A DNA stretch of 64,000 nt. Origin: Armatimonadota bacterium (GTDB taxonomy: Bacteria; Armatimonadota; HRBIN16). Both the position numbers and the translations under genes were made by a program. The stretch covers positions 124,001-188,000 of the forward strand of contig BPGT01000002.1 of assembly GCA_026003175.1 (NCBI GenBank), read 5' to 3'. Below the pieces are notes generated by a model. The model saw only the letters and a program-made list of their open reading frames with translations. It did not search any database and was not told where the DNA came from. Below are positions 1 to 64,000 of this stretch, piece after piece (position 1 is the first letter of the stretch; each line of letters starts with the position of its first letter).

Positions 1-2
1 CG

Positions 3-551
3 CAGGCTATCCAGATGTTCGGGCGGGCATATCGCGGTGGCAGCACCAAAGACCTTGCGCTGCGTATGAAAGCCGCGCAGCAGCTCACCTTCGGCGAGCA
101 GATCGGCTGGATAGACCCGGATATCATTCGTGAGCAGAGCAACGCCCGCTTCCTGAAGCAGATAGTGCAGCTGCGCTGGCGATATCGGGATTTCTTCACG
201 CGCGGGGAGATGGCGCGTCCGCCCAGGCTGGAAGGCAACATTCCCACCGTGCGCGCCGACTGGCAGTGGGAGGGCGAATGGTGGGTGAGTGCGCCCGCCG
301 TGTACACCGGTGCATGGAAACTGCCTGAGAAGAAGAGGCTGGTGCTGTTTTTTATCAACGTGGCGGAGGAGCCGGTAACGGCGACGATGCGCTTCCACCC
401 ATCGTCCTACGGCATCCGCGCGAAGCAGATACGGCTGGTGCAAAAGCGGGGAGAGAGCGATCCGGGCGAGAGGCAAACTGTTTTCTCTCGTTTTGAGCGC
501 AGGCTGGATATTTTACCTCATGAGGCGGTGGTATGGGAAATAGAGTGGTGA
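3..551 (+). CDS. C-terminal part of a glycosidase-like protein (5' truncated)
   Basis: The reading frame is open to the left edge of the window, so the visible 183 codons are only the C-terminal end of a longer gene; the first ATG, at 15, has no ribosome binding site in view. The end of the protein looks like the beta-sandwich tail that follows a TIM-barrel in alpha-galactosidase-like or DUF6259-like hydrolases: a stretch reading 'LVLFFINVAEEPVTATMRF' followed by a 'LPHEAVVWEIEW' ending. No catalytic motif is visible here. It converges on the ABC exporter gene with a 15-bp gap. The family assignment is an inference from the tail only. Confidence 0.5.
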   Translation, partial: QAIQMFGRAYRGGSTKDLALRMKAAQQLTFGEQIGWIDPDIIREQSNARFLKQIVQLRWRYRDFFTRGEMARPPRLEGNIPTVRADWQWEGEWWVSAPAVYTGAWKLPEKKRLVLFFINVAEEPVTATMRFHPSSYGIRAKQIRLVQKRGESDPGERQTVFSRFERRLDILPHEAVVWEIEW

Positions 552-566
552 GGTCCGTAAGGTAGC

Positions 567-2309
567 TTACACCGCCTGCGCCTCCAGTGCTACGCGGAAC
601 TGCTGTTGATACAGATTGGCGTAGATGCCGCCGTGTGCCAGCAGCTGGTCGTGCGTGCCTACCTCCTTGATTTCGCCTTTTTCCATCACTACAATCTTGT
701 TCGCCTTGACGATGGTGGAGAGGCGGTGCGCGATGACGAAGCTGGTGCGCCCCTGCATCAGTCGTTCCAGAGCCTCCTGAATGAGCGCTTCGGTTTCGGA
801 GTCCAGTGCACTGGTGGCTTCGTCCAGAATGAGGATACGCGGGTTGCTGAGGATAGCGCGGGCGATGGCAACACGCTGTTTCTCACCACCGGAGAGTTTG
901 ACGCCTTCCTCGCCGATGCGCGTCTCGTAGCCCTTGGGTAATGCCTCGATGACGTGGTGGATGTTAGCGGCACGGGCGGCTTCGAACACCTCTTCGTCGG
1001 TAGCGTCCAAGCGTCCGTAGCGGATGTTCTCCATGATGGTGGTATTGAAGAGGATGGTTTCCTGAATAACCACGCCGATTTGGCGGCGCAGGCTCTTGAG
1101 TTTGACATCGCGGATGTCGATGCCATCGATGCGAATCGCGCCGGAGGTCACGTCGTAGTTGCGCTGCAGCAAGTTCACCATTGTGGTCTTGCCCGAACCC
1201 GACTGTCCCACCAGCGCGACCATCTCGCCCGGCTCTACGGTAAGATTGATGCCTTTGAGTACCGGTTGACCCGGCTCGTATTCAAACCACACGTTGTCGA
1301 ACTCCACTTTCCCCACGATGGGCGGCATCTCGATGGCATCTGGCTTGTCCTCGATGGCGGGTTTGGTATCCAGTGTATAGAAGATACGCTCTAGTGCGGC
1401 GTTGGTGCGGGCAATCATATCGTTCATCTGGATGAGGCGCAGGATGGGACCATACATGTAGCCGCCGATATAGGAGATAAAAGCAATGAGTGAGCCAGGT
1501 GACATCTGCCCCAAGAGCACCAGTCTCCCGCCGTACCACAGCATGAGCGCGGTACCCAGCGCGCCGATGACCTCTGCGATTACCCAGAGCAGTGTACCTA
1601 TGACACCCTGTCGCACGTTCAACACCAGCAGCTCGCGCGTCTGCCCCAGAAACTGGCGCACTTCGTAGCGTTCCTTCGCATAGGACTTGACTACCGCCAC
1701 GCCTGCCAGCTTCTCTTGCAGGTCACCCAACATCACGTCACGCTCGTGTCGGATTTGCCGGCTACCCTGTTTCAGCTTATTGACGAAAGCCAGATAGTTG
1801 AGGATATAAATGGGGAATACCGAGAGGGCGACCAGTGTCAGCATCCAGTTCTTAGTGAAAGCGATGACAAGCACCGCCACCAGTGTCACCCCATCCGAAA
1901 TCATGTTGACGAAACCGCCGGTAAGCAGCTGGTTGATGGTTGCCACGTCATTGATGACGTTGGACATCAGTTTGCCTGTCTGGTGCTTCTCGAAGAAGCC
2001 GATGGACAGCGACTGCATGTGGCTGTATAGTTTTCGGCGAATGTCGTACATGAAACGCTGACCGAGATAGGTGATAGTAACTGCCAGCGCGTAGCCCACC
2101 AGCCCAGATGCGGCGGAGATACCTACGATGGCGAAGAAGACGCCCCACAGTGGGAAGGGTTCGCGTTTAATCAGGTGATCAGTGATGTACTGGATGATGA
2201 GGGGCATGGGCAGACCCAGCCCTGCGCTGAGGAAGGTCAGCGCCGCTGCCAGAAACATGGTGCGCCGGTAAGGGCGCAGTTCTTTCAGGAAACGGATGAG
2301 GTTCTTCAT
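567..2309 (-). CDS. ABC exporter, fused permease and ATPase (MsbA/multidrug type)
   Basis: 580-residue half-transporter, the usual size for a type IV ABC exporter. The first ~310 residues hold about six membrane helices (ABC_membrane domain). The ATPase domain follows from ~330 with Walker A GQSGSGKTT near residue 370, signature LSGGEKQRVAIARA, Walker B ILILDEATSALD and the switch histidine in FVIAHRLSTI. It should work as a homodimer in the inner membrane, exporting lipids, drugs or peptides; the substrate cannot be read from the sequence. No partner half-transporter is adjacent. The ATG at 2309 has only a poor Shine-Dalgarno sequence. Confidence 0.93.
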   Translation of the reverse strand: MKNLIRFLKELRPYRRTMFLAAALTFLSAGLGLPMPLIIQYITDHLIKREPFPLWGVFFAIVGISAASGLVGYALAVTITYLGQRFMYDIRRKLYSHMQSLSIGFFEKHQTGKLMSNVINDVATINQLLTGGFVNMISDGVTLVAVLVIAFTKNWMLTLVALSVFPIYILNYLAFVNKLKQGSRQIRHERDVMLGDLQEKLAGVAVVKSYAKERYEVRQFLGQTRELLVLNVRQGVIGTLLWVIAEVIGALGTALMLWYGGRLVLLGQMSPGSLIAFISYIGGYMYGPILRLIQMNDMIARTNAALERIFYTLDTKPAIEDKPDAIEMPPIVGKVEFDNVWFEYEPGQPVLKGINLTVEPGEMVALVGQSGSGKTTMVNLLQRNYDVTSGAIRIDGIDIRDVKLKSLRRQIGVVIQETILFNTTIMENIRYGRLDATDEEVFEAARAANIHHVIEALPKGYETRIGEEGVKLSGGEKQRVAIARAILSNPRILILDEATSALDSETEALIQEALERLMQGRTSFVIAHRLSTIVKANKIVVMEKGEIKEVGTHDQLLAHGGIYANLYQQQFRVALEAQAV

Positions 2310-2576
2310 GGCGGAATAAGGTCAGCGATATGAGTGTGGTGCTTTCGCAGGCGGGGATGGAGGAGCGAACGTTCCTGCATCTCCCCGCTAATTGCCAGCC
2401 AGACGAGAGGTATACAGTGTGCCGTTTGCACTCTCACCACATTTTCGCTCATAGCAACGGGTTACCTTATTGTACCATCATTTTGGTGGCGTATACAACC
2501 TGCAGAGAGAATATTCCTGCGCCGAAAATAGTAGCGGGGCACGTTGTGCAGGGCGGGGTTGGGAAGTAGAAGGTGG

Positions 2577-2582
2577 TATAAT
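2577..2582 (+). promoter_or_regulatory. candidate -10 box in the 2310-2726 intergenic stretch
   Basis: A perfect TATAAT lies about 145 bp before the TTG start of the downstream membrane protein gene; no good -35 box is at the right distance. The 417-bp stretch 2310-2726 has only short unconvincing reading frames, so I read it as divergent promoter region plus a leader of about 140 nt. I see no riboswitch fold that I recognise in it. Confidence 0.35.
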
Positions 2583-2726
2583 GATAGATGAAACCTGTTT
2601 AGCTCCCCTGCGTCAAGATGCCGCGATGTTGCCCCGTTTTTCTTATGTGAATCGTCCGGTGCTTTCGGGAATAACCTTAATGAACCGCTAAGGCATCAGC
2701 GCATTTTGCGTAAGGGAGGAACGACT

Positions 2727-3176
2727 TTGAAGGGGTTGATATCGCGTGAGAGCTGGATTATCGCTGCGATTTGCGTAGCGGACCTGGTCTCCACGTTAAT
2801 TTTCGTGCATCACCACGGCGCCAGGGAAGGCAATCCCCTGATGGATTTCTACCTGCAGAAGGGCGTGGTGCCCTTCATTCTGGCGAAGTGCACAATGTTC
2901 CTGTTGCCCATTGCGATTATCGAGTGGGCACGCCGCCACAATCCGGATTTTGTGCGACGCATGGCGCGTTTTGCCATAGCAGCATATATCGGGCTATACG
3001 TTGTGGTGGTAGCGAAAGAGAACATCCTGAGTGTCCGACCACCTCAGCCAGTACCACCGGCGGTGATGGGCTTCTACGGACCCGATTACATGCGCCGACT
3101 GCCGGATACTATCCCGCCGTCGCGTCTTGAATACAAAGGCTCGCGCTTGGTGAACGCAGATGGGATGTGGCGTTAA
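2727..3176 (+). CDS. small multi-pass membrane protein, DUF5658-like
   Basis: About 149 residues with hydrophobic segments near 9-25 (containing the polar 'AICVADLVSTL'), 45-65 and 80-100. A helix opening with an acidic residue, then 'GNPLM', is typical of DUF5658 membrane proteins. A strong ribosome binding site AGGGAGGA at 2713-2720 points to the TTG at 2727 rather than the in-frame TTG at 2706, which would put the Shine-Dalgarno inside the gene. The C-terminal ~45 residues are polar. Function unknown; it stands alone, convergent with the large CBM9-like gene across a hairpin. Confidence 0.7.
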   Translation: MKGLISRESWIIAAICVADLVSTLIFVHHHGAREGNPLMDFYLQKGVVPFILAKCTMFLLPIAIIEWARRHNPDFVRRMARFAIAAYIGLYVVVVAKENILSVRPPQPVPPAVMGFYGPDYMRRLPDTIPPSRLEYKGSRLVNADGMWR

Positions 3177-3212
3177 GCCAGTACCAGAAGTGGATAAAGA
3201 GTGCGACGTATA

Positions 3213-3242
3213 GCACCGCCTCCCCCAAGCTGGAGGCGGTGC
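3213..3242. terminator. bidirectional hairpin terminator between convergent genes
   Basis: An 11-bp perfect stem (GCACCGCCTCC pairing with GGAGGCGGTGC) with an 8-nt loop lies between the stop of the plus-strand membrane protein (3176) and the stop of the minus-strand large gene (3247). There is no U-tract, so termination efficiency is uncertain. Confidence 0.55.
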
Positions 3243-3246
3243 GCGC

Positions 3247-6200
3247 CTATTCTACCTCGAATTGGGCAATTTGTACCACCGTGTCTCCTGCGCTTCTCGA
3301 CCACTTACGTGCGCACAGTACCACTGCCCCTGCTGGCACTGGCTTTTCGTCTGTGTACTGAAGCAGCATCTTGCCGTCCTGTTCAACCTCTATCCTGCCG
3401 CCACGTACGCGGATGAGCAGGTTGTGCCATTCGGAATCGGGTGTAAAGGGAGCGGTGGTCAGATTCTGCCGATCACCGTCATATTCTTCGCCGACAGGTA
3501 CTTTGTGCAGCTGGGCGTCGCGACTGGTCAACAGCAGGGCATAGCATGCTTCTTCTCGATAGCGAAAGCCCACCCAGAAGCCGTCGCGCCAGTCGGAGCC
3601 ACGAGAAAGCAAGCGGTAGCGGATTTTGACCGTGTAGTCTTTCCATGTACTGTCGCCTGCGCTGGTACCCCCGCGGCAGCCAGCCGTCCTCGATGCAGTT
3701 CCTGCCTTCGTAAACTCCATCTCGTATCTGCCATGTGCCAGCGTTCACCGTGAAGGTAGGTGAGCCATCGCTGCCGGGACGATAGTCGGCGAAGTTCACC
3801 GTGCGGGCAGAACCGGCGAAGGTGATGATGCCGAATCGCTCAGGGCGGTGGAAGGTATCCGTTGGCGACCATGCCTGAAACTCGGCGGTAGCATCGGTAC
3901 TGTCTTTGGGGCGTTCGATGCGATAGAACTGGGCACGCCAGATGTCCCCCACGTACACCTGTTCGCCTTCCGGCAAGACCTCTTTCAGTGGTATCGCCAG
4001 CTCGGCTGTCCAGCCCGTGTCGCGGTCGTTGCGCTCGTTCATTGTACCGTTGACAGAGGTTGCCCACCGCAGCCCGATTGCGTTCCAACGGGCGTTTTGC
4101 TCCACGTCGCCCGGGTTACCGTCCTTTGCTTCCGGGATATTCAGGTCGATTAGTGCGCCCAATGGATTGAGGTCTATCTCTTTGTAGTTCTGCCCTTTGC
4201 CTGACGGGTCCAGGTAGACCTCTACTGCCTCTCCTTCCCAGACGAATGCGTCACGTTGCGTGTACGTTGACCACACGTCTGCGTCCTCACACTCGAACCC
4301 CACGTACAGAAACTGCCTGTCCCACAGCAGGCGTGCGGTGGTGCGAACGGTAGGTGTGAGCGCGATGAGAGCGGGAGCATTGGCGGGATTGAATCGCCAC
4401 TGCAATTCCACCGTTGCAGCGTTTTGCCAGACAGCATCGTCCATCTTGCCGTCGATGATAGGGGGGGCAGAGGTCTGAGGGACTACCACCTGTTTGGGTG
4501 GAGGAGGTGTGTTGGATGCCAGGTAGTTCAGCACATCTGAAAGGATGTTCAGTGCCTGTTCGGGGTCGGCAACCAGGCGATGCCAGATATAGAGGATTCT
4601 CGCGCCGCGAAAGTCGCCTTTCTTGAACTCCACCAGCGCGATACCCTCGCCGTACTCTTTGCCAGTATCATCTTTCAGTGTGAGGACGGGGGTATAACGG
4701 GCTTCCTGCTCGTCCCAGATGTTCACCATGGGGCGCCAGCGCAGGTCACCGCCGGTAGGGAAGGGGAACTCTTCAGGCAGGTTGGTCACAATCTGTTGTT
4801 TCGGGTTGCGCACGAAGCGCAACGACACTCCTTGAGGTGGTTTTTCCCAGCCGCGTACCTCCTTGCCTCTCAGATAGTCTTCGCGTCCCTCCCCGCCTCT
4901 TCCGCTGATGGGCATTCCGATTTTGGGTGCGAACACTACGGGCGTTCCGCGCTCGTTGTAGTAGAAAGGATAAGGCTGGGTAGCGGACACCAGCAGGGTT
5001 CCACCTTTGCGCATGTACTCTAGCATCGCTCTGTCGCCATCACCCTGTTCGCGCACGGTCTGGTAGTAGTTCTCCCCTCCCAGATAGAACGCGACGGGGA
5101 AGTGTGTGGGCGTAAAAACGCTGGAGTTCACCAGTTCCTCCGGTGTGAGGTTGTACAGCAAACCGAACGCTCCCGCGCGGTTGATTGCTTTGACCAGAGG
5201 ATGTCCCTGTGGCGAGACCAGCGGTGTGGGGATCAACGCGACCGCTCCCAGTGACTTCAGCCTGTCGGTGACCTGCTGCCAGCGTTTCTGCATCTGTTGC
5301 TCTGCCAGATAAGCCTGTCGGCGCGCCTGCAAAGACGCCAGTACAGGCTGCAGTTGCTCTTCGGGCAAGTCGCTGAGGGTCAGAGCGTACAGGGCACATC
5401 CCTGCGGGGTGACCGTGCGCAGTTCCTTCTTCAGCGGGTGCGCTACCATCCACAGTCGCCATTGCAACACGGGAGGCCAGCCCTGTATGGCGGGAGCCCC
5501 TTTTTCTATGGTGACGGTCTCGGTGCTGTCATCCGCGTAGGTGAGCAGGAGCTGCGCCTGTGGCTCGTCGGAAGCCAGCGCGAAGAGCATCGTTGCCTTG
5601 TGAGCGAGGCGGACAGGCTGGCGGGTAGCAGCCTTTCCTTTGTTTTGTGCTGGTTCCACCAGAGCGAAGGGCACTCTCCACAGGAAGCGCATTCCGCCAA
5701 AGAAGCCTGCCATGCTACGGTTGTCGTCCCAGTTCAGGTTTAGCGCAACATCCGCCTGTTCCGCCAGCGGAATCTCCTCAAATCCGGGCACGGGCACTCG
5801 CTCTTGCGGCGGGCGCGGCTTCGCGATGCCCGGGGTGACAGACGGGGCGTCGGTGGGTAAGTTGCCTACTCTTATCCAATCGCCCTCTTTCACCCCTTGC
5901 ACCAGCAGCGTGTCGTGGCGTTCGGCAAATCGCTGCACCGCCTGCGTCTCGGTATCGTTGAGGAACACCCGCTTGCCGCGCAGGTCGGCGAGTGGGAAGG
6001 TCAGCACCACATCGAATCGCCCTTCCGCGTCTGCCGAAGGTGGTTTGCCTTTCAGGCGCAGGGCGAAGTTTCCGTCCCTCGCGGGTCGGTATTCGGCGAT
6101 GTCGGTATGCGTACCCGCGGTGTTGAACGCCATCGCCGCCTTCTCACCGCACACCACGCGCACCTGCGTGCCCGCTACCGGGTAGATGAGCTGCTCCAGA

Positions 6201-8047
6201 CCTCCCCACAGACCGCCGTAGGTGCTGCGTGTGCCCACCGGCTGTTCCGCGCCATCGTACAGCCCGTACCGTTCGGCAAAGGCGTTTCCGTAGTCGGCGA
6301 CGGAGGGGTACATCTCGTCGCGGAAGAGCAGGGGGAAGCGTTCTATCATCCCGCGCAGGTAATGCCCCAGCACCGGGTCGCCAGTATGCACGTATGTCAG
6401 CAGCACGCCCACAGCGGTCTCCCAGATTTCGTTGGCGCACGCCGCCCCCAGCCAGGGCAAGCCCGAGTTCGGCTCCATAAAGAAAGAGGCATCGATGTCA
6501 TCATTCGGGTTGTTGTCTGAGGCGAAGATGGGCAGACAGCGATAAACCAAACTGCGCGCCAGCTGGAAAGCGAGGTTCGCGAGCTGCTGACGCTGCGGGT
6601 CATCGCGGAAGGTGAAATGATATTTGAGCAGGAAGCTGGCGATGGGTGCGGCGTCCCAGGCGAACATGGCGGCGGGCACGTCGGGGTAGCAGTTGCGCGT
6701 GTACAGGATATATTTGCTCCAGCGCACCATGCCGTCGAGGATGGGCAACCACTCCGCGTTGCGCTCGTTGCGGTAGGCGTCTAAGAAAGCGAGGGCAATG
6801 AGCCAGTTGTTGACGTTATGCAGGGTGGGCACGTTTTTGCCGAACTGCGGTCGCCAATCCCCTTCGAGCGGCTTGCGCCAGGCGACGCACTCTTCGCCGT
6901 TGACGGTGAACCGTTGCGCCAGCTTTGCCAGCTGCGCGAGGTCTTCGCGAAGTCCAGCAATAGCCTGCTGGTTATTCTGGGCGTACACGTAATCGATAGG
7001 GCTATCCCACCCAACACCGTAGCTCTCCAGATTGCCGTCTAGCGAGAAGGGGTCGCCTTTCGTTCGGTAGAGCAATCTACCCAGCGAGGGCGTGGGGAAC
7101 CGCTCCATCCGATAGGGTTTGGGCAACCACAACAGGTCGTTCATCGTTGGGGCGGAGGAGAGCCTTTGGCGGTAGGTGCGCCAGATGTAGTCGTTGACGA
7201 ACAGGTTAGGGTCATCTTCGTAACGCAGGCTGGTATGGTACAGGATGCGGAAGCGCGAGGCGAACAGGTCGCCATCCTGCGGGTAGCGTAGCTGGTTGTA
7301 AGGCTTACCGTAGGACAGGGTGAGGCAGAAGAACTGCTTCGCCTGGCGCGATTGCCAGCAGTAAGTGCTGCCCAGGTTATGCTCGCTGTGGTCGGTGAGG
7401 CGGGCATCAAAGAACTCATAAGCGATATACTTGCCCTCGTCGGGTTTCCACAGGCCGACTACCGGCACCGGATATGCTCCAATGGCGGGAGCGTACATCC
7501 AGTCGGCGGACCAGGCGGAGACGATGGTCGCGCTGGAGGTGCCGAACGCTCCCTGCATCACATGGTCGTCGATGATGGGGGTAGGTATCACCCAACCGCG
7601 CTGGTGGAAGATGGGTGCGCCGGGCAGAGAGCAAGCGAACAGGTGCACAGGCTGCTTGCCATGTGTGGCTTCCCAGACCGCCGGTGCAAATCGCTTGACG
7701 GAGAGGCGGAAAGAGACCTGCGGGTAGGGGTTGCCCTGGGTAAACCCGACGCTGACAACCGTATCCTCGCCCACCTCCCACGAGCCATCGGTGCGGAAGC
7801 CGGAGAAGAGTATCTGTTGTGCCTGCGTTTGGGCTCGCGTGGCGAAGAGTGCGCTGTTGGCGTGGAACAGGATATCGGCAAGCACCCTGTTGCTATCCTG
7901 CAGGCGGAAGCCGATGTAGCGGTTGCCTTCTCGAAGGGGGATACAATGCAAGGAACCGCTGGTAAGGGGTGTTTGCGCCGCCGCAGATAACGTGCTGAGC
8001 CAGGTAAGCAAGGTAATGACTACGAGATGCGGTGCAAATTTCAACAT
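3247..8047 (-). CDS. very large secreted protein with CBM9-like domain, broken by one frameshift
   Basis: The main frame runs 8047 to 3479 (1522 residues), but its last ~60 residues are out-of-frame nonsense. The true C-terminus continues in another frame to the stop at 3247. Joining the frames inside the C5 tract at 3668-3672 gives about 1600 residues. The start is a signal peptide ending near SAAA. The centre has tryptophan-rich (alpha/alpha)-type segments resembling a glycoside hydrolase toroid. About residues 1260-1450 resemble a carbohydrate-binding family 9 domain ('PIIDGKMDDAVWQNA', 'FVWEGEAVEVYLDP'), and the end resembles a LamG/DUF1080-type jelly roll ('VKIRYRL', 'FWVGFRYR'). Likely a secreted polysaccharide-binding or -degrading protein. 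It has its own upstream region; downstream is the hairpin at 3213. Confidence 0.75.
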
Positions 8048-8200
8048 CCGCTGTCACCTCTTTGGATTTCTATATACAGTAAGTGTCCTTCGGTGTATTC
8101 ACCTTTTGCGCTACACAGAACGAGAGCAGTCTGTGCGGTTACGCCTCCTCGTGTTAAAGCTCTTCTCCTGGGGAGGGAGGGGAATCCTGCAAGCAGCTCG

Positions 8201-8228
8201 GGGAGGCTTCCCCACAGGGAAGCCTCCC
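8201..8228. terminator. strong inverted repeat just after the pseudopilin gene
   Basis: A 12-bp perfect stem (GGGAGGCTTCCC / GGGAAGCCTCCC) with a CACA loop, followed on the plus strand by GCTTTTTAA. The T-tract overlaps the stop codon of the minus-strand pseudopilin (8234), so the intrinsic-terminator orientation is plus, although the adjacent gene is on minus. For the minus strand it can only be a hairpin without U-tract, possibly a transcript-end stabiliser or bidirectional terminator. Confidence 0.5.
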
Positions 8229-8233
8229 GCTTT

Positions 8234-9001
8234 TTAACCACCCGCGTTTGCTATCCAAGGGTTCAGCCAGGGTTCTTTGCGGTCGTTATCGGGGTGGGAC
8301 TTCCAGATGGCATCCCAGCGGTACCATTTGGTGTGCCCGTCGCAGAAAGCGAGGTTCGATCCCATGTTGTGTCGTGTGTATGCACTGATATTTTGTAACA
8401 CGTTCTGCACCCACGGATCGTTAATGTCGTACTGGTGGTCCCACAAGTCGTCACCTGTGTAGTCTGGCAAGGCGGCGCGCCCGCTACCCCAATAGGGCAT
8501 CCAGGGTGTCCAGCAGTCGCCCAGCATGACCAGCTGAGCAGGGCGGTCGATACCCGACTGTTTGCTGAAGTCGGTCTCACCGCTAATCTGGCGAATGATG
8601 CTTTCGTTCGCGCCATAGCTCAGCACGGAGCCCGGAGGCTGCCAACCGTCCTGTGTGAGATACCAGTCCCTTCCCCGCTTGGTGCTCGGGCACTCGTAAA
8701 TCTTCGCGTTTTTGAGGTAAGGGTGAATCTTGTAGTACCACTGGGAGTACAGCTCCCACATGCGAGGTGGTGGAAAGTTCTCGGGGTAGGTGTACCATAC
8801 GGGGAAATGTTCGTCATAATCCTGGGCATACATCAACATGCCCAGAGCAAGCTGCTTGACGTTGGAGTTGCAGCTGGCGGCGCGTGCCTTCTCCCGTGCC
8901 TGAGCGAACACAGGGAAGAGAATCGCTGCCAGTATCGCGATAATCGCGATAACCACCAACAGCTCAATCAGCGTAAAAGCGGTTCTGCGTTGCATGTTCA
9001 A
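8234..9001 (-). CDS. type II secretion/type IV pilin-like protein, DUF1559 family
   Basis: 255 residues. The N-terminus carries the class III prepilin signal '[19 protein letters not shown]' (cleavage before F, Glu at +5), then '[16 protein letters not shown]', the standard pattern of DUF1559 proteins in Planctomycetota and Armatimonadota. Near the C-terminus is the H-x9-DG motif ('[14 protein letters not shown]'). It should be processed by a prepilin peptidase and assembled in, or associated with, a pseudopilus at the cell envelope; paralogs are usually numerous in such genomes. An AAGGAGG ribosome binding site precedes the ATG. It sits 17 bp downstream of the small membrane protein gene and is probably co-transcribed with it. 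Confidence 0.9.
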
Positions 9002-9018
9002 CCTCCTTGTGTGAAAAT

Positions 9019-9216
9019 TTAACGGTTACCGGAAGATGGTGCGCTCACACCACCCGGAACATACCCGGGAGGATAGGGACTGACACCGGGCTGCATGGTT
9101 TCTGTGGTTTTGCGTACCGCGCCTCCACCAAACCACCAGTAGGCAACGCCTACGATCAGCAACACGACCACAATCACCACGGCAGCCACCGCAGGACTTA
9201 CCTGTTTGCTTTTCAT
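9019..9216 (-). CDS. small single-pass membrane protein, unknown function
   Basis: 65 residues: a short basic N-terminus, one hydrophobic helix (~8-28, '[19 protein letters not shown]'), then a proline/glycine-rich external tail ('[14 protein letters not shown]'). AGAGGAGGT lies 5-7 nt before the ATG at 9216, so it is very likely translated. An out-of-frame ATG 4 bp upstream opens a competing frame that lacks this composition. It is placed just ahead of the DUF1559 pseudopilin in the same direction, an arrangement that suggests an accessory envelope role. I do not recognise a named family. Confidence 0.65.
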
Positions 9217-9330
9217 GCACTACCTCCTCTGGCGAAAGTCACGCAATGGAAATGACAGTGGTTCTCCTTTTCCATAGTGTAAGTGACGCAAAGCGGAGAC
9301 GTTGGGTACGGCGCAGTTACTGTAAAGTCA

Positions 9331-9359
9331 TGGACATCTTCGACGGGATTTGCTATATT
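9331..9359 (+). promoter_or_regulatory. sigma-70 type promoter of the acetyltransferase gene
   Basis: TGGACA (9331-9336), a 17-bp spacer and TATATT (9354-9359), each one mismatch from consensus; the gene starts 33 bp after the -10 box, behind AGAGAGGA. Confidence 0.65.
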
Positions 9360-9391
9360 GATGTTGCCAAATCAGCAGAAGAGAGGAAGCG

Positions 9392-10585
9392 ATGGCTCTG
9401 GAAAAGGTGACTATCCGTCGGGAAGACGGCGCGAAACGTGTGGTGTTGAGCGTGGACGGTGAAGAAGCGAGCGCGTGCTGGATTATCCCGTTGAACATTC
9501 GCATCGGTGCGGCGACGGTGCGCGTGGACGGCATCGGTGGCGTGGAAACCAAACCCGAACACCGCCTGAAAGGCTACGCCAGCCGGGTGCTGCATCGGGC
9601 GATCGAGGAGATGAGCGCAGGAGACGCAGCTATTACTATGCTGTATGGCATCCGCGACTTTTACCATCGTTTTGGCTACGTGACGGCAGGACCGGAGTAC
9701 GGGGTGTTTCTGTATAACGTGAGGCGGGACGAGCCGTTGCCGGCGGGCTGGTGCGTGCGCGAGTTCAACGTGCGGGATTTGCCTGCAGTGCAAAGGATAT
9801 ACGAGCAAGCAACCGCGCTGGCCGCAGGCACCGTCGTGCGCACAGCCGATTCGCGGGTATGGCAGAAGCTGCTGGAGACGCCCGGCAACTATCCGCAAGA
9901 CGAATGCTGGGTGGCGGTATCGCCTGCAGGCGTGGTGGAAGGTTATGCCTGGCGGGCGCGGTGGTGCTGGTCGGTACGCGACATTTTAGAGCGCGAGTTC
10001 CCCGATGCGCTTTCCTTCGGTGAGGTCATCGCGATAACATCCGGCGCGGCAGATGCTCTGCTGGTACACTGTCGTCGGCGCGCCGCCGAAGAGGGCAAAA
10101 GCGAGGCGTTGTTGCCTGTTCCACCCGATAGCGTTGTCGCACACGCGGCACGTTACACCGACGCCCGTCATGTGCAGCTATACAGCGCCAATGGTGGATC
10201 GATGGTGCGGGTGCTGAATGTACAGCGGTTGCTACGGTCACTGGAGCCTGAATGGAATCGTTTGGTTCGTCTGGCTGAACGCAGGGTCGCTCCCTGTCGG
10301 ATAGTCTTTCGTACCGAGATAGGAGAGGGCGCGTTGCTGGTGGGCGACGATGGAGTTCGTCATGCGCAGGAGCAGGCTGAAGACCGTACAACGGGCGGGA
10401 AAGAGGTGCCATCATACACTGTCCGTCTGTCTCAGGGTACGCTGGCGCGGCTGGCACTGGGGTTTGCGCCTGCTGAAGACCTGTGCGCCCGCTTGCCTGA
10501 ACCGCTACCGGAGGCAGTGGTTTCTCTGTTCAAAACGCTCTTTCCTGTCCGTGAACAGCACGCTTACTTACCGGACAGATATTAG
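9392..10585 (+). CDS. Eis-like GNAT acetyltransferase with C-terminal SCP2-like domain
   Basis: 397 residues, matching the length of Eis-type enzymes (two tandem GNAT folds plus a sterol-carrier-like domain). The acetyl-CoA loop is visible as 'VETKPEHRLKGYASRVLHRAIEEM' at ~55-78 (shown in parts: hRLKGYAS is the R/Q-x-x-G-x-A signature). The 'YGIRDFYHRFGYVTAG' segment that follows is characteristic of this family. The last ~100 residues ('CRIVFRTEIGEGALLVGD', 'YTVRLSQGTLARLALGF') form the SCP2-like part. Likely a cytoplasmic N-acetyltransferase acting on an amine or peptide; substrate unknown. It is monocistronic from its own promoter, and ends 23 bp before the first cassette leader. Confidence 0.85.
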   Translation: MALEKVTIRREDGAKRVVLSVDGEEASACWIIPLNIRIGAATVRVDGIGGVETKPEHRLKGYASRVLHRAIEEMSAGDAAITMLYGIRDFYHRFGYVTAGPEYGVFLYNVRRDEPLPAGWCVREFNVRDLPAVQRIYEQATALAAGTVVRTADSRVWQKLLETPGNYPQDECWVAVSPAGVVEGYAWRARWCWSVRDILEREFPDALSFGEVIAITSGAADALLVHCRRRAAEEGKSEALLPVPPDSVVAHAARYTDARHVQLYSANGGSMVRVLNVQRLLRSLEPEWNRLVRLAERRVAPCRIVFRTEIGEGALLVGDDGVRHAQEQAEDRTTGGKEVPSYTVRLSQGTLARLALGFAPAEDLCARLPEPLPEAVVSLFKTLFPVREQHAYLPDRY

Positions 10586-10608
10586 GTGAGAGAAAGTACG
10601 AAGCAAGC

Positions 10609-10672
10609 GTCCCCTTTGGAGGGGTGGAACGGTAATATTATTGAAAAACCACTTCAAAGGAGGTTTACAATC
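10609..10672 (+). repeat. cassette leader repeat, copy 1 (type I)
   Basis: Conserved leader beginning GTCCCCTTTGGAGGGG, then TGGAACGGTAATATTA, ending in AAAGGAGGT as ribosome binding site just before ATGCGACAGCACG. The CCCC/GGGG segments can pair as a short hairpin. It shares the AACCACTTCAAAGGAGGT end with copy 5 and differs there from copies 2-4. Confidence 0.85.
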
Positions 10673-11113
10673 ATGCGACAGCACGTGTTCGCTTTTGTGG
10701 TGGCACTGGCGGTGTGGGGAGTATCAAACCTTATCGGCTTTTTCCCTGCACAACAGTTAAAGAATGAAGTCTGCATTCGACCAGCGGTATCCCTGCCGAC
10801 TCCGAATGCCAGGGTCATTGTAACAGATGATGCCCGATGCGTACAGTCGACCGAGTGCGAGGCGTGGTACCTATACAGCTGTAGCGGGTACCTGCCAAAC
10901 TGCAACGGCGGGTGCTGGATAATAGGGCCCTTCACTTGTTCTGCTTGCATCCAAGAAGAGGGTCAGACATGCGTCCAAGAGCAGGTGGTGGTGAGAGCAC
11001 CATTGAGGCGCTACGATTGCACTTCAAGTAACGGATATAATTGCAACGCATGTAACCGGAACTCCTACACGCCATGGGGCTACCTTGATGTGACAACCTT
11101 CCGTTGTCGCTAG
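10673..11113 (+). CDS. cassette 1: secreted cysteine-rich protein
   Basis: 146 residues from the ATG directly behind the leader's ribosome binding site; an in-frame GTG farther upstream would put the leader inside the gene. The signal peptide begins with the invariant MRQHVFAFVVALAVW found in all five cassettes. The mature part has 13 cysteines including a C-x3-C (CNGGC) and a later CNAC, consistent with an extracytoplasmic disulfide-bonded fold. No homologous family is known to me. The partner membrane protein gene starts 15 bp downstream behind AGGAGGAGG, so the two are co-transcribed. Confidence 0.8.
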   Translation: MRQHVFAFVVALAVWGVSNLIGFFPAQQLKNEVCIRPAVSLPTPNARVIVTDDARCVQSTECEAWYLYSCSGYLPNCNGGCWIIGPFTCSACIQEEGQTCVQEQVVVRAPLRRYDCTSSNGYNCNACNRNSYTPWGYLDVTTFRCR

Positions 11114-11128
11114 GAGGAGGAGCGAACT

Positions 11129-12277
11129 ATGTGCACGCGATTGGTTTCACTTGTCGGTTTTTGGGGGGTAGTTTGCTATCTCCTCTTCATCGTGCGGGCA
11201 GGATATGCGGATCCCATCCGGGACGCTTGCCAGCGTCGTGATACATGGTGTAGTCGCAAGACGTTTGTCTGGGAAGTGACCGCTAGCAGGTCGCTTCGGG
11301 TAAGCAAGCATGAGCGTGAGATGTTGCAATCGACGCCCGGTAATGGCGAGATAGCATTTCACGTCTGGGTCAGTGGGCAGGTTGCTATCATGCGCCGCCC
11401 GGGGTTGACCTACGTCGAGAGTGTCCACCAGCGTGTCAGTCACCCGTGGCTGCTCGGACGTTTCAGCTACTGGCTCGGCATGGGCTTTGTCCTTTATCCA
11501 CCAGCGGAAACGCCGAACATCTATTCACCAGCGCGGGCATTAGTCTTGCCGGTACCTGGGGATGGGCTATATTGGGGTTTTATCAAAGATGGGCCTGACG
11601 AATTGGCTCCAGGGATGCATCCGTCCTTTCTCGCCGGCACGAACCCTCTGCGCACTTTCTCGCCGTTCTTTATTTTCAACTGGCGACAGGGGGTGTGGGT
11701 GCCGGAGGGACGTCAGGGAGCGGTCGTTGTGTATCGATTCTCGACACCCCCTGTGGAGGCAGAGATCGGTCTGGATGCGACCAGGCAATATGCCCCTGTT
11801 TACTTCAAAGCGCAGCAGTATACCTCTCGTCAAGAGTACAAAGTTCGCGAATGGCAGCGGTTGAGTGGGTGGTGGATACCAAGTAAAGTGGAAGTTCAGG
11901 AGGTTACCAGTGGTACTTCATCAACTTTTCTTTATGTTCTCAAGCAGGTACAGGACACTCCCTCGGATATGCATATCATCCTGCCTCATGGCACGCCCGT
12001 CAAGGACATGCGCCACATCCCTGTAGAGACTATCGCTGTGGAAGGTTTGTTTGTGCAAAAGCCCGTTTACAGTTATACATGGTCAGGTTCATTGCCACAA
12101 AAGGAACTGTTGTCTGTCTTCGGCAAAGAGAGCGGTCCTCTTGTTCACTTCGTAAACGCTCCCCAGCCGCCGCGGGAAGGTACCTCGGTTCCACTGGTGC
12201 TTGCGGCGGTGGGGATGGCTGTTGTAGCAGGAGGTATGGTCTATTGGCTACTCAGGCAACGTAGTAAGAGTGCGTAG
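11129..12277 (+). CDS. cassette 1: partner membrane protein
   Basis: 382 residues with an N-terminal hydrophobic segment (signal/anchor, ~7-25), a large extracytoplasmic region and a C-terminal helix near 350-372 followed by basic RQRSKS. It shares with the four other partners a 'GTNPL' segment (consensus G-x-NPL) near the middle and a tryptophan-proline 'GWWIPSKVEV' strand, a pattern reminiscent of LolA/RseB-like half-barrels; that fold assignment is an inference. Its membrane tail is unrelated in detail to the constant tail of partners 2-5, so cassette 1 looks the most diverged. Function unknown; probably works with the cysteine-rich protein encoded just upstream. Confidence 0.75.
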   Translation: MCTRLVSLVGFWGVVCYLLFIVRAGYADPIRDACQRRDTWCSRKTFVWEVTASRSLRVSKHEREMLQSTPGNGEIAFHVWVSGQVAIMRRPGLTYVESVHQRVSHPWLLGRFSYWLGMGFVLYPPAETPNIYSPARALVLPVPGDGLYWGFIKDGPDELAPGMHPSFLAGTNPLRTFSPFFIFNWRQGVWVPEGRQGAVVVYRFSTPPVEAEIGLDATRQYAPVYFKAQQYTSRQEYKVREWQRLSGWWIPSKVEVQEVTSGTSSTFLYVLKQVQDTPSDMHIILPHGTPVKDMRHIPVETIAVEGLFVQKPVYSYTWSGSLPQKELLSVFGKESGPLVHFVNAPQPPREGTSVPLVLAAVGMAVVAGGMVYWLLRQRSKSA

Positions 12278-12324
12278 ATGCACAGGTTATGCATCACGGG
12301 TTACGGAAGGGAGAAAAACATTTG

Positions 12325-12402
12325 ACATGCTTGCGCTTTCGTCGTGGTAGGGAGAGTTGGCACGAGGATGTGTTATTGCGTTTTCACGATACGGCAGAGT
12401 AT
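12325..12402 (+). pseudogene. 3' remnant of a DUF1573 gene
   Basis: Translating this stretch gives 'LRFRRGRESWHEDVLLRF', matching 'LSFRRGREIWQEDVLLRF' at the end of the intact DUF1573 gene at 16064. In both places the match runs directly into the cassette leader. Nothing of the DUF1573 N-terminus, including the cysteine motif, is present here. It shows that a sigma-DUF1573 block, or part of it, was once in front of cassette 2 too. Confidence 0.75.
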
Positions 12403-12464
12403 GTCCCCTTTGGAGGGGGTGGAACGGTAATATATACAGAATACTCAAAAGGAGGGTTACAGTC
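12403..12464 (+). repeat. cassette leader repeat, copy 2 (type II)
   Basis: 62 bp identical to copies 3 and 4: GTCCCC hairpin segment, GGAACGG, TAATATATACAGAATACTC, ribosome binding site AAAAGGAGGG. Identity continues for 45 bp into the gene that follows, giving 107 identical bases in total. Confidence 0.9.
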
Positions 12465-12836
12465 ATGCGACAGCACGTGTTCGCTTTTGTGGTAGCACTG
12501 GCGGTGTGGATGGGCGTCATGTGGTTGTCTACTATACAGCGGGTAAAAGCCAGTGCTACCGGAGGACTCTTTCTGGAGTGTACTTTTGTCCATGACACGT
12601 GGATCGTGCCACAGTGTGGGGCTCCTCCTGGATGCACAGGTTTCTGTTCCAAGCGTGTGTATCACACCTACCGTTGCAAACCCGGCGGCTTATTAGACTA
12701 CTGTACGGAAAGCATTGAGGATGGCGTGTTTTACGAATACTACACTACCAACTGCGTTTACCATGCGCCAGGTTGCTCCTGTAACACAAACTGGACATTC
12801 CAGAGTAACCACGTAGGTAGCTGGTGGCGATGCTGA
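12465..12836 (+). CDS. cassette 2: secreted cysteine-rich protein
   Basis: 123 residues. Invariant signal start MRQHVFAFVVALAVW, then a mature part with 10 cysteines: C..C..C-x3-C (CTGFC), C, C, C, CSC followed by NTNW, and a C-terminal C as last residue. The spacing C-x3-C then later C-x-C plus Trp recurs in cassette 3 and, with variations, in 1, 4 and 5, although the residues between differ. Stop overlaps the ATG of the partner gene, implying translational coupling. Extracytoplasmic disulfide-rich protein of unknown function. Confidence 0.82.
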   Translation: MRQHVFAFVVALAVWMGVMWLSTIQRVKASATGGLFLECTFVHDTWIVPQCGAPPGCTGFCSKRVYHTYRCKPGGLLDYCTESIEDGVFYEYYTTNCVYHAPGCSCNTNWTFQSNHVGSWWRC

Positions 12837-14059
12837 GCATTGGTCGCGTAAAAGTACGGATACGCGCCATAGCGGGACTGATTCTGGGCATCGCAACAGT
12901 CCTCTTTAGTAGCGCTGCCAGTGCGCAGAAGCTGGAAGAGGTGCTGGGGGTATTAGACGAAGCCGAGCGTCTCTTCCAGCAATATCGGTTGGAATGGACT
13001 TTGCAAGAAGTAATGACCTCTGCGCCGCGCTCGGAGCAGTCCCTACAGCGTTTGAGGTCTGGTATGCAGCGCGCTATGCAAAAGCAGCGCCTGCCGGAAG
13101 CCATTATCGAGAAAGAGACCTCTGAAGCATTGCGGCGTGAAGCGCAAGGTACGCAACTGTCTGGCGGTGGAAAGTGGATTGCAGAGTGGGGACGGGGGTT
13201 ACTGCACGTTCAAGGAGCGCGCACTTTAGGCGAGGCAACGGGTACTTTCGTGTTTCATGCTTATTACGGCAAGGATTACTTAGTGGAATACGCTGACCCA
13301 GAATACAACAAGTATGCTGCTCAGAAGGGAGCACGTGTTTTTTGTTTCGGTGGCGAGAGTTATCGCTACCACTCGCCTGACCAAGGAGCCTTAGACCTGC
13401 TGCCTGCGGAGTTGTGTTTACTGGCAGGTCTAAACCCCTTACGTATCGCCAACACCCCCAATTGGCGCCTGGTGAAGCAGGAGAGCAATGTAGTGACTTA
13501 CGAGAAGCCAGTCGAGGGTGCAATCAGTCGTTATCTTCTTCGCCTCGAACTGGATGCGCAGCGAGGTTACGCTATTAAGCGTTTCTGGTGCATTGCCATA
13601 CCGGATTCCCACAATTGGAGCGTGGAGGCAACCGTAAGGGGATATCGTGCCTGGGGCAAGGTGTGGGTACCAAGTGAAGTAGTTGTAGAAGGTGTGTATC
13701 TTGGCGGGCAGCAACGCAGACGGCGCGAATGGAGATTAACAGGTATTACGTCAACACGCGAAATAAACCTGCGCATCCCGGAAGGCTTACCTGTGATGGA
13801 TTACAGGCTTGCCGGTTGTGATTTGCTCTCCACCCAGCAGATGTTTTCGGCGACGGAGTCAGGCTCCGCGGTTAGCTATCGGTCAAGTGGCAGGCTGCCT
13901 AGTGTCGCAGAGTTGCAAAGGCAGGCTGTACAGCACACAACTGGCGCAAATGGTGCGCACAAGGGCAGTTCGCATTGGCGTCTCATTCCTCCTCTCTTAC
14001 TCATCGCCATCGGTATCCTGTGGTACTGGCGATTGAAACGGTTGGAGGGTAAAAGGTAG
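12830..14059 (+). CDS. cassette 2: partner membrane protein with constant tail
   Basis: About 409 residues from the ATG at 12830, which overlaps the upstream TGA (ATGCTGA); a GTG two codons earlier is the alternative. Signal peptide to about SAASAQ, a coiled stretch ('VLDEAERLFQQYRLEW'), the shared 'LLAGLNPL' motif, and 'KVWVPSEVVVEG', the W-x-P strand. It ends with one membrane helix and a basic stop-transfer end (WYWRLKRLEGKR) identical to cassette 4. Topology suggests a periplasmic/extracellular domain tethered by its C-terminus. The LolA/RseB-like fold is a guess from the strand pattern. Confidence 0.78.
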   Translation: MLSIGRVKVRIRAIAGLILGIATVLFSSAASAQKLEEVLGVLDEAERLFQQYRLEWTLQEVMTSAPRSEQSLQRLRSGMQRAMQKQRLPEAIIEKETSEALRREAQGTQLSGGGKWIAEWGRGLLHVQGARTLGEATGTFVFHAYYGKDYLVEYADPEYNKYAAQKGARVFCFGGESYRYHSPDQGALDLLPAELCLLAGLNPLRIANTPNWRLVKQESNVVTYEKPVEGAISRYLLRLELDAQRGYAIKRFWCIAIPDSHNWSVEATVRGYRAWGKVWVPSEVVVEGVYLGGQQRRRREWRLTGITSTREINLRIPEGLPVMDYRLAGCDLLSTQQMFSATESGSAVSYRSSGRLPSVAELQRQAVQHTTGANGAHKGSSHWRLIPPLLLIAIGILWYWRLKRLEGKR

Positions 14060-14089
14060 ATGTACTGTCGTGCTGCGGATGCATAATAT
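13989..14089 (+). repeat. constant 3' cassette end, copy after cassette 2
   Basis: About 100 bp covering the membrane-tail codons, stop, and spacer TAGATGTACTGTCGTGCTGC up to GCATAATAT. It is identical to 17972-18073 after cassette 4; a shorter, slightly diverged version (15496-15571) follows cassette 3. Together with the leader it frames each variable interior. Confidence 0.8.
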
Positions 14090-14151
14090 GTCCCCTTTGG
14101 AGGGGGTGGAACGGTAATATATACAGAATACTCAAAAGGAGGGTTACAGTC
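14090..14151 (+). repeat. cassette leader repeat, copy 3 (type II)
   Basis: Identical to copies 2 and 4 over the full 62 bp, but abuts the constant 3' end of cassette 2 rather than DUF1573 sequence, so it marks a different duplication junction. Confidence 0.9.
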
Positions 14152-14574
14152 ATGCGACAGCACGTGTTCGCTTTTGTGGTAGCACTGGCGGTGTGGGTAG
14201 TTATTGGTATCGCTCACACCGGCTTCACCGCACTTAGGGCAAACGCTCAAACAGGCGACATCTGGTCCAGGTGCGTCCGCGTTGCCTATCCGATTGGCAA
14301 TGCAGAAAAAAGATGTGTGCCTCCAGCCTGCAGCAGTAATTGCCGCGGGCGTGTGGTTCTGGGGGGGCAATGCGAGGTACCGGGGCCGCCAAACACGACG
14401 TGTGTAGCCTTCTACAGTCTTACGCCTGTTTACTACATATACAGCACGGGTTGTGTTTACTACGCAGGCAGCTGCTATTGTACGAATCAGTGGGTTCTCG
14501 GTGAGAAGACTGGCGAGACCGAAATCACGCCCGATTGCAGAGAGGCAGTTGGGGGGTCAGGAGGAGGAGAGTAA
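14152..14574 (+). CDS. cassette 3: secreted cysteine-rich protein
   Basis: 140 residues. Invariant MRQHVFAFVVALAVW, signal peptide probably cut after RANA. Ten cysteines in the mature part, with CSSNC as the C-x3-C and CYC followed by TNQW, matching the cassette 2 pattern ('TGCVYYAGSCYC' versus 'TNCVYHAPGCSC'). The C-terminus is a glycine-rich GGSGGGE produced where the gene runs over the GGAGGAGGA ribosome binding site of the next gene, which starts 2 bp after the stop. Confidence 0.82.
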   Translation: MRQHVFAFVVALAVWVVIGIAHTGFTALRANAQTGDIWSRCVRVAYPIGNAEKRCVPPACSSNCRGRVVLGGQCEVPGPPNTTCVAFYSLTPVYYIYSTGCVYYAGSCYCTNQWVLGEKTGETEITPDCREAVGGSGGGE

Positions 14575-14576
14575 AC

Positions 14577-15556
14577 ATGCGCGAGTTACTTGTAGCACTT
14601 TTCCTCTTTGCTGCGATTCTGGGGCGATGTGCTGCTCAGGGTAGCGTAGCCCTGTCAGACGTACAGAAGCAGCTGCATAAAAGGGAAACAGCCCTTCGCG
14701 CATTCCGTACCGAGTGGAATGTGTCGGTAGATTCATTAAATCGAAATCTCATTGTGTCGCCTTTCGGGAAGGGATACTGGCTGAGAGTGCAAAAGCAGGC
14801 AGGCTCTGTAGAGCATGAAGCTGTGCTGTTATCCGAACAACCCTACGCTTACATCTGGCGGCTCAGCTCATGGAGTGCAAATCCTGTCGTGCAGAACCTT
14901 ACCTGGCTATACGGCTCAAATCTGTTGCCATCGGTTGCGGGAATCAACCTCCTCCGCTTCTACGACATCCGTGCGGGCGATGTAAAGATTGAGTACGAAG
15001 GGCGACGCGTTCGGGTGTCCGGGTATCTCCACAAGGAGTTTCCTCCTCCGGTTTCTGGCTTACCGGTACGAGCAGCTATGGTTTTGCTGCTAGATCCCGA
15101 ACACAATTACGCACCTTCAGAGGCGTATCTGTATTTCAACACCCCGGATCAGGTGCTTGAAAAGATGACAGTGGTAGAATGGGTGAGCCATCAGGGGAAT
15201 TGGCTTCCGGCAAAGGTTGAGTTCACCGGCAAAGGCTTGCAACCACTGCGTGTTCATCTTGCCAGAATACATTCCAGTTCTGAGGAAACCCCTAAATGGT
15301 TTACCATCCCCATGTGGGTTAGCGATTGGCGTTTGGGTATAAACGGAAGTAGTGTCTCAGCGTACGAGTTCAAAGGGCAACTGCCCCGCCTGGAGGAACT
15401 CCCTGCGCTGCGAGAAGGCAATAGAGCAAATCCAACTTCTCCCGCCCCATCCGATGGCTCCAAAGGAGGCACTGATGCATTCATTCTCCCTTTTTACTCA
15501 TCACCATCGGTGTCCTGTGGTACTGGCGATTGAAACGGTTGGAGGGTAAAAGGTAG
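14577..15556 (+). CDS. cassette 3: partner membrane protein, tail frameshifted
   Basis: Starts at the ATG at 14577 behind GGAGGAGGAGA, not at the upstream ATG. Signal peptide to about GRCAAQ; 'SVAGINLLRFY' and 'GNWLPAKVEF' correspond to the shared G-x-NPL and W-x-P strands. As sequenced the frame ends at 15533 with a nonsense tail. Adding one T to the T5 tract at 15491-15495 restores 'PFLLITIGVLWYW' and the basic LKRLEGKR end, stopping at 15556. So the membrane anchor is lost as sequenced: either an assembly error, or a secreted, unanchored variant. Shorter (~326 residues when repaired) than the other partners. Confidence 0.72.
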
Positions 15557-15588
15557 ATGTACTGTCGTGCTGCAGAAAGGAGAGCGGG

Positions 15589-16074
15589 TTGCAGGATTTA
15601 CAGGTGCAGCAGATACGGCAACAAGCCGAACACTACTTCCGCAAGCGTTGCCCACCGCAAGAGGTGGATGACCTGGTGCAGGATTGCCTGTATCGGGTGC
15701 TGGTCGCGGAGGCACATGGGTTGGACATCGCCCCGGAACTGGTTCACCACATCTGCCATGCGGTGTGGGTGGACTGGCTGCGCAGGCAGGAGCGACGCGC
15801 TGAGATGGGGAGTGTGATAGAGGAAGACTGTGCCTGTGTGTCGTGGGAGGAGCAACTGCTGCTCTCTATCGACGTGCATGCATGTCTGCAGCAGTTGTCC
15901 CCGGCGGAGCGCGACTTGGTGCACCGCCATTACATCGTGGGCGAGACGTGTGCTTCCATTGGCGATCGGCTGGGCATCAGCGAGCAAGCGGTGAAGAAGC
16001 GGTTACAGCGGTTGAAGGAGAAGCTGCGCAAACTGTTGGCGGACTACGGGGGGGGGTACATAAATGCGACGTAA
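15589..16074 (+). CDS. ECF-like RNA polymerase sigma factor
   Basis: 161 residues from a TTG start with AAAGGAGA 5 nt upstream. Region 2 is at ~8-70 ('CPPQEVDDLVQDCLYRVL', the helix that binds core and -10) and region 4 at ~98-150 ('LSPAERDLVHRHYIVGETCASIGDRLG' with the helix-turn-helix ISEQAVKKRLQRLKEKL). No region 1.1 or 3, as in ECF sigma factors. No anti-sigma gene is adjacent; DUF1573 overlaps its 3' end. It lies inside the cassette array, so the obvious inferred target is the repeated leaders, which carry a GGAAC element like many ECF -35 boxes. Confidence 0.85.
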   Translation: MQDLQVQQIRQQAEHYFRKRCPPQEVDDLVQDCLYRVLVAEAHGLDIAPELVHHICHAVWVDWLRRQERRAEMGSVIEEDCACVSWEEQLLLSIDVHACLQQLSPAERDLVHRHYIVGETCASIGDRLGISEQAVKKRLQRLKEKLRKLLADYGGGYINAT

Positions 16075-16498
16075 GCGATGGGTACCTCTGGTGTTGATAT
16101 GGCTTGGGGTCATCTGGCTGGTGCAGATGAGCATGGCGCAGGCAGGCGGTCATCATGGGGTATGGATTATCGGCAAGCGGATGGATCTGGGCGTGTTGTC
16201 TGCGGGTGAGGCAGCTCAGGGGGTGGTGACTGTTGTGAACCTGTGGGCTGGTGGTCTGGAGGTAGAGGCGATGCCGAGTTGCGGATGCACGGTTCTGGAG
16301 GAGGCTCGGTTTGTGCTGGGAGCATTCGGCTGGAAGCGTGTTCCTGTTCGCGTGGAGACGGCGGGTATGGAGGCAGGGGTACACGGCAAGGTGTTGCGCC
16401 TGAGTTTTCGGCGTGGTAGGGAGATCTGGCAAGAGGATGTGTTGTTGCGTTTCACCGTGCGTAAGAGCATGTCCCCTTTGGAGGGGGTGGAACGGTAA
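16064..16498 (+). CDS. DUF1573 secreted protein
   Basis: 144 residues with an N-terminal signal (basic MRRKR, hydrophobic to about MAQA) and the DUF1573 hallmark 'PSCGCT' near residue 70, preceded by 'VVNLWAGGLEVEA'. The fold is an Ig-like (MSP/ASPM) beta-sandwich found in extracytoplasmic proteins. It overlaps the sigma factor stop by 11 bp, so the two are translationally coupled. Its last codons (SMSPLEGVER) lie inside leader copy 4: the stop is the TAA of GGTAATAT. Possible role in sensing or in anchoring at the envelope, unproven. Confidence 0.85.
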   Translation: MRRKRWVPLVLIWLGVIWLVQMSMAQAGGHHGVWIIGKRMDLGVLSAGEAAQGVVTVVNLWAGGLEVEAMPSCGCTVLEEARFVLGAFGWKRVPVRVETAGMEAGVHGKVLRLSFRRGREIWQEDVLLRFTVRKSMSPLEGVER

Positions 16499-16532
16499 TA
16501 TATACAGAATACTCAAAAGGAGGGTTACAGTC
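16471..16532 (+). repeat. cassette leader repeat, copy 4 (type II)
   Basis: Identical to copies 2 and 3; here the first 28 bp also encode the end of DUF1573. Since the leader is coding at this site and non-coding elsewhere, the leader may have originated as the DUF1573 3' end. Confidence 0.9.
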
Positions 16533-16952
16533 ATGCGACAGCACGTGTTCGCTTTTGTGGTAGCACTGGCGGTGTGGGTAGGGGCTCATCTTGTGGTGAC
16601 GTCTTTTTCAGCGCTTGCTTCAGGCACCAGCGTCACTTGCGCTGAAGAGTGCTACTACTACCCGGTGCAGGTGCGTTTGGAAAACCACTGCCAGCGAGAC
16701 GGGCAGAGATGTACAGGTGTCTGCCGCAAGTTTGTGGCATGGCATGGTGGGTGTGTCCCTAGCGAGAACCCGATGTCGCGCTGTAGAGAATACGATCACC
16801 CAGCCATACCGGACGTCTACGAGGCATATTGCGTTGGTAGTCCCCCATGTGATAGAAACAGCAACTGTGGAGTGATATACAACTACCGAGGCAAAGCATC
16901 GGAGACCGTCACGGTGAGGGACTGTGAAGTATGGCTGGACATTTCTTGCTGA
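16533..16952 (+). CDS. cassette 4: secreted cysteine-rich protein
   Basis: 139 residues with the invariant MRQHVFAFVVALAVW start and signal peptide to about ALAS. Twelve cysteines in the mature protein: CTGVC as C-x3-C, then spaced single cysteines, CDRNSNC in place of C-x-C, and a final C-terminal cysteine. The region between the cysteines is unlike cassettes 2 and 3. The partner gene ATG lies 22 bp inside its 3' end. Confidence 0.82.
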   Translation: MRQHVFAFVVALAVWVGAHLVVTSFSALASGTSVTCAEECYYYPVQVRLENHCQRDGQRCTGVCRKFVAWHGGCVPSENPMSRCREYDHPAIPDVYEAYCVGSPPCDRNSNCGVIYNYRGKASETVTVRDCEVWLDISC

Positions 16953-18043
16953 ATCGACGCGTCCATTTGCTGCCAGCTAGTTTGCTGCTTGCGCTACTGA
17001 CGTTGAACTCAGCCGTAGGGCAAGAGGGAGGTGTGCCCTCCGCTCTTGTCAGTGCGCTTCGGCAGAGAGAGCAGAGCTGTCTCCGATTGGAAACGGAGTG
17101 GGACTGGACAAGGAATGTACCTGGCGACCCCGCAGCCGTGCGCAGGTTGGAGCAAGACATCCAACGTGCCCTGCAATCTCACCCGCCTGGGGAGCGCGCT
17201 AAGGTAGAGCCAGATATTCGCCGCATGTATTCTGCTCTCGCTTACGGTTATCGCGAGCAGACGCGGTGGGTTCTGCGTGGATTGGGTGATAAGTATGCCT
17301 TTTGGGGCGACCTACCAGTAATTGGCAAACCTGAGGTACGCGCTCCCTACAGAGCAATAATATACCCCAATGGGGTGCTCGTAGATGGGCGCATCGTACA
17401 GCCTTTCGCGCAGTGGGTTTTGCATGAACCGGTATTGCTCATCATGATGACGGGAATGAACCCGCTTGAGTTGCTTCAGGATGTGCAAGTGAGCCCGATT
17501 GGGGATAGTCAACGATTGGTCATCGTACAGGGCAGGATGAGGGAGGTGGATGCACGATACTCTAACTACGCTTCTGATAAACCATTAAGAATCACTATTG
17601 ACCTCAGCAAAGGAGGAGCAGTCACCAGAATTCAGTTTACCCGCCCAGAGGGTAGGAAAGGGGAGGTGGTGGTACGAGAATGGGAAAGATATCGAGGGTT
17701 GTGGCTACCCTCCAGTATTATATTAACGGGCGGAGCATGGGGGAGTAGTCAGCATCTAAGCCTTATCGGTGTACGTGATTCATCACTGAAACCTCCTGAG
17801 TGGTTCAGGGAAAGAGCGCCCGTAACAGACACCCGATTGGTGACGCCTGGTGAGGAGGGGGGTACGTATCGGCTCTCTGAACGACTGCCATCGCTCCAGG
17901 AATTGGAGGCAATGAGAACCCGTGCTACTGATGGAAAAGGACCGCTCCGGTGGCCCTGGTGGCGTCTCATCCCTCCTCTCTTACTCATCGCCATCGGTAT
18001 CCTGTGGTACTGGCGATTGAAACGGTTGGAGGGTAAAAGGTAG
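16931..18043 (+). CDS. cassette 4: partner membrane protein with constant tail
   Basis: 370 residues. Signal peptide to about NSAVGQ, 'RQREQSCLRLETEWDW' after it (compare 'RLFQQYRLEWTL' in cassette 2 and 'RAFRTEWNV' in cassette 3), 'MMTGMNPLELL' as the shared G-x-NPL motif, and 'RGLWLPSSIIL' as the W-x-P strand. The single C-terminal helix and basic end WYWRLKRLEGKR are identical to cassette 2. It overlaps the cysteine-rich gene by 22 bp. Inferred type I envelope protein, function unknown. Confidence 0.78.
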   Translation: MAGHFLLNRRVHLLPASLLLALLTLNSAVGQEGGVPSALVSALRQREQSCLRLETEWDWTRNVPGDPAAVRRLEQDIQRALQSHPPGERAKVEPDIRRMYSALAYGYREQTRWVLRGLGDKYAFWGDLPVIGKPEVRAPYRAIIYPNGVLVDGRIVQPFAQWVLHEPVLLIMMTGMNPLELLQDVQVSPIGDSQRLVIVQGRMREVDARYSNYASDKPLRITIDLSKGGAVTRIQFTRPEGRKGEVVVREWERYRGLWLPSSIILTGGAWGSSQHLSLIGVRDSSLKPPEWFRERAPVTDTRLVTPGEEGGTYRLSERLPSLQELEAMRTRATDGKGPLRWPWWRLIPPLLLIAIGILWYWRLKRLEGKR

Positions 18044-18073
18044 ATGTACTGTCGTGCTGCGGATGCATAATAT
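17972..18073 (+). repeat. constant 3' cassette end, copy after cassette 4
   Basis: About 100 bp identical to 13989-14089; identity runs on into the following leader up to GGAACGGTAATAT, so roughly 130 bp at the 2/3 and 4/5 junctions match. Confidence 0.8.
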
Positions 18074-18136
18074 GTCCCCTTTGGAGGGGGTGGAACGGTA
18101 ATATTACGGAAACCACTTCAAAGGAGGTCTACAACC
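18074..18136 (+). repeat. cassette leader repeat, copy 5 (type I)
   Basis: First 30 bp match all leaders; the second half (AACCACTTCAAAGGAGGT) matches copy 1 rather than copies 2-4, pointing to two leader lineages joined by recombination. Confidence 0.87.
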
Positions 18137-18535
18137 ATGCGACAGCACGTGTTCGCTTTTGTAGTGGCACTGGCGGTGTGGGGAGCAACATCGTGGGCTG
18201 TCACGAACCTGCATCCCGCACTTGCCGACGACTCCTCGGCCCTGTTCCACAAATGCGAACAAGTTGTTGGCGACACTATTCTGGCGAGGAGTTGCTACCC
18301 GTACCCGCCACCTCCCGGGTCATACATGTGTGGAGGCTATTGCTCCCGATGGGAAGTGGACACCTACCGTTGTCGTGGTCTCGCGTTGCAATGGCGTTGT
18401 ACCGAGACATTGCAGACGCTACCTGCGGATTGGTTCCTTGGCTACTGCGGACAGAATCCCCCGACTTGCCACGAGTGTAGTGCCCCATGGATATGGCAGG
18501 GTATACAATGGATACCGGCTTGGCGGTGCAGCTGA
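18137..18535 (+). CDS. cassette 5: secreted cysteine-rich protein
   Basis: 132 residues. Invariant MRQHVFAFVVALAVW and a signal peptide ending near HPALA. Ten cysteines in the mature part: CGGYC as the C-x3-C, CHEC followed by SAPWIW, and a near C-terminal cysteine. 'TYRCRGLALQWRCTE' parallels 'TYRCKPGGLLDYCTE' of cassette 2, evidence of common descent despite divergence. Unlike the others, it is separated from its partner by about 180 bp that contain a T6 run and a G6 run but no gene I can support. Confidence 0.82.
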   Translation: MRQHVFAFVVALAVWGATSWAVTNLHPALADDSSALFHKCEQVVGDTILARSCYPYPPPPGSYMCGGYCSRWEVDTYRCRGLALQWRCTETLQTLPADWFLGYCGQNPPTCHECSAPWIWQGIQWIPAWRCS

Positions 18536-18713
18536 GGGGGGAATCTGGTATGCAGCTACGGTTTCGGGTAGTGTACTAATTCGATTCTTTTTTGTTCGCC
18601 GTCGTGGGGGGCGAGTGGGGTAAAAAAAAGCGTAAGACCGCCTCGTCGCCTGCACATAGTCCAGCTGATACAGTAGGAGGCAGTGAGTAACTTACATGGG
18701 GAGGAACTCGGTC

Positions 18714-19994
18714 ATGATTATCAGTATCCTATTGTTGTACCTCTTCGTGTGGGTAGCGGCAGATTCCCGTTTGGAAGCACAACAGGTTCCAGACAGCCTT
18801 CGCAAAGCATGGGTAGAACGTGCTACCCATATGGACAAGGTGCGGATTTCGTGGCATTTCAACGTTCATCGACGTCCTCGTCTTACCCCGCAACAGAAAT
18901 CGGGTATCGAGCAGCAAAACCTCCAGATGGCGATGGAGATGGCTCGGAAGGAGCTTACGAGGCAAGGCGTGCGACAGGATGCTATCGAGAAGCAGGCGCG
19001 GGAGTTCGCGATGGCTTTCGTTGCCTCAGGTTTGCCCCGTGAGTATACTTTTGGAGGGAATCTTGTGGTATCGCGTTATGGGGACGCAGTGTTTGTGCGC
19101 GTGCAGGAGCCCGCGACGAGCGCGTCGGGCGTCGAGAGCATTCTGTGGGAAGTTTTGTATGATACCAACTTGGTGATAGCGGCTCCCCAGAGCTGGAGCT
19201 TTGGTCAACGCAGCTATACGGTTACCAATCTCATCAAACCTCAGCGCGAGGGCGTGGGCGTGCCTTGGGTTCGAGTCTGGAAAAGCGAACCCCCCACCTA
19301 TCTGCGCAGACTTTCTCGGTTTCCTCTCTTCATCACACCGGAACTGCTGGTACTTCTTAGCGGTGTCTCGCCTGAACAGATGTATGGGGGACGCTGGACA
19401 TTGGAGCGTGAGAGCGCAGAAGAATGGGTGCTCCGCCAGCGGGTGACGGAAGGCGACCTTGCGCCTTTCACCGTGAGGATAGGGATACTCAAGTCACGGG
19501 GTGGAGCACCATCGTGGGCGGAAGTAGCACAGGAACGAGGAACCTATCGGGAAGTGTACCGCGTCACGTCGTGGAAACAACCGTTTCAGGATGTATGGAT
19601 GGCAGAGGGTGTCGTGGATACCCGCACCAGCGACATTTTCGAGGACCGCCGAATCTGGAAGTGGAAGCAGATAGGACTCCTCTCTCAAGAGAAAAAGCCA
19701 ATCCCATACATTCCGCAGGGGATGCCTGTAGCAGATTACCGTTTGCTGGGAGCGTCTGCCACTCTGGAGGATATGTCCAAACAGCGAGACGCTATGGTTG
19801 GCTACGAGTGGAGAGGCTATCTGCTCAGCGAGCACGAATTGCGCCAGATGCTCGCCCGGCAAGCAGGAGGACAGAGTGTCAGTACGCAACGGTTAGCGAT
19901 TTTATGGCGATTTCTACCACCGCTTTTACTCATCACCATCGGTGTCCTCTGGTACTGGCGGTTAAAGCGGGTGAAAAGGCACAGGGCGGGGTGA
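18714..19994 (+). CDS. cassette 5: partner membrane protein
   Basis: 426 residues from the ATG at 18714, chosen because GGGGAGGA ends 8 nt before it; the in-frame ATG at 18696 has its Shine-Dalgarno 15 nt away. Signal peptide to about RLEAQQ, then 'VRISWHFNV', a charged helical insert (~45-95) absent from the other partners, 'LLSGVSPEQMY' for the G-x-NPL motif, and a C-terminal helix 'PPLLLITIGVLWYW' with a basic end RLKRVKRHR. The constant tail is present but diverged. Its TGA overlaps the GTG of the next gene, so cassette 5 probably shares a transcript with the O-antigen ligase-like gene. Confidence 0.78.
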   Translation: MIISILLLYLFVWVAADSRLEAQQVPDSLRKAWVERATHMDKVRISWHFNVHRRPRLTPQQKSGIEQQNLQMAMEMARKELTRQGVRQDAIEKQAREFAMAFVASGLPREYTFGGNLVVSRYGDAVFVRVQEPATSASGVESILWEVLYDTNLVIAAPQSWSFGQRSYTVTNLIKPQREGVGVPWVRVWKSEPPTYLRRLSRFPLFITPELLVLLSGVSPEQMYGGRWTLERESAEEWVLRQRVTEGDLAPFTVRIGILKSRGGAPSWAEVAQERGTYREVYRVTSWKQPFQDVWMAEGVVDTRTSDIFEDRRIWKWKQIGLLSQEKKPIPYIPQGMPVADYRLLGASATLEDMSKQRDAMVGYEWRGYLLSEHELRQMLARQAGGQSVSTQRLAILWRFLPPLLLITIGVLWYWRLKRVKRHRAG

Positions 19995-21200
19995 TAGTGA
20001 GAGCGTGGAACATTGTGCGGTGGCTCGTCGCCTTCTGGCTGCTGGTGGGATATACTCTGCCTCACACCTGGTGGCAGAGGTACTCGGCGGAAGCGCTGGT
20101 GCGTAGAGCACTGGAGGATGCGCCGCCGCTCACCGCCTTGCTGGTCGGCGCTGGAATATTCGCGGTGGCGTGGTGGACGTTCGCTCGCGACGCACGTCTG
20201 GAACGCTGGGCGAGCCTACTATGGTTGTTGCTGCTGGTACTGGCAAGCGGTTATCTGTTTGACCCGATTGGGCGTGGGTATGCGGGTACAGGGTATCTCC
20301 GATGTGCGTGGGTGCTGTGCCTGTTGAGCGCAGGAACCTTATGCGCACGCTTGCTGACGCCTGTGGAGCTGATGGCAATGGTGGTCACGCTGGCGGTCGT
20401 GCAAGCGGGCTACACACTGACCACCTTCGCGATGGGACAGAACCTGTTCCACACCCATCGTTTGGCGAGGGCAGGGGGGTACCTTCGGCACACCGGTGCA
20501 TGTGTATACGATGATGTTGCTTGCGCTGCCGATGTGCCTTGCGCTCATGTGTCGGTTGCGCTATGATAGGATGCGGGTAGCACTGGGAGCAGCGGCAGCG
20601 ATCATGGTAGCCGCCCTGTGGGTGACCTACTCGCGTTCGGCGTGGTTGGCGGTCAGCGTAGCGATACCGATGGTGGTGTACGCGTTGTGGGCACGAAAAC
20701 GCCTGGCGATAGCGCTGGGAGTGGCTTTGTGGATACTCCTTGGGGGTATGTACGCTTTACGCTTGGAGAGCAGTGCCCCGCTCGGCGACACCACAGCACA
20801 AACGCGGGTAGACATCTGGCGCATGGGCTGGCAGACGTTCGTGCAGAACTGGCTGTGGGGTGTAGGGGTGGACAACGTGCGCCTGCGCTATACCTCTACC
20901 TGGCGGGGCTATGCTGTCAGCACGTGGTACGGCGCGCCGGAGAACCAGCTGCTGCTCTGGCTGTGCGAGCGCGGGATATGGGGTGGTCTCTTCGCCCTCG
21001 CGCTGGTGATGGCGTTCGTGCAACGATGGCGTCAGTGCCAACCGGTGTACCGCTGGGGATTGGGCAGCGCGCTGCTCGCGATAGGCGTGCTGGGCATGTT
21101 CCAATCGGTGTTCGGCAGGGTGGAAGAGAGTGTGGAGACGGTGCTGGTGAACGCGATATGGGCGTCAATGCTCCGAGAGGAGGTCGTGAGCGATGCATAG
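19991..21200 (+). CDS. O-antigen ligase/polymerase-like membrane protein, frameshifted
   Basis: Two frames together encode about 400 residues with ten or so membrane helices. The first runs from GTG 19991 to about 20475 and the second from about 20480 to 21200. Removing one G from G6 at 20474-20479 joins them as 'RAGGTFGTPVHVYTMM', the GTFG-x-P motif of O-antigen ligases (Wzy_C family). The second half has 'TYSRSAWLA' and 'GVGVDNVRLRY', the usual family motifs that include the catalytic loop region. Role: transfer or polymerisation of lipid-linked glycans at the outer face of the inner membrane. It overlaps the cassette 5 partner and the pseudopilin downstream. Confidence 0.8.
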
Positions 21201-21717
21201 GCAACGGGCGTTCTCTTTACCGGAGATGCTGATTGTGGTGGGCATCATCTGGCTGCTGGCTGCGTTAGTGTTTCCCGTGTTCAGCGAGGCACGCAAACGC
21301 AGCTATGAGACGGAATGCGCATCGCACCTGCGCCAAATCGGTATGGCGATCCAGATGTATCTTAGCGACTACGATGACGAGTATCCGTTGCGTTTGCTTT
21401 CGCTCGTACCCGGATATGTTTCACATCAGGGCATTTTCTTATGCAGATTAGACCAGTTTGAGGGCAAGGCAGAACCCGGGCGGTACTGGGTTTCGCCGGG
21501 GACCAGCTACTTCTATCTGGGCGATGTGGACTACGGCATCGACTACTTCCGAAGCATTGGAGAGTATGACCCCACCTTTCCGCCGTGGGCGGTATACATT
21601 CGCACTATGCCCGCTTCCGAGGCGAAGGTGGTATCGGACAGCTGGCATCGCTTCCCCGAGATGACCTTGCGCCTGTACGCGGACGGACATGTGAAGATGG
21701 AGCCGTCAAGTAAATAA
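21193..21717 (+). CDS. pseudopilin-like protein with class III signal
   Basis: 174 residues. 'QRAFSLPEMLIVVGIIWLLAALVFPVF' at the start is a prepilin signal (cleavage after the A, E at +5), followed by 'SEARKRSYETECASHLRQIGMAIQMYLSDYDDEYPL', typical of the Armatimonadota/Planctomycetota pilin-like family (quoted in parts by motif). C-terminus has 'RLYADGHVKM', a variant of the H-x9-DG motif with wider spacing. Overlaps the O-antigen ligase stop by 8 bp and ends just before a terminator, so it closes this operon. Possibly linked to glycan-decorated surface structures. Confidence 0.82.
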   Translation: MHRQRAFSLPEMLIVVGIIWLLAALVFPVFSEARKRSYETECASHLRQIGMAIQMYLSDYDDEYPLRLLSLVPGYVSHQGIFLCRLDQFEGKAEPGRYWVSPGTSYFYLGDVDYGIDYFRSIGEYDPTFPPWAVYIRTMPASEAKVVSDSWHRFPEMTLRLYADGHVKMEPSSK

Positions 21718-21742
21718 CCCCTCTCCCCAAGTGGGAGAGGGG
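21718..21742. terminator. hairpin between convergent genes
   Basis: CCCCTCTCCC pairs with GGGAGAGGGG, 5-nt loop, followed by TCTGGTGAGGGTT. It lies between two converging stops and resembles the second hairpin of the double-hairpin repeats found elsewhere in the window. Confidence 0.65.
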
Positions 21743-21753
21743 TCTGGTGAGGG

Positions 21754-23304
21754 TTATCTCCTTTGCCGTGTCACGCCTGCCCAGTCGTCCGTGCGGAAGG
21801 GCGAGGCAGGAAGCCCTGCCCGGTTATACAGGTTGCACACTGGATTATCCGCCCATGCATAGCGTACCGCTACCGGTTCCGGCACATGGGGACTGTGGAC
21901 GACTACCGTATTGCCGTCGATACGTGCCTCCGCCCACACGAACTTGCGGTCTGCCCCAGCGATGGCGAAGCCTTTGAGCGGTTCGCCATTTGGTGTCATC
22001 AGCCCGCCATCCACGTGTTTGAAGTAGAGGCGGATGGCGTTGCCTTCGCGCTTCATGCGTTCGTAGATGGGACCGGAATACACCACCTTCTTACCGTAGG
22101 CGATTGCCAGTGCGTTCAGGGCAAGGCGTTTGCCCACGTCCTGCTTGTTGCGCGGGTGGATGTCGTTGGCGTCACCGATGTCGATGGCAACCGCCATACC
22201 CGTTTTGGGCAGGGCGAGAGCCATTGTCTGCGCCTCACGCAGCTCCGCCCATGCGCTCTCGCCTGGCTCAGGCTTGACCGCCATGAAGTTGGCCAGCTGC
22301 ACGAAGAGGAACGGGAAATCTCCCTGCGCCCATGCCTCACGCCAGTCCTGAATCATGGCGGGGAACAGAGTGCGGTACTCGTAGGCTCTGCTTGCGTTTG
22401 ACTCGCCCTGATACCAGATAGCGCCCTGAATGGCGTATGGCACGATGGGGGCAATCATACCGTTAAACAGCCCGGAGGGCTTCCACGGATTGGTACGCGG
22501 GTCTTGCGGCGGGTCAGGCTTCTTCGGTTCGGGTTTTCCCTCGGCTCGCGCCTGCGCCGCTGCCTTCTCCCACTCCGCCAGTTGCTTCTGATAGTTCTCC
22601 AACGCTTGCGGGTAGTTCATCTCGGCGCGTCGCCAGTTCTCCAGCAAGTAACGCAGGGATGGGTGCGCCATCAACGTTGGCTTGCTGGTCCACGATTCGG
22701 CAGGCGTGCCGCCCCATGCGGATTGGATCATGCCCACAGGAACCTTCAGAGCCTTGTGTAACTCCCGCGCGAAGAAATAACCCACTGCCGAGAAATTGCG
22801 CACCGTTTCGGGCGTGCAGGGTTGCCAAGCCCCTCCGTTCAGGTCTTTCAGAGGTCGGTCGGAAACTGCTTTGGGCACCATGAAGAGGCGAATCTGCGGG
22901 TAGTTTGCCTGCGCTATCTCCTGCTCAGCGTTGTTGGACAGCGCGACGGGCCATTCCATGTTGGACTGCCCCGAACATATCCACACCTCGCCCACCAGCA
23001 CGTCATGGAGCACTACCGTGTTGTTGCCTTGCACGGTCATCTGGAAAGGACCGCCTGCGGGCATCGGCTTCAGCATGACGCGCCATTCACCGTTGTCGTT
23101 GGCAACGGTGCTCGCCTTTTGCCCACGAAACTCTACCGTAACCTTCTCGCCCGGCTCGGCAGTGCCCCATACAGGCACAGGTTTGCCTCGTTGTAACACC
23201 GCATGGTCGCTGAAGATGTGTGCTAAACGCACGTCGGCGACTGCGCTGACCGCCAGAAGCAGCCAGCAGATCATAATACACACCCGGATGCTTCGTAAAC
23301 GCAT
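21754..23304 (-). CDS. secreted sialate O-acetylesterase-like esterase
   Basis: 516 residues, typical for the family. Signal peptide to about SAVA, an N-terminal beta domain ('IFSDHAVLQRGKPVPVWG'), and the SASA/GDSL catalytic Ser block 'WICSGQSNMEWP' near residue 112. 'GGTPAESWTSKPTL', 'IWYQGESNASRAYEYR' and a C-terminal 'DANDIHPRNKQDVGKRLA' hold the His of the catalytic triad. It removes O-acetyl groups from sialic acid or from plant-type acetylated polysaccharides in the periplasm/outside. The gene follows the large secreted protein by 10 bp, behind AAGGAGG. Confidence 0.92.
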   Translation of the reverse strand: MRLRSIRVCIMICWLLLAVSAVADVRLAHIFSDHAVLQRGKPVPVWGTAEPGEKVTVEFRGQKASTVANDNGEWRVMLKPMPAGGPFQMTVQGNNTVVLHDVLVGEVWICSGQSNMEWPVALSNNAEQEIAQANYPQIRLFMVPKAVSDRPLKDLNGGAWQPCTPETVRNFSAVGYFFARELHKALKVPVGMIQSAWGGTPAESWTSKPTLMAHPSLRYLLENWRRAEMNYPQALENYQKQLAEWEKAAAQARAEGKPEPKKPDPPQDPRTNPWKPSGLFNGMIAPIVPYAIQGAIWYQGESNASRAYEYRTLFPAMIQDWREAWAQGDFPFLFVQLANFMAVKPEPGESAWAELREAQTMALALPKTGMAVAIDIGDANDIHPRNKQDVGKRLALNALAIAYGKKVVYSGPIYERMKREGNAIRLYFKHVDGGLMTPNGEPLKGFAIAGADRKFVWAEARIDGNTVVVHSPHVPEPVAVRYAWADNPVCNLYNRAGLPASPFRTDDWAGVTRQRR

Positions 23305-23314
23305 GTTGACCTCC

Positions 23315-26002
23315 TTAGCGAAGAGTAACTTCCACTTCTACCTCTCCCTGTACCTGCAGTATCAAGTTTCCACCCTCCTGCAGATACTGGTGCGGGCTGG
23401 CGAAGGTAATAGGGTGACCATTGAGCCTCACCTGCGGTTGTTTCGCCAGCCCGTTTATCAGCAAATGGTACGGTCTATCTATCCAGCTTTTGACATGAAA
23501 CCTGCACAAACCTTTTCGATCGGCAATGACCGTTATCGTGCCGGGCGCATGCACAGTCACCCCGCTATGGCGCAGCACCCGATAGTCATACACCACAGGC
23601 AGATTGTACAGTCGCATTGCGTTCGCCTGCACGGTGCCAGGGTTAATCGCCGGTCCGTCGCTGCGTTGCTCGCGCAGATGGTAGAAGTCAGGTAGACATC
23701 CTTGTCGTTCGGGATCGTTCTGTTTCCAGGTGTGCTGGATACCGGCGGCAGTGATGCCGTCGGCGATGTGCTTCCAGTGCGCTTTGGGCTCCAAACGCGC
23801 TAGCCAGTAGAGAGCGTCTGCATATACCAGTCCACACCACTGCACGGGCTGCCCGAACCAGATGGGTGCCTGCCAGTTGGTGGCTCCTAACACAGCGATG
23901 GTGCTGTACGGTCCCACCGGCTGTCCCGTCGGGTTGATGAGATAGGGGAAGGGTACTCCTGTCCATGCCCAGTAGCGCGCCCGGCGTAGGAACTCGGGGT
24001 TGCCGGTCAGCTCGTAGCCAATGACGTATGCCTTTACAATATGCGCAGAAGCCAGAATATCCGGTGTATGCAGAGGTACCTCCCACGTCTGTGCTCCACG
24101 CGGTACGGTGTTGTCGAATCGCTGGAATTGTTCCAACCGGCGTATCGCTTCCGCAATCAGCTGCTTGTCGCCACTATACAATGCCATTTCCAGCAGGCGC
24201 ACCAGAACCGCCGCGGTCAGCCCGTTTGCGGTGCGCTCCCAGTGGGTGCGAGCGTAGTCGGGACCACCCGGGCGCGGGTTGTAGGGCACTGTACCATCCG
24301 GCTGAAACGAGCGCAGCAGGTCTCGTCCACTATTGCGAGCGGCTTCAATGCTTTCGGGTACCGCGCCATATACCAGAGACACCACGGGGAACGCCACATG
24401 TGATACGCGGCTGAACAGATACTGCTCCTTTGGCACGACGGCGATGGCTTCCTGAGCTGCCTGCCGGAGCCGGCGGGCGATTTCACCATCCCGGATGTGC
24501 GCCGCAATCCATTCCATCCATATGGCGGCGTCCGCTGCCGGTTGAGCACCAAAGCCGGGCCAGTAGGCATGGCGGTAAAGGTTGCCTTCCCGTATCTTCG
24601 AATCCAGCCACCCTGCAGCCGCCAGCCTGAGGTATGCCTGTGCATCCAGCCCGGTGTTAGGCAAAGGAGGTAATCCTCTCAGGCGCACGTATTGTTGCAC
24701 CGCCGGAATCACCGTATCGCCTTCACCGCCGATGATGGTGGCATCCAGCACCAGCGGTGTGTTTGCCGTTAACGTTTCGGGAAAGTAGGGGAGCAGATTG
24801 CCTTCCTCGCGATTGTCGCCATTGGAACCGGGATAGAACACGCCCATCACATGTCCACCGGAGCCGAAGAGGCGGTCTGGCGAGTCAAACAGCGCGCTGA
24901 AATGGTTCGCCGGTTGCCAGATAAGACCAACATACCGTCCCTGAGCCTGCACCACCATCAGTGGGGCGGTGATTTTGAGCGTATCAGGAACCTGCCGTTT
25001 GGATGCGGGACCGATAATGTCCGCTTCGGAGCTGCTCGGCTCGTTCTCCAGATACTCTAACCCTGCGAACAAAGCTTGTCCTTTCTCGCCACCGAAGGAA
25101 CCAGCGCCTGGGAAGAGCACCAGCATCGGCAGGAAGTACACCTGTCGATCGCGGTCTACAGTCACTACCGTGCGCACATCTATCGCGTCTTTGTGCATGG
25201 ATGGGGTGAAGACCTGCTCGATCTTCCACTTTGCGCCGTCCGGGTCGTTGAAGGTGTACGTCATTTGAACCCCATGACGCTCTTTCTGTGAGGTCACGGT
25301 GACTACCTTATCCAGAGAGAGCCAGCGTACCGCATTGTCCGCCTCATAACACAGCTGCGCTGTATTCCATCCGACTGCCATGGGGTGGCTCTTCACGGCT
25401 ACCTGCAGCGTACCCGCGCGCTCGGGGTGGAAGGACACGCGCAGCATACCGGAGGTGACTGATGGAGCGTCTCGTGGTAGAGGTTCCGGGGCTGGAGGTT
25501 GCCACTGTGGCGGGGAAGGCGTGACGCGCGGTGTGAAGCGTATGTATGCGATGGTACACTTACCGGCAGTGCCCGGTGGGTCAATCCTTATCCACGAGCG
25601 TGGTCCCAGCGCAGGCAGAGGCATCCTCAACGTGACCCAGTCGGTAGTGCTCACAAAACGGCGTGCGGAACGTTCTTCTGAACTGCCCTGTCCTGCGCGG
25701 GCGTAGAATATTTGGAGCATGCCCGTTTGCTCGCTCTTCAGGCGAATCTCTAACCAGAGCGGAATGTTTTCGGGAAACTCGCGCACGGGACCATGTGTGT
25801 AAGGATCATACCCGCTGATTTCAATCACCATGCCCTCTGGCGAGTGGCTGATGCGGGAGATATGGTGCGTCGGTTGCCATTCGGCAACGGTTTCGGGACG
25901 AGTGAAATCGAAGGACGGCAATTCTTGCGGGGATTGTGCGGAGCACGCTACGCATAACAGTGCGCCCGCAATGCACAGGGAGATGCCTGAAAACAGCGTC
26001 AT
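23315..26002 (-). CDS. large secreted protein, probable carbohydrate-active (alpha/alpha barrel)
   Basis: 895 residues with a signal peptide (hydrophobic to about CSAQ). A beta-sandwich lies at ~30-165 ('LWLEIRLKSEQTGMLQIFY', 'WIRIDPPGTAGKCTIAYIRF'), resembling the carbohydrate-binding domains of secreted enzymes. A second beta-rich part follows to ~430. A helical region at ~440-780 contains repeated Trp-rich segments ('GFGAQPAADAAIWMEWIAAHI', 'WAWTGVPFPYLINP') like an (alpha/alpha) toroid, and a small beta domain closes it. I recognise no catalytic motif. Same operon as the sialate O-acetylesterase, so probably part of a polysaccharide-deacetylating and -degrading pair. Confidence 0.75.
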   Translation of the reverse strand: MTLFSGISLCIAGALLCVACSAQSPQELPSFDFTRPETVAEWQPTHHISRISHSPEGMVIEISGYDPYTHGPVREFPENIPLWLEIRLKSEQTGMLQIFYARAGQGSSEERSARRFVSTTDWVTLRMPLPALGPRSWIRIDPPGTAGKCTIAYIRFTPRVTPSPPQWQPPAPEPLPRDAPSVTSGMLRVSFHPERAGTLQVAVKSHPMAVGWNTAQLCYEADNAVRWLSLDKVVTVTSQKERHGVQMTYTFNDPDGAKWKIEQVFTPSMHKDAIDVRTVVTVDRDRQVYFLPMLVLFPGAGSFGGEKGQALFAGLEYLENEPSSSEADIIGPASKRQVPDTLKITAPLMVVQAQGRYVGLIWQPANHFSALFDSPDRLFGSGGHVMGVFYPGSNGDNREEGNLLPYFPETLTANTPLVLDATIIGGEGDTVIPAVQQYVRLRGLPPLPNTGLDAQAYLRLAAAGWLDSKIREGNLYRHAYWPGFGAQPAADAAIWMEWIAAHIRDGEIARRLRQAAQEAIAVVPKEQYLFSRVSHVAFPVVSLVYGAVPESIEAARNSGRDLLRSFQPDGTVPYNPRPGGPDYARTHWERTANGLTAAVLVRLLEMALYSGDKQLIAEAIRRLEQFQRFDNTVPRGAQTWEVPLHTPDILASAHIVKAYVIGYELTGNPEFLRRARYWAWTGVPFPYLINPTGQPVGPYSTIAVLGATNWQAPIWFGQPVQWCGLVYADALYWLARLEPKAHWKHIADGITAAGIQHTWKQNDPERQGCLPDFYHLREQRSDGPAINPGTVQANAMRLYNLPVVYDYRVLRHSGVTVHAPGTITVIADRKGLCRFHVKSWIDRPYHLLINGLAKQPQVRLNGHPITFASPHQYLQEGGNLILQVQGEVEVEVTLR

Positions 26003-26109
26003 TACTGGACTCCTCCTCTTGCATATTCAAATTTCAAGCAAACGTTCTGATGTGGGCGACCAAGGCGGAGCATGGCCTTCCAGAAGGTCGGGTTCGGCAC
26101 GCTATAGCC

Positions 26110-28263
26110 TTATTTCGCGATGTTGTACGGTTTTCCTGCCAGGAGCCCGAAGATGAGAGCACCGGAGGTGACACCGCATCCTATTAGCGACAGGTAGAAG
26201 CCGATACGAAACGCATCTGGCTCGTATCGCCACAAGACTGTGGAGGAGGCATTTGTGACGGTGACAGCGCGAAAGACGCCGTCATGGGTGCGCCATGGCT
26301 GAGGCTTACCATTAACCCAGACATGCCAACCTGGGTAGGCGGTATCCGCAAGCACAAGTTCGCCGGCAGGTGTATTTACTATCTCTGCCCGCTGTGGGGA
26401 GGGGTCATGCACAATTAACGGTTCGCTGCTTTCTGCCGTCCATGCACGCATGGGCTGGTGTGGCAAGGGCAACACGCGCCAGCTGTCGACGGTTTTGCCC
26501 GTTGCGACTGCCCCAACCCCGGTTTGTTGCAATTTCCGGAGCAGGTGGCTATCCCGTTGGAACCGTTTCCACTCCTGCGCCAGATACACGTAGTGTCTCA
26601 CTGCCCTCTGGACCGCTACCGGTTCGTAGCCCGACGCCTCAGACAATCCCCACATCATGCCGATATTGGACCCCAGCATCTGTTGCCATCGGCGCAGGTA
26701 TTCGGGCGTATTCGCGCCGTAATCGACATAGCTCACATACTTGCGCCACATCGGCACCTGTTCGGGCACGAACAACCTGCCTCTGGTGCGTGCCACTGTT
26801 TGTACGGTGTCCGGAGGCTGAGCAAATGTTGCCATGTTAGTGGTTGGGTTGGCGGGCATCGCCTGGGGCAACAGATCGAAAAGCAACAATGCCATCGCTG
26901 CCCACCAGCGACGCGAGGGGGAAAGCCGGAGAATAAGCAGCGCAAACACCGCTACGGCTATCGCTCGCAAGCAGCCGATAACAGCCGTCGTGCGAGCGGA
27001 GGTGACGAGCGAAGAGGAAACGGTTTCCGATCGGCTAGCGCGAATCACATCATGGTACGCCGCCCACTCGATGATATTTGCGCCTTGCGATGCCCATAGT
27101 AAGGCAAGCACCACCAGTACCAGAGGCAGCAATAGCCATTTTCGCGAGAAACGCAAATGCTCCCAACCCATCGAGGCAGCGACGCACACCGCAAAATCGG
27201 TGAGAATCAGCCAGCGGGCGGGGTCATGAAAGGCTTTCAGCCCCGGCAGCAGATAGTAGGCGAGGATATATAGCCCGCCAGAGGTGCCCAGTGCCAGCCA
27301 CCAGCTGAGAAAGGCGATGATAAGCCAGAAACGTGCCTCTGATCGCGCTCTCCATGCAACGATTGCTGCCGTCAGAGGCAGGATGCCTACCGCATAAGCG
27401 ACTTCCCAGTAGTTTCCTCTGCCCAGCCAGTTGCCCTGCCAGGGAGTGCCGTACAGGTCGGGCACGAGCAAGAGGGGAATCTGCTCTAGGCGCAAGGGGA
27501 AACGGTTCACTCCCCACACAGAGAGGTTTATGCGGGGTGTCTCGTGAAGCAGTTGAAGCATTGGCAGCCAATGTACAGCAGACAGTAGCAATCCGCCAGC
27601 AGCACCAGCTAGCAAGGACGGCAGAGGGCGCCAGCCACTCCTCGCCATCCGCCAGCCAGCCCATGCCGTTCCAGGCAGCAACGCCATGTAAGCAACCTGT
27701 GCATGTCCTGCCAGAAGCAGCAGGGCAACACTCACAGCCAACATCGCTATCCTAACCGCACCACTCGCCTGCAGCACGCGCTCTACCGCCCACATCAACC
27801 ATCCGATGAGGGCAATGGACTGAAACATGCCGGGGAACTGCGCTCGTGGCACGAAGGCTCCGCATAACATCCATGCGGTACTGCCGAACAACGCAGGGCG
27901 AAAAGAGAGCCCCAGCGCATGCAGGAACAGCCACATCCCCACACCGCCCAGCCACAGGTGCAGCACGGCATCCCACGAAAGATAGCGCGCTGGATGCAGA
28001 AAGGGTAGCAAGATCGTGGATGGATAGAAGAGCCACTCTTGAGGGTTGCCCACAAACGGTTGTCCGAAGAGGGTATGCGGATTCCACAACGGCAGAACAC
28101 CCTGCGCCAGCCAGCGGTGGGCGAAGGTGGTCATAGGCAGGAAGTAGAGCATGATGTCGCCCCAGTAAAGCACCTGCTGGATGAAGGCGACCTTCCAGAA
28201 AACACACGCCGCCACGAGGGCAAACCATCCCAGCGCAGCGGCGTGTCGAGTGCGGTTTGGCAC
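26110..28263 (-). CDS. YfhO-like multi-pass membrane protein (GT-C type)
   Basis: 717 residues with roughly 12 membrane helices and a C-terminal soluble ~150 residues. The N-terminus matches YfhO/GT-C glycosyltransferase proteins: the first luminal loop has 'YWGDIMLYFLPM' and 'LPLWNPHTLFGQPFVGNPQ', with conserved acidic and Asn-Pro positions. The final part has 'GWHVWVNGKPQPW' and 'FRAVTVTNASSTVLWRYEP', again standard for YfhO. It would transfer a sugar from a lipid carrier on the outer side of the inner membrane. The gene ends behind a short gap; the secG gene is 13 bp upstream in the same direction. Confidence 0.85.
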   Translation of the reverse strand: MPNRTRHAAALGWFALVAACVFWKVAFIQQVLYWGDIMLYFLPMTTFAHRWLAQGVLPLWNPHTLFGQPFVGNPQEWLFYPSTILLPFLHPARYLSWDAVLHLWLGGVGMWLFLHALGLSFRPALFGSTAWMLCGAFVPRAQFPGMFQSIALIGWLMWAVERVLQASGAVRIAMLAVSVALLLLAGHAQVAYMALLPGTAWAGWRMARSGWRPLPSLLAGAAGGLLLSAVHWLPMLQLLHETPRINLSVWGVNRFPLRLEQIPLLLVPDLYGTPWQGNWLGRGNYWEVAYAVGILPLTAAIVAWRARSEARFWLIIAFLSWWLALGTSGGLYILAYYLLPGLKAFHDPARWLILTDFAVCVAASMGWEHLRFSRKWLLLPLVLVVLALLWASQGANIIEWAAYHDVIRASRSETVSSSLVTSARTTAVIGCLRAIAVAVFALLILRLSPSRRWWAAMALLLFDLLPQAMPANPTTNMATFAQPPDTVQTVARTRGRLFVPEQVPMWRKYVSYVDYGANTPEYLRRWQQMLGSNIGMMWGLSEASGYEPVAVQRAVRHYVYLAQEWKRFQRDSHLLRKLQQTGVGAVATGKTVDSWRVLPLPHQPMRAWTAESSEPLIVHDPSPQRAEIVNTPAGELVLADTAYPGWHVWVNGKPQPWRTHDGVFRAVTVTNASSTVLWRYEPDAFRIGFYLSLIGCGVTSGALIFGLLAGKPYNIAK

Positions 28264-28276
28264 CGCCGAACTCCGC

Positions 28277-28507
28277 CTATTTCGGACTGGCTATAGCAAC
28301 GAGCAAGCTGATGACGAAGAAGCCCACGGCGATATAGCGGGTAATCATCGCCAGCTGCTCGTCACGCCCCAGCTTGCCGCGAAATTGCGAGCTCACCTGT
28401 CCGCCCACTGTGCCCGATAGCCCTTCATGTCGCGTGGTCTGCATAGCGACGATGAAGATGAGCGCGATGGCGAACAGCACTTGCACAATGACCAGAAAGG
28501 TGTACAT
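28277..28507 (-). CDS. secG: preprotein translocase subunit SecG
   Basis: 76 residues with two membrane helices (~3-20 and ~57-74) and between them the Gly/Ser-rich loop 'GLSGTVGGQVSSQFRGK' typical of SecG (usually 'GLG...GG...LFG'). SecG is the accessory subunit that stimulates SecA-driven movement through SecYEG. The ATG follows the TAG of the upstream tatA gene with no gap, so the two export components are translated together. Confidence 0.9.
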   Translation of the reverse strand: MYTFLVIVQVLFAIALIFIVAMQTTRHEGLSGTVGGQVSSQFRGKLGRDEQLAMITRYIAVGFFVISLLVAIASPK

Positions 28508-28930
28508 CTATACTCTCCTTCGAGTATTCCGATGTGCAGTAGACAGCCGCTGTACTGCCAGCGCGCGACGGTGGCTGGAACGCGCTTTACCGGACGCTGT
28601 GGATGAACTGCTGTCGGTACTGGTCTCTTCGGACGCAACAGCATATGGCTCGTTTGGGCTTGGAGCCACGTTCACATCGTCCGCCACGATGTCGCTTTGC
28701 GACACCGTGGGCTCGGCATAGCTGCTGTAGTCCGTGTAGCTTCGGCGCGAGGAGCTACTGTAATCGGTATCCAGCGAAAACGTGTTCACAATATCGTTAG
28801 AAGCACGCCGGAACTCGCGTATCGCGTTACCCAGCGAGCGACCGATTTCAGGCAACTTCTTCGGACCGAAAATAATCAGCCCGATGATGAGTATCATCAT
28901 CACTTCGCCGAAGCCGAGGCTTCCGAACAT
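28508..28930 (-). CDS. tatA: twin-arginine translocase component TatA/TatE
   Basis: 140 residues. One N-terminal membrane helix (~6-21), FGPKKLPE hinge, amphipathic helix 'GRSLGNAIREFRRASND': the TatA_B_E domain. The remaining ~90 residues are a Ser-rich, low-complexity tail with tandem 'YTDYSSYAE'-type segments, longer than in most TatA proteins. TatA oligomerises to move folded proteins through the TatBC complex; no tatC is in the window. Directly precedes secG. Confidence 0.92.
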   Translation of the reverse strand: MFGSLGFGEVMMILIIGLIIFGPKKLPEIGRSLGNAIREFRRASNDIVNTFSLDTDYSSSSRRSYTDYSSYAEPTVSQSDIVADDVNVAPSPNEPYAVASEETSTDSSSSTASGKARSSHRRALAVQRLSTAHRNTRRRV

Positions 28931-29006
28931 CGTTCTTCCCTCCAGCCGCTGTCACGGCACATCGTTGCTGATAATATTTTACCACAGTTCAACAAACGAT
29001 GCCTCG

Positions 29007-30140
29007 TTAATCTACCGCTGTTACTTCCGGCGGGCTAACGAAGTGCTGCCAGTGCAGAGCGACCTTTCCTTCGGACGCATTGCCCCGGTGGATACACACA
29101 CGGAACCACCAGCGCAGGCTTTCACCATGCGGCAGGGTGTACTCGCCTCGCTCCTGCCCTCCTGTGAACGCTGAGAGACCGAACGGGTTCACCGTCATCA
29201 GCCCATAGTCGCGTACGTGCCACCAGGCGGGATGTCGGAAGCTGGAAGGATGCTGCATGATAGCGATGCCGACAGGGACACCCTCTACCTGTCCGCTGTA
29301 GTCGCACCAGTGTGCCCGCTTACCCCATGTTTGCGGCTCGTTGATACCACCTTCGGAGTTCTCGATGCGCCCTCCGCGCGGCACGTCCATTGAGGATGCC
29401 ACCCGCACCGACAGGATGCCACCCTCTTTGGTATCGCCGAAACGCACATCGCCTTCGGTGGCGGTCAAGGTCACCTCCACATCCACCAGATGTTGCTCAT
29501 CCGGCAGGGGAAAGACACGTACCTTCAGGTGCTGTTCCAGCAGTTTATTGCCCTGCGCGTCCGTCCAGTCGCTCAGGGTCTCAAAGCCACCACAGACGAT
29601 GCCGCTGTACGTGCGCAATGTCTGGCGGTGCAGGGTGTAACCGTGGCCGGGCTCCTCGCTCCAGTTATCCACGCCATTCACGTCGCCAAAAGCAATCCAC
29701 ATCGAGCGGTGGTGCACATGGTCGTTGGTCTCACCGGGTACGTCGTGGCGCATGGGCCAGTGACGGGTGACACTCACACCTTCTGGACCGCGCACAGGAT
29801 AAAAGCAGGGACGTGCAGGATTGCCCGCCTTGATGTAAGCAGTGAACAGCTTACCGTCCGTGTATATTGCAATCCTTTCCTCGCTCTCTTCCACGCTCAC
29901 CCGATGGGGGTGTTCTCCTTCGGTTTGCTCTAGTGCAGCCGTAATGGTTTGTTCTGCCGGTAGTTCGGGTATGATGCACCACAGCTCATTACCCACAGAC
30001 TGTACGGGCAACCTTAATCCGCCGATGGAAAGCCAGTACGCCGTCTCCGGTTCGCCTGGTACGGGCAGGAAGAGTGGGCAGTTGTCATGCGATATGTTGC
30101 CTGACCGGATGATAAGCTTCGTTGGGTGCATGGGTTTCAC
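29007..30140 (-). CDS. DUF6807 (PmoA-type) protein
   Basis: 377 residues, typical for this family. Hallmarks are 'PVRGPEGVSVTRHWPM', 'DHVHHRSMWIAFGDVNGVDNW', 'WCDYSGQVEGVPVGIAIM' and 'FRHPAWWHVRDYGLMTVNPFG', the conserved His- and Trp-rich blocks of DUF6807, a beta-sandwich family often annotated PmoA and common next to Gfo/Idh oxidoreductases in heterotrophic degraders. There is no signal peptide. The in vivo reaction is unknown; the name does not imply methane oxidation. It stands alone, with about 70 bp before tatA. Confidence 0.85.
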   Translation of the reverse strand: MKPMHPTKLIIRSGNISHDNCPLFLPVPGEPETAYWLSIGGLRLPVQSVGNELWCIIPELPAEQTITAALEQTEGEHPHRVSVEESEERIAIYTDGKLFTAYIKAGNPARPCFYPVRGPEGVSVTRHWPMRHDVPGETNDHVHHRSMWIAFGDVNGVDNWSEEPGHGYTLHRQTLRTYSGIVCGGFETLSDWTDAQGNKLLEQHLKVRVFPLPDEQHLVDVEVTLTATEGDVRFGDTKEGGILSVRVASSMDVPRGGRIENSEGGINEPQTWGKRAHWCDYSGQVEGVPVGIAIMQHPSSFRHPAWWHVRDYGLMTVNPFGLSAFTGGQERGEYTLPHGESLRWWFRVCIHRGNASEGKVALHWQHFVSPPEVTAVD

Positions 30141-30251
30141 CTCTGGAACGTATTGTTATATTTGTTATATCAACGGGTGGACGAAACACCGTCTGAGCGC
30201 AGCGAAGCACCTCAGCTATTCGCGCGGGCAGCGAAACTATCCTGCCTGCGC

Positions 30252-30992
30252 TCACAACTTCGCCAGCAAGCCTGGCAACTCGACAAGCGAGGAAATCTGG
30301 GCAGCGGGAGATGCTTCGGAATGGTTCTCGCAGGGGTCTGCTTCCATACGCCATTCGCGCGTGTAGATGCTGCGCATTCCTGTCCGAGAAGCCCCCAGCA
30401 CGTCTGCACACCAGTCATCACCCACATAGATAGCCTCGTCAGCATATACCTCTAACTGGTATAGAGTAATCTTAAACAAACTAGGGTGCGGTTTTACTAT
30501 CCCCACGTCTGCGGATACCACAATGGACGACAGATAGCGAGATAGACCGTGCCGATTTAGCACCCGGTGCACGCAGGGAGTGTATGGATAATTGGAAAGT
30601 ACTGCCAACCGATACCCTTCCGAAAGCTCGCGAAGCAGGGAGGGTAGGTATGGAGCAGGAACAACCGCCTTTTCGAACGCGAGCACATACTGTCTCATCA
30701 TCGCATGCACCTGTTTGGAGTTCGGAGGCACGCCGGTCAGCCGTCGCCAGAGGGTTGCCATGCGCTCATAGAAGTCGTTCTCCCTCAAGTCGGGCAGGTT
30801 TCGCGCGTACTGCTCATCGCGGATACGCACGTAGTGGTGCACAAAGGCATCAAAGGGCACGTGGGGAGCAACGGGATGCACATACTCATAAACGCCTTGC
30901 AGGATGCGCAAAAATTCCGGCTCACGCAAGGGCACGAGGGTGTTGACGAAATCGAACACTATCGCCCGTACGGCAAAACGGTTTGGGGGCAC
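30252..30992 (-). CDS. HAD superfamily hydrolase
   Basis: 246 residues. Motif I is 'IVFDFVNTLVPL' at ~10-21; the nucleophile Asp is present but the second Asp of D-x-D is Val, which removes the usual acid/base of HAD phosphatases. Motif II 'LAVLSNYPYT' and motifs III/IV 'VGIVKPHPSLFKITL' ... 'YVGDDWCADVLGA' are intact, and the C1-type cap lies between. It could be a dehalogenase-like or non-phosphatase HAD. It starts 4 bp after the stop of the TPR gene, so they are co-transcribed. Confidence 0.85.
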   Translation of the reverse strand: MPPNRFAVRAIVFDFVNTLVPLREPEFLRILQGVYEYVHPVAPHVPFDAFVHHYVRIRDEQYARNLPDLRENDFYERMATLWRRLTGVPPNSKQVHAMMRQYVLAFEKAVVPAPYLPSLLRELSEGYRLAVLSNYPYTPCVHRVLNRHGLSRYLSSIVVSADVGIVKPHPSLFKITLYQLEVYADEAIYVGDDWCADVLGASRTGMRSIYTREWRMEADPCENHSEASPAAQISSLVELPGLLAKL

Positions 30993-30996
30993 GTTG

Positions 30997-31572
30997 TTAC
31001 TCCTGTTCCTCGGGGATCAGCTCGCGCAACTGGTTGTCCATCCGGCGTACACCGGCGATATCTTCTATCTGCCTGTAGAGGTGCCGTGCGTAACTGAAGG
31101 CATTGATCGCGCGTACTATCTGTTCCTGCTGCTTCGCCAGCACGCCGATGTGCTCGGCGCATAACGCCGCTTTCGCCCAGAGGTTATACGTCTCGAAGGT
31201 CTGGTAGGCACGGGCGAGGTAGCGTTGCGCGTTGCCAAGGTCGCCAGTACGCACTAGCGCAATGCCCATTTGCAGTTCCGCCTCAGCTCGCACCAGATCG
31301 GCTTCCCACTCTTGTTGGAGCAGGTTCATTGCCCACTGGCAGTAAGGGATTGCTGATGCATAGTCACCTTGCAGGTTATAGCATCGTGCCAGCTCGATAT
31401 AGCACTGAGCGCGTTCGGACGAGGAAGCAGGTTCTCTTTCCAGACGCTTCAGCGCGGAGCGCAGGAAGGCGATAGCCGAGTCGTAATCTGCTCGTGCGAT
31501 GCGTTCGCGTGCCAGACGCAACCGTGCCCGCACTTTGCGATGCGTTTGATGTTGAGGAACCTTCATCTCCAA
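30997..31572 (-). CDS. TPR-repeat protein
   Basis: 191 residues composed almost wholly of about four TPR-like helix pairs: 'DYDSAIAFLRSALKRLE', 'ERAQCYIELARCYNLQGDYASAIPYCQWAMNLL', 'AEAELQMGIALVRTGDLGNAQRYLARAYQTF' and 'AEHIGVLAKQQEQIVRAINAFSYARHLYRQI', each with the A/G/Y pattern (each is quoted only by its key part). No signal peptide or catalytic domain, so a cytoplasmic scaffold. It is the first gene of a two-gene operon with the HAD hydrolase. Confidence 0.82.
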   Translation of the reverse strand: MEMKVPQHQTHRKVRARLRLARERIARADYDSAIAFLRSALKRLEREPASSSERAQCYIELARCYNLQGDYASAIPYCQWAMNLLQQEWEADLVRAEAELQMGIALVRTGDLGNAQRYLARAYQTFETYNLWAKAALCAEHIGVLAKQQEQIVRAINAFSYARHLYRQIEDIAGVRRMDNQLRELIPEEQE

Positions 31573-31692
31573 CCAGATATGTTTTTGTTATCCATTTACA
31601 TTATACCGCGAAAATGCGCAGGCAGAGCGGGTTGGTGCACGTACACAAATGAGCTGCTCTGGCTGAATACGATCTCTTTCGAAGTAACCAAC

Positions 31693-33378
31693 TTACTCCA
31701 GCCGAATACTCGCTCTCACCGTTCCAGCCCGTTCGTGGCGTGCGGTGACTTTCACCTCACCGCCGCTGGGGGCGCGCACTACCCACTCCACCTTCAGGCG
31801 GTCGTCGGTGGGATCGGCAACCCATCCAGCAGGAGCAGATGATTTGTAAGCGCGTCCCTCCAGCTGTCCCAGTTCCTCGCGTGGTTTGCCTGTCTCTAAA
31901 GTGGCTCCTTCGGGCAGCTCTATCTCGCACACCACGCCGCGGGTGACCTTATTCTCTAAAGCGGTCTTGGTAACGTAGGTAGGCAGCCAGCCGGTGTTAT
32001 GCACCACGAGGCGGATGCGATAGGCTCCCTCGCCCAGTGGGGTTGCACTGGCTTCCAGAAGCTCCAGGCGGGGCGATATCAATCCTTGCCAGATGACCCA
32101 ATCCGCCAAAGGGGCAATCTCCTTTTCTAGGAACTGGGGCGGAGGGTTACGGAAGGCGTATTGCGCGTTCCAGCCGCCAATCTCTACCTCACCCAGCTGC
32201 GGATGCTGGAACTTATACCAGTCCACATAGCCCTTGCCTTCCAGCGCTTCATCGCTCCATTTCAGCATCTTGAGGTCGTCTTCAAAGGGGTGTTCGCGGT
32301 ACCAGTCGATGTACTTGTAGTCAGTGATGCCTGCCTGCCGTTGAGGGCTCCAGATTTCCACCGTCCAGGCGAACACACCCAGGTGCTCGTACATCCAGTC
32401 GTCGAACACGCCCGTGATGACCTCGTTGGGATGGTAACGAAAATCGTGATAAACGGAGATGTTCGGATAACCGGTCAGCTCCGTACCCTTCTGCCCGATT
32501 TTCTGGTAGGTCCACAGGTCTTCTGCGGGGAACTTCTCGTCGGGTTTGTCGCTGAACGGACGCAGCAATAACCCACCGTAGGTGTGGAAGGTGACCGCGC
32601 CAGTGATGTTCGGGTGGGATGCGATGAATTGGGCGATGGCTCGCACCTCCGGCTCGGAGGTGGGGAAGGGACCCGCGCCGCGCTGTTCTTTCTCCTGCCG
32701 CCAGTTTGCCGGGAAGTTACGGTTGAGGTCCAGTCCTTCCTTCTTGCGCTGCAGGGGTATCAGCACGCCGTCGTAGTTATCTATCATGCCCTCAGGGAGC
32801 AATCGGTAGTATTGTCCACCCGTCTCGGTGGGATCGCGACGTACCATCAGGCGTGGCTCATCCGGCGAAATCTTCCACGCGCCGTTTGGATCAGGGATGC
32901 GCATGGTGAGCATCCGTCCGTCGCCATCGATGTCTTCCTGCCGCAACCCTTCGAGGGGGTCTTCATCGTAGGGATAGGGGCGCGTACTGGAGCGGATAAT
33001 CTTCGGTTTATCGGCAAGCGCCCATTCGGCTCCATCCGGGTTCACTCGCGGGCACAGGTAGAAGGCGCGTGTATCCAGTGCACGGGTAATCTCCGCATCC
33101 TTCCCGTACTGGGTGCAGAGTTTGTTCAGCAGGTAGAGCACCGCGCTGGAAGCAGACACTTCGGTGGCATGGATGTTACCATCCGCCCAGAAGGCGGGTT
33201 TCTCGGTGTCCGAGCCGGTTTCGAAACGGGTAACGGTCGCTACCCAGATATCGCGTCCTTCGTAGCTTTTTCCTGCGCTCTCTACGCGCACGAGGTGGGG
33301 GTATTCTTCCGCATACGCCTGTAAAATGCGTGTGAGATCTTCATAGCGGTAGAAGCGGTCAAAAGAGACTTCCGGCAT
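31693..33378 (-). CDS. M14 zinc carboxypeptidase
   Basis: 561 residues with the M14 catalytic domain in the first ~350. The zinc ligands H70 and E73 are in 'DGNIHATE', and 'CPRVNPDGAEWAL' and 'DLNRNFPANW' bind substrate. The third ligand is in 'VTFHTYGGLLLRPF' and the catalytic Glu in 'AWTVEIW'. The C-terminal ~150 residues form beta-rich domains ('GAYRIRLVVHNTGWLPTYV'). No obvious signal peptide. It removes C-terminal residues from peptides or acts on D/L-peptides of peptidoglycan. The frameshifted amidase just upstream favours a cell-wall or peptide-scavenging role. Confidence 0.9.
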   Translation of the reverse strand: MPEVSFDRFYRYEDLTRILQAYAEEYPHLVRVESAGKSYEGRDIWVATVTRFETGSDTEKPAFWADGNIHATEVSASSAVLYLLNKLCTQYGKDAEITRALDTRAFYLCPRVNPDGAEWALADKPKIIRSSTRPYPYDEDPLEGLRQEDIDGDGRMLTMRIPDPNGAWKISPDEPRLMVRRDPTETGGQYYRLLPEGMIDNYDGVLIPLQRKKEGLDLNRNFPANWRQEKEQRGAGPFPTSEPEVRAIAQFIASHPNITGAVTFHTYGGLLLRPFSDKPDEKFPAEDLWTYQKIGQKGTELTGYPNISVYHDFRYHPNEVITGVFDDWMYEHLGVFAWTVEIWSPQRQAGITDYKYIDWYREHPFEDDLKMLKWSDEALEGKGYVDWYKFQHPQLGEVEIGGWNAQYAFRNPPPQFLEKEIAPLADWVIWQGLISPRLELLEASATPLGEGAYRIRLVVHNTGWLPTYVTKTALENKVTRGVVCEIELPEGATLETGKPREELGQLEGRAYKSSAPAGWVADPTDDRLKVEWVVRAPSGGEVKVTARHERAGTVRASIRLE

Positions 33379-33393
33379 CCGTTTCCTCCATAG

Positions 33394-34060
33394 TCAACGA
33401 CGAGTGGAATGTGCTACAGAGGCATTCTGTATTCGCCTTTCCAATTCCTGCGCGATGAGCATCTGCACACGCCGATAGGGGAAGTGGTCGCCCGGGCAAT
33501 AGGTCTGACTCACGTCGCGGTGGCGGCGCACGTTGCGCAGGGGGATATCGTATTTCTGCATCAGCTTCGCGCAGAGATTCACCAGTGCCTGTATCTGTGC
33601 CAGGGTGGGTTCTTTAGGGCTGCGTCTGCCGTTCCACCTGCCATGGCTATCGAAGTCGCCGATGAGGCAAATACCCAGGTATTTGCTGTTATAGTAACCA
33701 TTGCCAGAGTGTGCTCCCGGACAGTTTTCAGGACGCCCCGGGCTGGATACGTCCGTCGGGCAGTATCACGTAGTGATAACCAATATGGTAAGTTTTTTGA
33801 TTACAAACTATACTAAAACCGCGCTGCCGATGCATCTCATCTATCTTTTTCGCGTCCACGATACGCCCTTTCAGGCGAAAAGGGGTTGCGGAGTGATGGA
33901 TGAGAATACCTTCCGGCATGGGCGGACGGGCAGGGATGATGCGAGCAACCGGCGACGGCAAGGGATAGCTTGCTCGATACAGATACCAGACTATTCCGCA
34001 TCCTATCAGCACAAACAAGATAACGGTCGCTGCTGCTCGCAGGGTACGCATATTGCCCAA
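33394..34060 (-). CDS. N-acetylmuramoyl-L-alanine amidase (PGRP-like), frameshifted
   Basis: The first frame (from 34060) has an N-terminal membrane anchor (~10-27), then 'EGILIHHSATPFR' with the zinc His and 'KTYHIGYHYVILPDGRIQPG'. It then hits a stop at 33728. Removing one base from C4 at 33736-33739 continues into 'RPENCPGAHSGNGYYNSKYLGICLIGDF', 'RRHRDVSQTYCPGDHFPY' and a stop at 33394, giving about 220 residues, a complete Amidase_2 domain with the zinc ligands His and Cys. It would cleave the amide between MurNAc and L-Ala. The M14 gene lies 15 bp downstream. Confidence 0.82.
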
Positions 34061-34111
34061 CCTCTGTAAATCTACGGGTTTTGATTCTACCTGTCCCCGT
34101 AGTCGAAGTCA

Positions 34112-34315
34112 AGCAAGTCCGAGGGTGTTCGAAATTGCTGGTTGAATGGATAGATAACCTAACCCCCTTGCCCCCTTCCCTGCAAGGGAAGGGGGAACGC
34201 CCCTCTCCTCGTAGGAGAGGGGACGGGGGTGAGGTAAGGCAGGGATAGCAAGAACGCCTCTCTCCTTGCGCTACAACCAACTTCTCAACAATTCTCGAAC
34301 ACCCTCAGCAAGTCC
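34112..34315. mobile_element. small non-autonomous transposable element (MITE-like) with 9-bp target duplication
   Basis: The 186-bp element (34121-34306) begins GAGGGTGTTCGA and ends with its reverse complement TCGAACACCCTC, with further imperfect inverted-repeat matching for about 10 bp. It is flanked on both sides by the direct repeat AGCAAGTCC (34112-34120 and 34307-34315). It has no transposase. Inside, at 34158-34235, is one copy of the double-hairpin repeat (type A) found at 53.4-55.0 kb. Mobilisation would need a transposase supplied in trans. The rest of the 34061-34376 gap holds the promoter region of the GH2 gene. Confidence 0.85.
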
Positions 34316-34376
34316 AGTAGGAGACCACGTCACGCAGGCGAATCTTTAAGCAATAATAGAGTGGGGGGAGGAGAAC

Positions 34377-36713
34377 ATGCAACGAATCGACCTGAACGGA
34401 GAATGGCTGTTGAGCTACCGACCGCAGCAACAAAAATATGTAAAATTTCAAGATATAGACTTAAGCACAATGTGCACAGTACCCGCGCTCGTACCAGGTA
34501 ATGTGGAGCTGGACCTGATACGTGCAGGCGTCTTGCCAGAGTTGTCTGTGGGCAACAACATCTATCGCCTGCGTGAGTATGAGACTTACGAATGGTGGTA
34601 TCGCAGGAGGTTTACCGCGCCCGCCGTTCCCGATGGACATACCGCCGAGCTGGTGTTCGAGGGGCTGGATTGCCTCGCCGAAGTGTGGTTGAACGGCGCA
34701 CTTGTTGGCGAAGCAGCGAACATGTTGATTCCACATCGTTTTGATGTGACGAACACGCTCAAGGCTGGCGAGAACGAGCTAGTGGTCAGGATACGTTCGG
34801 CGGTGTTAGAAGGACGGGAACGCACGCCTGCCCCCTTTGAAAGCGCGTTGCCCTGCGGTTTTGAGTCGTTAGGCGTGCGCAAAGCGCCCCATTGCTACGG
34901 ATGGGACATCATGCCTCGTGCGGTCAGCGCAGGCATCTGGCGCGATGTGTACGTGCGGTTTCTTCCTCCTACGCGCTGGCGAAGTGTTTACTGGGCGACC
35001 ACTTCGGTAGACCCCGCGCGCCGCTCGGCGGTGTTGTTTGTGGATTGGGATTTTACCTGCACGGAGCACGCCATCGATGACTGGCAGGTGCGTTTGCGGC
35101 TTTCGCGCGATGGGCAGGTGGCACACGAAAGCCTGCATCCCGTGTTCCACACGCACGGACGGGCGTGGATACACGTGCAGGGGATAGACCTGTGGTATCC
35201 ACGCAGTTATGGCGATCCAACACTGTACGAGGCATCTGCTGAACTGCTGGATGGGCAGGGCAATGTGCTGGATACGCACTGTTGCCGCATCGGTATCCGC
35301 ATGGTGGAACTGCGTCGCACGGACATCACCACTCCTGAAGAGCCGGGCGAGTTTGTCTTCATCGTGAACAGCGTGAAAGTATTTGCAAAGGGCACGAACT
35401 GGGTTCCGCTGGACGCCTTCCATAGCCGCGACATCCAGCACCTGAAACCAACGTTTGAGATGCTGATAGACCTGAACTGCAACATGGTGCGCTGCTGGGG
35501 AGGCAACGTGTACGAACCGGATGCCTTCTTCGACCTGTGCGACGAACATGGGGTGATGGTGTGGCAGGACTTCGCGCTCGCGTGTGCTATTTACCCGGAC
35601 GAAATCATTCCCGCACTGCAAACCGAAGCGCAAGAAGTGGTCAAACGCCTGCGCAACCACCCCAGTCTGGTGCTCTGGTGCGGCAATAACGAAATAGACC
35701 ACACCTACCTGTGGTCGGGGATGGGCATAGACCCCAATACGGATAAAATCAGCAGACAGGTGCTGGCGGAGGTAGTGAGGCAGTTAGACCCCTTCCGACC
35801 ATATCTACCCAGCTCACCCTATATGAGCGAGGAAGCCATGCGTCGTGGTGGCGACCCTAATCTCTCGCCGGAGCAGCACCTGTGGGGTCCTCGTGATGAC
35901 TTCAAGGGCGCGTATTACACCCGCTCGCTGGCGCACTTTGTGAGCGAAATCGGCTACCACGGCTGCCCTGACCGGCGCACGCTGGAGCAGATGCTGGAGC
36001 CCGAGTGCCTGTGGCCGTGGCAGAACAATGAACAGTGGCTGACGCATGCCACGCGTCCACTGCCCCACATGACCGATTTCAACTACCGCATTCCCCTGAT
36101 GGCAAAGCAAATCGCAGTGCTATTCGATACGGTACCAGACAATCTGGACGACTTCATTCTCGCCTCCCAGGTTAGCCAGGCGGAGGCGCTGAAGTTCTTT
36201 ATCGAACGGTGGCGGCAGCGCAAGTGGCGCACAACGGGCATTCTCTGGTGGAACCTGCGCGATGGCTGGCCCATTATTTCCGACGCCATTGTGGATTACT
36301 ACTACCGTAAGAAGCTCGCCTATGTCTACGTGAAGAGGGTGCAAGCCGATGTGTGCGCCATGCTGAGCGAACCGGAAGAAGGAAATCACGTGCTCACTGT
36401 AGTCAATGACACGCTGCATCCCGCAAATGGGGAGGTGGAGGTGATAGACGCGGAGAGTGGAAGGCAGTTGTTGACTTCGGCGTATCACATCGAGCCTAAT
36501 GGTAAAACGGTTACAGGCGCTATACCGCAGGTGCAGCAGCCAGCTTTGTGGATCATTCGCTGGTGGGACGAAGGAGGACGCGAGTACCTGAATCACTACC
36601 TTGCAGGTAGCCGCCCATACAGTTTAGAGCAGTATCGCCGATGGTTACACCTTTTGAGGATACCCGGGGAGGTAATGAATGGTGGGACATCGCCGGGCGG
36701 CGAGGCACGTTGA
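34377..36713 (+). CDS. GH2 family glycoside hydrolase, beta-mannosidase-like
   Basis: 778 residues. An N-terminal jelly roll (~1-180, 'IDLNGEWLLSYRP', 'FEGLDCLAEVWLNG'), an Ig-like domain to ~290, then a TIM barrel. The acid/base Glu is in 'WCGNNEID' (about residue 438), the GNNE sequence being diagnostic of beta-mannosidases. The nucleophile is in 'VSEIGYHG' (about 523). 'HSRDIQHLKPTF' and 'MVRCWGGNVYEPD' are standard GH2 barrel motifs. No signal peptide, so it would act on imported beta-mannosides. GGGGAGGA precedes the ATG. Confidence 0.9.
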   Translation: MQRIDLNGEWLLSYRPQQQKYVKFQDIDLSTMCTVPALVPGNVELDLIRAGVLPELSVGNNIYRLREYETYEWWYRRRFTAPAVPDGHTAELVFEGLDCLAEVWLNGALVGEAANMLIPHRFDVTNTLKAGENELVVRIRSAVLEGRERTPAPFESALPCGFESLGVRKAPHCYGWDIMPRAVSAGIWRDVYVRFLPPTRWRSVYWATTSVDPARRSAVLFVDWDFTCTEHAIDDWQVRLRLSRDGQVAHESLHPVFHTHGRAWIHVQGIDLWYPRSYGDPTLYEASAELLDGQGNVLDTHCCRIGIRMVELRRTDITTPEEPGEFVFIVNSVKVFAKGTNWVPLDAFHSRDIQHLKPTFEMLIDLNCNMVRCWGGNVYEPDAFFDLCDEHGVMVWQDFALACAIYPDEIIPALQTEAQEVVKRLRNHPSLVLWCGNNEIDHTYLWSGMGIDPNTDKISRQVLAEVVRQLDPFRPYLPSSPYMSEEAMRRGGDPNLSPEQHLWGPRDDFKGAYYTRSLAHFVSEIGYHGCPDRRTLEQMLEPECLWPWQNNEQWLTHATRPLPHMTDFNYRIPLMAKQIAVLFDTVPDNLDDFILASQVSQAEALKFFIERWRQRKWRTTGILWWNLRDGWPIISDAIVDYYYRKKLAYVYVKRVQADVCAMLSEPEEGNHVLTVVNDTLHPANGEVEVIDAESGRQLLTSAYHIEPNGKTVTGAIPQVQQPALWIIRWWDEGGREYLNHYLAGSRPYSLEQYRRWLHLLRIPGEVMNGGTSPGGEAR

Positions 36714-36913
36714 TGGACGATATTCTGCCCAAGAGGTGGTGGCTTTGTTGAGATATGATTTCAAGAGAGCGAAACCGCATAGAAGCACGTGCAACTAACG
36801 GAGCGAAGCGGAGAATCTCGCTGTAAAGACACCTTGAGATGATTCGCTGACGCTCAAGGGCTGAAGCCGCCTGTGGCTGCTATACCACGTTCTTACCTTG
36901 GCAAAGCAGCAGC

Positions 36914-36942
36914 TTGACGACTTTGTCTGCTTATGTGATAAT
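36914..36942 (+). promoter_or_regulatory. promoter of the repressor-OsmC-DUF302 operon
   Basis: TTGACG (36914-36919), 17-bp spacer, GATAAT (36937-36942), with an overlapping TATAAT five bases on (36942-36947). The start codon of the repressor is about 25-30 bp downstream behind AGGAGGT, so the operator of the repressor probably overlaps here, though no clear dyad is visible. Confidence 0.6.
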
Positions 36943-36971
36943 ATAATGCTCTATACCAGTAGGAGGTATAT

Positions 36972-37241
36972 ATGAAAAGAATCTCCCCAAGTGATGATGC
37001 TGTGCCCGCAGAGATTGTGGACCGCCTCAAGCGTATCGAGGGGCAGGTACGCGGCTTGCAACGCATGGTGAAACAAGGGCGTGCCCCGTCGGAGGTCATC
37101 TACCAGATGGCGGCGGTGAAATCTGCTTTAGAACAAGCAGCATTGCACTATCTGGGTTGGCGGGCGCAGCGGGATGGTGAGTCCGAAGAGCTCTCCGCTT
37201 CAGTGCAATTCACTCTGGAATTGATTGCTAAAATGCTGTAA
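36972..37241 (+). CDS. CsoR/FrmR-like (DUF156) transcriptional repressor lacking cysteines
   Basis: 89 residues. Helix 1 has the family signature 'EIVDRLKRIEGQVRGLQRMV', followed by 'APSEVIYQMAAVKSALEQAALHYLG', so the fold is that of CsoR/RcnR/FrmR/CstR. Those proteins need a conserved Cys at the 'xPC' position and in most cases a second Cys; here this position is 'APSE' and there is no Cys anywhere. A copper- or persulfide-thiolate sensing mode is therefore excluded as written. It is probably a different effector-responsive repressor controlling the two downstream genes (OsmC and DUF302). Confidence 0.88.
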   Translation: MKRISPSDDAVPAEIVDRLKRIEGQVRGLQRMVKQGRAPSEVIYQMAAVKSALEQAALHYLGWRAQRDGESEELSASVQFTLELIAKML

Positions 37242-37304
37242 GAAGCGAATCTGAGAGGCTTTTGAGAGCATCTAACAAAGTGAAAAACGGACGGAGGACG
37301 CGTT

Positions 37305-37727
37305 ATGACGGAAATCAGGACTCGCTGGATAGATGGTATGCAGTTTCTCAGCATATCCTCGGGGGGACATCCACTGGTGATGGATGTTTCACCGGACGGC
37401 GGTGGGCGTGGTGAAGGCATCGGTCCGATGGAGTTACTGCTGCACGCGCTCGCCGGTTGCACGGGTGTGGATGTGGTCAGTATCCTTCAGAAAAAACGTC
37501 AGCCTCTCAAGGGGCTTGAGATAAAAGTCAGAGGGGAGAGACGTCAGGAGTATCCGCGCGTCTATTCCCAGATTGAGATCGAGTACGTTTTCAGGGGCAA
37601 AGGGCTCGACCCCAAAGCGGTGGAGCAAGCGATTAAGCTCTCTGAGGAGAAGTATTGCAGTGTAGAGGCGCACCTCGCTGCCTTCGCGCAGGTGCACAGC
37701 ACCTACCGTATTATCGAGGAGGAGTAA
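37305..37727 (+). CDS. OsmC family (peroxiredoxin-like) protein
   Basis: 140 residues. 'GPMELLLHALAGCTGVDVVSIL' carries the first redox Cys on the central helix, and 'LSEEKYCSVEAHLA' holds the second Cys, the standard OsmC/Ohr pair. Such enzymes reduce organic hydroperoxides, though the OsmC-like YhfA branch has unknown substrates. Start ATG behind a GGAGGA; 64 bp after the repressor and 3 bp before the DUF302 gene. Confidence 0.88.
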   Translation: MTEIRTRWIDGMQFLSISSGGHPLVMDVSPDGGGRGEGIGPMELLLHALAGCTGVDVVSILQKKRQPLKGLEIKVRGERRQEYPRVYSQIEIEYVFRGKGLDPKAVEQAIKLSEEKYCSVEAHLAAFAQVHSTYRIIEEE

Positions 37728-37730
37728 GAA

Positions 37731-38135
37731 ATGGCACTCGAACAAACGCCCGCTGGCATCCGCGTGAAAGTATCGCTTCCTTATGCGGAAGCGGTAGAGA
37801 AGACAATCACTGCGCTCAAATCGGAAGGATTCGGTGTGTTAACCACCATCGACGTCAAGCAAACGATGAAGGAGAAGCTGGGTGTGGAATACCGTCCCTA
37901 TATCATTTTAGGAGCATGCAATCCGCCACTGGCGCACCGCGCGCTCAGCGCATCTCCAGAGGTGGGACTGCTTCTACCGTGTAACGTGACCGTCTACGAA
38001 GAGGAAGACGGCTGCGTGGTATCGGCGATGGATCCCACCGTCGCCATGCAGATAGTCTCACACCCTGATCTGGAAGCGGTGGCTAAAGAGGCACGGGCGA
38101 AGCTGGAGCGGGTGCTGCAACAGGTTGCAGGTTGA
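37731..38135 (+). CDS. DUF302 protein
   Basis: 134 residues. 'EKTITALKSEGFGVLTTIDVKQTMKEKLGVE', 'PYIILGACNPPLAHRAL', 'VGLLLPCNVTVYEE' are the classical DUF302 blocks; the Cys of 'GACNP' and 'LPCN' are conserved in the family. DUF302 genes are commonly found with redox or sulfur/copper functions, the function is unknown. Starts 3 bp after the OsmC stop. Its 3' end overlaps the 3' end of lipB on the opposite strand by 53 bp. Confidence 0.88.
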   Translation: MALEQTPAGIRVKVSLPYAEAVEKTITALKSEGFGVLTTIDVKQTMKEKLGVEYRPYIILGACNPPLAHRALSASPEVGLLLPCNVTVYEEEDGCVVSAMDPTVAMQIVSHPDLEAVAKEARAKLERVLQQVAG

Positions 38136-38763
38136 ACACCTGGGCGAACGCCTCTACCACAGCAGGTATTACTTGCTTATGGGTTACCTCACGTCCAAGT
38201 AGATGCTGCAGGGAGGTAACCCCTTTATCACGTATACCACATGGCACAATCAGGTTGAAATGGTTCAGGTCTGGGCAGATGTTCAGCGCGAAGCCGTGCA
38301 TGGTTACCCAGTGACTGACCTTGATGCCGATGGCGGCTATCTTGTGCTCGCCAACCCACACACCCGTTAACCCCTCTTTGCGGTGTGCAACCACGCCAAA
38401 ATGGCGCAGGGCTGCGATGAGAGCCTCTTCCAACCTGCGCAGGTAAAGGTGCACGTCCCTGCCGTGTTCGCGCAGGTCGAGGATGGGGTAGCCCACCAGC
38501 TGCCCCGGTCCGTGATAGGTAATATCTCCCCCTCTATCCGTTTCCACGAGCTGGATGCCCATCTCTTGCAGCAGGGGCGAGGACACCAGAAGATGCTCCC
38601 TATGCGCGGCGCGTCCCAAAGTGATGACAGGAGGGTCGTGCTCCAGCAACAGCAGGGTATCAGGGACGGCTCCTGCGCGCCGTTGCTGGACAAGTTCGCG
38701 TTGCAGTTGCCACGCCGAAGCGTAGTCTATGCTACCGAGCCAACGGATATCCAGAAAGGACAT
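38083..38763 (-). CDS. lipB: octanoyltransferase LipB
   Basis: 226 residues. 'TLLLLEHDPPVITLGR', 'VETDRGGDITYHGPGQLVGYPILDL' (the RGG-x-x-T-x-H-GPGQ block with the catalytic lysine further on), 'TGVWVGEHKIAAIGIKVSHWVTMHGFALN' contain Lys and Cys positions of LipB ('VPCGI', catalytic Cys). It moves octanoyl from acyl carrier protein to the lipoyl domains of dehydrogenase complexes. The last codons overlap DUF302 convergently. Ends with an Ala/Pro-rich tail. Confidence 0.93.
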   Translation of the reverse strand: MSFLDIRWLGSIDYASAWQLQRELVQQRRAGAVPDTLLLLEHDPPVITLGRAAHREHLLVSSPLLQEMGIQLVETDRGGDITYHGPGQLVGYPILDLREHGRDVHLYLRRLEEALIAALRHFGVVAHRKEGLTGVWVGEHKIAAIGIKVSHWVTMHGFALNICPDLNHFNLIVPCGIRDKGVTSLQHLLGREVTHKQVIPAVVEAFAQVFNLQPVAAPAPASPVPL

Positions 38764-38793
38764 TGCTTGTTCACCGATAGAGATTGTACCACT

Positions 38794-39816
38794 TCATGGC
38801 AACGTCGTGAGCAACGTTCTCAACGCCTTCGTCATCGCGCCCTGATAGTGGTCCATATCCCTGACCATGAACATGGAACGATTCGCATTGCGCGGGTCGG
38901 GTTGCCAGGTAGTTACCGCGTTCTCGTTGCAGGAGATGCGCACAGGCTGGAAGGTGTACGCGGCGGCGTTGCCTGCCGCCTGCAACGAAACCACTTCGCC
39001 GCCGGTGGTTACAGTTAACCCTGCTGTGTGCAGGAAGCTGGCAACGGACCACATATTTCGCTCCTGCTGGCTATATCGCTGAATCAAAGAGGCATCCGGC
39101 TGGCGATACAGATACCTCAGCCAGTCCGTCTCCCGCAGGCGTTCGAACATGTACAGGAAGAAGTTCTGCATTCGGGGCGAAAGCGCAGGCAACACTTCTT
39201 CTTGACGAAACCGCCAGTAGGTTCCGTATCGCTTCACGCGCCATTCGCCTTCATAGTCCTCAAAGCAGGGCAGCCAGTAAACCGGACAGGGTAGTTCGAA
39301 CAAGGCGCGATACGCCGCGGGGTCCAGGGTGACGTTGTACTCCAGGCTTGCTGCAAGCCTGGGATCTGGTGAACCCGTGCCCGCGTTGATATAGATGCCC
39401 GCACATTTGCGGGCGAAAAGGGCAGAGTCGGTTTTACCGGCGAGGGCGACATCCCTGCAGGAACCTACAACGGTAATCGCCACGCGTTGGCGCGACTGCC
39501 GAAGGGTATCCAGAATGAACCGAACCACCGCCCTGTCGGATGGCGAAGCCGATGACTGTGTATCGTGGGGCGATTTCATCGGCTGGGAGGAGCCGACAAC
39601 GACAGGCACGGTCAGTCCGGTAATGTGATTCATCTGAGCGATAGCCGCCACGTCAGGGTCTCCGTCAAACTGCGGCGGCGGACGGTCTATAACCACTCCG
39701 CGCAGGTCTATCTTGCCCTGCAGTGCCAGCGAGTAGACGACAGCGAGGTCAAAATGATCGTCCGGGTCGTTATGTGGTCGGAACAGATCGGTCTGGTGTA
39801 TCAGTGGAGTTGCCAT
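38794..39816 (-). CDS. nucleoside-hydrolase-like protein
   Basis: 340 residues. 'HNDPDDHFDLAVVYSLAL' near the N-terminus resembles the D-x-D-x4-DD calcium-binding motif of inosine/uridine-preferring nucleoside hydrolases, and 'VAITVVGSCRDVALA' and 'GIYINAGTGSPD' follow the same fold. The canonical His of the active site is not clear, so the substrate may differ. Last gene in the sugar-transporter operon: 9 bp after the permease gene, so it probably acts on the imported N- or O-glycoside. Confidence 0.72.
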   Translation of the reverse strand: MATPLIHQTDLFRPHNDPDDHFDLAVVYSLALQGKIDLRGVVIDRPPPQFDGDPDVAAIAQMNHITGLTVPVVVGSSQPMKSPHDTQSSASPSDRAVVRFILDTLRQSRQRVAITVVGSCRDVALAGKTDSALFARKCAGIYINAGTGSPDPRLAASLEYNVTLDPAAYRALFELPCPVYWLPCFEDYEGEWRVKRYGTYWRFRQEEVLPALSPRMQNFFLYMFERLRETDWLRYLYRQPDASLIQRYSQQERNMWSVASFLHTAGLTVTTGGEVVSLQAAGNAAAYTFQPVRISCNENAVTTWQPDPRNANRSMFMVRDMDHYQGAMTKALRTLLTTLP

Positions 39817-39825
39817 CGCGGTCTC

Positions 39826-40710
39826 CTATCCTTTGATTCCTGTCAGCGTGATGCCCTCGATAAACAGCCTCTGCGTGAAGAAGAATACGACCATGAGCGG
39901 CAGAGTGACCACCGTTGCCGCTGCCATCAGCAGGTTCCATTCGGAGCTATGCCTTCCCACGAAGGTTTGTAGTCCCACCGCGAGCGTGTAGGTGTTTTCG
40001 TCGGTCAGGTACACCAGCGGGTTAATGAAATCTGTCCACGCGCCGATGAAAGCGAAAAGTGCTACCGTCGCCAGTGCTGGTATCGAAAGCGGTACAATGA
40101 TTTGCCAGAAGATACGCCACTCCGAGCAGCCGTCGATTCGTGCAGCATCGGAAAGCTCTTGGGGGATGGTCAGGAAAAACTGTCTCAGCAGAAAGATGGC
40201 GAATGCGCTACCGAAGAAGGGCGGCACCACCAGCGGCAAATAGGTACCTGTCCAGCCAATGGTGCGAAACATCACGAACACGGGCAGCATGGTTACCTGT
40301 GCGGGCAACATGATGGTAGCCAGCATAATCAGGAACAGCACATCGCGCCCTTTCCAACGCAGCCTGGCAAAGCCATATGCAGGCAGGGCAGAGGAAAGCA
40401 CCGTGCCTACCACCACTAATGCGCACACGAACAGCGTATTGCGCAGGTACAGCAGAAAGGGAAACGACCGCAATGCCTCGATGTAGTTCTGCCAGCGGAT
40501 GGGGTTGGGGATCCACTCGATGGTCTCGGTAAAGATGCGGTCTTCCGTTTTGAGTGATGTAGAGACCATCAGCGCAAAGGGCGCGAGAAAGGAGATGCTG
40601 AGCGCAATCAGAACAATGTAGATGGCGGTGACGGCAATTCGTCTGCGCCATACTTTAGACTGCTTCCAGTACGCCAGCCGGCTGCCTTGAGTTATTGTTC
40701 TTGTTGCCAT
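39826..40710 (-). CDS. sugar ABC transporter permease (MalG/LacG type)
   Basis: 294 residues, six membrane helices. The EAA-like cytoplasmic loop 'LSDAARIDGCSEWRIFWQIIVPLSIPALA' identifies an inner-membrane permease of the CUT1 class. The signature 'LAPFALMVSTSLKTEDRI' at the start is typical of MalG. ATG overlaps the stop of the upstream MalF-type permease by 1 bp. Works with the binding protein and an ATPase encoded elsewhere. Confidence 0.92.
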   Translation of the reverse strand: MATRTITQGSRLAYWKQSKVWRRRIAVTAIYIVLIALSISFLAPFALMVSTSLKTEDRIFTETIEWIPNPIRWQNYIEALRSFPFLLYLRNTLFVCALVVVGTVLSSALPAYGFARLRWKGRDVLFLIMLATIMLPAQVTMLPVFVMFRTIGWTGTYLPLVVPPFFGSAFAIFLLRQFFLTIPQELSDAARIDGCSEWRIFWQIIVPLSIPALATVALFAFIGAWTDFINPLVYLTDENTYTLAVGLQTFVGRHSSEWNLLMAAATVVTLPLMVVFFFTQRLFIEGITLTGIKG

Positions 40711-41621
40711 CAGTTTCTCTCCCCCTCATAGTAGACCCAGCGTGCAGATGTTCGGAACACAATGAGTGTAGCAATGAGTGTGAGGATAAACAGTATCCAT
40801 GCCATAGCGCAGGCGTGCCCCATGCGAAAATCGCGGAAGGCGTTATAGAAAAGGTACAGCGCATAGAAGAGCGTGGAGTTCTGTGGCCCGCCCTGTGTCA
40901 TGATGAAGGTCTGTGTGAAGTACTGGAACGTCCAGATGACGCCCATGATGAGGTTATAGAAGATGACGGGCGAAATCATGGGTAAGGTAACGTGTAACGT
41001 TTTGTGCCACGCCCCTGCGCCGTCGATCTCCGCCGCCTCGTACAGATGTGCGGGCACGTTCTGCAGGCTTGCCAGATAGATAACCACGCTACCGCCCACT
41101 GCCCAGAGGTCCATCATGATGAAAGCGGGTTTAGACCATTTAGGGTCAGCAAGCCAGCCAGGAGGCTGTAGCCCAAACGGCGCCAGCAACGGTGTCAGCA
41201 CGGCATTCAGTAGCCCATACTGTGGGTTCAACACCCATAGCCACAGCACCGCTACCGCCACCACAGGCATAATGGAAGGCAGGTAATAGATGGTGCGAAA
41301 GATACCGATGCCGGGTATCTTGTGGTTCAGCAAGAGCGCCATCGTTAAGCCGATAATGAGCGCAAGGGGCAGCTCTATCAACATGAACAGGGTGTTCCAC
41401 AGCGAGGGCAGGAAGTAATCGCGGTCAGTTAGCAAAGCCACGTAGTTCGCAAGCCCTACCCACCGTGGTGGAGTGAGCACCCGATAATCGCAGAAGCTGT
41501 AGTACAGCGACGCCAGTATCGGATAGAGGGTAAAGAGAAAGAACCCCACCAGCCACGGGGCAACGAAGAGCCAGCCCTGAAGGTTGCGTCGACGACCATA
41601 CATCTCTGTTACCTCCGCCAC
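40710..41621 (-). CDS. sugar ABC transporter permease (UgpA/MalF type)
   Basis: 303 residues, six membrane helices. 'LFVAPWLVGFFLFTLYPILASLYYSF' starts the protein and 'EIDGAGAWHKTLHVTLPMISPVIFY' is the EAA loop that docks the ATPase. CUT1-family partner of the downstream permease. The start overlaps the binding-protein gene by 13 bp. Confidence 0.92.
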   Translation of the reverse strand: MAEVTEMYGRRRNLQGWLFVAPWLVGFFLFTLYPILASLYYSFCDYRVLTPPRWVGLANYVALLTDRDYFLPSLWNTLFMLIELPLALIIGLTMALLLNHKIPGIGIFRTIYYLPSIMPVVAVAVLWLWVLNPQYGLLNAVLTPLLAPFGLQPPGWLADPKWSKPAFIMMDLWAVGGSVVIYLASLQNVPAHLYEAAEIDGAGAWHKTLHVTLPMISPVIFYNLIMGVIWTFQYFTQTFIMTQGGPQNSTLFYALYLFYNAFRDFRMGHACAMAWILFILTLIATLIVFRTSARWVYYEGERN

Positions 41622-42907
41622 CGCAGCATTTCACGGTAAACTCGCCTCTGCACGTCGCGTAGAGCCTGAGCAGGCGTTTTGGTTCCATATCGTACGAAGT
41701 CCACCGCGCTGTATATCTCATACTGGTATAGCCCTGTAATCGGAGTGGGGGGAAAGTGATGTGCGTTCGGACTGTTCGCCACGTCCATAAACACGGCGAA
41801 GGCACGTTTCCACGGTTCACCCTCGCGCAAGCTGCGCTCCTTTCGCGCAGCGAGGATATTGGGCACGCCGTGCATGGTGCTGGCAAAGAGCACCTGTGCC
41901 TCAATGGTTTGTGTCCATCGCAGGAACTCCCACGCCTCTTTGGGATACTTGCAATTGACAGGGATGCAAAAGATGTTTCCGCCCAGCCACGTGGGGTTCT
42001 TCTGTTCAGGATACTGGTCAGGGTAGGGGATGGGTGCGGCGCCGTATCGCACTTTGGGACCGTAGCGCTGGAACCAGTAGGGGTTCCACTGTCCGTTAAT
42101 CATCATGGCCACCTTGCCCACGAGGAAGGGGTTGTTGATGCCCATCTCCTGCCCGAAACCGGCTTGAAAGGCGTTCACCTCCTCCGCGCCGCCCTGTGCC
42201 TCTATCAGCTTCTGGTACCACTCCAAAGCCTCAATGTTGCGCGGGTGATCGGCAGTCGGCATCCCCGTCTTCGGGTCGATGAACTGTCCTCCAAAAGCAG
42301 AGATGATGATAAGCGGATCGGGTGGCATCATACCGATACGCACAATGCGCCCATTAGCGTCGCGTTTGGTGAGCTTCCGGGCATACTCCAACAGCTCGCT
42401 TAGCGTTTTGGGGGGACGCTCGGGGTCCAGTCCCACTTCCCGAAAGGCGTCCTTGTTCCACAGCAGGGCATAGCAGTCCATAAGGTATATCATCGCGTAC
42501 AGCTTGCCGTTGTAGCGGCACTGCGAGAGCGATCCCGGCGCATAGTCCGACTCTTTCAGCCCCGACTGTTTGAAAAACTCATCGAGGCACAGCAACGCAC
42601 CATTGCCCGCCAGCGAACCCAGATAGCCCGGCTCGCGTAGGGTGAATATCTCCGGCGGGTCATTGGCGACGATGGCACGGATAATCTTGGTATCCTCTAC
42701 TGCCGCGAGATTGTGCACCTGAATATGCGGGTGCGTGCGGTTGAACTCGTCCACCACTACCTGAAAGGCTTCCGCCTCGTCGCCGCCCCACATCGTCCAC
42801 GCCCGCAGGTGCACTACGCCCGGCTCATGCTGCCTGCGTTGGCAAGCGGGTAACAGCAGCGTTGCCAGAACCATACTTGCAATAGCCATTAGTCTGCTGA
42901 TGCGCAT
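41609..42907 (-). CDS. sugar ABC transporter substrate-binding lipoprotein
   Basis: 432 residues. A lipoprotein signal is visible ('MVLATLLLPAC', Cys as lipid site), then 'VHLRAWTMWGGDEAEAFQVVVDEFNRTHPHIQV', the beginning of family 1 binding proteins (MalE/UgpB). 'LYAMIYLMDCYALLWNKDAFREVGLDP' is the hinge/binding element. Captures an oligosaccharide outside the membrane and delivers it to the permeases. First gene of the four-gene operon; the stop overlaps the next start by 13 bp. Confidence 0.9.
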   Translation of the reverse strand: MRISRLMAIASMVLATLLLPACQRRQHEPGVVHLRAWTMWGGDEAEAFQVVVDEFNRTHPHIQVHNLAAVEDTKIIRAIVANDPPEIFTLREPGYLGSLAGNGALLCLDEFFKQSGLKESDYAPGSLSQCRYNGKLYAMIYLMDCYALLWNKDAFREVGLDPERPPKTLSELLEYARKLTKRDANGRIVRIGMMPPDPLIIISAFGGQFIDPKTGMPTADHPRNIEALEWYQKLIEAQGGAEEVNAFQAGFGQEMGINNPFLVGKVAMMINGQWNPYWFQRYGPKVRYGAAPIPYPDQYPEQKNPTWLGGNIFCIPVNCKYPKEAWEFLRWTQTIEAQVLFASTMHGVPNILAARKERSLREGEPWKRAFAVFMDVANSPNAHHFPPTPITGLYQYEIYSAVDFVRYGTKTPAQALRDVQRRVYREMLRWRR

Positions 42908-42971
42908 AACAGATTACAGATGAGACCTCCCTGTGCATTTCTCCGAGTTTGTCAGGGGGCTACCTGTCACC

Positions 42972-43484
42972 TCACGGCACCTCGGGCGCCGGAGCGCTTG
43001 AACTGTCACGCCCTCCTACCTGCGAAGGACGCATCAACTGCCCGTTCTTCAGCATGAGCACCGGTATCTGCTGGTTCATCACCTGATGATGGTCACACTG
43101 TAGTAACGGCGATGTATCAGGGGTGTTCTTTTGAGGCTGAAAGTACCGATAGCTCACCGGCTTGCCGGAGGTATCTGCCGGGCACTTCAGCTTACCTGCA
43201 TCGGACAGGTAGCGCGGCACCAATTCGTTCAGGTCTTTCGGGTACGCTCCCTTGTTGCGCTGGCGGTATCGCTCGATAGCTGCGTAGATTTGCTGCATGT
43301 TCTGCTGGCATTGCGCGACCTGCATTCCAGTAGACATCGCCTGTCTGAACTCGGGGCGGCGTGAGACCACCACGAACAGAATCGCCAACCCTATCAGCAC
43401 CAGTGCGACGGCTCCCAAACAGGACAATAAGCCCACTGTCCAGCAGCTCATGCCACGACGAGCAGGTATCTCTGGTGGTACCAT
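42972..43484 (-). CDS. single-pass protein with pseudopilin-like soluble part
   Basis: 170 residues: a cytoplasmic N-terminus with Cys, one hydrophobic helix (~16-40, 'LLSCLGAVALVLIGLAILFVVV'), then 'QCQQNMQQIYAAIERYRQRNKGAYPKDLNELVPRYLS', a helix-loop pattern of GspG-type pseudopilins ('YP.DL..LVP.YL'). The prepilin cleavage motif is absent, so it may be a fixed membrane paralog. The last ~20 residues are low complexity. Encoded 13 bp after the M42 peptidase. Confidence 0.72.
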   Translation of the reverse strand: MVPPEIPARRGMSCWTVGLLSCLGAVALVLIGLAILFVVVSRRPEFRQAMSTGMQVAQCQQNMQQIYAAIERYRQRNKGAYPKDLNELVPRYLSDAGKLKCPADTSGKPVSYRYFQPQKNTPDTSPLLQCDHHQVMNQQIPVLMLKNGQLMRPSQVGGRDSSSAPAPEVP

Positions 43485-43497
43485 GATGCACCCTCAC

Positions 43498-44568
43498 TTA
43501 TCCGACCGGAGTCCAGTTAATACCCCCGTGCACCTTGAGCGTAAACTCCACCAACAGACGCACGGTATTTTGCAAATCGCCGAGGTGCAACAGCTCGCAC
43601 GGCGTATGCATGTAACGTATCGGCACCGACACCAGTCCGGTAGCTACTCCGGAGCGCGACAGCTGGATGGCGTCGTTATCCGTGCCGGTGCGCCCACCAG
43701 CAACCTCTATTTGATACGGTATCTGCTTTTCGGTGGCGGTGTCTACCAGCATTTCGAACACCAGAGGGTTGATGTGCGAACCACGACAGATCACCGGACC
43801 TTTGGAGATGGCTTGTTCGCCGTGCTTCTTTTTGTCTACGCCCGGATAATCGATGCTGTGTCCAACGTCCACCGTGATTGCCACCTGTGGGTCTATCTCG
43901 TACGCGATAGTGCGTGCGCCCCGCAAACCTACTTCCTCCTGCACGGTGGAGACCGCGTACACCGCTGCCTTTAACTCGGAGCGTTGCTCGCTGAGTAAAC
44001 GCAATGCTTCCGCTACCACAAAGCAGCCCATTTTGTTGTCGAATCCGCGCGCCGAGACGAACTCGCCCATGAGGGGTTGCAGGTCGTACACATACGTAAT
44101 GGGGTCACCCAGCCGCACGCGTTCCTGTGCTTCTTGCTTGCTGGTTGCGCCGATGTCAATCCACAGGTCGCTGAGTTCTGGTTTCTTGCGTCGTTCCTCG
44201 TCGCTGAGTAAGTGTATCGCCTTACGCCCGATAATGCCCAGCACCGGTCCCTGCTTCGTGTGGATGTGTACCCTGTGACCTACCGGCACGATGGAATCAT
44301 GTCCACCGACCGGCGAGAAGTAGATGAACCCCTCATCACTGATATAGTGCACCACAAAACCGATTTCGTCCACGTGTCCCGATAGCATCACGCGGGGATA
44401 GCCTTCCGGGTTGATGACTGCATAGCTGTTGCCCAGCACGTCAGTATGCACTTCGTCAGCGAAGCGTCCGGTATATTCCCGGAAAATCGCCTGTGCCTTC
44501 TGTTCGTAACCCGAAGGGCTTGGTGTGTTCACTATTTGTCGTAGGAACTCAAAGGACTCTTCTCGCAT
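43498..44568 (-). CDS. M42 family aminopeptidase
   Basis: 356 residues. The two-metal site is visible: 'VMLSGHVDEIGF' (His, Asp), 'GFDNKMGCFVVAEALRLL' (bridging Asp), 'VSTVQEEVGLRGART' (catalytic Glu-Glu), 'VDVGHSIDYPGVD' (Asp) and 'RYMHTPCELLHLGDLQN' (His). M42 proteins are TET-type dodecameric cytosolic aminopeptidases or, when mis-annotated, 'endoglucanases'; a peptidase is meant here. Transcribed with the fusion gene upstream (15 bp) and the pseudopilin-like gene downstream. Confidence 0.93.
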   Translation of the reverse strand: MREESFEFLRQIVNTPSPSGYEQKAQAIFREYTGRFADEVHTDVLGNSYAVINPEGYPRVMLSGHVDEIGFVVHYISDEGFIYFSPVGGHDSIVPVGHRVHIHTKQGPVLGIIGRKAIHLLSDEERRKKPELSDLWIDIGATSKQEAQERVRLGDPITYVYDLQPLMGEFVSARGFDNKMGCFVVAEALRLLSEQRSELKAAVYAVSTVQEEVGLRGARTIAYEIDPQVAITVDVGHSIDYPGVDKKKHGEQAISKGPVICRGSHINPLVFEMLVDTATEKQIPYQIEVAGGRTGTDNDAIQLSRSGVATGLVSVPIRYMHTPCELLHLGDLQNTVRLLVEFTLKVHGGINWTPVG

Positions 44569-44583
44569 ATAACATCCTCCGTT

Positions 44584-46239
44584 TTAGCTTTGTATCTGCT
44601 CCAGCACCTTCTTCCACCGCTCGCGCATCGGTTCATCGTAGATATACGGCTCCCAGCCCAGCGAGAGATAGGTGGCTATCGCAGGCAGGCGCCAATCGTC
44701 GGTGAGTAGATATATCCGCTGATAGCCTCGTTGTATCAGCAGGCGCACTACTGCCGCGGTGACCACCTTGCCCAGCCCTTTGCCCTGATGGGCGGGGTCG
44801 GCGGCAACCCAGTCCAGCACCCCGGCGTTGGGATGTTGCTCATTCGGAGAGTGGTTCGCCATCGCTGTCGCTACCAGCTCACCGGTTGGTTCGTATTCTA
44901 CCACAAAGAAACCACCCGGCAAGACATTGCGCATGAAGCGTTGCACGTCGGCAACCGTCCAGTGCTCGGCGAAACCCACCTTTCTCATCAGTGTAAGATA
45001 CTGCTCCTCTTCGCCCGGGCGAATCTGGCGCAGGCGATACCCTGCTGGTATCTGTGGCTCGGGCAGGGAGGCGAAGCGGTGGGGTGGGTAAACCATCTGC
45101 AGCTGCGGTTTCGGTTCCGCCTCCGTACCCCATATCCTTGAGTCAGGCACGTCCACCCAGCGTCCGCCCTGCGCGATGGAAATCTGGCTCATTAAGCCGG
45201 GCAGGGTCATATCCATTGCGTAGTGCACGTCCACCGCAGGCGGACGCTCGCCCCGCACCGCCGCGATAAAGTCTGCCAGCACGAAGTAGTCGCCGCCGCC
45301 ATGTCCGGTACGCCGTGCCAGCTCCTCCTGACGTTTCCACTCCTCCGGCAGGAACTGCCCTTCCAGCTCGTGCAGTGGCAACCAGGTGTTCCTGTCCGGG
45401 CACAGACTGCGCAGCCACACACGATCATGCTCGCCCTGCGCCCGTGCCGATTCGTAACAGCCGTCTGTTCCCTGCAGCTGGTATACATTCATGGCGTGCG
45501 GGCGGTCGGAAAGCATGTCCAAACGCAGCTTCACCAGCCCACCGGAGCGCATCTTGCACAGGGTGATGGTGGAATCCTCGTTCTCGTACAGTTCGCCTCG
45601 CGCGTCACGGTAGTGATGCCCGCTTCCCGCGCAACACACGGAGACCACCCGGTCGCCCGGCATCCACTCTAAAATGGGACCGATGCTGTGCGTGGGGTAG
45701 GTGTTGCCGTTGATGCCCGTCTGCCACCTGCGGCGCCAGGGGGTGAGCTCGTTCAGCTCCTTCAGCTCATGGATATATTCGCCCTCCGCGTAGTAGGTCG
45801 TACCGAAGAGCCCTCGTCGTACCAGCTCCTTCACCAGCACAATGGGCTTGGCGTAGATGTAATTCTCCGCCATCATGTATATGGCTTTGCTTTCGCGCGT
45901 GGCGTGCACCAGCGCGCGGCACTCTTCTACTGAAACCGCCGCAGGCACTTCACTGAGCACATGGATGTTGCGCTGAAGAGCGGCGATAGACTGCGGTGCG
46001 TGCAACGGCATGGGCGTCGCCACAATCACCGCGTCGATATCCGCCTTCCCCAACATCTGCTCATAGTCGGTAAAAACCTGTTTCGCGCCCGTCATCTCGG
46101 CGACGCGCTGGGCGCGCGTTTCATCCACGTCACACACCGCCTGAATCTGCACATCTGGCAGGGCGTCACATGCCGATTTGAAGCTGGCTCCGCGCCCTCC
46201 CGCGCCTACAATGCCCAGACGGACTGTTCGGTTCGCCAT
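44584..46239 (-). CDS. Gfo/Idh/MocA-type oxidoreductase fused to a GNAT acetyltransferase
   Basis: 551 residues. N-terminal ~395: a Rossmann fold 'RLGIVGAGGRGASF', 'AVIVATPMPLHAP', 'LSEVPAAVSVEECRALV' (the usual Lys of EKP is replaced by V-P: 'SEVPAAV'), plus the dimer domain. C-terminal ~155: a GNAT domain, 'GYRLRQIRPGEEEQYLTLM', 'LDWVAADPAHQGKGLGKVVTAAVVRLL', with the acetyl-CoA loop QGKGLG. Fusion is in one frame with no stop between. The replaced Lys suggests that the dehydrogenase may not be a standard one. Followed at 15 bp by M42. Confidence 0.88.
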   Translation of the reverse strand: MANRTVRLGIVGAGGRGASFKSACDALPDVQIQAVCDVDETRAQRVAEMTGAKQVFTDYEQMLGKADIDAVIVATPMPLHAPQSIAALQRNIHVLSEVPAAVSVEECRALVHATRESKAIYMMAENYIYAKPIVLVKELVRRGLFGTTYYAEGEYIHELKELNELTPWRRRWQTGINGNTYPTHSIGPILEWMPGDRVVSVCCAGSGHHYRDARGELYENEDSTITLCKMRSGGLVKLRLDMLSDRPHAMNVYQLQGTDGCYESARAQGEHDRVWLRSLCPDRNTWLPLHELEGQFLPEEWKRQEELARRTGHGGGDYFVLADFIAAVRGERPPAVDVHYAMDMTLPGLMSQISIAQGGRWVDVPDSRIWGTEAEPKPQLQMVYPPHRFASLPEPQIPAGYRLRQIRPGEEEQYLTLMRKVGFAEHWTVADVQRFMRNVLPGGFFVVEYEPTGELVATAMANHSPNEQHPNAGVLDWVAADPAHQGKGLGKVVTAAVVRLLIQRGYQRIYLLTDDWRLPAIATYLSLGWEPYIYDEPMRERWKKVLEQIQS

Positions 46240-46340
46240 GTCCCCCTCTCGTTGATGCAGCGCTTGCTAAAGGAGGATTCCGTAACGGCAAACGCAGTTC
46301 CTGCCTGCTACATTTCACCTTCGAACGAAGCCGGGTGCGG

Positions 46341-46346
46341 TATAAT
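46341..46346 (+). promoter_or_regulatory. -10 box of a leaderless gene
   Basis: A perfect TATAAT ends 9 nt before the ATG at 46356. The expected transcription start is therefore at, or within 1-2 bases of, the start codon; there is no Shine-Dalgarno sequence in between. A good -35 is not apparent. Confidence 0.6.
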
Positions 46347-46355
46347 AATACCGTT

Positions 46356-47381
46356 ATGGATACTCTGCATATCGGGGTTTTTGAAGTAGACAACTGGCAG
46401 GCGCAATACCTGCGCGACGGTCTGCAGCGCCTCGGCATCGCCGACAAGGTGCAAATGGATTTCGTTCCTGAACCGCTGAATCCGGAGGGATGCGAAGGCT
46501 GCAGCCGTTACGATGCTGTTGCCATCTTCATCGGCACAAAAATAAGCCGAGCCACACTGGAGGCGCTCCCTCGCCTGCGCCTGCTGCTTACTATGTCCAC
46601 CGGTTACGACCATATCGACGTAGATGCCTGCCGCGAGCGCGGGATCGTGGTGTGTAACGTGCCCCACTATGGCGAGAACACAGTGGCGGAGCATACTTTT
46701 GCGCTCATCCTGTCGCTGTCGCGCAAGCTGCACGCGGCGTACTTCCAGAGCCTGCGCGGCGAGTATGAGGTACGCGCCCTGCGGGGCTTTGACCTGTACG
46801 GAAAGACGCTGGGCGTGGTAGGAGCAGGCAGTATCGGGCTGCACGTGATACGCATCGCGCGCGGTTTCGGGATGCGGGTGCTGGCATACGACGCGCGCCC
46901 CCAGCGGCTCCTGGCAGACGTGCTCGGCTTTACGTACACCGATATGGACACGCTGCTACGTGAGTCGGATATCGTCACCCTGCATGTGCCTGCAACGCCC
47001 GCCACCTATCACCTCATCAACCGTGAAACGCTGAGCAAAATGAAGCGCGGCGCGCTGTTGATTAACACCGCACGCGGTTCGGTGGTGGATACGGAAGCGC
47101 TGCTGTGGGCGCTGGAGGAGGGGATACTGGCTGGCGCGGGACTGGACGTGATTGAGGGCGAGGAGTACATCACTGAAGAGAGCGCGCTGTTGAGGATGCC
47201 TCTGGCGGAACAGACGCTGAAGCAGCTGGTGCAGGCGCAGGTGGTGCTGCGTCGCGAGAACGTGGTGTTCACCCCGCACATCGCCTTCAACAGCCAGGAG
47301 GCAGTAGAGCGCATTCTGGACACCACACTGGAGAACCTGCACGCCTTCCTGCAGGGCAACCCGCAGAACGTGGTGGGGTGA
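46356..47381 (+). CDS. D-isomer-specific 2-hydroxyacid dehydrogenase
   Basis: 341 residues from the ATG at 46356. 'MSTGYDHIDVDACRERGIVVCNVPHYGENTVAEHTFALIL' is the catalytic domain, 'TLGVVGAGSIGLHVIRIARGFGMRVLAYD' the NAD-binding GxGxxG, and 'LINTARGSVVDTEALL', 'DVIEGEE' and 'ENVVFTPHIAFNSQEAV' hold the Arg, Glu and His catalytic residues. Reversible reduction of a 2-oxo acid such as pyruvate to D-lactate (LdhA-like, judging by 'SRYDAVAIFIG'). Terminates at the hairpin before the convergent membrane-protein gene. Confidence 0.9.
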   Translation: MDTLHIGVFEVDNWQAQYLRDGLQRLGIADKVQMDFVPEPLNPEGCEGCSRYDAVAIFIGTKISRATLEALPRLRLLLTMSTGYDHIDVDACRERGIVVCNVPHYGENTVAEHTFALILSLSRKLHAAYFQSLRGEYEVRALRGFDLYGKTLGVVGAGSIGLHVIRIARGFGMRVLAYDARPQRLLADVLGFTYTDMDTLLRESDIVTLHVPATPATYHLINRETLSKMKRGALLINTARGSVVDTEALLWALEEGILAGAGLDVIEGEEYITEESALLRMPLAEQTLKQLVQAQVVLRRENVVFTPHIAFNSQEAVERILDTTLENLHAFLQGNPQNVVG

Positions 47382-47383
47382 GT

Positions 47384-47409
47384 TTCCCCCTCCGGTTGGA
47401 GAAGGGGAA
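47384..47409. terminator. imperfect hairpin between convergent genes
   Basis: TTCCCCCTCC, short loop GGTT, GGAGAAGGGGAA: an imperfect stem between the dehydrogenase stop (47381) and the minus-strand stop at 47425. Confidence 0.45.
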
Positions 47410-47424
47410 AAGGATGAGGGCTGA

Positions 47425-49383
47425 TTATGGCCAGGGAAAGTCCGGGGCGAGCAGCCCTGTGGTGCTGGCGAGCACTGCCCACAGGGCTGCGCAGCTGAAC
47501 TCACCCAGTATCATGCCCAGGAAGAAGGGTAGCGCGCGCAGATACAGGTTGTATCCCCCGTAACGCTGTATCAGCGACTTCACCACCCATGTCACCAGCA
47601 CGGGGAACCATATCACATACATCGTCCACGAGGGACACAGTGCGTAGCCGAGTGGGTGCAGAGGAAAGCCCATGAAGGTATTGCGCAGGTAGTAGAGCAG
47701 ACCGGTGACCGCGATGCCCACACTGAACCACAACGGCGAGGGCGGGGTGAGTTTATCCGCTCCCGTGAGCGCGTTGGAGGCGTCGGTGAACGCCCAGGAG
47801 ACGTTGGCGTTGGGATAGCCGTACAAGTTCACGCCCCCGCGCGTGTAGTGCAGCCACAGCTCGCTGGTGGAGGCAGAGACGAAAGCGACCACAATCGCCA
47901 CCGCGAACAGGATGGGCAACGCCGCTCGCCGCAGCCCGTGACGTGGAGCCAGCTGCTGGCTATCCAGAAACAGCGAGAGCAACATGCCGCGCAGGTCGCG
48001 GAAGAAGATGGCGTCCAGAAAGGCGATGTGCGTCCAGCTGGCGTTGCCCCACAGCGACTTCGCGCTGAAGATGCCCACGATGTCGCTGGGTTTGAAGGAG
48101 GTCTCGGTCATCAGGAAGCCCGCTTCCGCCACGCTACGCGCCATCACCGTGCAGGTGACGAACAGGAAAATTGCCCACAGTGCTATTACCAGCCACACGT
48201 TGATACCCGCCCAGACGCACCATATCACGATGCCGACAAAGCCTGCGATCAGTCCCCACACAGCCCAGCGCGCGTCCATCGCTTCCCCGGTGAACGGGTC
48301 ACGCTGCCAGCGCAGGGCGTTTTGTACGAACTGCTTGTAATATCCCCAGCCGCTGCGGATGAACACCAGCGCAATGACCACGTACGCCCCCGCCACCTGA
48401 TAGCCGATGTAATGGCGCGTGGGGTAGGAGGGCATGTTCTGCAGCTCGATACCGTATGATGCAGCAATCACGTCCGCCAGTCGCGTGAGCACGAAGAAGA
48501 ACCACAGGCTGAACAGCAGGTCGTTTGGCAGGAAGTAGGCAAAACCCATCGCCGCGAACGACACGAAGATGCTGGTGCCGAACATCTGGTTCCAGGGCGG
48601 CGAAGGGAACAGGTTCTGCACGTTCCAGAAGAGCAGGGGAATCTGCGGGAAGGTGGGCACTGCCAGGTGGATACCGTTGATCAGGAAAGGCACGAACGAA
48701 AGTGCAAAGCCCATCCACGTTAGCGGCGAACGCAGGAACTGCTGGGCGAGGCTCTCGTCCAGCAGGCGAGTGGGCAATACCGTGTGGGGGAAGGTCAGGC
48801 GCTCATGGTCTGCCCATTGCCGGCGCAGGATGACACCGATGCAGAAAAGGCTCCACGCTAACAGCAGGTACAGCAGGAACCACATCGCCAGCGGGCGCAC
48901 CCACTTCCCCCAGGGGATGCCTCCCGAACGCAAACTCTCGTAGAACTCCACCGCCACCGGCTGCTTGAGTTCGCCTTTGGGATCAAACGCCACCAGCGCG
49001 GGGTGGACGTAGGGAATGAAACGCTGCGCAAACTGGTTGACGGGATCCGCATAGTAGTTCAGGTAAACGGGGGCAGGCATCAGCTTTTCGGTGAAGCCGC
49101 GCGTGCTCACAAACACCGCCGCAAAAAGCATCAGGTAGAGCACCAGCAGGTCGGCAGGGGTCATCCAGCGCAATCTGCCGAATACTCGCAATATCTTGAC
49201 CACCCCGTACACCAGCAGGAAGGAGCCGACCGCGCCGGGAGCAAACTGCAGCACACCCAGCTGCATTCCCTTCACCACCATATCGGAGTAGGTGGTGACG
49301 TAGGCGACTGCAGCAGACAACACCGCCCCCAGCAGCAGCGTACGACGATGGAAACCGCTCTCCTTCTGTGGTGTCTCTGTCAT
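47425..49383 (-). CDS. large multi-pass membrane protein, DUF6785/DUF6784-like
   Basis: 652 residues with about 14-16 hydrophobic helices. The sequence 'MTPADLLVLYLMLFAAVFVSTRGFTEKLMP', 'HERLTFPHTVLPTRLL', 'FLPNDLLFSLWFFFVLTRLAD', 'YPNANVSWAFTDASNALTGADKLTPPSPLWF' matches a class of integral membrane proteins described as DUF6785/DUF6784 in Planctomycetota, Armatimonadota and Verrucomicrobiota. It may be a transporter; the substrate is not known. No operon partner on the same strand is close. Start ATG 49383 has no obvious Shine-Dalgarno; a weak site lies upstream. Confidence 0.75.
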   Translation of the reverse strand: MTETPQKESGFHRRTLLLGAVLSAAVAYVTTYSDMVVKGMQLGVLQFAPGAVGSFLLVYGVVKILRVFGRLRWMTPADLLVLYLMLFAAVFVSTRGFTEKLMPAPVYLNYYADPVNQFAQRFIPYVHPALVAFDPKGELKQPVAVEFYESLRSGGIPWGKWVRPLAMWFLLYLLLAWSLFCIGVILRRQWADHERLTFPHTVLPTRLLDESLAQQFLRSPLTWMGFALSFVPFLINGIHLAVPTFPQIPLLFWNVQNLFPSPPWNQMFGTSIFVSFAAMGFAYFLPNDLLFSLWFFFVLTRLADVIAASYGIELQNMPSYPTRHYIGYQVAGAYVVIALVFIRSGWGYYKQFVQNALRWQRDPFTGEAMDARWAVWGLIAGFVGIVIWCVWAGINVWLVIALWAIFLFVTCTVMARSVAEAGFLMTETSFKPSDIVGIFSAKSLWGNASWTHIAFLDAIFFRDLRGMLLSLFLDSQQLAPRHGLRRAALPILFAVAIVVAFVSASTSELWLHYTRGGVNLYGYPNANVSWAFTDASNALTGADKLTPPSPLWFSVGIAVTGLLYYLRNTFMGFPLHPLGYALCPSWTMYVIWFPVLVTWVVKSLIQRYGGYNLYLRALPFFLGMILGEFSCAALWAVLASTTGLLAPDFPWP

Positions 49384-49575
49384 GCTCTACCTGAGATGAA
49401 CTTCTAACTGTTCTTGAGGTGTCTCCCCGCGCCATAAGGTTCGTCCTTTGTGGCGCACCTCCTGCATCTGTGTGCCGAGAACAGCCACTGGCTTCCATCC
49501 GCCGCCCTATCAGCACAGATCGGCGGGAAGATCGTCTCCGAAGCAGGGGGGAAGGCGCGTCCCTTCCCCCGCTGT

Positions 49576-49764
49576 TTACGCTACCTGCACCACACGGAAC
49601 ACCTCTTTCACCCGGCGGTAACCACAGCGTTTGTCGGTGCAGGAAAGCACATACACGCTGTCCTTACCGCGAAGGTCTACCGCCGCGTGCAGCGCCAGAT
49701 TGCTGCCGCAGCGCGGGCAGGTCTCTTCTATCACCCGGGCTACCTCGTAGCCGATTTTCGTCAT
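49576..49764 (-). CDS. small zinc-ribbon protein
   Basis: 62 residues from the ATG at 49764, preceded by AAGGAGG; the longer in-frame start at 49809 has no ribosome binding site. Two C-x2-C knuckles ('ETCPRCGS' and 'SCTDKRCGYRR', the second C-x4-C) would bind one zinc. It is cytoplasmic and could bind nucleic acid or protein. No partner identified; the stretch 49384-49575 between it and the membrane protein start carries no gene. Confidence 0.68.
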   Translation of the reverse strand: MTKIGYEVARVIEETCPRCGSNLALHAAVDLRGKDSVYVLSCTDKRCGYRRVKEVFRVVQVA

Positions 49765-49854
49765 CGTCGAGCCTCCTTGCGTGTTATCGCCCACAGTGTA
49801 CCTTGCCAATGTTAACTAATTGTTTAGTTTAACGCGACGGCAAAGGAGGTGGTG

Positions 49855-49905
49855 ATGACGCTATCCCTCACGGCAGGAGCAACTCCTTGTGGTTGCCCAG
49901 CATAA
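49855..49905 (+). CDS. possible 16-residue microprotein
   Basis: An ATG follows a perfect AAAGGAGGT site at the ideal spacing and gives a 16-residue peptide ending 'TPCGCPA', stop TAA. Upstream is TTGCCA (49803-49808), 16 bp, TAGTTT (a possible promoter), overlapping a small palindrome AACTAA-TTGT-TTAGTT (49813-49828). It lies in the plus strand between two minus-strand genes. No homology can be read from 16 residues; it could be a regulatory leader or a small secreted or modified peptide, or accidental. Confidence 0.3.
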   Translation: MTLSLTAGATPCGCPA

Positions 49906-49935
49906 CGAGGGTGCCAGGGCTACGGTTAGCAAACC

Positions 49936-51336
49936 CTAGCGGTACTCTGGCAACCACTGCTTCTCCGCTTCAAACATCTCGTCTACCATGCGCCGAATCT
50001 GCGGCAGAGTGAGCAACGCGCCCGTCAACGGGTCCATGGCTACCGCCTGATACACCAGTGAGCGGTCGCGGTTTAATGCCGCCAGCACCGCCAGCTCCTG
50101 CACGTTAATGCTTTGTCGGTTGATGGCTGCACACTGCGGAGGCAGGTCGCCAAAAGCCACCGGCTGTACGCCATTGCGGTCTACCAGACAGGCAACCTCC
50201 ACACAGCACCCCTGCGGCAGGTTGGAGATGATATGTGACTGCGAGTGTTTCGGGTCCGTGCCGGGCGAGCCCCAGTTGGGCACGTTGCCGTAAATCACCA
50301 CCGGCTCGCCGGTCTCGCAGGCGTGAATGATGCGCGCGCCGTACTCCTCGCTGAGGTGTAGCGGTCCCTCGCACAGCTGGCGCAGGTACTCCTGGTGGCT
50401 TTCCTCCTGATACGAGCAGGAAATCTGATAGTAATCCCACCGCACGGGGATATAGGCGTTCACAATGTCAGCGTTCTTGCGGAACCAGGGCACATATTCG
50501 CTGCCGTGATGTGAGCTCTCGGTGTGGAAATAGCCGAAGGTGCGCATGATTTCGGTGCGCACGCGCTCGTGATAGTACACCTCGTCTTCCGCTTTGTGGT
50601 CCAACCCGCGCTGGGCGAATCGGCTGGTGGGTAACTTGCTTTCGGTATCCACCTCCAGAGGCGATGGATACTTCTGGAACATCACCTCGCGCAGGCGCGG
50701 ATACACATCCACCCCCTTGTGCTTAAACTCGGTGAACCACGCCTGATGGTTGATGCCGCCGCACTTGAAGGAGACCTCTTCATAAGGCACGCCCAGCTCA
50801 TGCGCCAGCATTTTACTGGTTCCCTGCACGCTGTGGCATAGCCCCACCACCTTTACCCCCATCAGGTTCAAAGCCCAGCAGTTGATGGACATGGGGTTGG
50901 CATACTGGAGCATCAGCGCGTCGGGGCACAGTTCGTGGATATCGCGCGCCATCTCTTCGAAGACGGCGATAGAACGTAGTCCTCGAAACACCCCGCCGGG
51001 TCCCAACGTATCACCTACACACTGGTCAATGCCGTACTGACGGGGGATTTCCACATCCCACTTGTACGCCTCCACTCCGCCCACCTGGAAGGCGACGATG
51101 ATGTAGTCCGCGTTGCGCAACGCTTCGCGGCGGTCTAAACCTGCCTCCACGCGGGTGGGCAGTCCGTTGCGCTCCACGATGCCATCGATAAGCCGTTTGG
51201 AGCGAGCCAGCCGCTCGCTGTCGATATCGTAAAGGTAAAGAGTGGAGGGCTGCAACTCAGCAAAGGAAAGGATATCTACTGTCAGGCGGATGGGGAAGAC
51301 GTATCCGCCCGCTCCAACAATGGTGATTTTAGGCAT
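49936..51336 (-). CDS. GH4 family glycosidase, alpha-galactosidase-like
   Basis: 466 residues from the ATG at 51336, behind AAGGAGGAA; an in-frame upstream start at 51360 lacks a ribosome binding site. 'ITIVGAGGYVFPIRLTVDIL' is the NAD-binding site, 'VVGLCHSVQGT' contains the metal-binding Cys and 'GGINHQAWF' the metal-binding His. GH4 enzymes use NAD+ and a divalent metal and cleave glycosides by oxidation-elimination; the 'GLCH' and 'GINH' motifs are those of MelA-type alpha-galactosidases/glucuronidases. Cytoplasmic, suits the sugar importer and GH2 genes upstream. Confidence 0.88.
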   Translation of the reverse strand: MPKITIVGAGGYVFPIRLTVDILSFAELQPSTLYLYDIDSERLARSKRLIDGIVERNGLPTRVEAGLDRREALRNADYIIVAFQVGGVEAYKWDVEIPRQYGIDQCVGDTLGPGGVFRGLRSIAVFEEMARDIHELCPDALMLQYANPMSINCWALNLMGVKVVGLCHSVQGTSKMLAHELGVPYEEVSFKCGGINHQAWFTEFKHKGVDVYPRLREVMFQKYPSPLEVDTESKLPTSRFAQRGLDHKAEDEVYYHERVRTEIMRTFGYFHTESSHHGSEYVPWFRKNADIVNAYIPVRWDYYQISCSYQEESHQEYLRQLCEGPLHLSEEYGARIIHACETGEPVVIYGNVPNWGSPGTDPKHSQSHIISNLPQGCCVEVACLVDRNGVQPVAFGDLPPQCAAINRQSINVQELAVLAALNRDRSLVYQAVAMDPLTGALLTLPQIRRMVDEMFEAEKQWLPEYR

Positions 51337-51547
51337 GAGTTTTCCTCCTTGACAAACCACAGTTAGGCAGAGCTTGCTCCTTTACCCCTAAGATACGCTG
51401 AGCACGCGCTACTTCCCTCTGTATACAGCCTGCCATTTCCTTGAATGCTTTTGGCATTTTACTTTATTCAATTGCCAAGTTGAAACTTTTCGGGAGAACA
51501 GATGTCTAAATAGGTACAACGCTCATTTGGGGAAGGAGGGTGCTGTA

Positions 51548-53380
51548 ATGACTATCGGTGATACGACCGCTGCTGAAATGCAACTTCACGTCGAGCAAAC
51601 CGTTCAGGCTTTGTCACCATGTCTGACAACACGCAGTCTCAGCCGTGAGAGCCGTCGTCAACTCCTGCTGACCGTAGAATTGCTTGCATCGGTGTGGAGC
51701 GACCTGCAACGGGATGCGTATCTGCTTACCAGCAAGGCAAGCACCCTGCGCATGCTGCTTGCCCTGTGTGGCATGGTTGTGGCTTGTGACGAGGAGGAGA
51801 TGCCTATCGCCCTGCGTGCGGCGTACCGCATCGTGGAAGGCTGGACCCTGACTGACGCACCTCAAGAGGAATCGCAGATTGCAGTGCCAGTGGAGATCCC
51901 TATGGAACAGCCGTGCGAAACGATGCCAGCAGAGGCTGAAGGGGTGCTCCAGTCGGAAGCAAGGCAGATGCAGCAGGAAAGTGAGGCGGAATCGACTCCT
52001 CCAGCTTCCGCCGAAGTAGATGAACTTCCTGCCCAGCCTGCCACTGCGCCACCGCAGGGGGAGATGCTGCAAACTACTGAGAGACGCCAGGAGGAAGCAC
52101 GCGCTTACTTATCGGAGCAACTGGAAAGCCTGGCTCGTCGGCTGGATTACATCGAGAACCATACCCTCTCTCGCGAAGAGGCGGTGCCATTGCTGCTGGC
52201 GAGCGCGTGCCAGCACCGCCAAATACACCCGCAGATGGTGGAGTACGGGCGCGAATGGGATTCCAATCAGACCAAAAAGCAGTTGTTCGAACTCGCTAAT
52301 CAGCGATTCGGTGGCGTGTGGCTGGCTCCTCTGGATATGAACTATGACCTGAGCGAGCACGAGCTGGAAACCTTGCAACAAGGTTACAAGGCGCTGGCAA
52401 AGAGCTGGCAGATGTGGAGATGGTATGAGCAGTACGGGAGCGAGCTGGATAAGGGCACTGGTGCGCCCTTGCTGGAAAGCATTGCCGCTCCGATACCGAT
52501 GGTACAGCAAATCTGGACATCCAAACAACTGCTGAACAGAATAATGGAGCAGGACGGTACTGCGAGCCTGTATGAACAGGTGCGTGATGAAGCCCAGAAA
52601 CGCAAGTGGAAAATCGAAATGCTCATGAGCAACAGCGCAAGGCAGAGGCAGCAAAACTACATCAGACATGCGGACGAGCACTGGGAGGTAGCCAAACAGC
52701 AGGTACAAAAGAAGGCGCTGCAGCGTAAAGCGCTTGATGCTTTGCAAGAGGTTCTGGCAAAGCCCAACCCGGACACTTTTGAAGAGGACTTGCTGTGTGC
52801 GCTGGTGGCGTGCCATCAGGCTCAGATACCTTACTCCAACAAGCAACTGCGTGAGCTGATGCAGGGGTATGACTACCTGCTCGAGAACCCTGCAATCCCC
52901 GAACGATGCAATCTGGCAAAATCGGAAGCGAGCGCCGCCCGCAAGTTTTTGGTGAACCTGGGCAAACAGTTGCTACAACGTGAGGGCGAAGAGACGCAGC
53001 AAGAGCCGCCACCGCAGGAGGAGACGCTTTCCGAACACAACGGAGACCTGTTGCACAAGGCTCGCCAGATCACGCAGGGCAAAAAGCTGTTTGTGCTCTG
53101 TTTCAACCGTCGTGCAGAGGCGGAACACAACATCCGTGAAACATTGCAGTTTGCGGAGGTAGATTGGCCCGACCTGGACGGCGGCGAAAGCGTGAACAGC
53201 ATGGAAGCGCATATCCGCAACGCCGATATGACCGTGGTGGTGGTACGCTACAGCCGGACCCACTGGAAAGAGGCACGCGACATTGCGAAACAATACGGCA
53301 AGCAGTTCGTGATGGCGACGAAGGGCTATGGCGTCACCCATCTGGCGCAGCAGATTGTGGAGCAGTGTTACAGGGAATAG
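51548..53380 (+). CDS. uncharacterised protein with a C-terminal DUF2325-like domain
   Basis: 610 residues from the ATG at 51548 with GAAGGAGG upstream. No signal peptide or membrane helix. N-terminal ~110 residues helical; ~110-185 a Glu/Gln/Pro-rich low-complexity stretch; ~185-500 helical and Gln-rich, with coiled-coil character; the last ~95 residues alternate beta-alpha ('KKLFVLCFNRRAEAEHNIRETL', 'DLDGGESVNSMEAHIRNADMTVVVVRYSRTHWKEARDIAKQYGKQFVM'), which resembles the DUF2325 fold. Function unknown. The gene diverges from GH4 and is followed by the double-hairpin array. Confidence 0.7.
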   Translation: MTIGDTTAAEMQLHVEQTVQALSPCLTTRSLSRESRRQLLLTVELLASVWSDLQRDAYLLTSKASTLRMLLALCGMVVACDEEEMPIALRAAYRIVEGWTLTDAPQEESQIAVPVEIPMEQPCETMPAEAEGVLQSEARQMQQESEAESTPPASAEVDELPAQPATAPPQGEMLQTTERRQEEARAYLSEQLESLARRLDYIENHTLSREEAVPLLLASACQHRQIHPQMVEYGREWDSNQTKKQLFELANQRFGGVWLAPLDMNYDLSEHELETLQQGYKALAKSWQMWRWYEQYGSELDKGTGAPLLESIAAPIPMVQQIWTSKQLLNRIMEQDGTASLYEQVRDEAQKRKWKIEMLMSNSARQRQQNYIRHADEHWEVAKQQVQKKALQRKALDALQEVLAKPNPDTFEEDLLCALVACHQAQIPYSNKQLRELMQGYDYLLENPAIPERCNLAKSEASAARKFLVNLGKQLLQREGEETQQEPPPQEETLSEHNGDLLHKARQITQGKKLFVLCFNRRAEAEHNIRETLQFAEVDWPDLDGGESVNSMEAHIRNADMTVVVVRYSRTHWKEARDIAKQYGKQFVMATKGYGVTHLAQQIVEQCYRE

Positions 53381-53409
53381 GTGTTCTCTGAGCAGATCAC
53401 CGTGCTAAA

Positions 53410-53650
53410 CCTAACCCCCTAGCCCCCTTCCCTGCGAGGGAAGGGGGAACAAAGACACCCCTCTCCGTGTAGGAGAGGGGATGGGGGAGAGGTAGCACTG
53501 AACCTAACCCCCCTGACCGCGTATACTTACACGGCAGGTGGCTCGACGTGGGTAGCACTAAACCTAACCCCCTGACCCCCTTCCCTGTGAGGGAAGGGGG
53601 GAACAGCAGCAACGCCCCTCTCCGTGTAGGAGAGGGGATGGGGGAGAGGT
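53410..53650. repeat. tandem double-hairpin repeats, A-B-A array
   Basis: Units A (53410 and 53563) contain two hairpins, CCCCCTTCCCT-GCG-AGGGAAGGGGG and CCCCTCTCC-GTGTA-GGAGAGGGG. Unit B (53503) carries the palindromic CGTATACTTACACG and GGCTCGACGTGGG. All begin CCTAACCCC and end GTAGCACTGAA/TAAA, so the unit boundary is common. Together they fill the gap between the plus-strand gene stop and the PEP-CTERM stop and may also serve as terminators. Confidence 0.85.
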
Positions 53651-53661
53651 CAACAAGTACC

Positions 53662-54342
53662 TTACGCACGCAGTCTTCGGCGAAGCGGTAGCAGCCCAGC
53701 AAGCAACCCGGTGCCGAACAGTGCCATCGTGCCCGGCTCGGGGATGACAGGAGCGCCCAGCGTGCCGTAGCGGAACGCACCTACTGCCCAGTCTACATCC
53801 GAGCTGAACACCACGTACGCAATCGGCGTGGGCGAGGAGGCGGCAAACAGCCGTGCTCCAGCGTTACCGTCCACATCGCGTGAGATGGTGCCCAGCAGGT
53901 TGTCCGAAGCATCGTAGAACTTGGCAACCATAGTGTGCACGCTGAACGGGTCGGGCTCTGCCTCGAAGCCGAAGATGTTCACCGGCGAGGAAAGCACGAA
54001 GCGCAGATTGGTGGCACCGCTCGAGTAGAACACGGGCAGGGTGTCGCCGGCACCACGCTGCGAATCGGGAGCCTGGCTCCATGTTGTCCAACTGCCACCA
54101 GGCGCGGTTCGCTTGCTCACCACCCAGGGAGTGGAACCTGCCGCGTTCTTGAAGGACACAGTCATCATACCATCGCTGATAGAGGTGACGCCGGTGTAGT
54201 CCGCAATGGCAGACGGGTCGATGTAAGAGGTGGATGCCAGGTACGCCGCATCCGGGCTGGAGATGGGTGTAAACGCCATCGCCTTCATACCGAACACTGC
54301 TACCGCTACAGCCGCCGCGAGCATCAGTGAGAACCGCTTCAT
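53662..54342 (-). CDS. PEP-CTERM sorted secreted protein
   Basis: 226 residues. Signal peptide to about MKAMA, a beta-rich central domain ('DGMMTVSFKNAAG', 'FEAEPDPFSVHTMVAKFYDASDNLLGTISRD') and the C-terminal PEP-CTERM signal 'VIPEPGTMALFGTGLLAGLLPLRRRLRA': PEP motif, helix, Arg cluster. The signal is cut by exosortase; no exosortase is in this window. It has an excellent promoter and AAGGAGG ribosome binding site, and it is bordered on both sides by double-hairpin arrays. Confidence 0.88.
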   Translation of the reverse strand: MKRFSLMLAAAVAVAVFGMKAMAFTPISSPDAAYLASTSYIDPSAIADYTGVTSISDGMMTVSFKNAAGSTPWVVSKRTAPGGSWTTWSQAPDSQRGAGDTLPVFYSSGATNLRFVLSSPVNIFGFEAEPDPFSVHTMVAKFYDASDNLLGTISRDVDGNAGARLFAASSPTPIAYVVFSSDVDWAVGAFRYGTLGAPVIPEPGTMALFGTGLLAGLLPLRRRLRA

Positions 54343-54378
54343 ATTTCATACCTCCTTGGGTTTATCTTTTACAGGTTA

Positions 54379-54407
54379 AGCATAGCAAAAAAATTATTTC
54401 ATGTCAA
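54379..54407 (-). promoter_or_regulatory. strong sigma-70 promoter of the PEP-CTERM gene
   Basis: On the minus strand: TTGACA, 17-bp spacer, TATGCT, about 37 bp ahead of the ATG. The surrounding stretch 54360-54480 is conspicuously AT-rich, unlike its flanks. Confidence 0.75.
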
Positions 54408-54513
54408 TAATATTCAATAAGACTGAACAAAAACTAATATTCTTATTTGGATCATGCGTTAATATACAAATCATGCACAGTAATTTTAAGGGCGGCGATG
54501 GTGCTCGTTTGCA

Positions 54514-55056
54514 CCTAACCCCCTGACCCCCTTCCCTGCGAGGGAAGGGGGGAACAAAGACACCCCTCTCCGTGTAGGAGAGGGGATGGGGGAGAGGTAG
54601 CACTGAACCTAACCTCCCTGACTGTGTATACTTACACGACAGATGGCTCGACGTGGGTAGCACTGAACCTAACCCCCTGACCCCCTTCCCTGTGAGGGAA
54701 GGGGGAACAAAGACACCCCTCTCCGTGTAGGAGAGGGGATGGGGGAGAGGTAGCACTGAACCTAACCCCCCTGACTGTGTATACTTACACGACAGATGGC
54801 TCGACGTGGGTAGCACTGAACCTAACCCCCTGACCCCCTTCCCTGCGAGGGAAGGGGGAACAAAGACACCCCTCTCCGTGTAGGAGAGGGCTGGGGGGGA
54901 GGTAGCACTGAACCTAACCCCCCTGACCGCGTATACTTACACGGCAGGTGGCTCGACGTGGGTAGCACTGAACCTAACCCCCTAGCCCCCTTCCCTGCGA
55001 GGGAAGGGGGAACAAAGACACCCCTCTCCGTGTAGGAGAGGGGATGGGGGAGAGGT
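54514..55056. repeat. tandem array of double-hairpin repeats, A-B-A-B-A-B-A
   Basis: Units A start at 54514, 54668, 54821 and 54973 and B at 54608, 54761 and 54913, a period of 152-154 bp. A (about 94 bp) has two hairpins, one pairing CCCCCTTCCC with GGGAAGGGGG and the other CCCCTCTCC with GGAGAGGGG; B is about 60 bp with a small dyad (GTATAC). Copies differ at few positions (for example GACTGTGTATACTTACACGAC versus GACCGCGTATACTTACACGGC, covarying on both arms). They occupy most of the 823-bp gap 54343-55165, where no gene is supported. Confidence 0.85.
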
Positions 55057-55165
55057 ACAGCTTCACCTAACCCCTTCGAAGGAAGCTTGTTATAGAGCAG
55101 GATTCCTCACCGGCGATACAGAAGCAATAAATCGCATCAAAACTGTTGGAGCGAGGGAAAAAGGG

Positions 55166-56611
55166 ATGAACCGAGCGGCAGCCCTGCGGTGGGTCATCTG
55201 GATACTCATCATCGGCGGTATCATCGGCTGGACGATATGGCGCAATGTGCAAACCCAGAAAACGGTAGACGCCCTTGTGGGCAAAGACCCCGCCAAACAG
55301 GTGGAAGCGGCGAAAATACTGGCGACGCACGATTCTCTGTATGACCTGGTGCAACAGCGTCCCATCACTGCGCGGATGCGGGCGGCCGATGCTTTCGAGC
55401 GGCTGGGAACAGAAGAGGCGGTCAAAGCATTGCTCGCTTTGCAGAAAGACCCGGAGATCAGGATGCGCGAGCACGTGACCCAGAAGCTCATCACGCTCGC
55501 CCCGAAGTACCCGCAGCCTTTGCTGGACGCGCTGAAGGACGCTGACAGCAACGTCCGGGCAGGTGCCGCGAAGGCGCTGGCAACGTTAGGAGAGCCTATC
55601 GTACCCAAGCTGGTGGAGGCGCTGAAGGATAGCGGCTCACGCGCGGCGGCAAGCGATGCCCTGTCACGCATCGGCAAGGTGTGTACTCCGCAGGTGTTGC
55701 CACTCATTGAGGACAAGGATGAAGCGTTGCGCATTGCTGTCGCGGAGTTGCTGGGCAAACTGGGTGACCCGCGTGCCGTTCCCGCGCTGCTGAAGCATCA
55801 GAACGACTCCCCTGCTGTGCGCAGGACGGTGATCGGCGCGTTGGCGGCGATTGCTCACCCCTCTGCGGAGGAGGCGTTGCTCTTTGCTCTCAATAACCCC
55901 GAAGACGACGGCGACGCCCGGGCGCAAGCAGCGGTGGCGCTGGGCAAAATCGCCAGTCCACGTGCGGTGGCAACTCTGGTGCGCGCTTTGAGTGACGAGG
56001 ACCTGATTGTTCGGTCCGCAGCGGTGGGCGCGCTCGCCCGGGCTGGACAAGCGGCTATCCCCGCGCTCTCTCAAGCCATCCGCAGTGCCGACCCCGAAGT
56101 ACGCCGACTGGCAGCGGAATCGCTGGGGGGGATGAACAACCCGGCGGCAGTAGCACCTCTGTCCATCGCGCTGAAGGACGCCGATTACCGTGTGCGCCGT
56201 ACGGCAGCTGCTGCGCTGGGGCAGACGGGGCAACCTGCTGCCATCCCATACCTGCTGGATGCATTGTCCGATCCGGACGGCGGTGTCGGCGAGGCGGCAG
56301 CGAACTCACTGGCACTTCTGGGCGCGCCGGCGGTACAGCCGTTGCTGGCAAAACTGGGGGCAAGTAACCCTACGGTAGCCTATCTCGCAGCACGTGCCCT
56401 TTCTGCGATGGGCGACACTAGCATACCTGCCCTGCAAAATGCTCTGAACTCACCAAGCCCCACCGCAAGGCATTGGGCATTGATTGCGCTGGCAGGAAGC
56501 AGCAGCCCCAAAGCGGCGGAACTGCTGCAACAGGTGCAGCAGCGTATTCCCGAATCGGAACGCTGGATTATCGACGAAGCCATCATGCGCCTCGGTTCCA
56601 GCGAAACGTGA
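55166..56611 (+). CDS. membrane-anchored HEAT-repeat protein
   Basis: 481 residues: one N-terminal membrane helix (~8-27, 'LRWVIWILIIGGIIGWTIW'), then ~420 residues of HEAT/PBS-lyase repeats of about 31-33 residues, each with the pattern 'A...LG....A...L...L.D....VR..A..ALG', for instance 'RAVATLVRALSDEDLIVRSAAVGALARAG'. About 12 repeats make a curved superhelix for protein binding. Faces the periplasm or the cytoplasm depending on topology (positive-inside: N-terminus MNRAAALR inside). Function unknown. Confidence 0.82.
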   Translation: MNRAAALRWVIWILIIGGIIGWTIWRNVQTQKTVDALVGKDPAKQVEAAKILATHDSLYDLVQQRPITARMRAADAFERLGTEEAVKALLALQKDPEIRMREHVTQKLITLAPKYPQPLLDALKDADSNVRAGAAKALATLGEPIVPKLVEALKDSGSRAAASDALSRIGKVCTPQVLPLIEDKDEALRIAVAELLGKLGDPRAVPALLKHQNDSPAVRRTVIGALAAIAHPSAEEALLFALNNPEDDGDARAQAAVALGKIASPRAVATLVRALSDEDLIVRSAAVGALARAGQAAIPALSQAIRSADPEVRRLAAESLGGMNNPAAVAPLSIALKDADYRVRRTAAAALGQTGQPAAIPYLLDALSDPDGGVGEAAANSLALLGAPAVQPLLAKLGASNPTVAYLAARALSAMGDTSIPALQNALNSPSPTARHWALIALAGSSSPKAAELLQQVQQRIPESERWIIDEAIMRLGSSET

Positions 56612-56719
56612 TGTGGGAGGTCGCCTCTATCGTCGCGGTTGCCTGATTGGACGGTCACGCTCTGTTGTAGCCGCACGGGCGCGTTAGGGCGTGTCCCTCC
56701 GGTGGTCATGAGCCACCTG

Positions 56720-56749
56720 TTGCCCCTGGCCTCCTCTTTACGCTAAAAT
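56720..56749 (+). promoter_or_regulatory. promoter of the BNR/dockerin gene
   Basis: TTGCCC (56720-56725), 18-bp spacer, TAAAAT (56744-56749). The start codon lies 38 bp downstream with GGAGGT just ahead. Confidence 0.5.
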
Positions 56750-56786
56750 AGGGTGGTTCGTTCGACACCGATGGAGGTACCTGGTC

Positions 56787-59700
56787 ATGAAGCGTCTCTT
56801 CTTGATGTTTGCGTGCTGGATTGGGCTGTCGGTTCTTGTGCATGCGCAGGAACTGGACCAGTGGGGTATGCCTAAGCCATGGAAGCGTCTGGAATGGTTT
56901 TACAGCCGACGCGCCTTTCCCTACAACGATGTGCCTGCAGGAGCGTGGCTCAGGGCGTACGAACAGGCTCAGCAACTGCCCCTTTACCAGGGCGAGGGGT
57001 TGCAGGGACAGGCACTCAGCTGGGAGTTCCTTGGACCGGACAGCACCGATCAGGGCTGGCTTGCCCGTGTGAACGCTATCGCTGTGCATCCTACCGACCC
57101 CAACACCCTCTACATTGGCGTCTCCAAAGGAGGTGTGTGGAAAAGCACCAATCGCGGTTCCACGTGGACAAACCTGACCGATTTTCTCGCCGCGCAATAT
57201 GTGGGGTGTTTGACTATTGATCCACACGACCCCAATACGATTTATCTGGGCACAGGCGAGGAATACTATGCTGGTTACACGCTGGGTGGAGTGGGTATCT
57301 ACCGCTCTACCGACGGGGGCAACTCGTGGACGCTCATCGGCAGCAGTGTCCTCTCTGGTCAGCGCATCAACGAGATCGTGATAGACCCCACCAATCGCAA
57401 CAAATGGATTATCAGCACCGATGCGGGTATCTATATCACCACCAACGGTGGAGGCAGCTTTAGCCGCACGCTCAGCGGGGTGGCTTCTGCTCTACGCATG
57501 CATCCTACCAACCCAAACATCCTCTGGGCGGCGCTGGGAGCCATTTGGGGTAGCTCGGCTAACGGGGTGTACGTTTCCACCAACGGAGGCAGTACCTGGA
57601 CGCGCTACAGCGCGCTGCCACTGGGCACCAGCGTGGGGCGGATTGAGCTGGATGTCTGCCGCAGCAACCCTAACGTGCTGTACGTGGTGTTCGGGCAGAA
57701 CATTGGCTCAGGCTCGCGTATCCACAGCGTCTGGAAGACGACCAACGGAGGCAACAGCTGGACACAACTTACTAACGCGCCAACAGGCAGCGGGCAATCA
57801 TGGTATGACCTGGTGATACGTGTGGACCCCACCAACCCAAATATTGCCTACGTGGGGGAGGTGGAACTGTATCGCACAACTGACGGAGGCAGTTCGTGGA
57901 CGAAGGTGAACGGCTCCGGGGTGTCGAACGCCCACGTAGACCAGCACGCGCTGGAGTTTGACCCGACAGACCCCGCCAAAATCTACATCGGCTGTGACGG
58001 AGGGCTCTTCTATTCGCAAAATCGAGGCACCACACGCACCCCCCTCAACACCGGCAGAGGCACAATGGAGTACTACGCCTTTGACGTGCATCCCACCAAC
58101 GCTAACCGGCTGGTGGCAGGCTCACAGGACAACGGCTCGCATGTGCGTTCCACCTCGAACACCTATTCCATCACACTGGGCGGGGATGGTTTCTGGGCTG
58201 CGTACAAGCGCTCTGACCCCAATACCGTGCTGGGGGAAGTATATTATGCAATGGTGTATCGCTCCACCAACGGGGGAAGCAGCTGGAGCTTCGTGTTCAA
58301 CGGCAGCGGTGACCCGCGCTCACCCTGGTCTGCGCCACTGGTCAACGACCCGAACAACCCCTCCACCTTCTACGTGGGCACGATCTACGTCTACCGCTCT
58401 ACCAGCAACGGTATTTCGGGCAGCTGGAACAAGATTAGCCCCGACCTCACGCGCGGTTCGGGCTCCCTTTCGGTCATCGCCATCGCGCCTTCTAACTCCA
58501 ACGTCATCTACACCGGCTCCGACGATGGCGCGGTGTACGTAAGCACCAATGGCGGCAGTACGTGGGACGCTCGCTACACAGGATTGCCCACGCGCTCTGT
58601 AGGGGGAATCGCGGTAGACCCCAACAACCCCGGTACGGTGTACGTGGGGTTGCAGGGGTTCGGTAGCGGGCATGTTTACAAGAGCACCAACTACGGTTCT
58701 TCGTGGACCAATATCTCGGGCAACTTGCCCGACACACCGGTAAACTTCCTGATAGTCAACCCTGTTGCACCGAACATGCTGATTGCGGCGACGGACACTG
58801 GCGTTTTCGTCACCACGGATGGGGGCACCAATTGGGCGAAACTGGGTACCGGGCTGCCCAGCACGCCGTGCCTGCATCTGCGAGCAAACCCCACTACCGG
58901 TTACCTATATGTCGGCACGTACGGGCGCGGTATCTGGCGAATGCCCCTGCCTGCAGCGAGCTTCTTCACCACGCGCGTGCTGGTGGATAACGTATCGGGC
59001 ACGCTGGGGGGCACGGTGAACCTTACCGCAACGCTACAGCGCACCGACACACTGGTTGGCGTTTCAGGAAAAACATTGCAATTTTCCATCAACAGCGCTC
59101 CTGTGGGTAGTGCAGTGACCGGCTCCGGCGGTATGGCGACGCTGGCGTACACCGTTCCAGAAACATGGAGCACCGGCACTCGCGTCATCTCGGTCTCCTT
59201 CGAAGGCGACAGCACTGCCAACCCATCCAGCGCCACAGGCACGCTCACCATCAGCCGGGCAACCGCTGAACTCGTGCTCGACAATCTCACCGCTCGGCGA
59301 GGGCAAACGGTGAATCTGCAGGCAACCCTGCGCAGGCAGGATAACGCCGCTCCTGTCGTCGGCAGGACTATCACCTTCAAGGTAGCGGGCAGTACCTTGG
59401 GCTCAGCAAACACCGATAGCACGGGCACATCTACCGTGCCCTATACGGTGCCGTTGAGTGCTTCGCTGGGTAGTCTCACGCTTCGTGCCGAGTTCGCCGG
59501 AGATTCTGCCTATATGGGCACCTCGAAAGAGGCTGCGCTAGAGGTGCGCAAGGTGCTTTTGCAGGGGAGCGTCAGCCTGGGCGATTACGCCGGCACGGTG
59601 AACGGCTTGCCCGTGCAAATCGGTGTGGCGCAGGGAAGCAGTACGGAAAGCCTTTCGGCGTCGCTGGACAGTAGCGGGCGGTACTCGGTGGAGACCGCGC

Positions 59701-59987
59701 TGGCAGGCAGTGGCAGCGTAGCGGTGAAGGTCACACACTGGCTGCGCCAGCGGGTGAGTGCAAACCTGTCGGGTGAAGTGTCTCTAACGTGGAATCTGGT
59801 GAATGGTGATGTAGATGGCGATAACGAGGTGACGCTCTTTGACTTCGGGCAGCTGGTGGCAGCGTTCGGCTCCGTGCCCGGCAATGCGAACTGGAATGTG
59901 AACGCCGACCTGGATGGCGACGAGGAAGTCACGTTGTTCGACTTCGGCATCCTCGTGAGGAACTTCGGGCTGCTTGGGGATGAGTAG
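56787..59987 (+). CDS. secreted BNR/Asp-box protein with Ig-like domains and C-terminal dockerin
   Basis: 1066 residues. Signal peptide to about LVHAQ. About residues 80-720 contain some ten Asp-boxes of the form S-T-[ND]-G-G-x-[ST]-W ('STDGGNSWTLIG', 'TTNGGNSWTQLT', 'STNGGSTWDARY'), giving one or two 7-8 bladed propellers as in sortilin/VPS10 or GH74 proteins. Two Ig-like (Big) domains follow (~730-910). The last ~62 residues are a type I dockerin: 'GDVDGDNEVTLFDFGQLVAAFG' and 'DLDGDEEVTLFDFGILVRNFG', two calcium loops. A dockerin would bind a cohesin partner, which is not in the window. Possibly adhesin or glycan-active; no catalytic residues are clear. Confidence 0.85.
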   Translation: MKRLFLMFACWIGLSVLVHAQELDQWGMPKPWKRLEWFYSRRAFPYNDVPAGAWLRAYEQAQQLPLYQGEGLQGQALSWEFLGPDSTDQGWLARVNAIAVHPTDPNTLYIGVSKGGVWKSTNRGSTWTNLTDFLAAQYVGCLTIDPHDPNTIYLGTGEEYYAGYTLGGVGIYRSTDGGNSWTLIGSSVLSGQRINEIVIDPTNRNKWIISTDAGIYITTNGGGSFSRTLSGVASALRMHPTNPNILWAALGAIWGSSANGVYVSTNGGSTWTRYSALPLGTSVGRIELDVCRSNPNVLYVVFGQNIGSGSRIHSVWKTTNGGNSWTQLTNAPTGSGQSWYDLVIRVDPTNPNIAYVGEVELYRTTDGGSSWTKVNGSGVSNAHVDQHALEFDPTDPAKIYIGCDGGLFYSQNRGTTRTPLNTGRGTMEYYAFDVHPTNANRLVAGSQDNGSHVRSTSNTYSITLGGDGFWAAYKRSDPNTVLGEVYYAMVYRSTNGGSSWSFVFNGSGDPRSPWSAPLVNDPNNPSTFYVGTIYVYRSTSNGISGSWNKISPDLTRGSGSLSVIAIAPSNSNVIYTGSDDGAVYVSTNGGSTWDARYTGLPTRSVGGIAVDPNNPGTVYVGLQGFGSGHVYKSTNYGSSWTNISGNLPDTPVNFLIVNPVAPNMLIAATDTGVFVTTDGGTNWAKLGTGLPSTPCLHLRANPTTGYLYVGTYGRGIWRMPLPAASFFTTRVLVDNVSGTLGGTVNLTATLQRTDTLVGVSGKTLQFSINSAPVGSAVTGSGGMATLAYTVPETWSTGTRVISVSFEGDSTANPSSATGTLTISRATAELVLDNLTARRGQTVNLQATLRRQDNAAPVVGRTITFKVAGSTLGSANTDSTGTSTVPYTVPLSASLGSLTLRAEFAGDSAYMGTSKEAALEVRKVLLQGSVSLGDYAGTVNGLPVQIGVAQGSSTESLSASLDSSGRYSVETALAGSGSVAVKVTHWLRQRVSANLSGEVSLTWNLVNGDVDGDNEVTLFDFGQLVAAFGSVPGNANWNVNADLDGDEEVTLFDFGILVRNFGLLGDE

Positions 59988-60134
59988 GTGACCCTTACCA
60001 CACGTGGAGTCAAACCTGTTTCCGGGCATTAGAACAAAGAGATTATTACCTGAATCCGCCAGATAGAAGCATTATCTGGCAATAGTAGCAAAAATTTTAT
60101 AAAATGTTTCCCGTGAAATCCCCAGAAACCCCGT

Positions 60135-61445
60135 TTGTGGTACGATTGTTGCACATATATGGGGTGGAAAAGCTCTGGGGCGATGGCGATGAGAACCCTG
60201 TTGTATGACGGCGTGGGCAACCGCACCGCGATGACAGTCAGTTTCCCTGCCCAGCCCAACCTGGCGGGTGTGACCAACTACGCATACGACCTCAAGAACC
60301 AGTTGCTCTCCGAGCAGTCCACGCGGGCTGGTGGATACACCTTCAGTTTTGGCTATGACCCGGCGCAGAACCCCACCACTTTCAAGGGTCAATCGCGCAC
60401 CTACAACGCCAATAACCAGCTCATCGGCACCGGCTTTGCGTATGACGGCAACGGCAACCCGGTGTTGTATAAGGGGGTGAACCTGGCGTTTGACCCCGAG
60501 AACCGGATGACGGCATATGGCAGCATATTGACCGCCGGCTACAACGGAGACGGTTTGCGGGTGTGGAAGCAGACGGCGTCTGGCAGGCGGTATTACCTGT
60601 ATAACGGCGAAGAGTTGGTGTGCGAACTGGACGCAGCGGGCAACGTGGTGGCTCCGGTGGTGTTCGGGGCGAACGGTTTGGTGGTGTATCGTGGCTACCT
60701 CTACCAGTTTGACCCGCAGGGCAACGCGGTGCATGTGCTGGATGATGACGGTCGCACGGTGTTGGCGAACCTTGCGTATGATGCGTGGGGTCAGTTAATG
60801 TCCGGTTCCAACCCCACGCCTTACGGCTACAAAGCCCAGTGGGGCTACACCACCGATGTGGAAACAGGTATACTGTTACTGACGCACCGTTACCTGGACC
60901 CCGCGACGGGGAGGTTTCTGACGAGAGACCCGATGGGGATTGAGGGCGGGATTAATCTGTATGCGTATGTGGGGAATGGGGTGGTGATGAAAGCGAATCC
61001 ACTGGGCTTTGCCACGTGGTGTGAGGTCAATCCACGTCTCGGTATCGTCTATGATCACGCGTTCATCCGGTTTGACCTGATTAAGTGTGATGGCGCTACT
61101 ACGTGGGGATTCTGGCCAGGTGAAGGTAAATCCTGCCCACTGTTTCCCGCGCCCGGGGTTTGGAGAGGTCCCGATCCTCATGAGGGATCTTGTAAGCCGG
61201 TAAAGCAGATAACCGATATACGCTTTGAGAAGGCTTTATGCGACTGTATCAAAGAAAGCAAAAGGAGAGGACGTACATATCAGTTCCCGTGTTACGCTTG
61301 TGGCACAGGGGTGAAAGACATGTGGAACTGCGCAAAAGCACGAGTGTTCCCTGTGCCGCCTAGACCCAGTCCCGTTTTTCCTCCTGATGTGATATTACCT
61401 GGTCAGTGTATACGACTGCCAAATGGACGGATAATTTGCGGATAA
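60135..61445 (+). CDS. orphan Rhs C-terminal cassette (toxin tip candidate 1)
   Basis: 436 residues. The Rhs region begins directly ('LLYDGVGNRTAM') with YD-type repeats and the core 'HRYLDPATGRFLTRDPMGIEGGINLYAYVGNGVV' to about residue 290 (quoted by key motif). The long N-terminal Rhs part and any secretion signal are absent. A possible TTG start (60135) or ATG (60159, 60183) has no convincing Shine-Dalgarno. The variable C-terminal ~145 residues ('YDHAFIRFDLIKCDGATTWGFWP', Cys-rich) resemble a permuted papain/NlpC-like toxin domain, low certainty. Followed after 10 bp by a candidate immunity gene. Confidence 0.78.
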   Translation: MWYDCCTYMGWKSSGAMAMRTLLYDGVGNRTAMTVSFPAQPNLAGVTNYAYDLKNQLLSEQSTRAGGYTFSFGYDPAQNPTTFKGQSRTYNANNQLIGTGFAYDGNGNPVLYKGVNLAFDPENRMTAYGSILTAGYNGDGLRVWKQTASGRRYYLYNGEELVCELDAAGNVVAPVVFGANGLVVYRGYLYQFDPQGNAVHVLDDDGRTVLANLAYDAWGQLMSGSNPTPYGYKAQWGYTTDVETGILLLTHRYLDPATGRFLTRDPMGIEGGINLYAYVGNGVVMKANPLGFATWCEVNPRLGIVYDHAFIRFDLIKCDGATTWGFWPGEGKSCPLFPAPGVWRGPDPHEGSCKPVKQITDIRFEKALCDCIKESKRRGRTYQFPCYACGTGVKDMWNCAKARVFPVPPRPSPVFPPDVILPGQCIRLPNGRIICG

Positions 61446-61455
61446 GGAGACCGAA

Positions 61456-62484
61456 GTGCATCGCTCTGCGTGCCTAGGAAAAATTGTGTTCAGTTGCTTG
61501 ACCTTCGTGGTATTGGTCGTATTACTTACCTGCTGGCAGATGGGCATATTTACCACGAAGGTCACGCTACCGTGTCTTTTGTCATATAATGATTATAGCT
61601 CTCTTTACCTGATATTTGATGGGCAGAGGTTCAAACTGCCGCTTTACACACAGCAACGCACAACATATTATGGCGTCTCCTTCTGCTTCACGCCCCGTGA
61701 GTTGCTGTTTTATTATAGCGCGGGCAAACAGATGGGGGTGTTACCGTCTGAGCAGATGAGCCGATTGTCTCTGTTGTTGGAGCGAAAGCACACCCCTCTC
61801 ATGACAGCGGTACGGTGGATATCTATCCCCAAGCCTTTTCAGGGTGGGTTGTTATTGCTCCAGAATTCTACTCAAACGGTGTTTCTTACAGGTGGTGTTT
61901 ACGATGCACCAGGGCGGTTGCGGTACTTGATTTTTACGTCTCCTCTGTCTGCGCCAGATAGGTGGGAACGGATGGGGCAGAATGTGTTATCCGTGCGCGC
62001 TCATCCTGGAGAAAGCCGTTTCGCAACTCTCGACCGAAGGGGTTTTATCGCCGTACACGACGCATCTGGGCGGATTCATGCTAAGATGATGATAGGGGAT
62101 ATCGTAGAGCGGATTGTTGATTGGGATGTAGACTTTACGCGCAATGAGTGTTTTCTACTAATAAGACATCCCTTCAACGCGGTGGTTCGCTGTAGTCCAA
62201 CGACACAGCGTACGTTTAGACTGACGGCACTGTTTAGTCCCCATCACATCAATGTATGTGAGAAGCATGGATTGGTGCTAGTAACGGGGTATGCTTTCCT
62301 CATAACACATGCGGTAATAATGAATGCCTATGACTACGAGGGGAGATGGCAGGGGCAGGTTAGAGGGGTTTCGGGAGCGTATATTGTTCCCCGAATCACG
62401 GTATTAGATGCCCTCGCCTCTAGGCCAACAGTGACGAAGTTAGTGGAAACCGCCTTGCGAGAGAGGGAAACAGGTGCGCAATAA
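61456..62484 (+). CDS. hypothetical membrane protein downstream of the Rhs tip (immunity candidate)
   Basis: 342 residues from a GTG with AAGGAGA overlapping the Rhs stop. One N-terminal hydrophobic helix (~9-30, 'IVFSCLTFVVLVVLLTCW'), then a beta-rich region with propeller-like strands ('GVYDAPGRLRYLIFTSPLS', 'SRFATLDRRGFIAVHDASG'). It is the only gene between the first Rhs tip and the decayed ankyrin gene and is translationally linked to the tip, so it may be its immunity or accessory protein. I know no family for it. Confidence 0.65.
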   Translation: MHRSACLGKIVFSCLTFVVLVVLLTCWQMGIFTTKVTLPCLLSYNDYSSLYLIFDGQRFKLPLYTQQRTTYYGVSFCFTPRELLFYYSAGKQMGVLPSEQMSRLSLLLERKHTPLMTAVRWISIPKPFQGGLLLLQNSTQTVFLTGGVYDAPGRLRYLIFTSPLSAPDRWERMGQNVLSVRAHPGESRFATLDRRGFIAVHDASGRIHAKMMIGDIVERIVDWDVDFTRNECFLLIRHPFNAVVRCSPTTQRTFRLTALFSPHHINVCEKHGLVLVTGYAFLITHAVIMNAYDYEGRWQGQVRGVSGAYIVPRITVLDALASRPTVTKLVETALRERETGAQ

Positions 62485-62520
62485 AACTGCAGATGTTAAG
62501 GATTGCCATAGCCTCCGCAT

Positions 62521-62721
62521 AAAGCAGAAAGGGGGAGAAACCATCTATTACCTTTGAGAACAGAGCAGTGGCGCATCAAGGTAGCGCGTATTCTCATCAA
62601 TTCGGGAGCAGACCCCGCACGGAAAAATAAAGAAGGAAAGACGGCAGCAGACTTTGCTAAATCAGAAGGTTCGGTGCAGCTGGCAAGTTTTCTGCGGCAA
62701 GCAACCCAAAGGCGGGAGTAA
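62521..62721 (+). pseudogene. decayed ankyrin-repeat gene
   Basis: In one frame: 'VARILINSGADPARKNKEGKTAADFAKSEGSVQLASFLRQ' (key: the ankyrin 'LL..GADP..K...GKTA.D.A' signature), ending TAA at 62719. Just upstream, 'GGETIYYL' in a different frame looks like the previous repeat ('G.TPLHYA'). No start codon with ribosome binding site exists. Ankyrin proteins are frequent immunity proteins in Rhs and other polymorphic-toxin loci, so this may be a fossil immunity gene. Confidence 0.7.
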
Positions 62722-62762
62722 GTTCCTTCAGCTACAAAGCGCAATGGGGCTGCACCACGGAT

Positions 62763-63311
62763 GTGGAAACAGGTATACTGTTACTGACACACCGTTACTT
62801 TGACCCCGCGACGGGCAGGTTTTTGACGAGGGACCCGATGGGGATGGAGGGTGGAATCAATCTGTATGCTTATGTGGGGAATGGGGTGGTAGTAGAGAAT
62901 GATCCAGCAGGATTCTCTGTGCAATTTTGTGCACGTCCGGTTTGTGACCCTGTGTGGAAGCCGAAGATGTTCTGCCATTGGTTTTTAACCAGCTCTCAGT
63001 GTGGCTGTATCGGTTATGGGCAGCAAGGGGTGTTTTTCAATTGCGAGGACCACTATGATGGCTATAAGCCCAATTGCGAAACTGTTCCTACCACACCAGC
63101 CCAAGAGAGATGCCTGTGCAGCCTAGCGCAAAACGCCTTGAAAGGGTGGAAGATGTGCGGCGAACTGTGGTTACCTAAGGGAAACAAAAGTGGCGGCTAC
63201 GATTGGAATGAACATAATTGCCAGCATTTCGTTATTTGTTTGGCTAAAAAGTGCAACATAAATTACGATTTCCCACCATCACTGGGAAAATACAATCCAC
63301 GCGTATGGTAG
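62763..63311 (+). CDS. orphan Rhs C-terminal cassette without start (toxin tip candidate 2)
   Basis: 182 residues from the GTG; Rhs similarity already begins near 62730 ('YKAQWG'), in a frame open upstream with no start and no ribosome binding site, so it cannot be expressed alone unless recombined. It shares about 150 bp nearly identical with tip 1 (core 'RY.DPATGRFLTRDPMG.EGGINLYAYVGNGVV'). The variable C-terminus is Cys-rich and ends 'HNCQHFVICLAKKC', resembling the Asn-Cys-x-His-Phe motif of LRAT-like/permuted papain enzymes, with a His-rich 'CHWFL' ahead. No immunity gene follows. Confidence 0.68.
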   Translation: METGILLLTHRYFDPATGRFLTRDPMGMEGGINLYAYVGNGVVVENDPAGFSVQFCARPVCDPVWKPKMFCHWFLTSSQCGCIGYGQQGVFFNCEDHYDGYKPNCETVPTTPAQERCLCSLAQNALKGWKMCGELWLPKGNKSGGYDWNEHNCQHFVICLAKKCNINYDFPPSLGKYNPRVW

Positions 63312-63342
63312 GTATCGAGAATGGGAAGCACCCTGCGTTTAC

Positions 63343-63357
63343 CTAAGACAGTCTTAG
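63343..63357. promoter_or_regulatory. 15-bp palindrome
   Basis: CTAAGAC-A-GTCTTAG lies between the Rhs tip and the next promoter, followed by TTTCCC. It may be an operator or a short terminator stem. Confidence 0.3.
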
Positions 63358-63437
63358 TTTCCCTATCGCCTAAACTCGTGATTGCTACCTCGCTGATTTT
63401 GCGCGGTGTGGCAACTCCCGCCGGTGGATGATGCGGG

Positions 63438-63443
63438 TATAAT
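63438..63443 (+). promoter_or_regulatory. -10 box ahead of mqnE
   Basis: TATAAT, 33 bp before the start codon; no good -35 box is visible at the usual distance. Confidence 0.5.
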
Positions 63444-63475
63444 AAAAACAAAACGTTCAGAGAAGGATCTGCTGG

Positions 63476-64000
63476 ATGATTGCGGAACGCATTCTCGGCA
63501 ACGAGTTGATGCCGATATACGAAAAAGTGATAGAGGGCGTTCGTCTGGATGAGGCGGATGGACGCCTGCTCTACAAAACCCCTAACCTCACAGGCGTAGG
63601 TTACCTGGCAAACCTCGTACGCGAGCGGATGCACGGCGATAAGGCATACTACGTGCGCAACCAGCACATTAACTACACCAACCTCTGCAACAAGCTGTGC
63701 AAGTTTTGCTCGTTTTACGCCAAGAAAGGTGGTCCCGTGCCTTACACGCTGACCCCGGAGCAGGTAAAGCAACGACTGCGTCAGTACCTGCACGTGCCCA
63801 TTACCGAAGTGCATATCGTCGGGGGAATCCATCCGAAACTGCCCTTCCAATATTATCTGGACCTGCTACATGCGGTGAAGGAAGTGCGCCCCGATGTGCA
63901 TATCAAGGCGTTTACCGCGGTGGAGATTGTGCAGATTGCAGAAGTGGCGGGTATGGACTACGAACATACCCTGCGCGCACTGAAGGCGGCGGGGCTGGAC
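63476..64000 (+). CDS. mqnE: aminodeoxyfutalosine synthase MqnE, 3' truncated by window edge
   Basis: 175 codons are visible from the ATG at 63476, behind AGAAGGA; the frame runs off the edge. The radical SAM cluster is C71-x3-C75-x2-C78 ('CNKLCKFC'), preceded by 'YVRNQHINYTN'. 'EVHIVGGIHPKLPFQYYLDLLHAVKEVRP', 'IKAFTAVEI' match MqnE more than MqnC. It joins the enolpyruvyl ether of chorismate to adenosine (aminodeoxyfutalosine) in the futalosine menaquinone pathway. Needs a 4Fe-4S cluster and SAM; cytoplasmic. Confidence 0.93.
   Translation, partial: MIAERILGNELMPIYEKVIEGVRLDEADGRLLYKTPNLTGVGYLANLVRERMHGDKAYYVRNQHINYTNLCNKLCKFCSFYAKKGGPVPYTLTPEQVKQRLRQYLHVPITEVHIVGGIHPKLPFQYYLDLLHAVKEVRPDVHIKAFTAVEIVQIAEVAGMDYEHTLRALKAAGLD

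Follow-up and report, generated by a model that had tools for sequence, protein, structure and literature searches.

Organisation of the locus

The window analysed here, a 64,000-nucleotide stretch of an Armatimonadota genome of 4.1 Mb (G000), contains between 10.6 and 20.0 kb five gene pairs, S1-L1 to S5-L5, each preceded by a short leader. Pairs 3 and 4 flank one gene for an ECF sigma factor and one DUF1573-like gene (D). The S proteins are exported and comprise 123-146 residues, and the L proteins comprise 318-432 residues. The features of the locus are as follows.

9392..10585, + strand: putative Eis-like acetyltransferase (eis), a product label that is our own reading; fixed left flank of the array, the same neighbour in G001-G004 and G009
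10606..10672, + strand: leader 1, promoter-like element and ribosome-binding site; type B second half
10673..11113, + strand: S1, exported 10-Cys protein; first 15 codons constant
11129..12277, + strand: L1, predicted LolA-fold protein with C-terminal membrane anchor; fold from the L4 model
12329..12383, + strand: remnant of a second DUF1573-like gene, 85% identity to 16398-16452
12403..12464, + strand: leader 2
12465..12836, + strand: S2
12830..14059, + strand: L2, start overlaps the S2 stop
13976..14120, + strand: constant junction L2/S3 (L2 anchor codons, intergenic DNA, start of leader 3), 99% identity to 17960-18104
14090..14151, + strand: leader 3
14152..14574, + strand: S3; compared with G004, core 375/378 nt identical, leader 44/61
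14577..15533, + strand: L3, frame closes ahead of the anchor, which carries on in the -1 frame to 15556
15589..16074, + strand: ECF sigma factor (Sigma70_r4_2, 2.4e-10; TIGR02937, 6.9e-16)
16064..16498, + strand: D, exported DUF1573-like protein, membrane segment at the N terminus, assigned by alignment; overlaps the ECF gene; homologue L089 passes PF07610
16471..16532, + strand: leader 4, overlaps the D stop
16533..16952, + strand: S4
16931..18043, + strand: L4, overlaps S4; structure modelled
17960..18104, + strand: constant junction L4/S5
18075..18136, + strand: leader 5, type B second half
18137..18535, + strand: S5
18696..19994, + strand: L5
19997..21197, + strand: O-antigen-ligase-like (Wzy_C) gene, right flank; frameshift near 20475 in the window, intact in relatives
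21193..21717, + strand: prepilin-like protein, right flank; N_methyl match just under cut-off

A preliminary description made from the DNA alone had correctly counted five small proteins but had confined them to 12,403-18,181, a range that does not include copy 1 (10673-11113). The -1 frame change ahead of the L3 anchor is conserved.

Constant ends and variable middles

The whole genome contains five copies of the leader, all inside this array. Copies 2, 3 and 4 are identical throughout the leader (62/62) and the first 45 nt of the gene (45/45), synonymous sites included, and identity breaks off at codon 15/16, beyond which the cores agree at 42-44%, the level of alignment noise. Copies 1 and 5 have the second half of the leader in common (51/60). 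On these points, as on the five CxxxC motifs of the mature proteins, the preliminary description was accurate; however, it had regarded this motif as the only strong feature common to the mature parts, and ten cysteine columns are in fact common to the five window proteins. Leader 4 doubles as the last codons of D, which ends in ...SMSPLEGVER and the stop codon, and copy 2 is preceded by the D remnant at 12329-12383. The leader is nevertheless not just the tail of the DUF1573-like gene, since in two relatives, G001 and G002, D stops ahead of it. Its interpretation as a structured RNA was also rejected, as neither consensus pairs nor an Rfam match were found.

The 3′ end of the partner gene, encoding the membrane anchor, is homogenised too, a constancy absent from the preliminary description. 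L2 and L4 end in 75 nt, comprising the anchor and stop codon, that are identical at 74/75 positions, compared with 41% identity for the bodies of these genes, and this identity extends via the spacer into the next leader, such that the L2/S3 and L4/S5 junctions are 99% identical over 145 bp. When L4 is compared with its orthologue, the anchor is the less similar part (78%, body 88%). The anchors of L1 and L5 differ and are not homogenised with the other L anchors. The array therefore consists of constant junctions, each comprising anchor, spacer, promoter-like leader, ribosome site and signal peptide, which alternate with variable cassettes made up of the S core and the L ectodomain.

Cassette turnover at a fixed site

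S-L cassettes are present in six of the nine same-genus genomes that we searched (G001-G004, G008 and G009). In five of these they occupy the same site after eis, in differing numbers and orders, with several contigs stopping inside the array. G004 and G009 have S3-L3 beside eis and one further pair, G002 has two ECF-D pairs in addition to S3, S1 and S4, in G001 cassettes lie on either side of ECF-D, the G003 array opens with an S2-like copy and closes with S4-L4, and G008 contributes ECF-D-S1-L1 on a short contig. Variation between species thus lies in which cassettes are present and in their order. The S type and the L type were concordant in all 12 clear pairs. In G006, eis is directly followed by the esterase gene; this is an empty site, from which the whole island is therefore absent.

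Trees built from leaders and heads (the constant first codons of S) cluster the copies by genome (starred for G001 and G002), whereas trees of the cores cluster them by orthologue. AU tests rejected the reverse grouping in every case tested: orthologue clades were rejected for the leaders (S1, p 4e-4; S3, 1e-46; S4, 3e-7) and genome clades for the cores (G000, G002 and G001). The contrast is sharpest for S3, where the window and G004 share 99.2% of the core and 72% of the leader, 15 of 91 sites differing as far as nt 30 of the gene and 3 of 393 beyond it (Fisher p 2e-9). This places the switch between nt 30 and approximately nt 46, where the signal-peptide codons form a crossover zone, in agreement with the breakpoint near the 15th codon anticipated in the preliminary description. 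In G004, S3 adjoins eis and starts with the eis-side leader, which is that of window copy 1. When the two DNAs are aligned, synteny blocks change inside the leader and head at the left border and inside the L anchor codons at the right.

Synonymous divergence also differs between cassettes and their surroundings, measured against a baseline of a few flanking genes rather than the whole genome. Between the window and G004, dS is 0.023 for S3 and 0.067 for L3, as against 0.31 for eis, 0.29 for a DUF1559-type neighbour and 0.53 for the prepilin gene. Two further comparisons go in the same direction: the values for S3-L3 against G009 are 0.55 and 0.61 (eis, 1.39), and those for S4-L4 against G003 are 0.51 and 0.39, against 0.76 and 1.02, and 0.59 for the prepilin gene. 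Since flanking genes have a much higher dS than S3-L3, replacement of cassettes has probably taken place between species, the constant ends serving as homology arms, transfer being the cause that we infer; block switches combined with low cassette dS are what one would expect if cassettes are replaced through homologous recombination within these ends. Overall, the constant ends evolve in concert while cassettes turn over at a fixed site, and the gene conversion of the 5′ end and shuffling proposed in the preliminary description are strongly supported. Recent duplication followed by fast divergence was rejected because the cores have orthologues in other species.

Selection on the cores

For orthologous S cores, pairwise dN/dS is 0.12-0.16; L orthologues mostly give 0.12-0.23. 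Both ranges are from pairs in which dS is unsaturated and are gene-wide averages compatible with a few positively selected sites. The middles of S and L are old lineages under purifying selection. The accelerated non-synonymous change characteristic of hypervariable toxins with constant signal and variable core is not seen at these ratios. Positive selection of the core, suggested in the preliminary description, is hence not supported, the ten cysteines being kept in related species, and neither is active diversification, judged by the comparison of related genomes that the description itself had put forward.

Families and predicted folds of the encoded proteins

Searches of Pfam, NCBIfam, PADLOC and PDB sequences assigned neither S nor L to a family. 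The ten cysteine columns of S are largely kept in homologues from other families, and the best PDB sequence matches of S are defensin and scorpion-toxin chains (E 0.15-0.97). The model of S3 (pLDDT 87) has a signal helix followed by beta strands, and a fold search with it returned no significant PDB match. The L4 model (mean pLDDT 82) matches the LolA superfamily, with a best Foldseek E of 2.4e-8 and a probability of 1.00 to 3bk5, 3buu, LolA3 and LprG; the match to RseB is weaker (E 9.6e-4). Structure prediction thus gives L a LolA-type fold, the half-open beta-barrel of the LolA/LolB/LprG/RseB superfamily, from which L differs in its size of roughly 370-430 residues, its C-terminal membrane anchor, its pairing with S and the absence of a LolA match by sequence in Pfam.

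The window copy of D falls under the detection limit of PF07610, as distinct from a homologue in a solitary unit, L089:4965-5399, that scores 27.8 bits (cut-off 26.1). In their CGC motif and common pattern, present in all, these proteins resemble DUF1573; what sets D apart from this family, in addition to its low score, is its linkage to an ECF factor and S-L. The ECF factor is identified by Sigma70 region 4 (40.3 bits, cut-off 25.7) and TIGR02937 (58.3 bits, cut-off 42.9). Region 4 ends at residues 146-150 of 161, without the fused C-terminal regulatory domain of ECF41.

The leader as a promoter-like element

The leader is likely to be an ECF-type promoter, read from its sequence as TGTCMC, a spacer of ~16 nt and CGRTA. 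The motif (TGTCMCM-N15/16-CGRTA) resembles the ECF41 promoter, TGTCACA-n16-CGTC (PMC3426412), in having TGTCAC or TGTCCC, a 16-nt spacer and a CG-containing -10 element; the -10 itself (CGRTA) differs from that of ECF41, and the array sigma factor, different in size and domain content, is not an ECF41 member. Four exact matches to the element were found in the genome, all in the array. The leaders of four diverged lineages share the positions GTC.C, a few G/T, CG.T and GGAGG, and a leader from another family (G220) has the same layout, TGTCCCC-N16-CGTT. The leader of G003b lacks the -35 GTC. The shared motif may in part reflect ancestry, because the leader copies are homologous. Upstream of ECF genes, and upstream of S in solitary units, no such element was found except in G008.

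A wider module in the phylum

When 291 genomes of the phylum were searched with a profile of L, 30 contained it, and these belong to five family groups, the window's own among them. The neighbourhood of many L genes repeats the arrangement ECF, D, S, L, in which S is flanked by D and L. Solitary units are common, and within the same genus are exemplified by L043 and, as far as its contig reaches, L093. The next gene is often O-antigen-ligase-like or prepilin-like and in one case belongs to the VKOR family, which would fit disulfides. The O-antigen-ligase-like neighbour matches PF04932 (Wzy_C), the intact relative at L040 scoring 72.5 bits (cut-off 31.7) and those at L081, L084, L089 and L092 also matching; in two cases above cut-off it is fused to a peptidoglycan transglycosylase domain. 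A GTDB scan with D returned three relatives, one of which is Chthonomonadia bacterium Ch118.

In G220, two S genes have a near-identical leader and signal peptide with different cores, an independent instance of the phenomenon. In G230, two tandem S-L pairs lack a common head, and constancy therefore results from lineage-specific recombination rather than from a requirement of the family. Given the recurrent ECF-D-S-L units, the window array looks like an expansion of one such unit in which most ECF-D pairs have been lost, with a D remnant kept at copy 2. ECF, the DUF1573-like protein, S and L, often with the O-antigen-ligase-like protein, form an apparently undescribed module present in several families of the phylum; we did not find a description of it in the open-access literature.

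Origin and possible function of the array

Our preferred reading, which we consider probable though well short of secure, is that the array arose from this four-gene envelope module, with constant ends acting as exchange arms, an ECF promoter in each leader and L carrying or receiving S. It would be an accessory tandem array derived from the ECF, DUF1573-like, S and L module, its cassette being a pair of an exported S, predicted to be all-beta with ten conserved cysteines, and a LolA-fold L held in the membrane by its C-terminal anchor. The left constant end comprises promoter-like leader, ribosome site and signal-peptide codons, and the right end the L anchor codons and spacer. Gene conversion would homogenise these ends within each genome, and as homology arms they would allow whole S-L cassettes to be lost, moved or replaced, also between species. 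If the leader is indeed driven by the array's own sigma factor, a swapped-in cassette would therefore immediately gain regulation, export and anchoring. We infer that S and L are an envelope ligand/carrier pair, each L carrying or receiving its own S, and the adjacent Wzy_C-type enzyme may decorate an exported partner.

Purifying selection alone, without recombination, could explain the conservation of the promoter-like and ribosome-site columns from genome to genome, and a head that even in G001 is conserved as protein though its DNA differs between copies. We nevertheless regard it as very unlikely to have held leader and signal peptide constant, because leaders cluster by genome and not by orthologue, as the AU tests attest, the S3 core and leader diverge so unequally from those of G004, and the heads of paralogues 2-4 are identical even at synonymous sites. 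A diversifying array of secreted toxins, with S as antagonist, L as immunity protein or receptor and variants positively selected, would account for the constant signal peptide and variable Cys-rich core, the travel of S and L types as pairs, their presence or absence between species and the defensin-like matches, insignificant as their E values are. This is quite unlikely given the dN/dS of orthologous cores, a 10-Cys framework kept across families, the common solitary units and the lack of a match to S or L in the defence library.

A signalling device for the sigma factor, in which L would act as a sensor like RseB, S would be the ligand of L and the ECF factor would be restrained by D or L, deserves more weight yet is still unlikely. 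The fold search with L did return RseB, and the ECF and D genes overlap, as genes of sigma/regulator pairs often do; however, LolA proteins fit L better, both D and L lack a cytoplasmic domain large enough for an anti-sigma factor, and most cassettes are without an ECF gene. That S might be the precursor of a ribosomally made, enzyme-modified peptide, with leader and variable core, is suggested by the constant N-terminus and variable C-terminal part, and we hold it to be extremely improbable: the constant part is a signal peptide, the cores of ~100 residues share a Cys framework under purifying selection, and no modification enzyme family was detected among the scanned genes. Conotoxin-type genes have a constant signal peptide and a variable Cys-rich core, a general layout like that of S, but in the array both ends are homogenised and the cores show conservation between species, not hypervariability. 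In bacterial surface-antigen arrays, cassettes are exchanged at conserved flanks, and here too variable blocks lie between recombining constant DNA; the S-L array differs in its paired secreted and anchored genes and in having a leader for each cassette instead of a single expression site.

Taking the envelope-module reading further, we tentatively suggest, with the balance somewhat against it, that species of one genus trade cassettes of a secreted ligand and a LolA-fold carrier via the constant ends, giving each strain its own set for envelope recognition or modification under one ECF factor. The analysis defines an apparently undescribed four-gene envelope module, in which S and L are nameless in current family libraries and the predicted promoter is directly testable. 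In a hot-spring, largely uncultured lineage, the array shows how regulation, export and anchoring can stay constant while whole functional middles are exchanged between species.

Loss of the membrane anchor in L3

The C-terminal membrane anchor of L3, the LolA-fold protein of the third cassette, has been lost through a -1 frame change at C_CCT_TTT_TAC (window 15473-15556, at the end of L3). This frame change is common to three species, those of the window and of the same-genus relatives G004 and G009 (loci L044, L042 and L041), and is also carried by a second L gene of G009. Past the frame change the anchor frame is still open and its differences fall mainly at third positions, with counts by codon position of [2,2,5] and [4,4,7]. 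The frame change is either an old deletion that has been homogenised or a programmed frameshift that yields both secreted and anchored forms.

Variation at and around the array

In G004 (L044, about 9584-10217), a deletion between the genes for the DUF1573-like protein D and the exported 10-Cys protein S has shortened the D gene and removed the leader and head of an S2-like gene; the two genes are now joined in different reading frames. The site in G006 (L149) is empty: eis is followed by 86 bp and a sialate-esterase-like gene, and the array, the Wzy_C gene and the prepilin gene are all absent. A frameshift near 20475 breaks the O-antigen-ligase-like gene of the window (19997-21197) in two, whereas in relatives the gene is intact and encodes 400 residues. 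The prepilin-like protein, with 88 matches across the whole window genome, belongs to a very large N-methylated prepilin/DUF1559-type family.

Genes downstream of L at other loci

L081:7625-9796, Wzy_C (O-antigen-ligase) domain fused with a peptidoglycan transglycosylase (Transgly) domain, immediately 3' of L
L089:6724-8898, the same Wzy_C-Transgly fusion, immediately 3' of L
L098:6064-7341, VKOR-family protein, 3' of an ECF-D-S-L unit (ECF, sigma factor gene)

The VKOR-family protein at L098 fits a requirement for disulfide formation in S.
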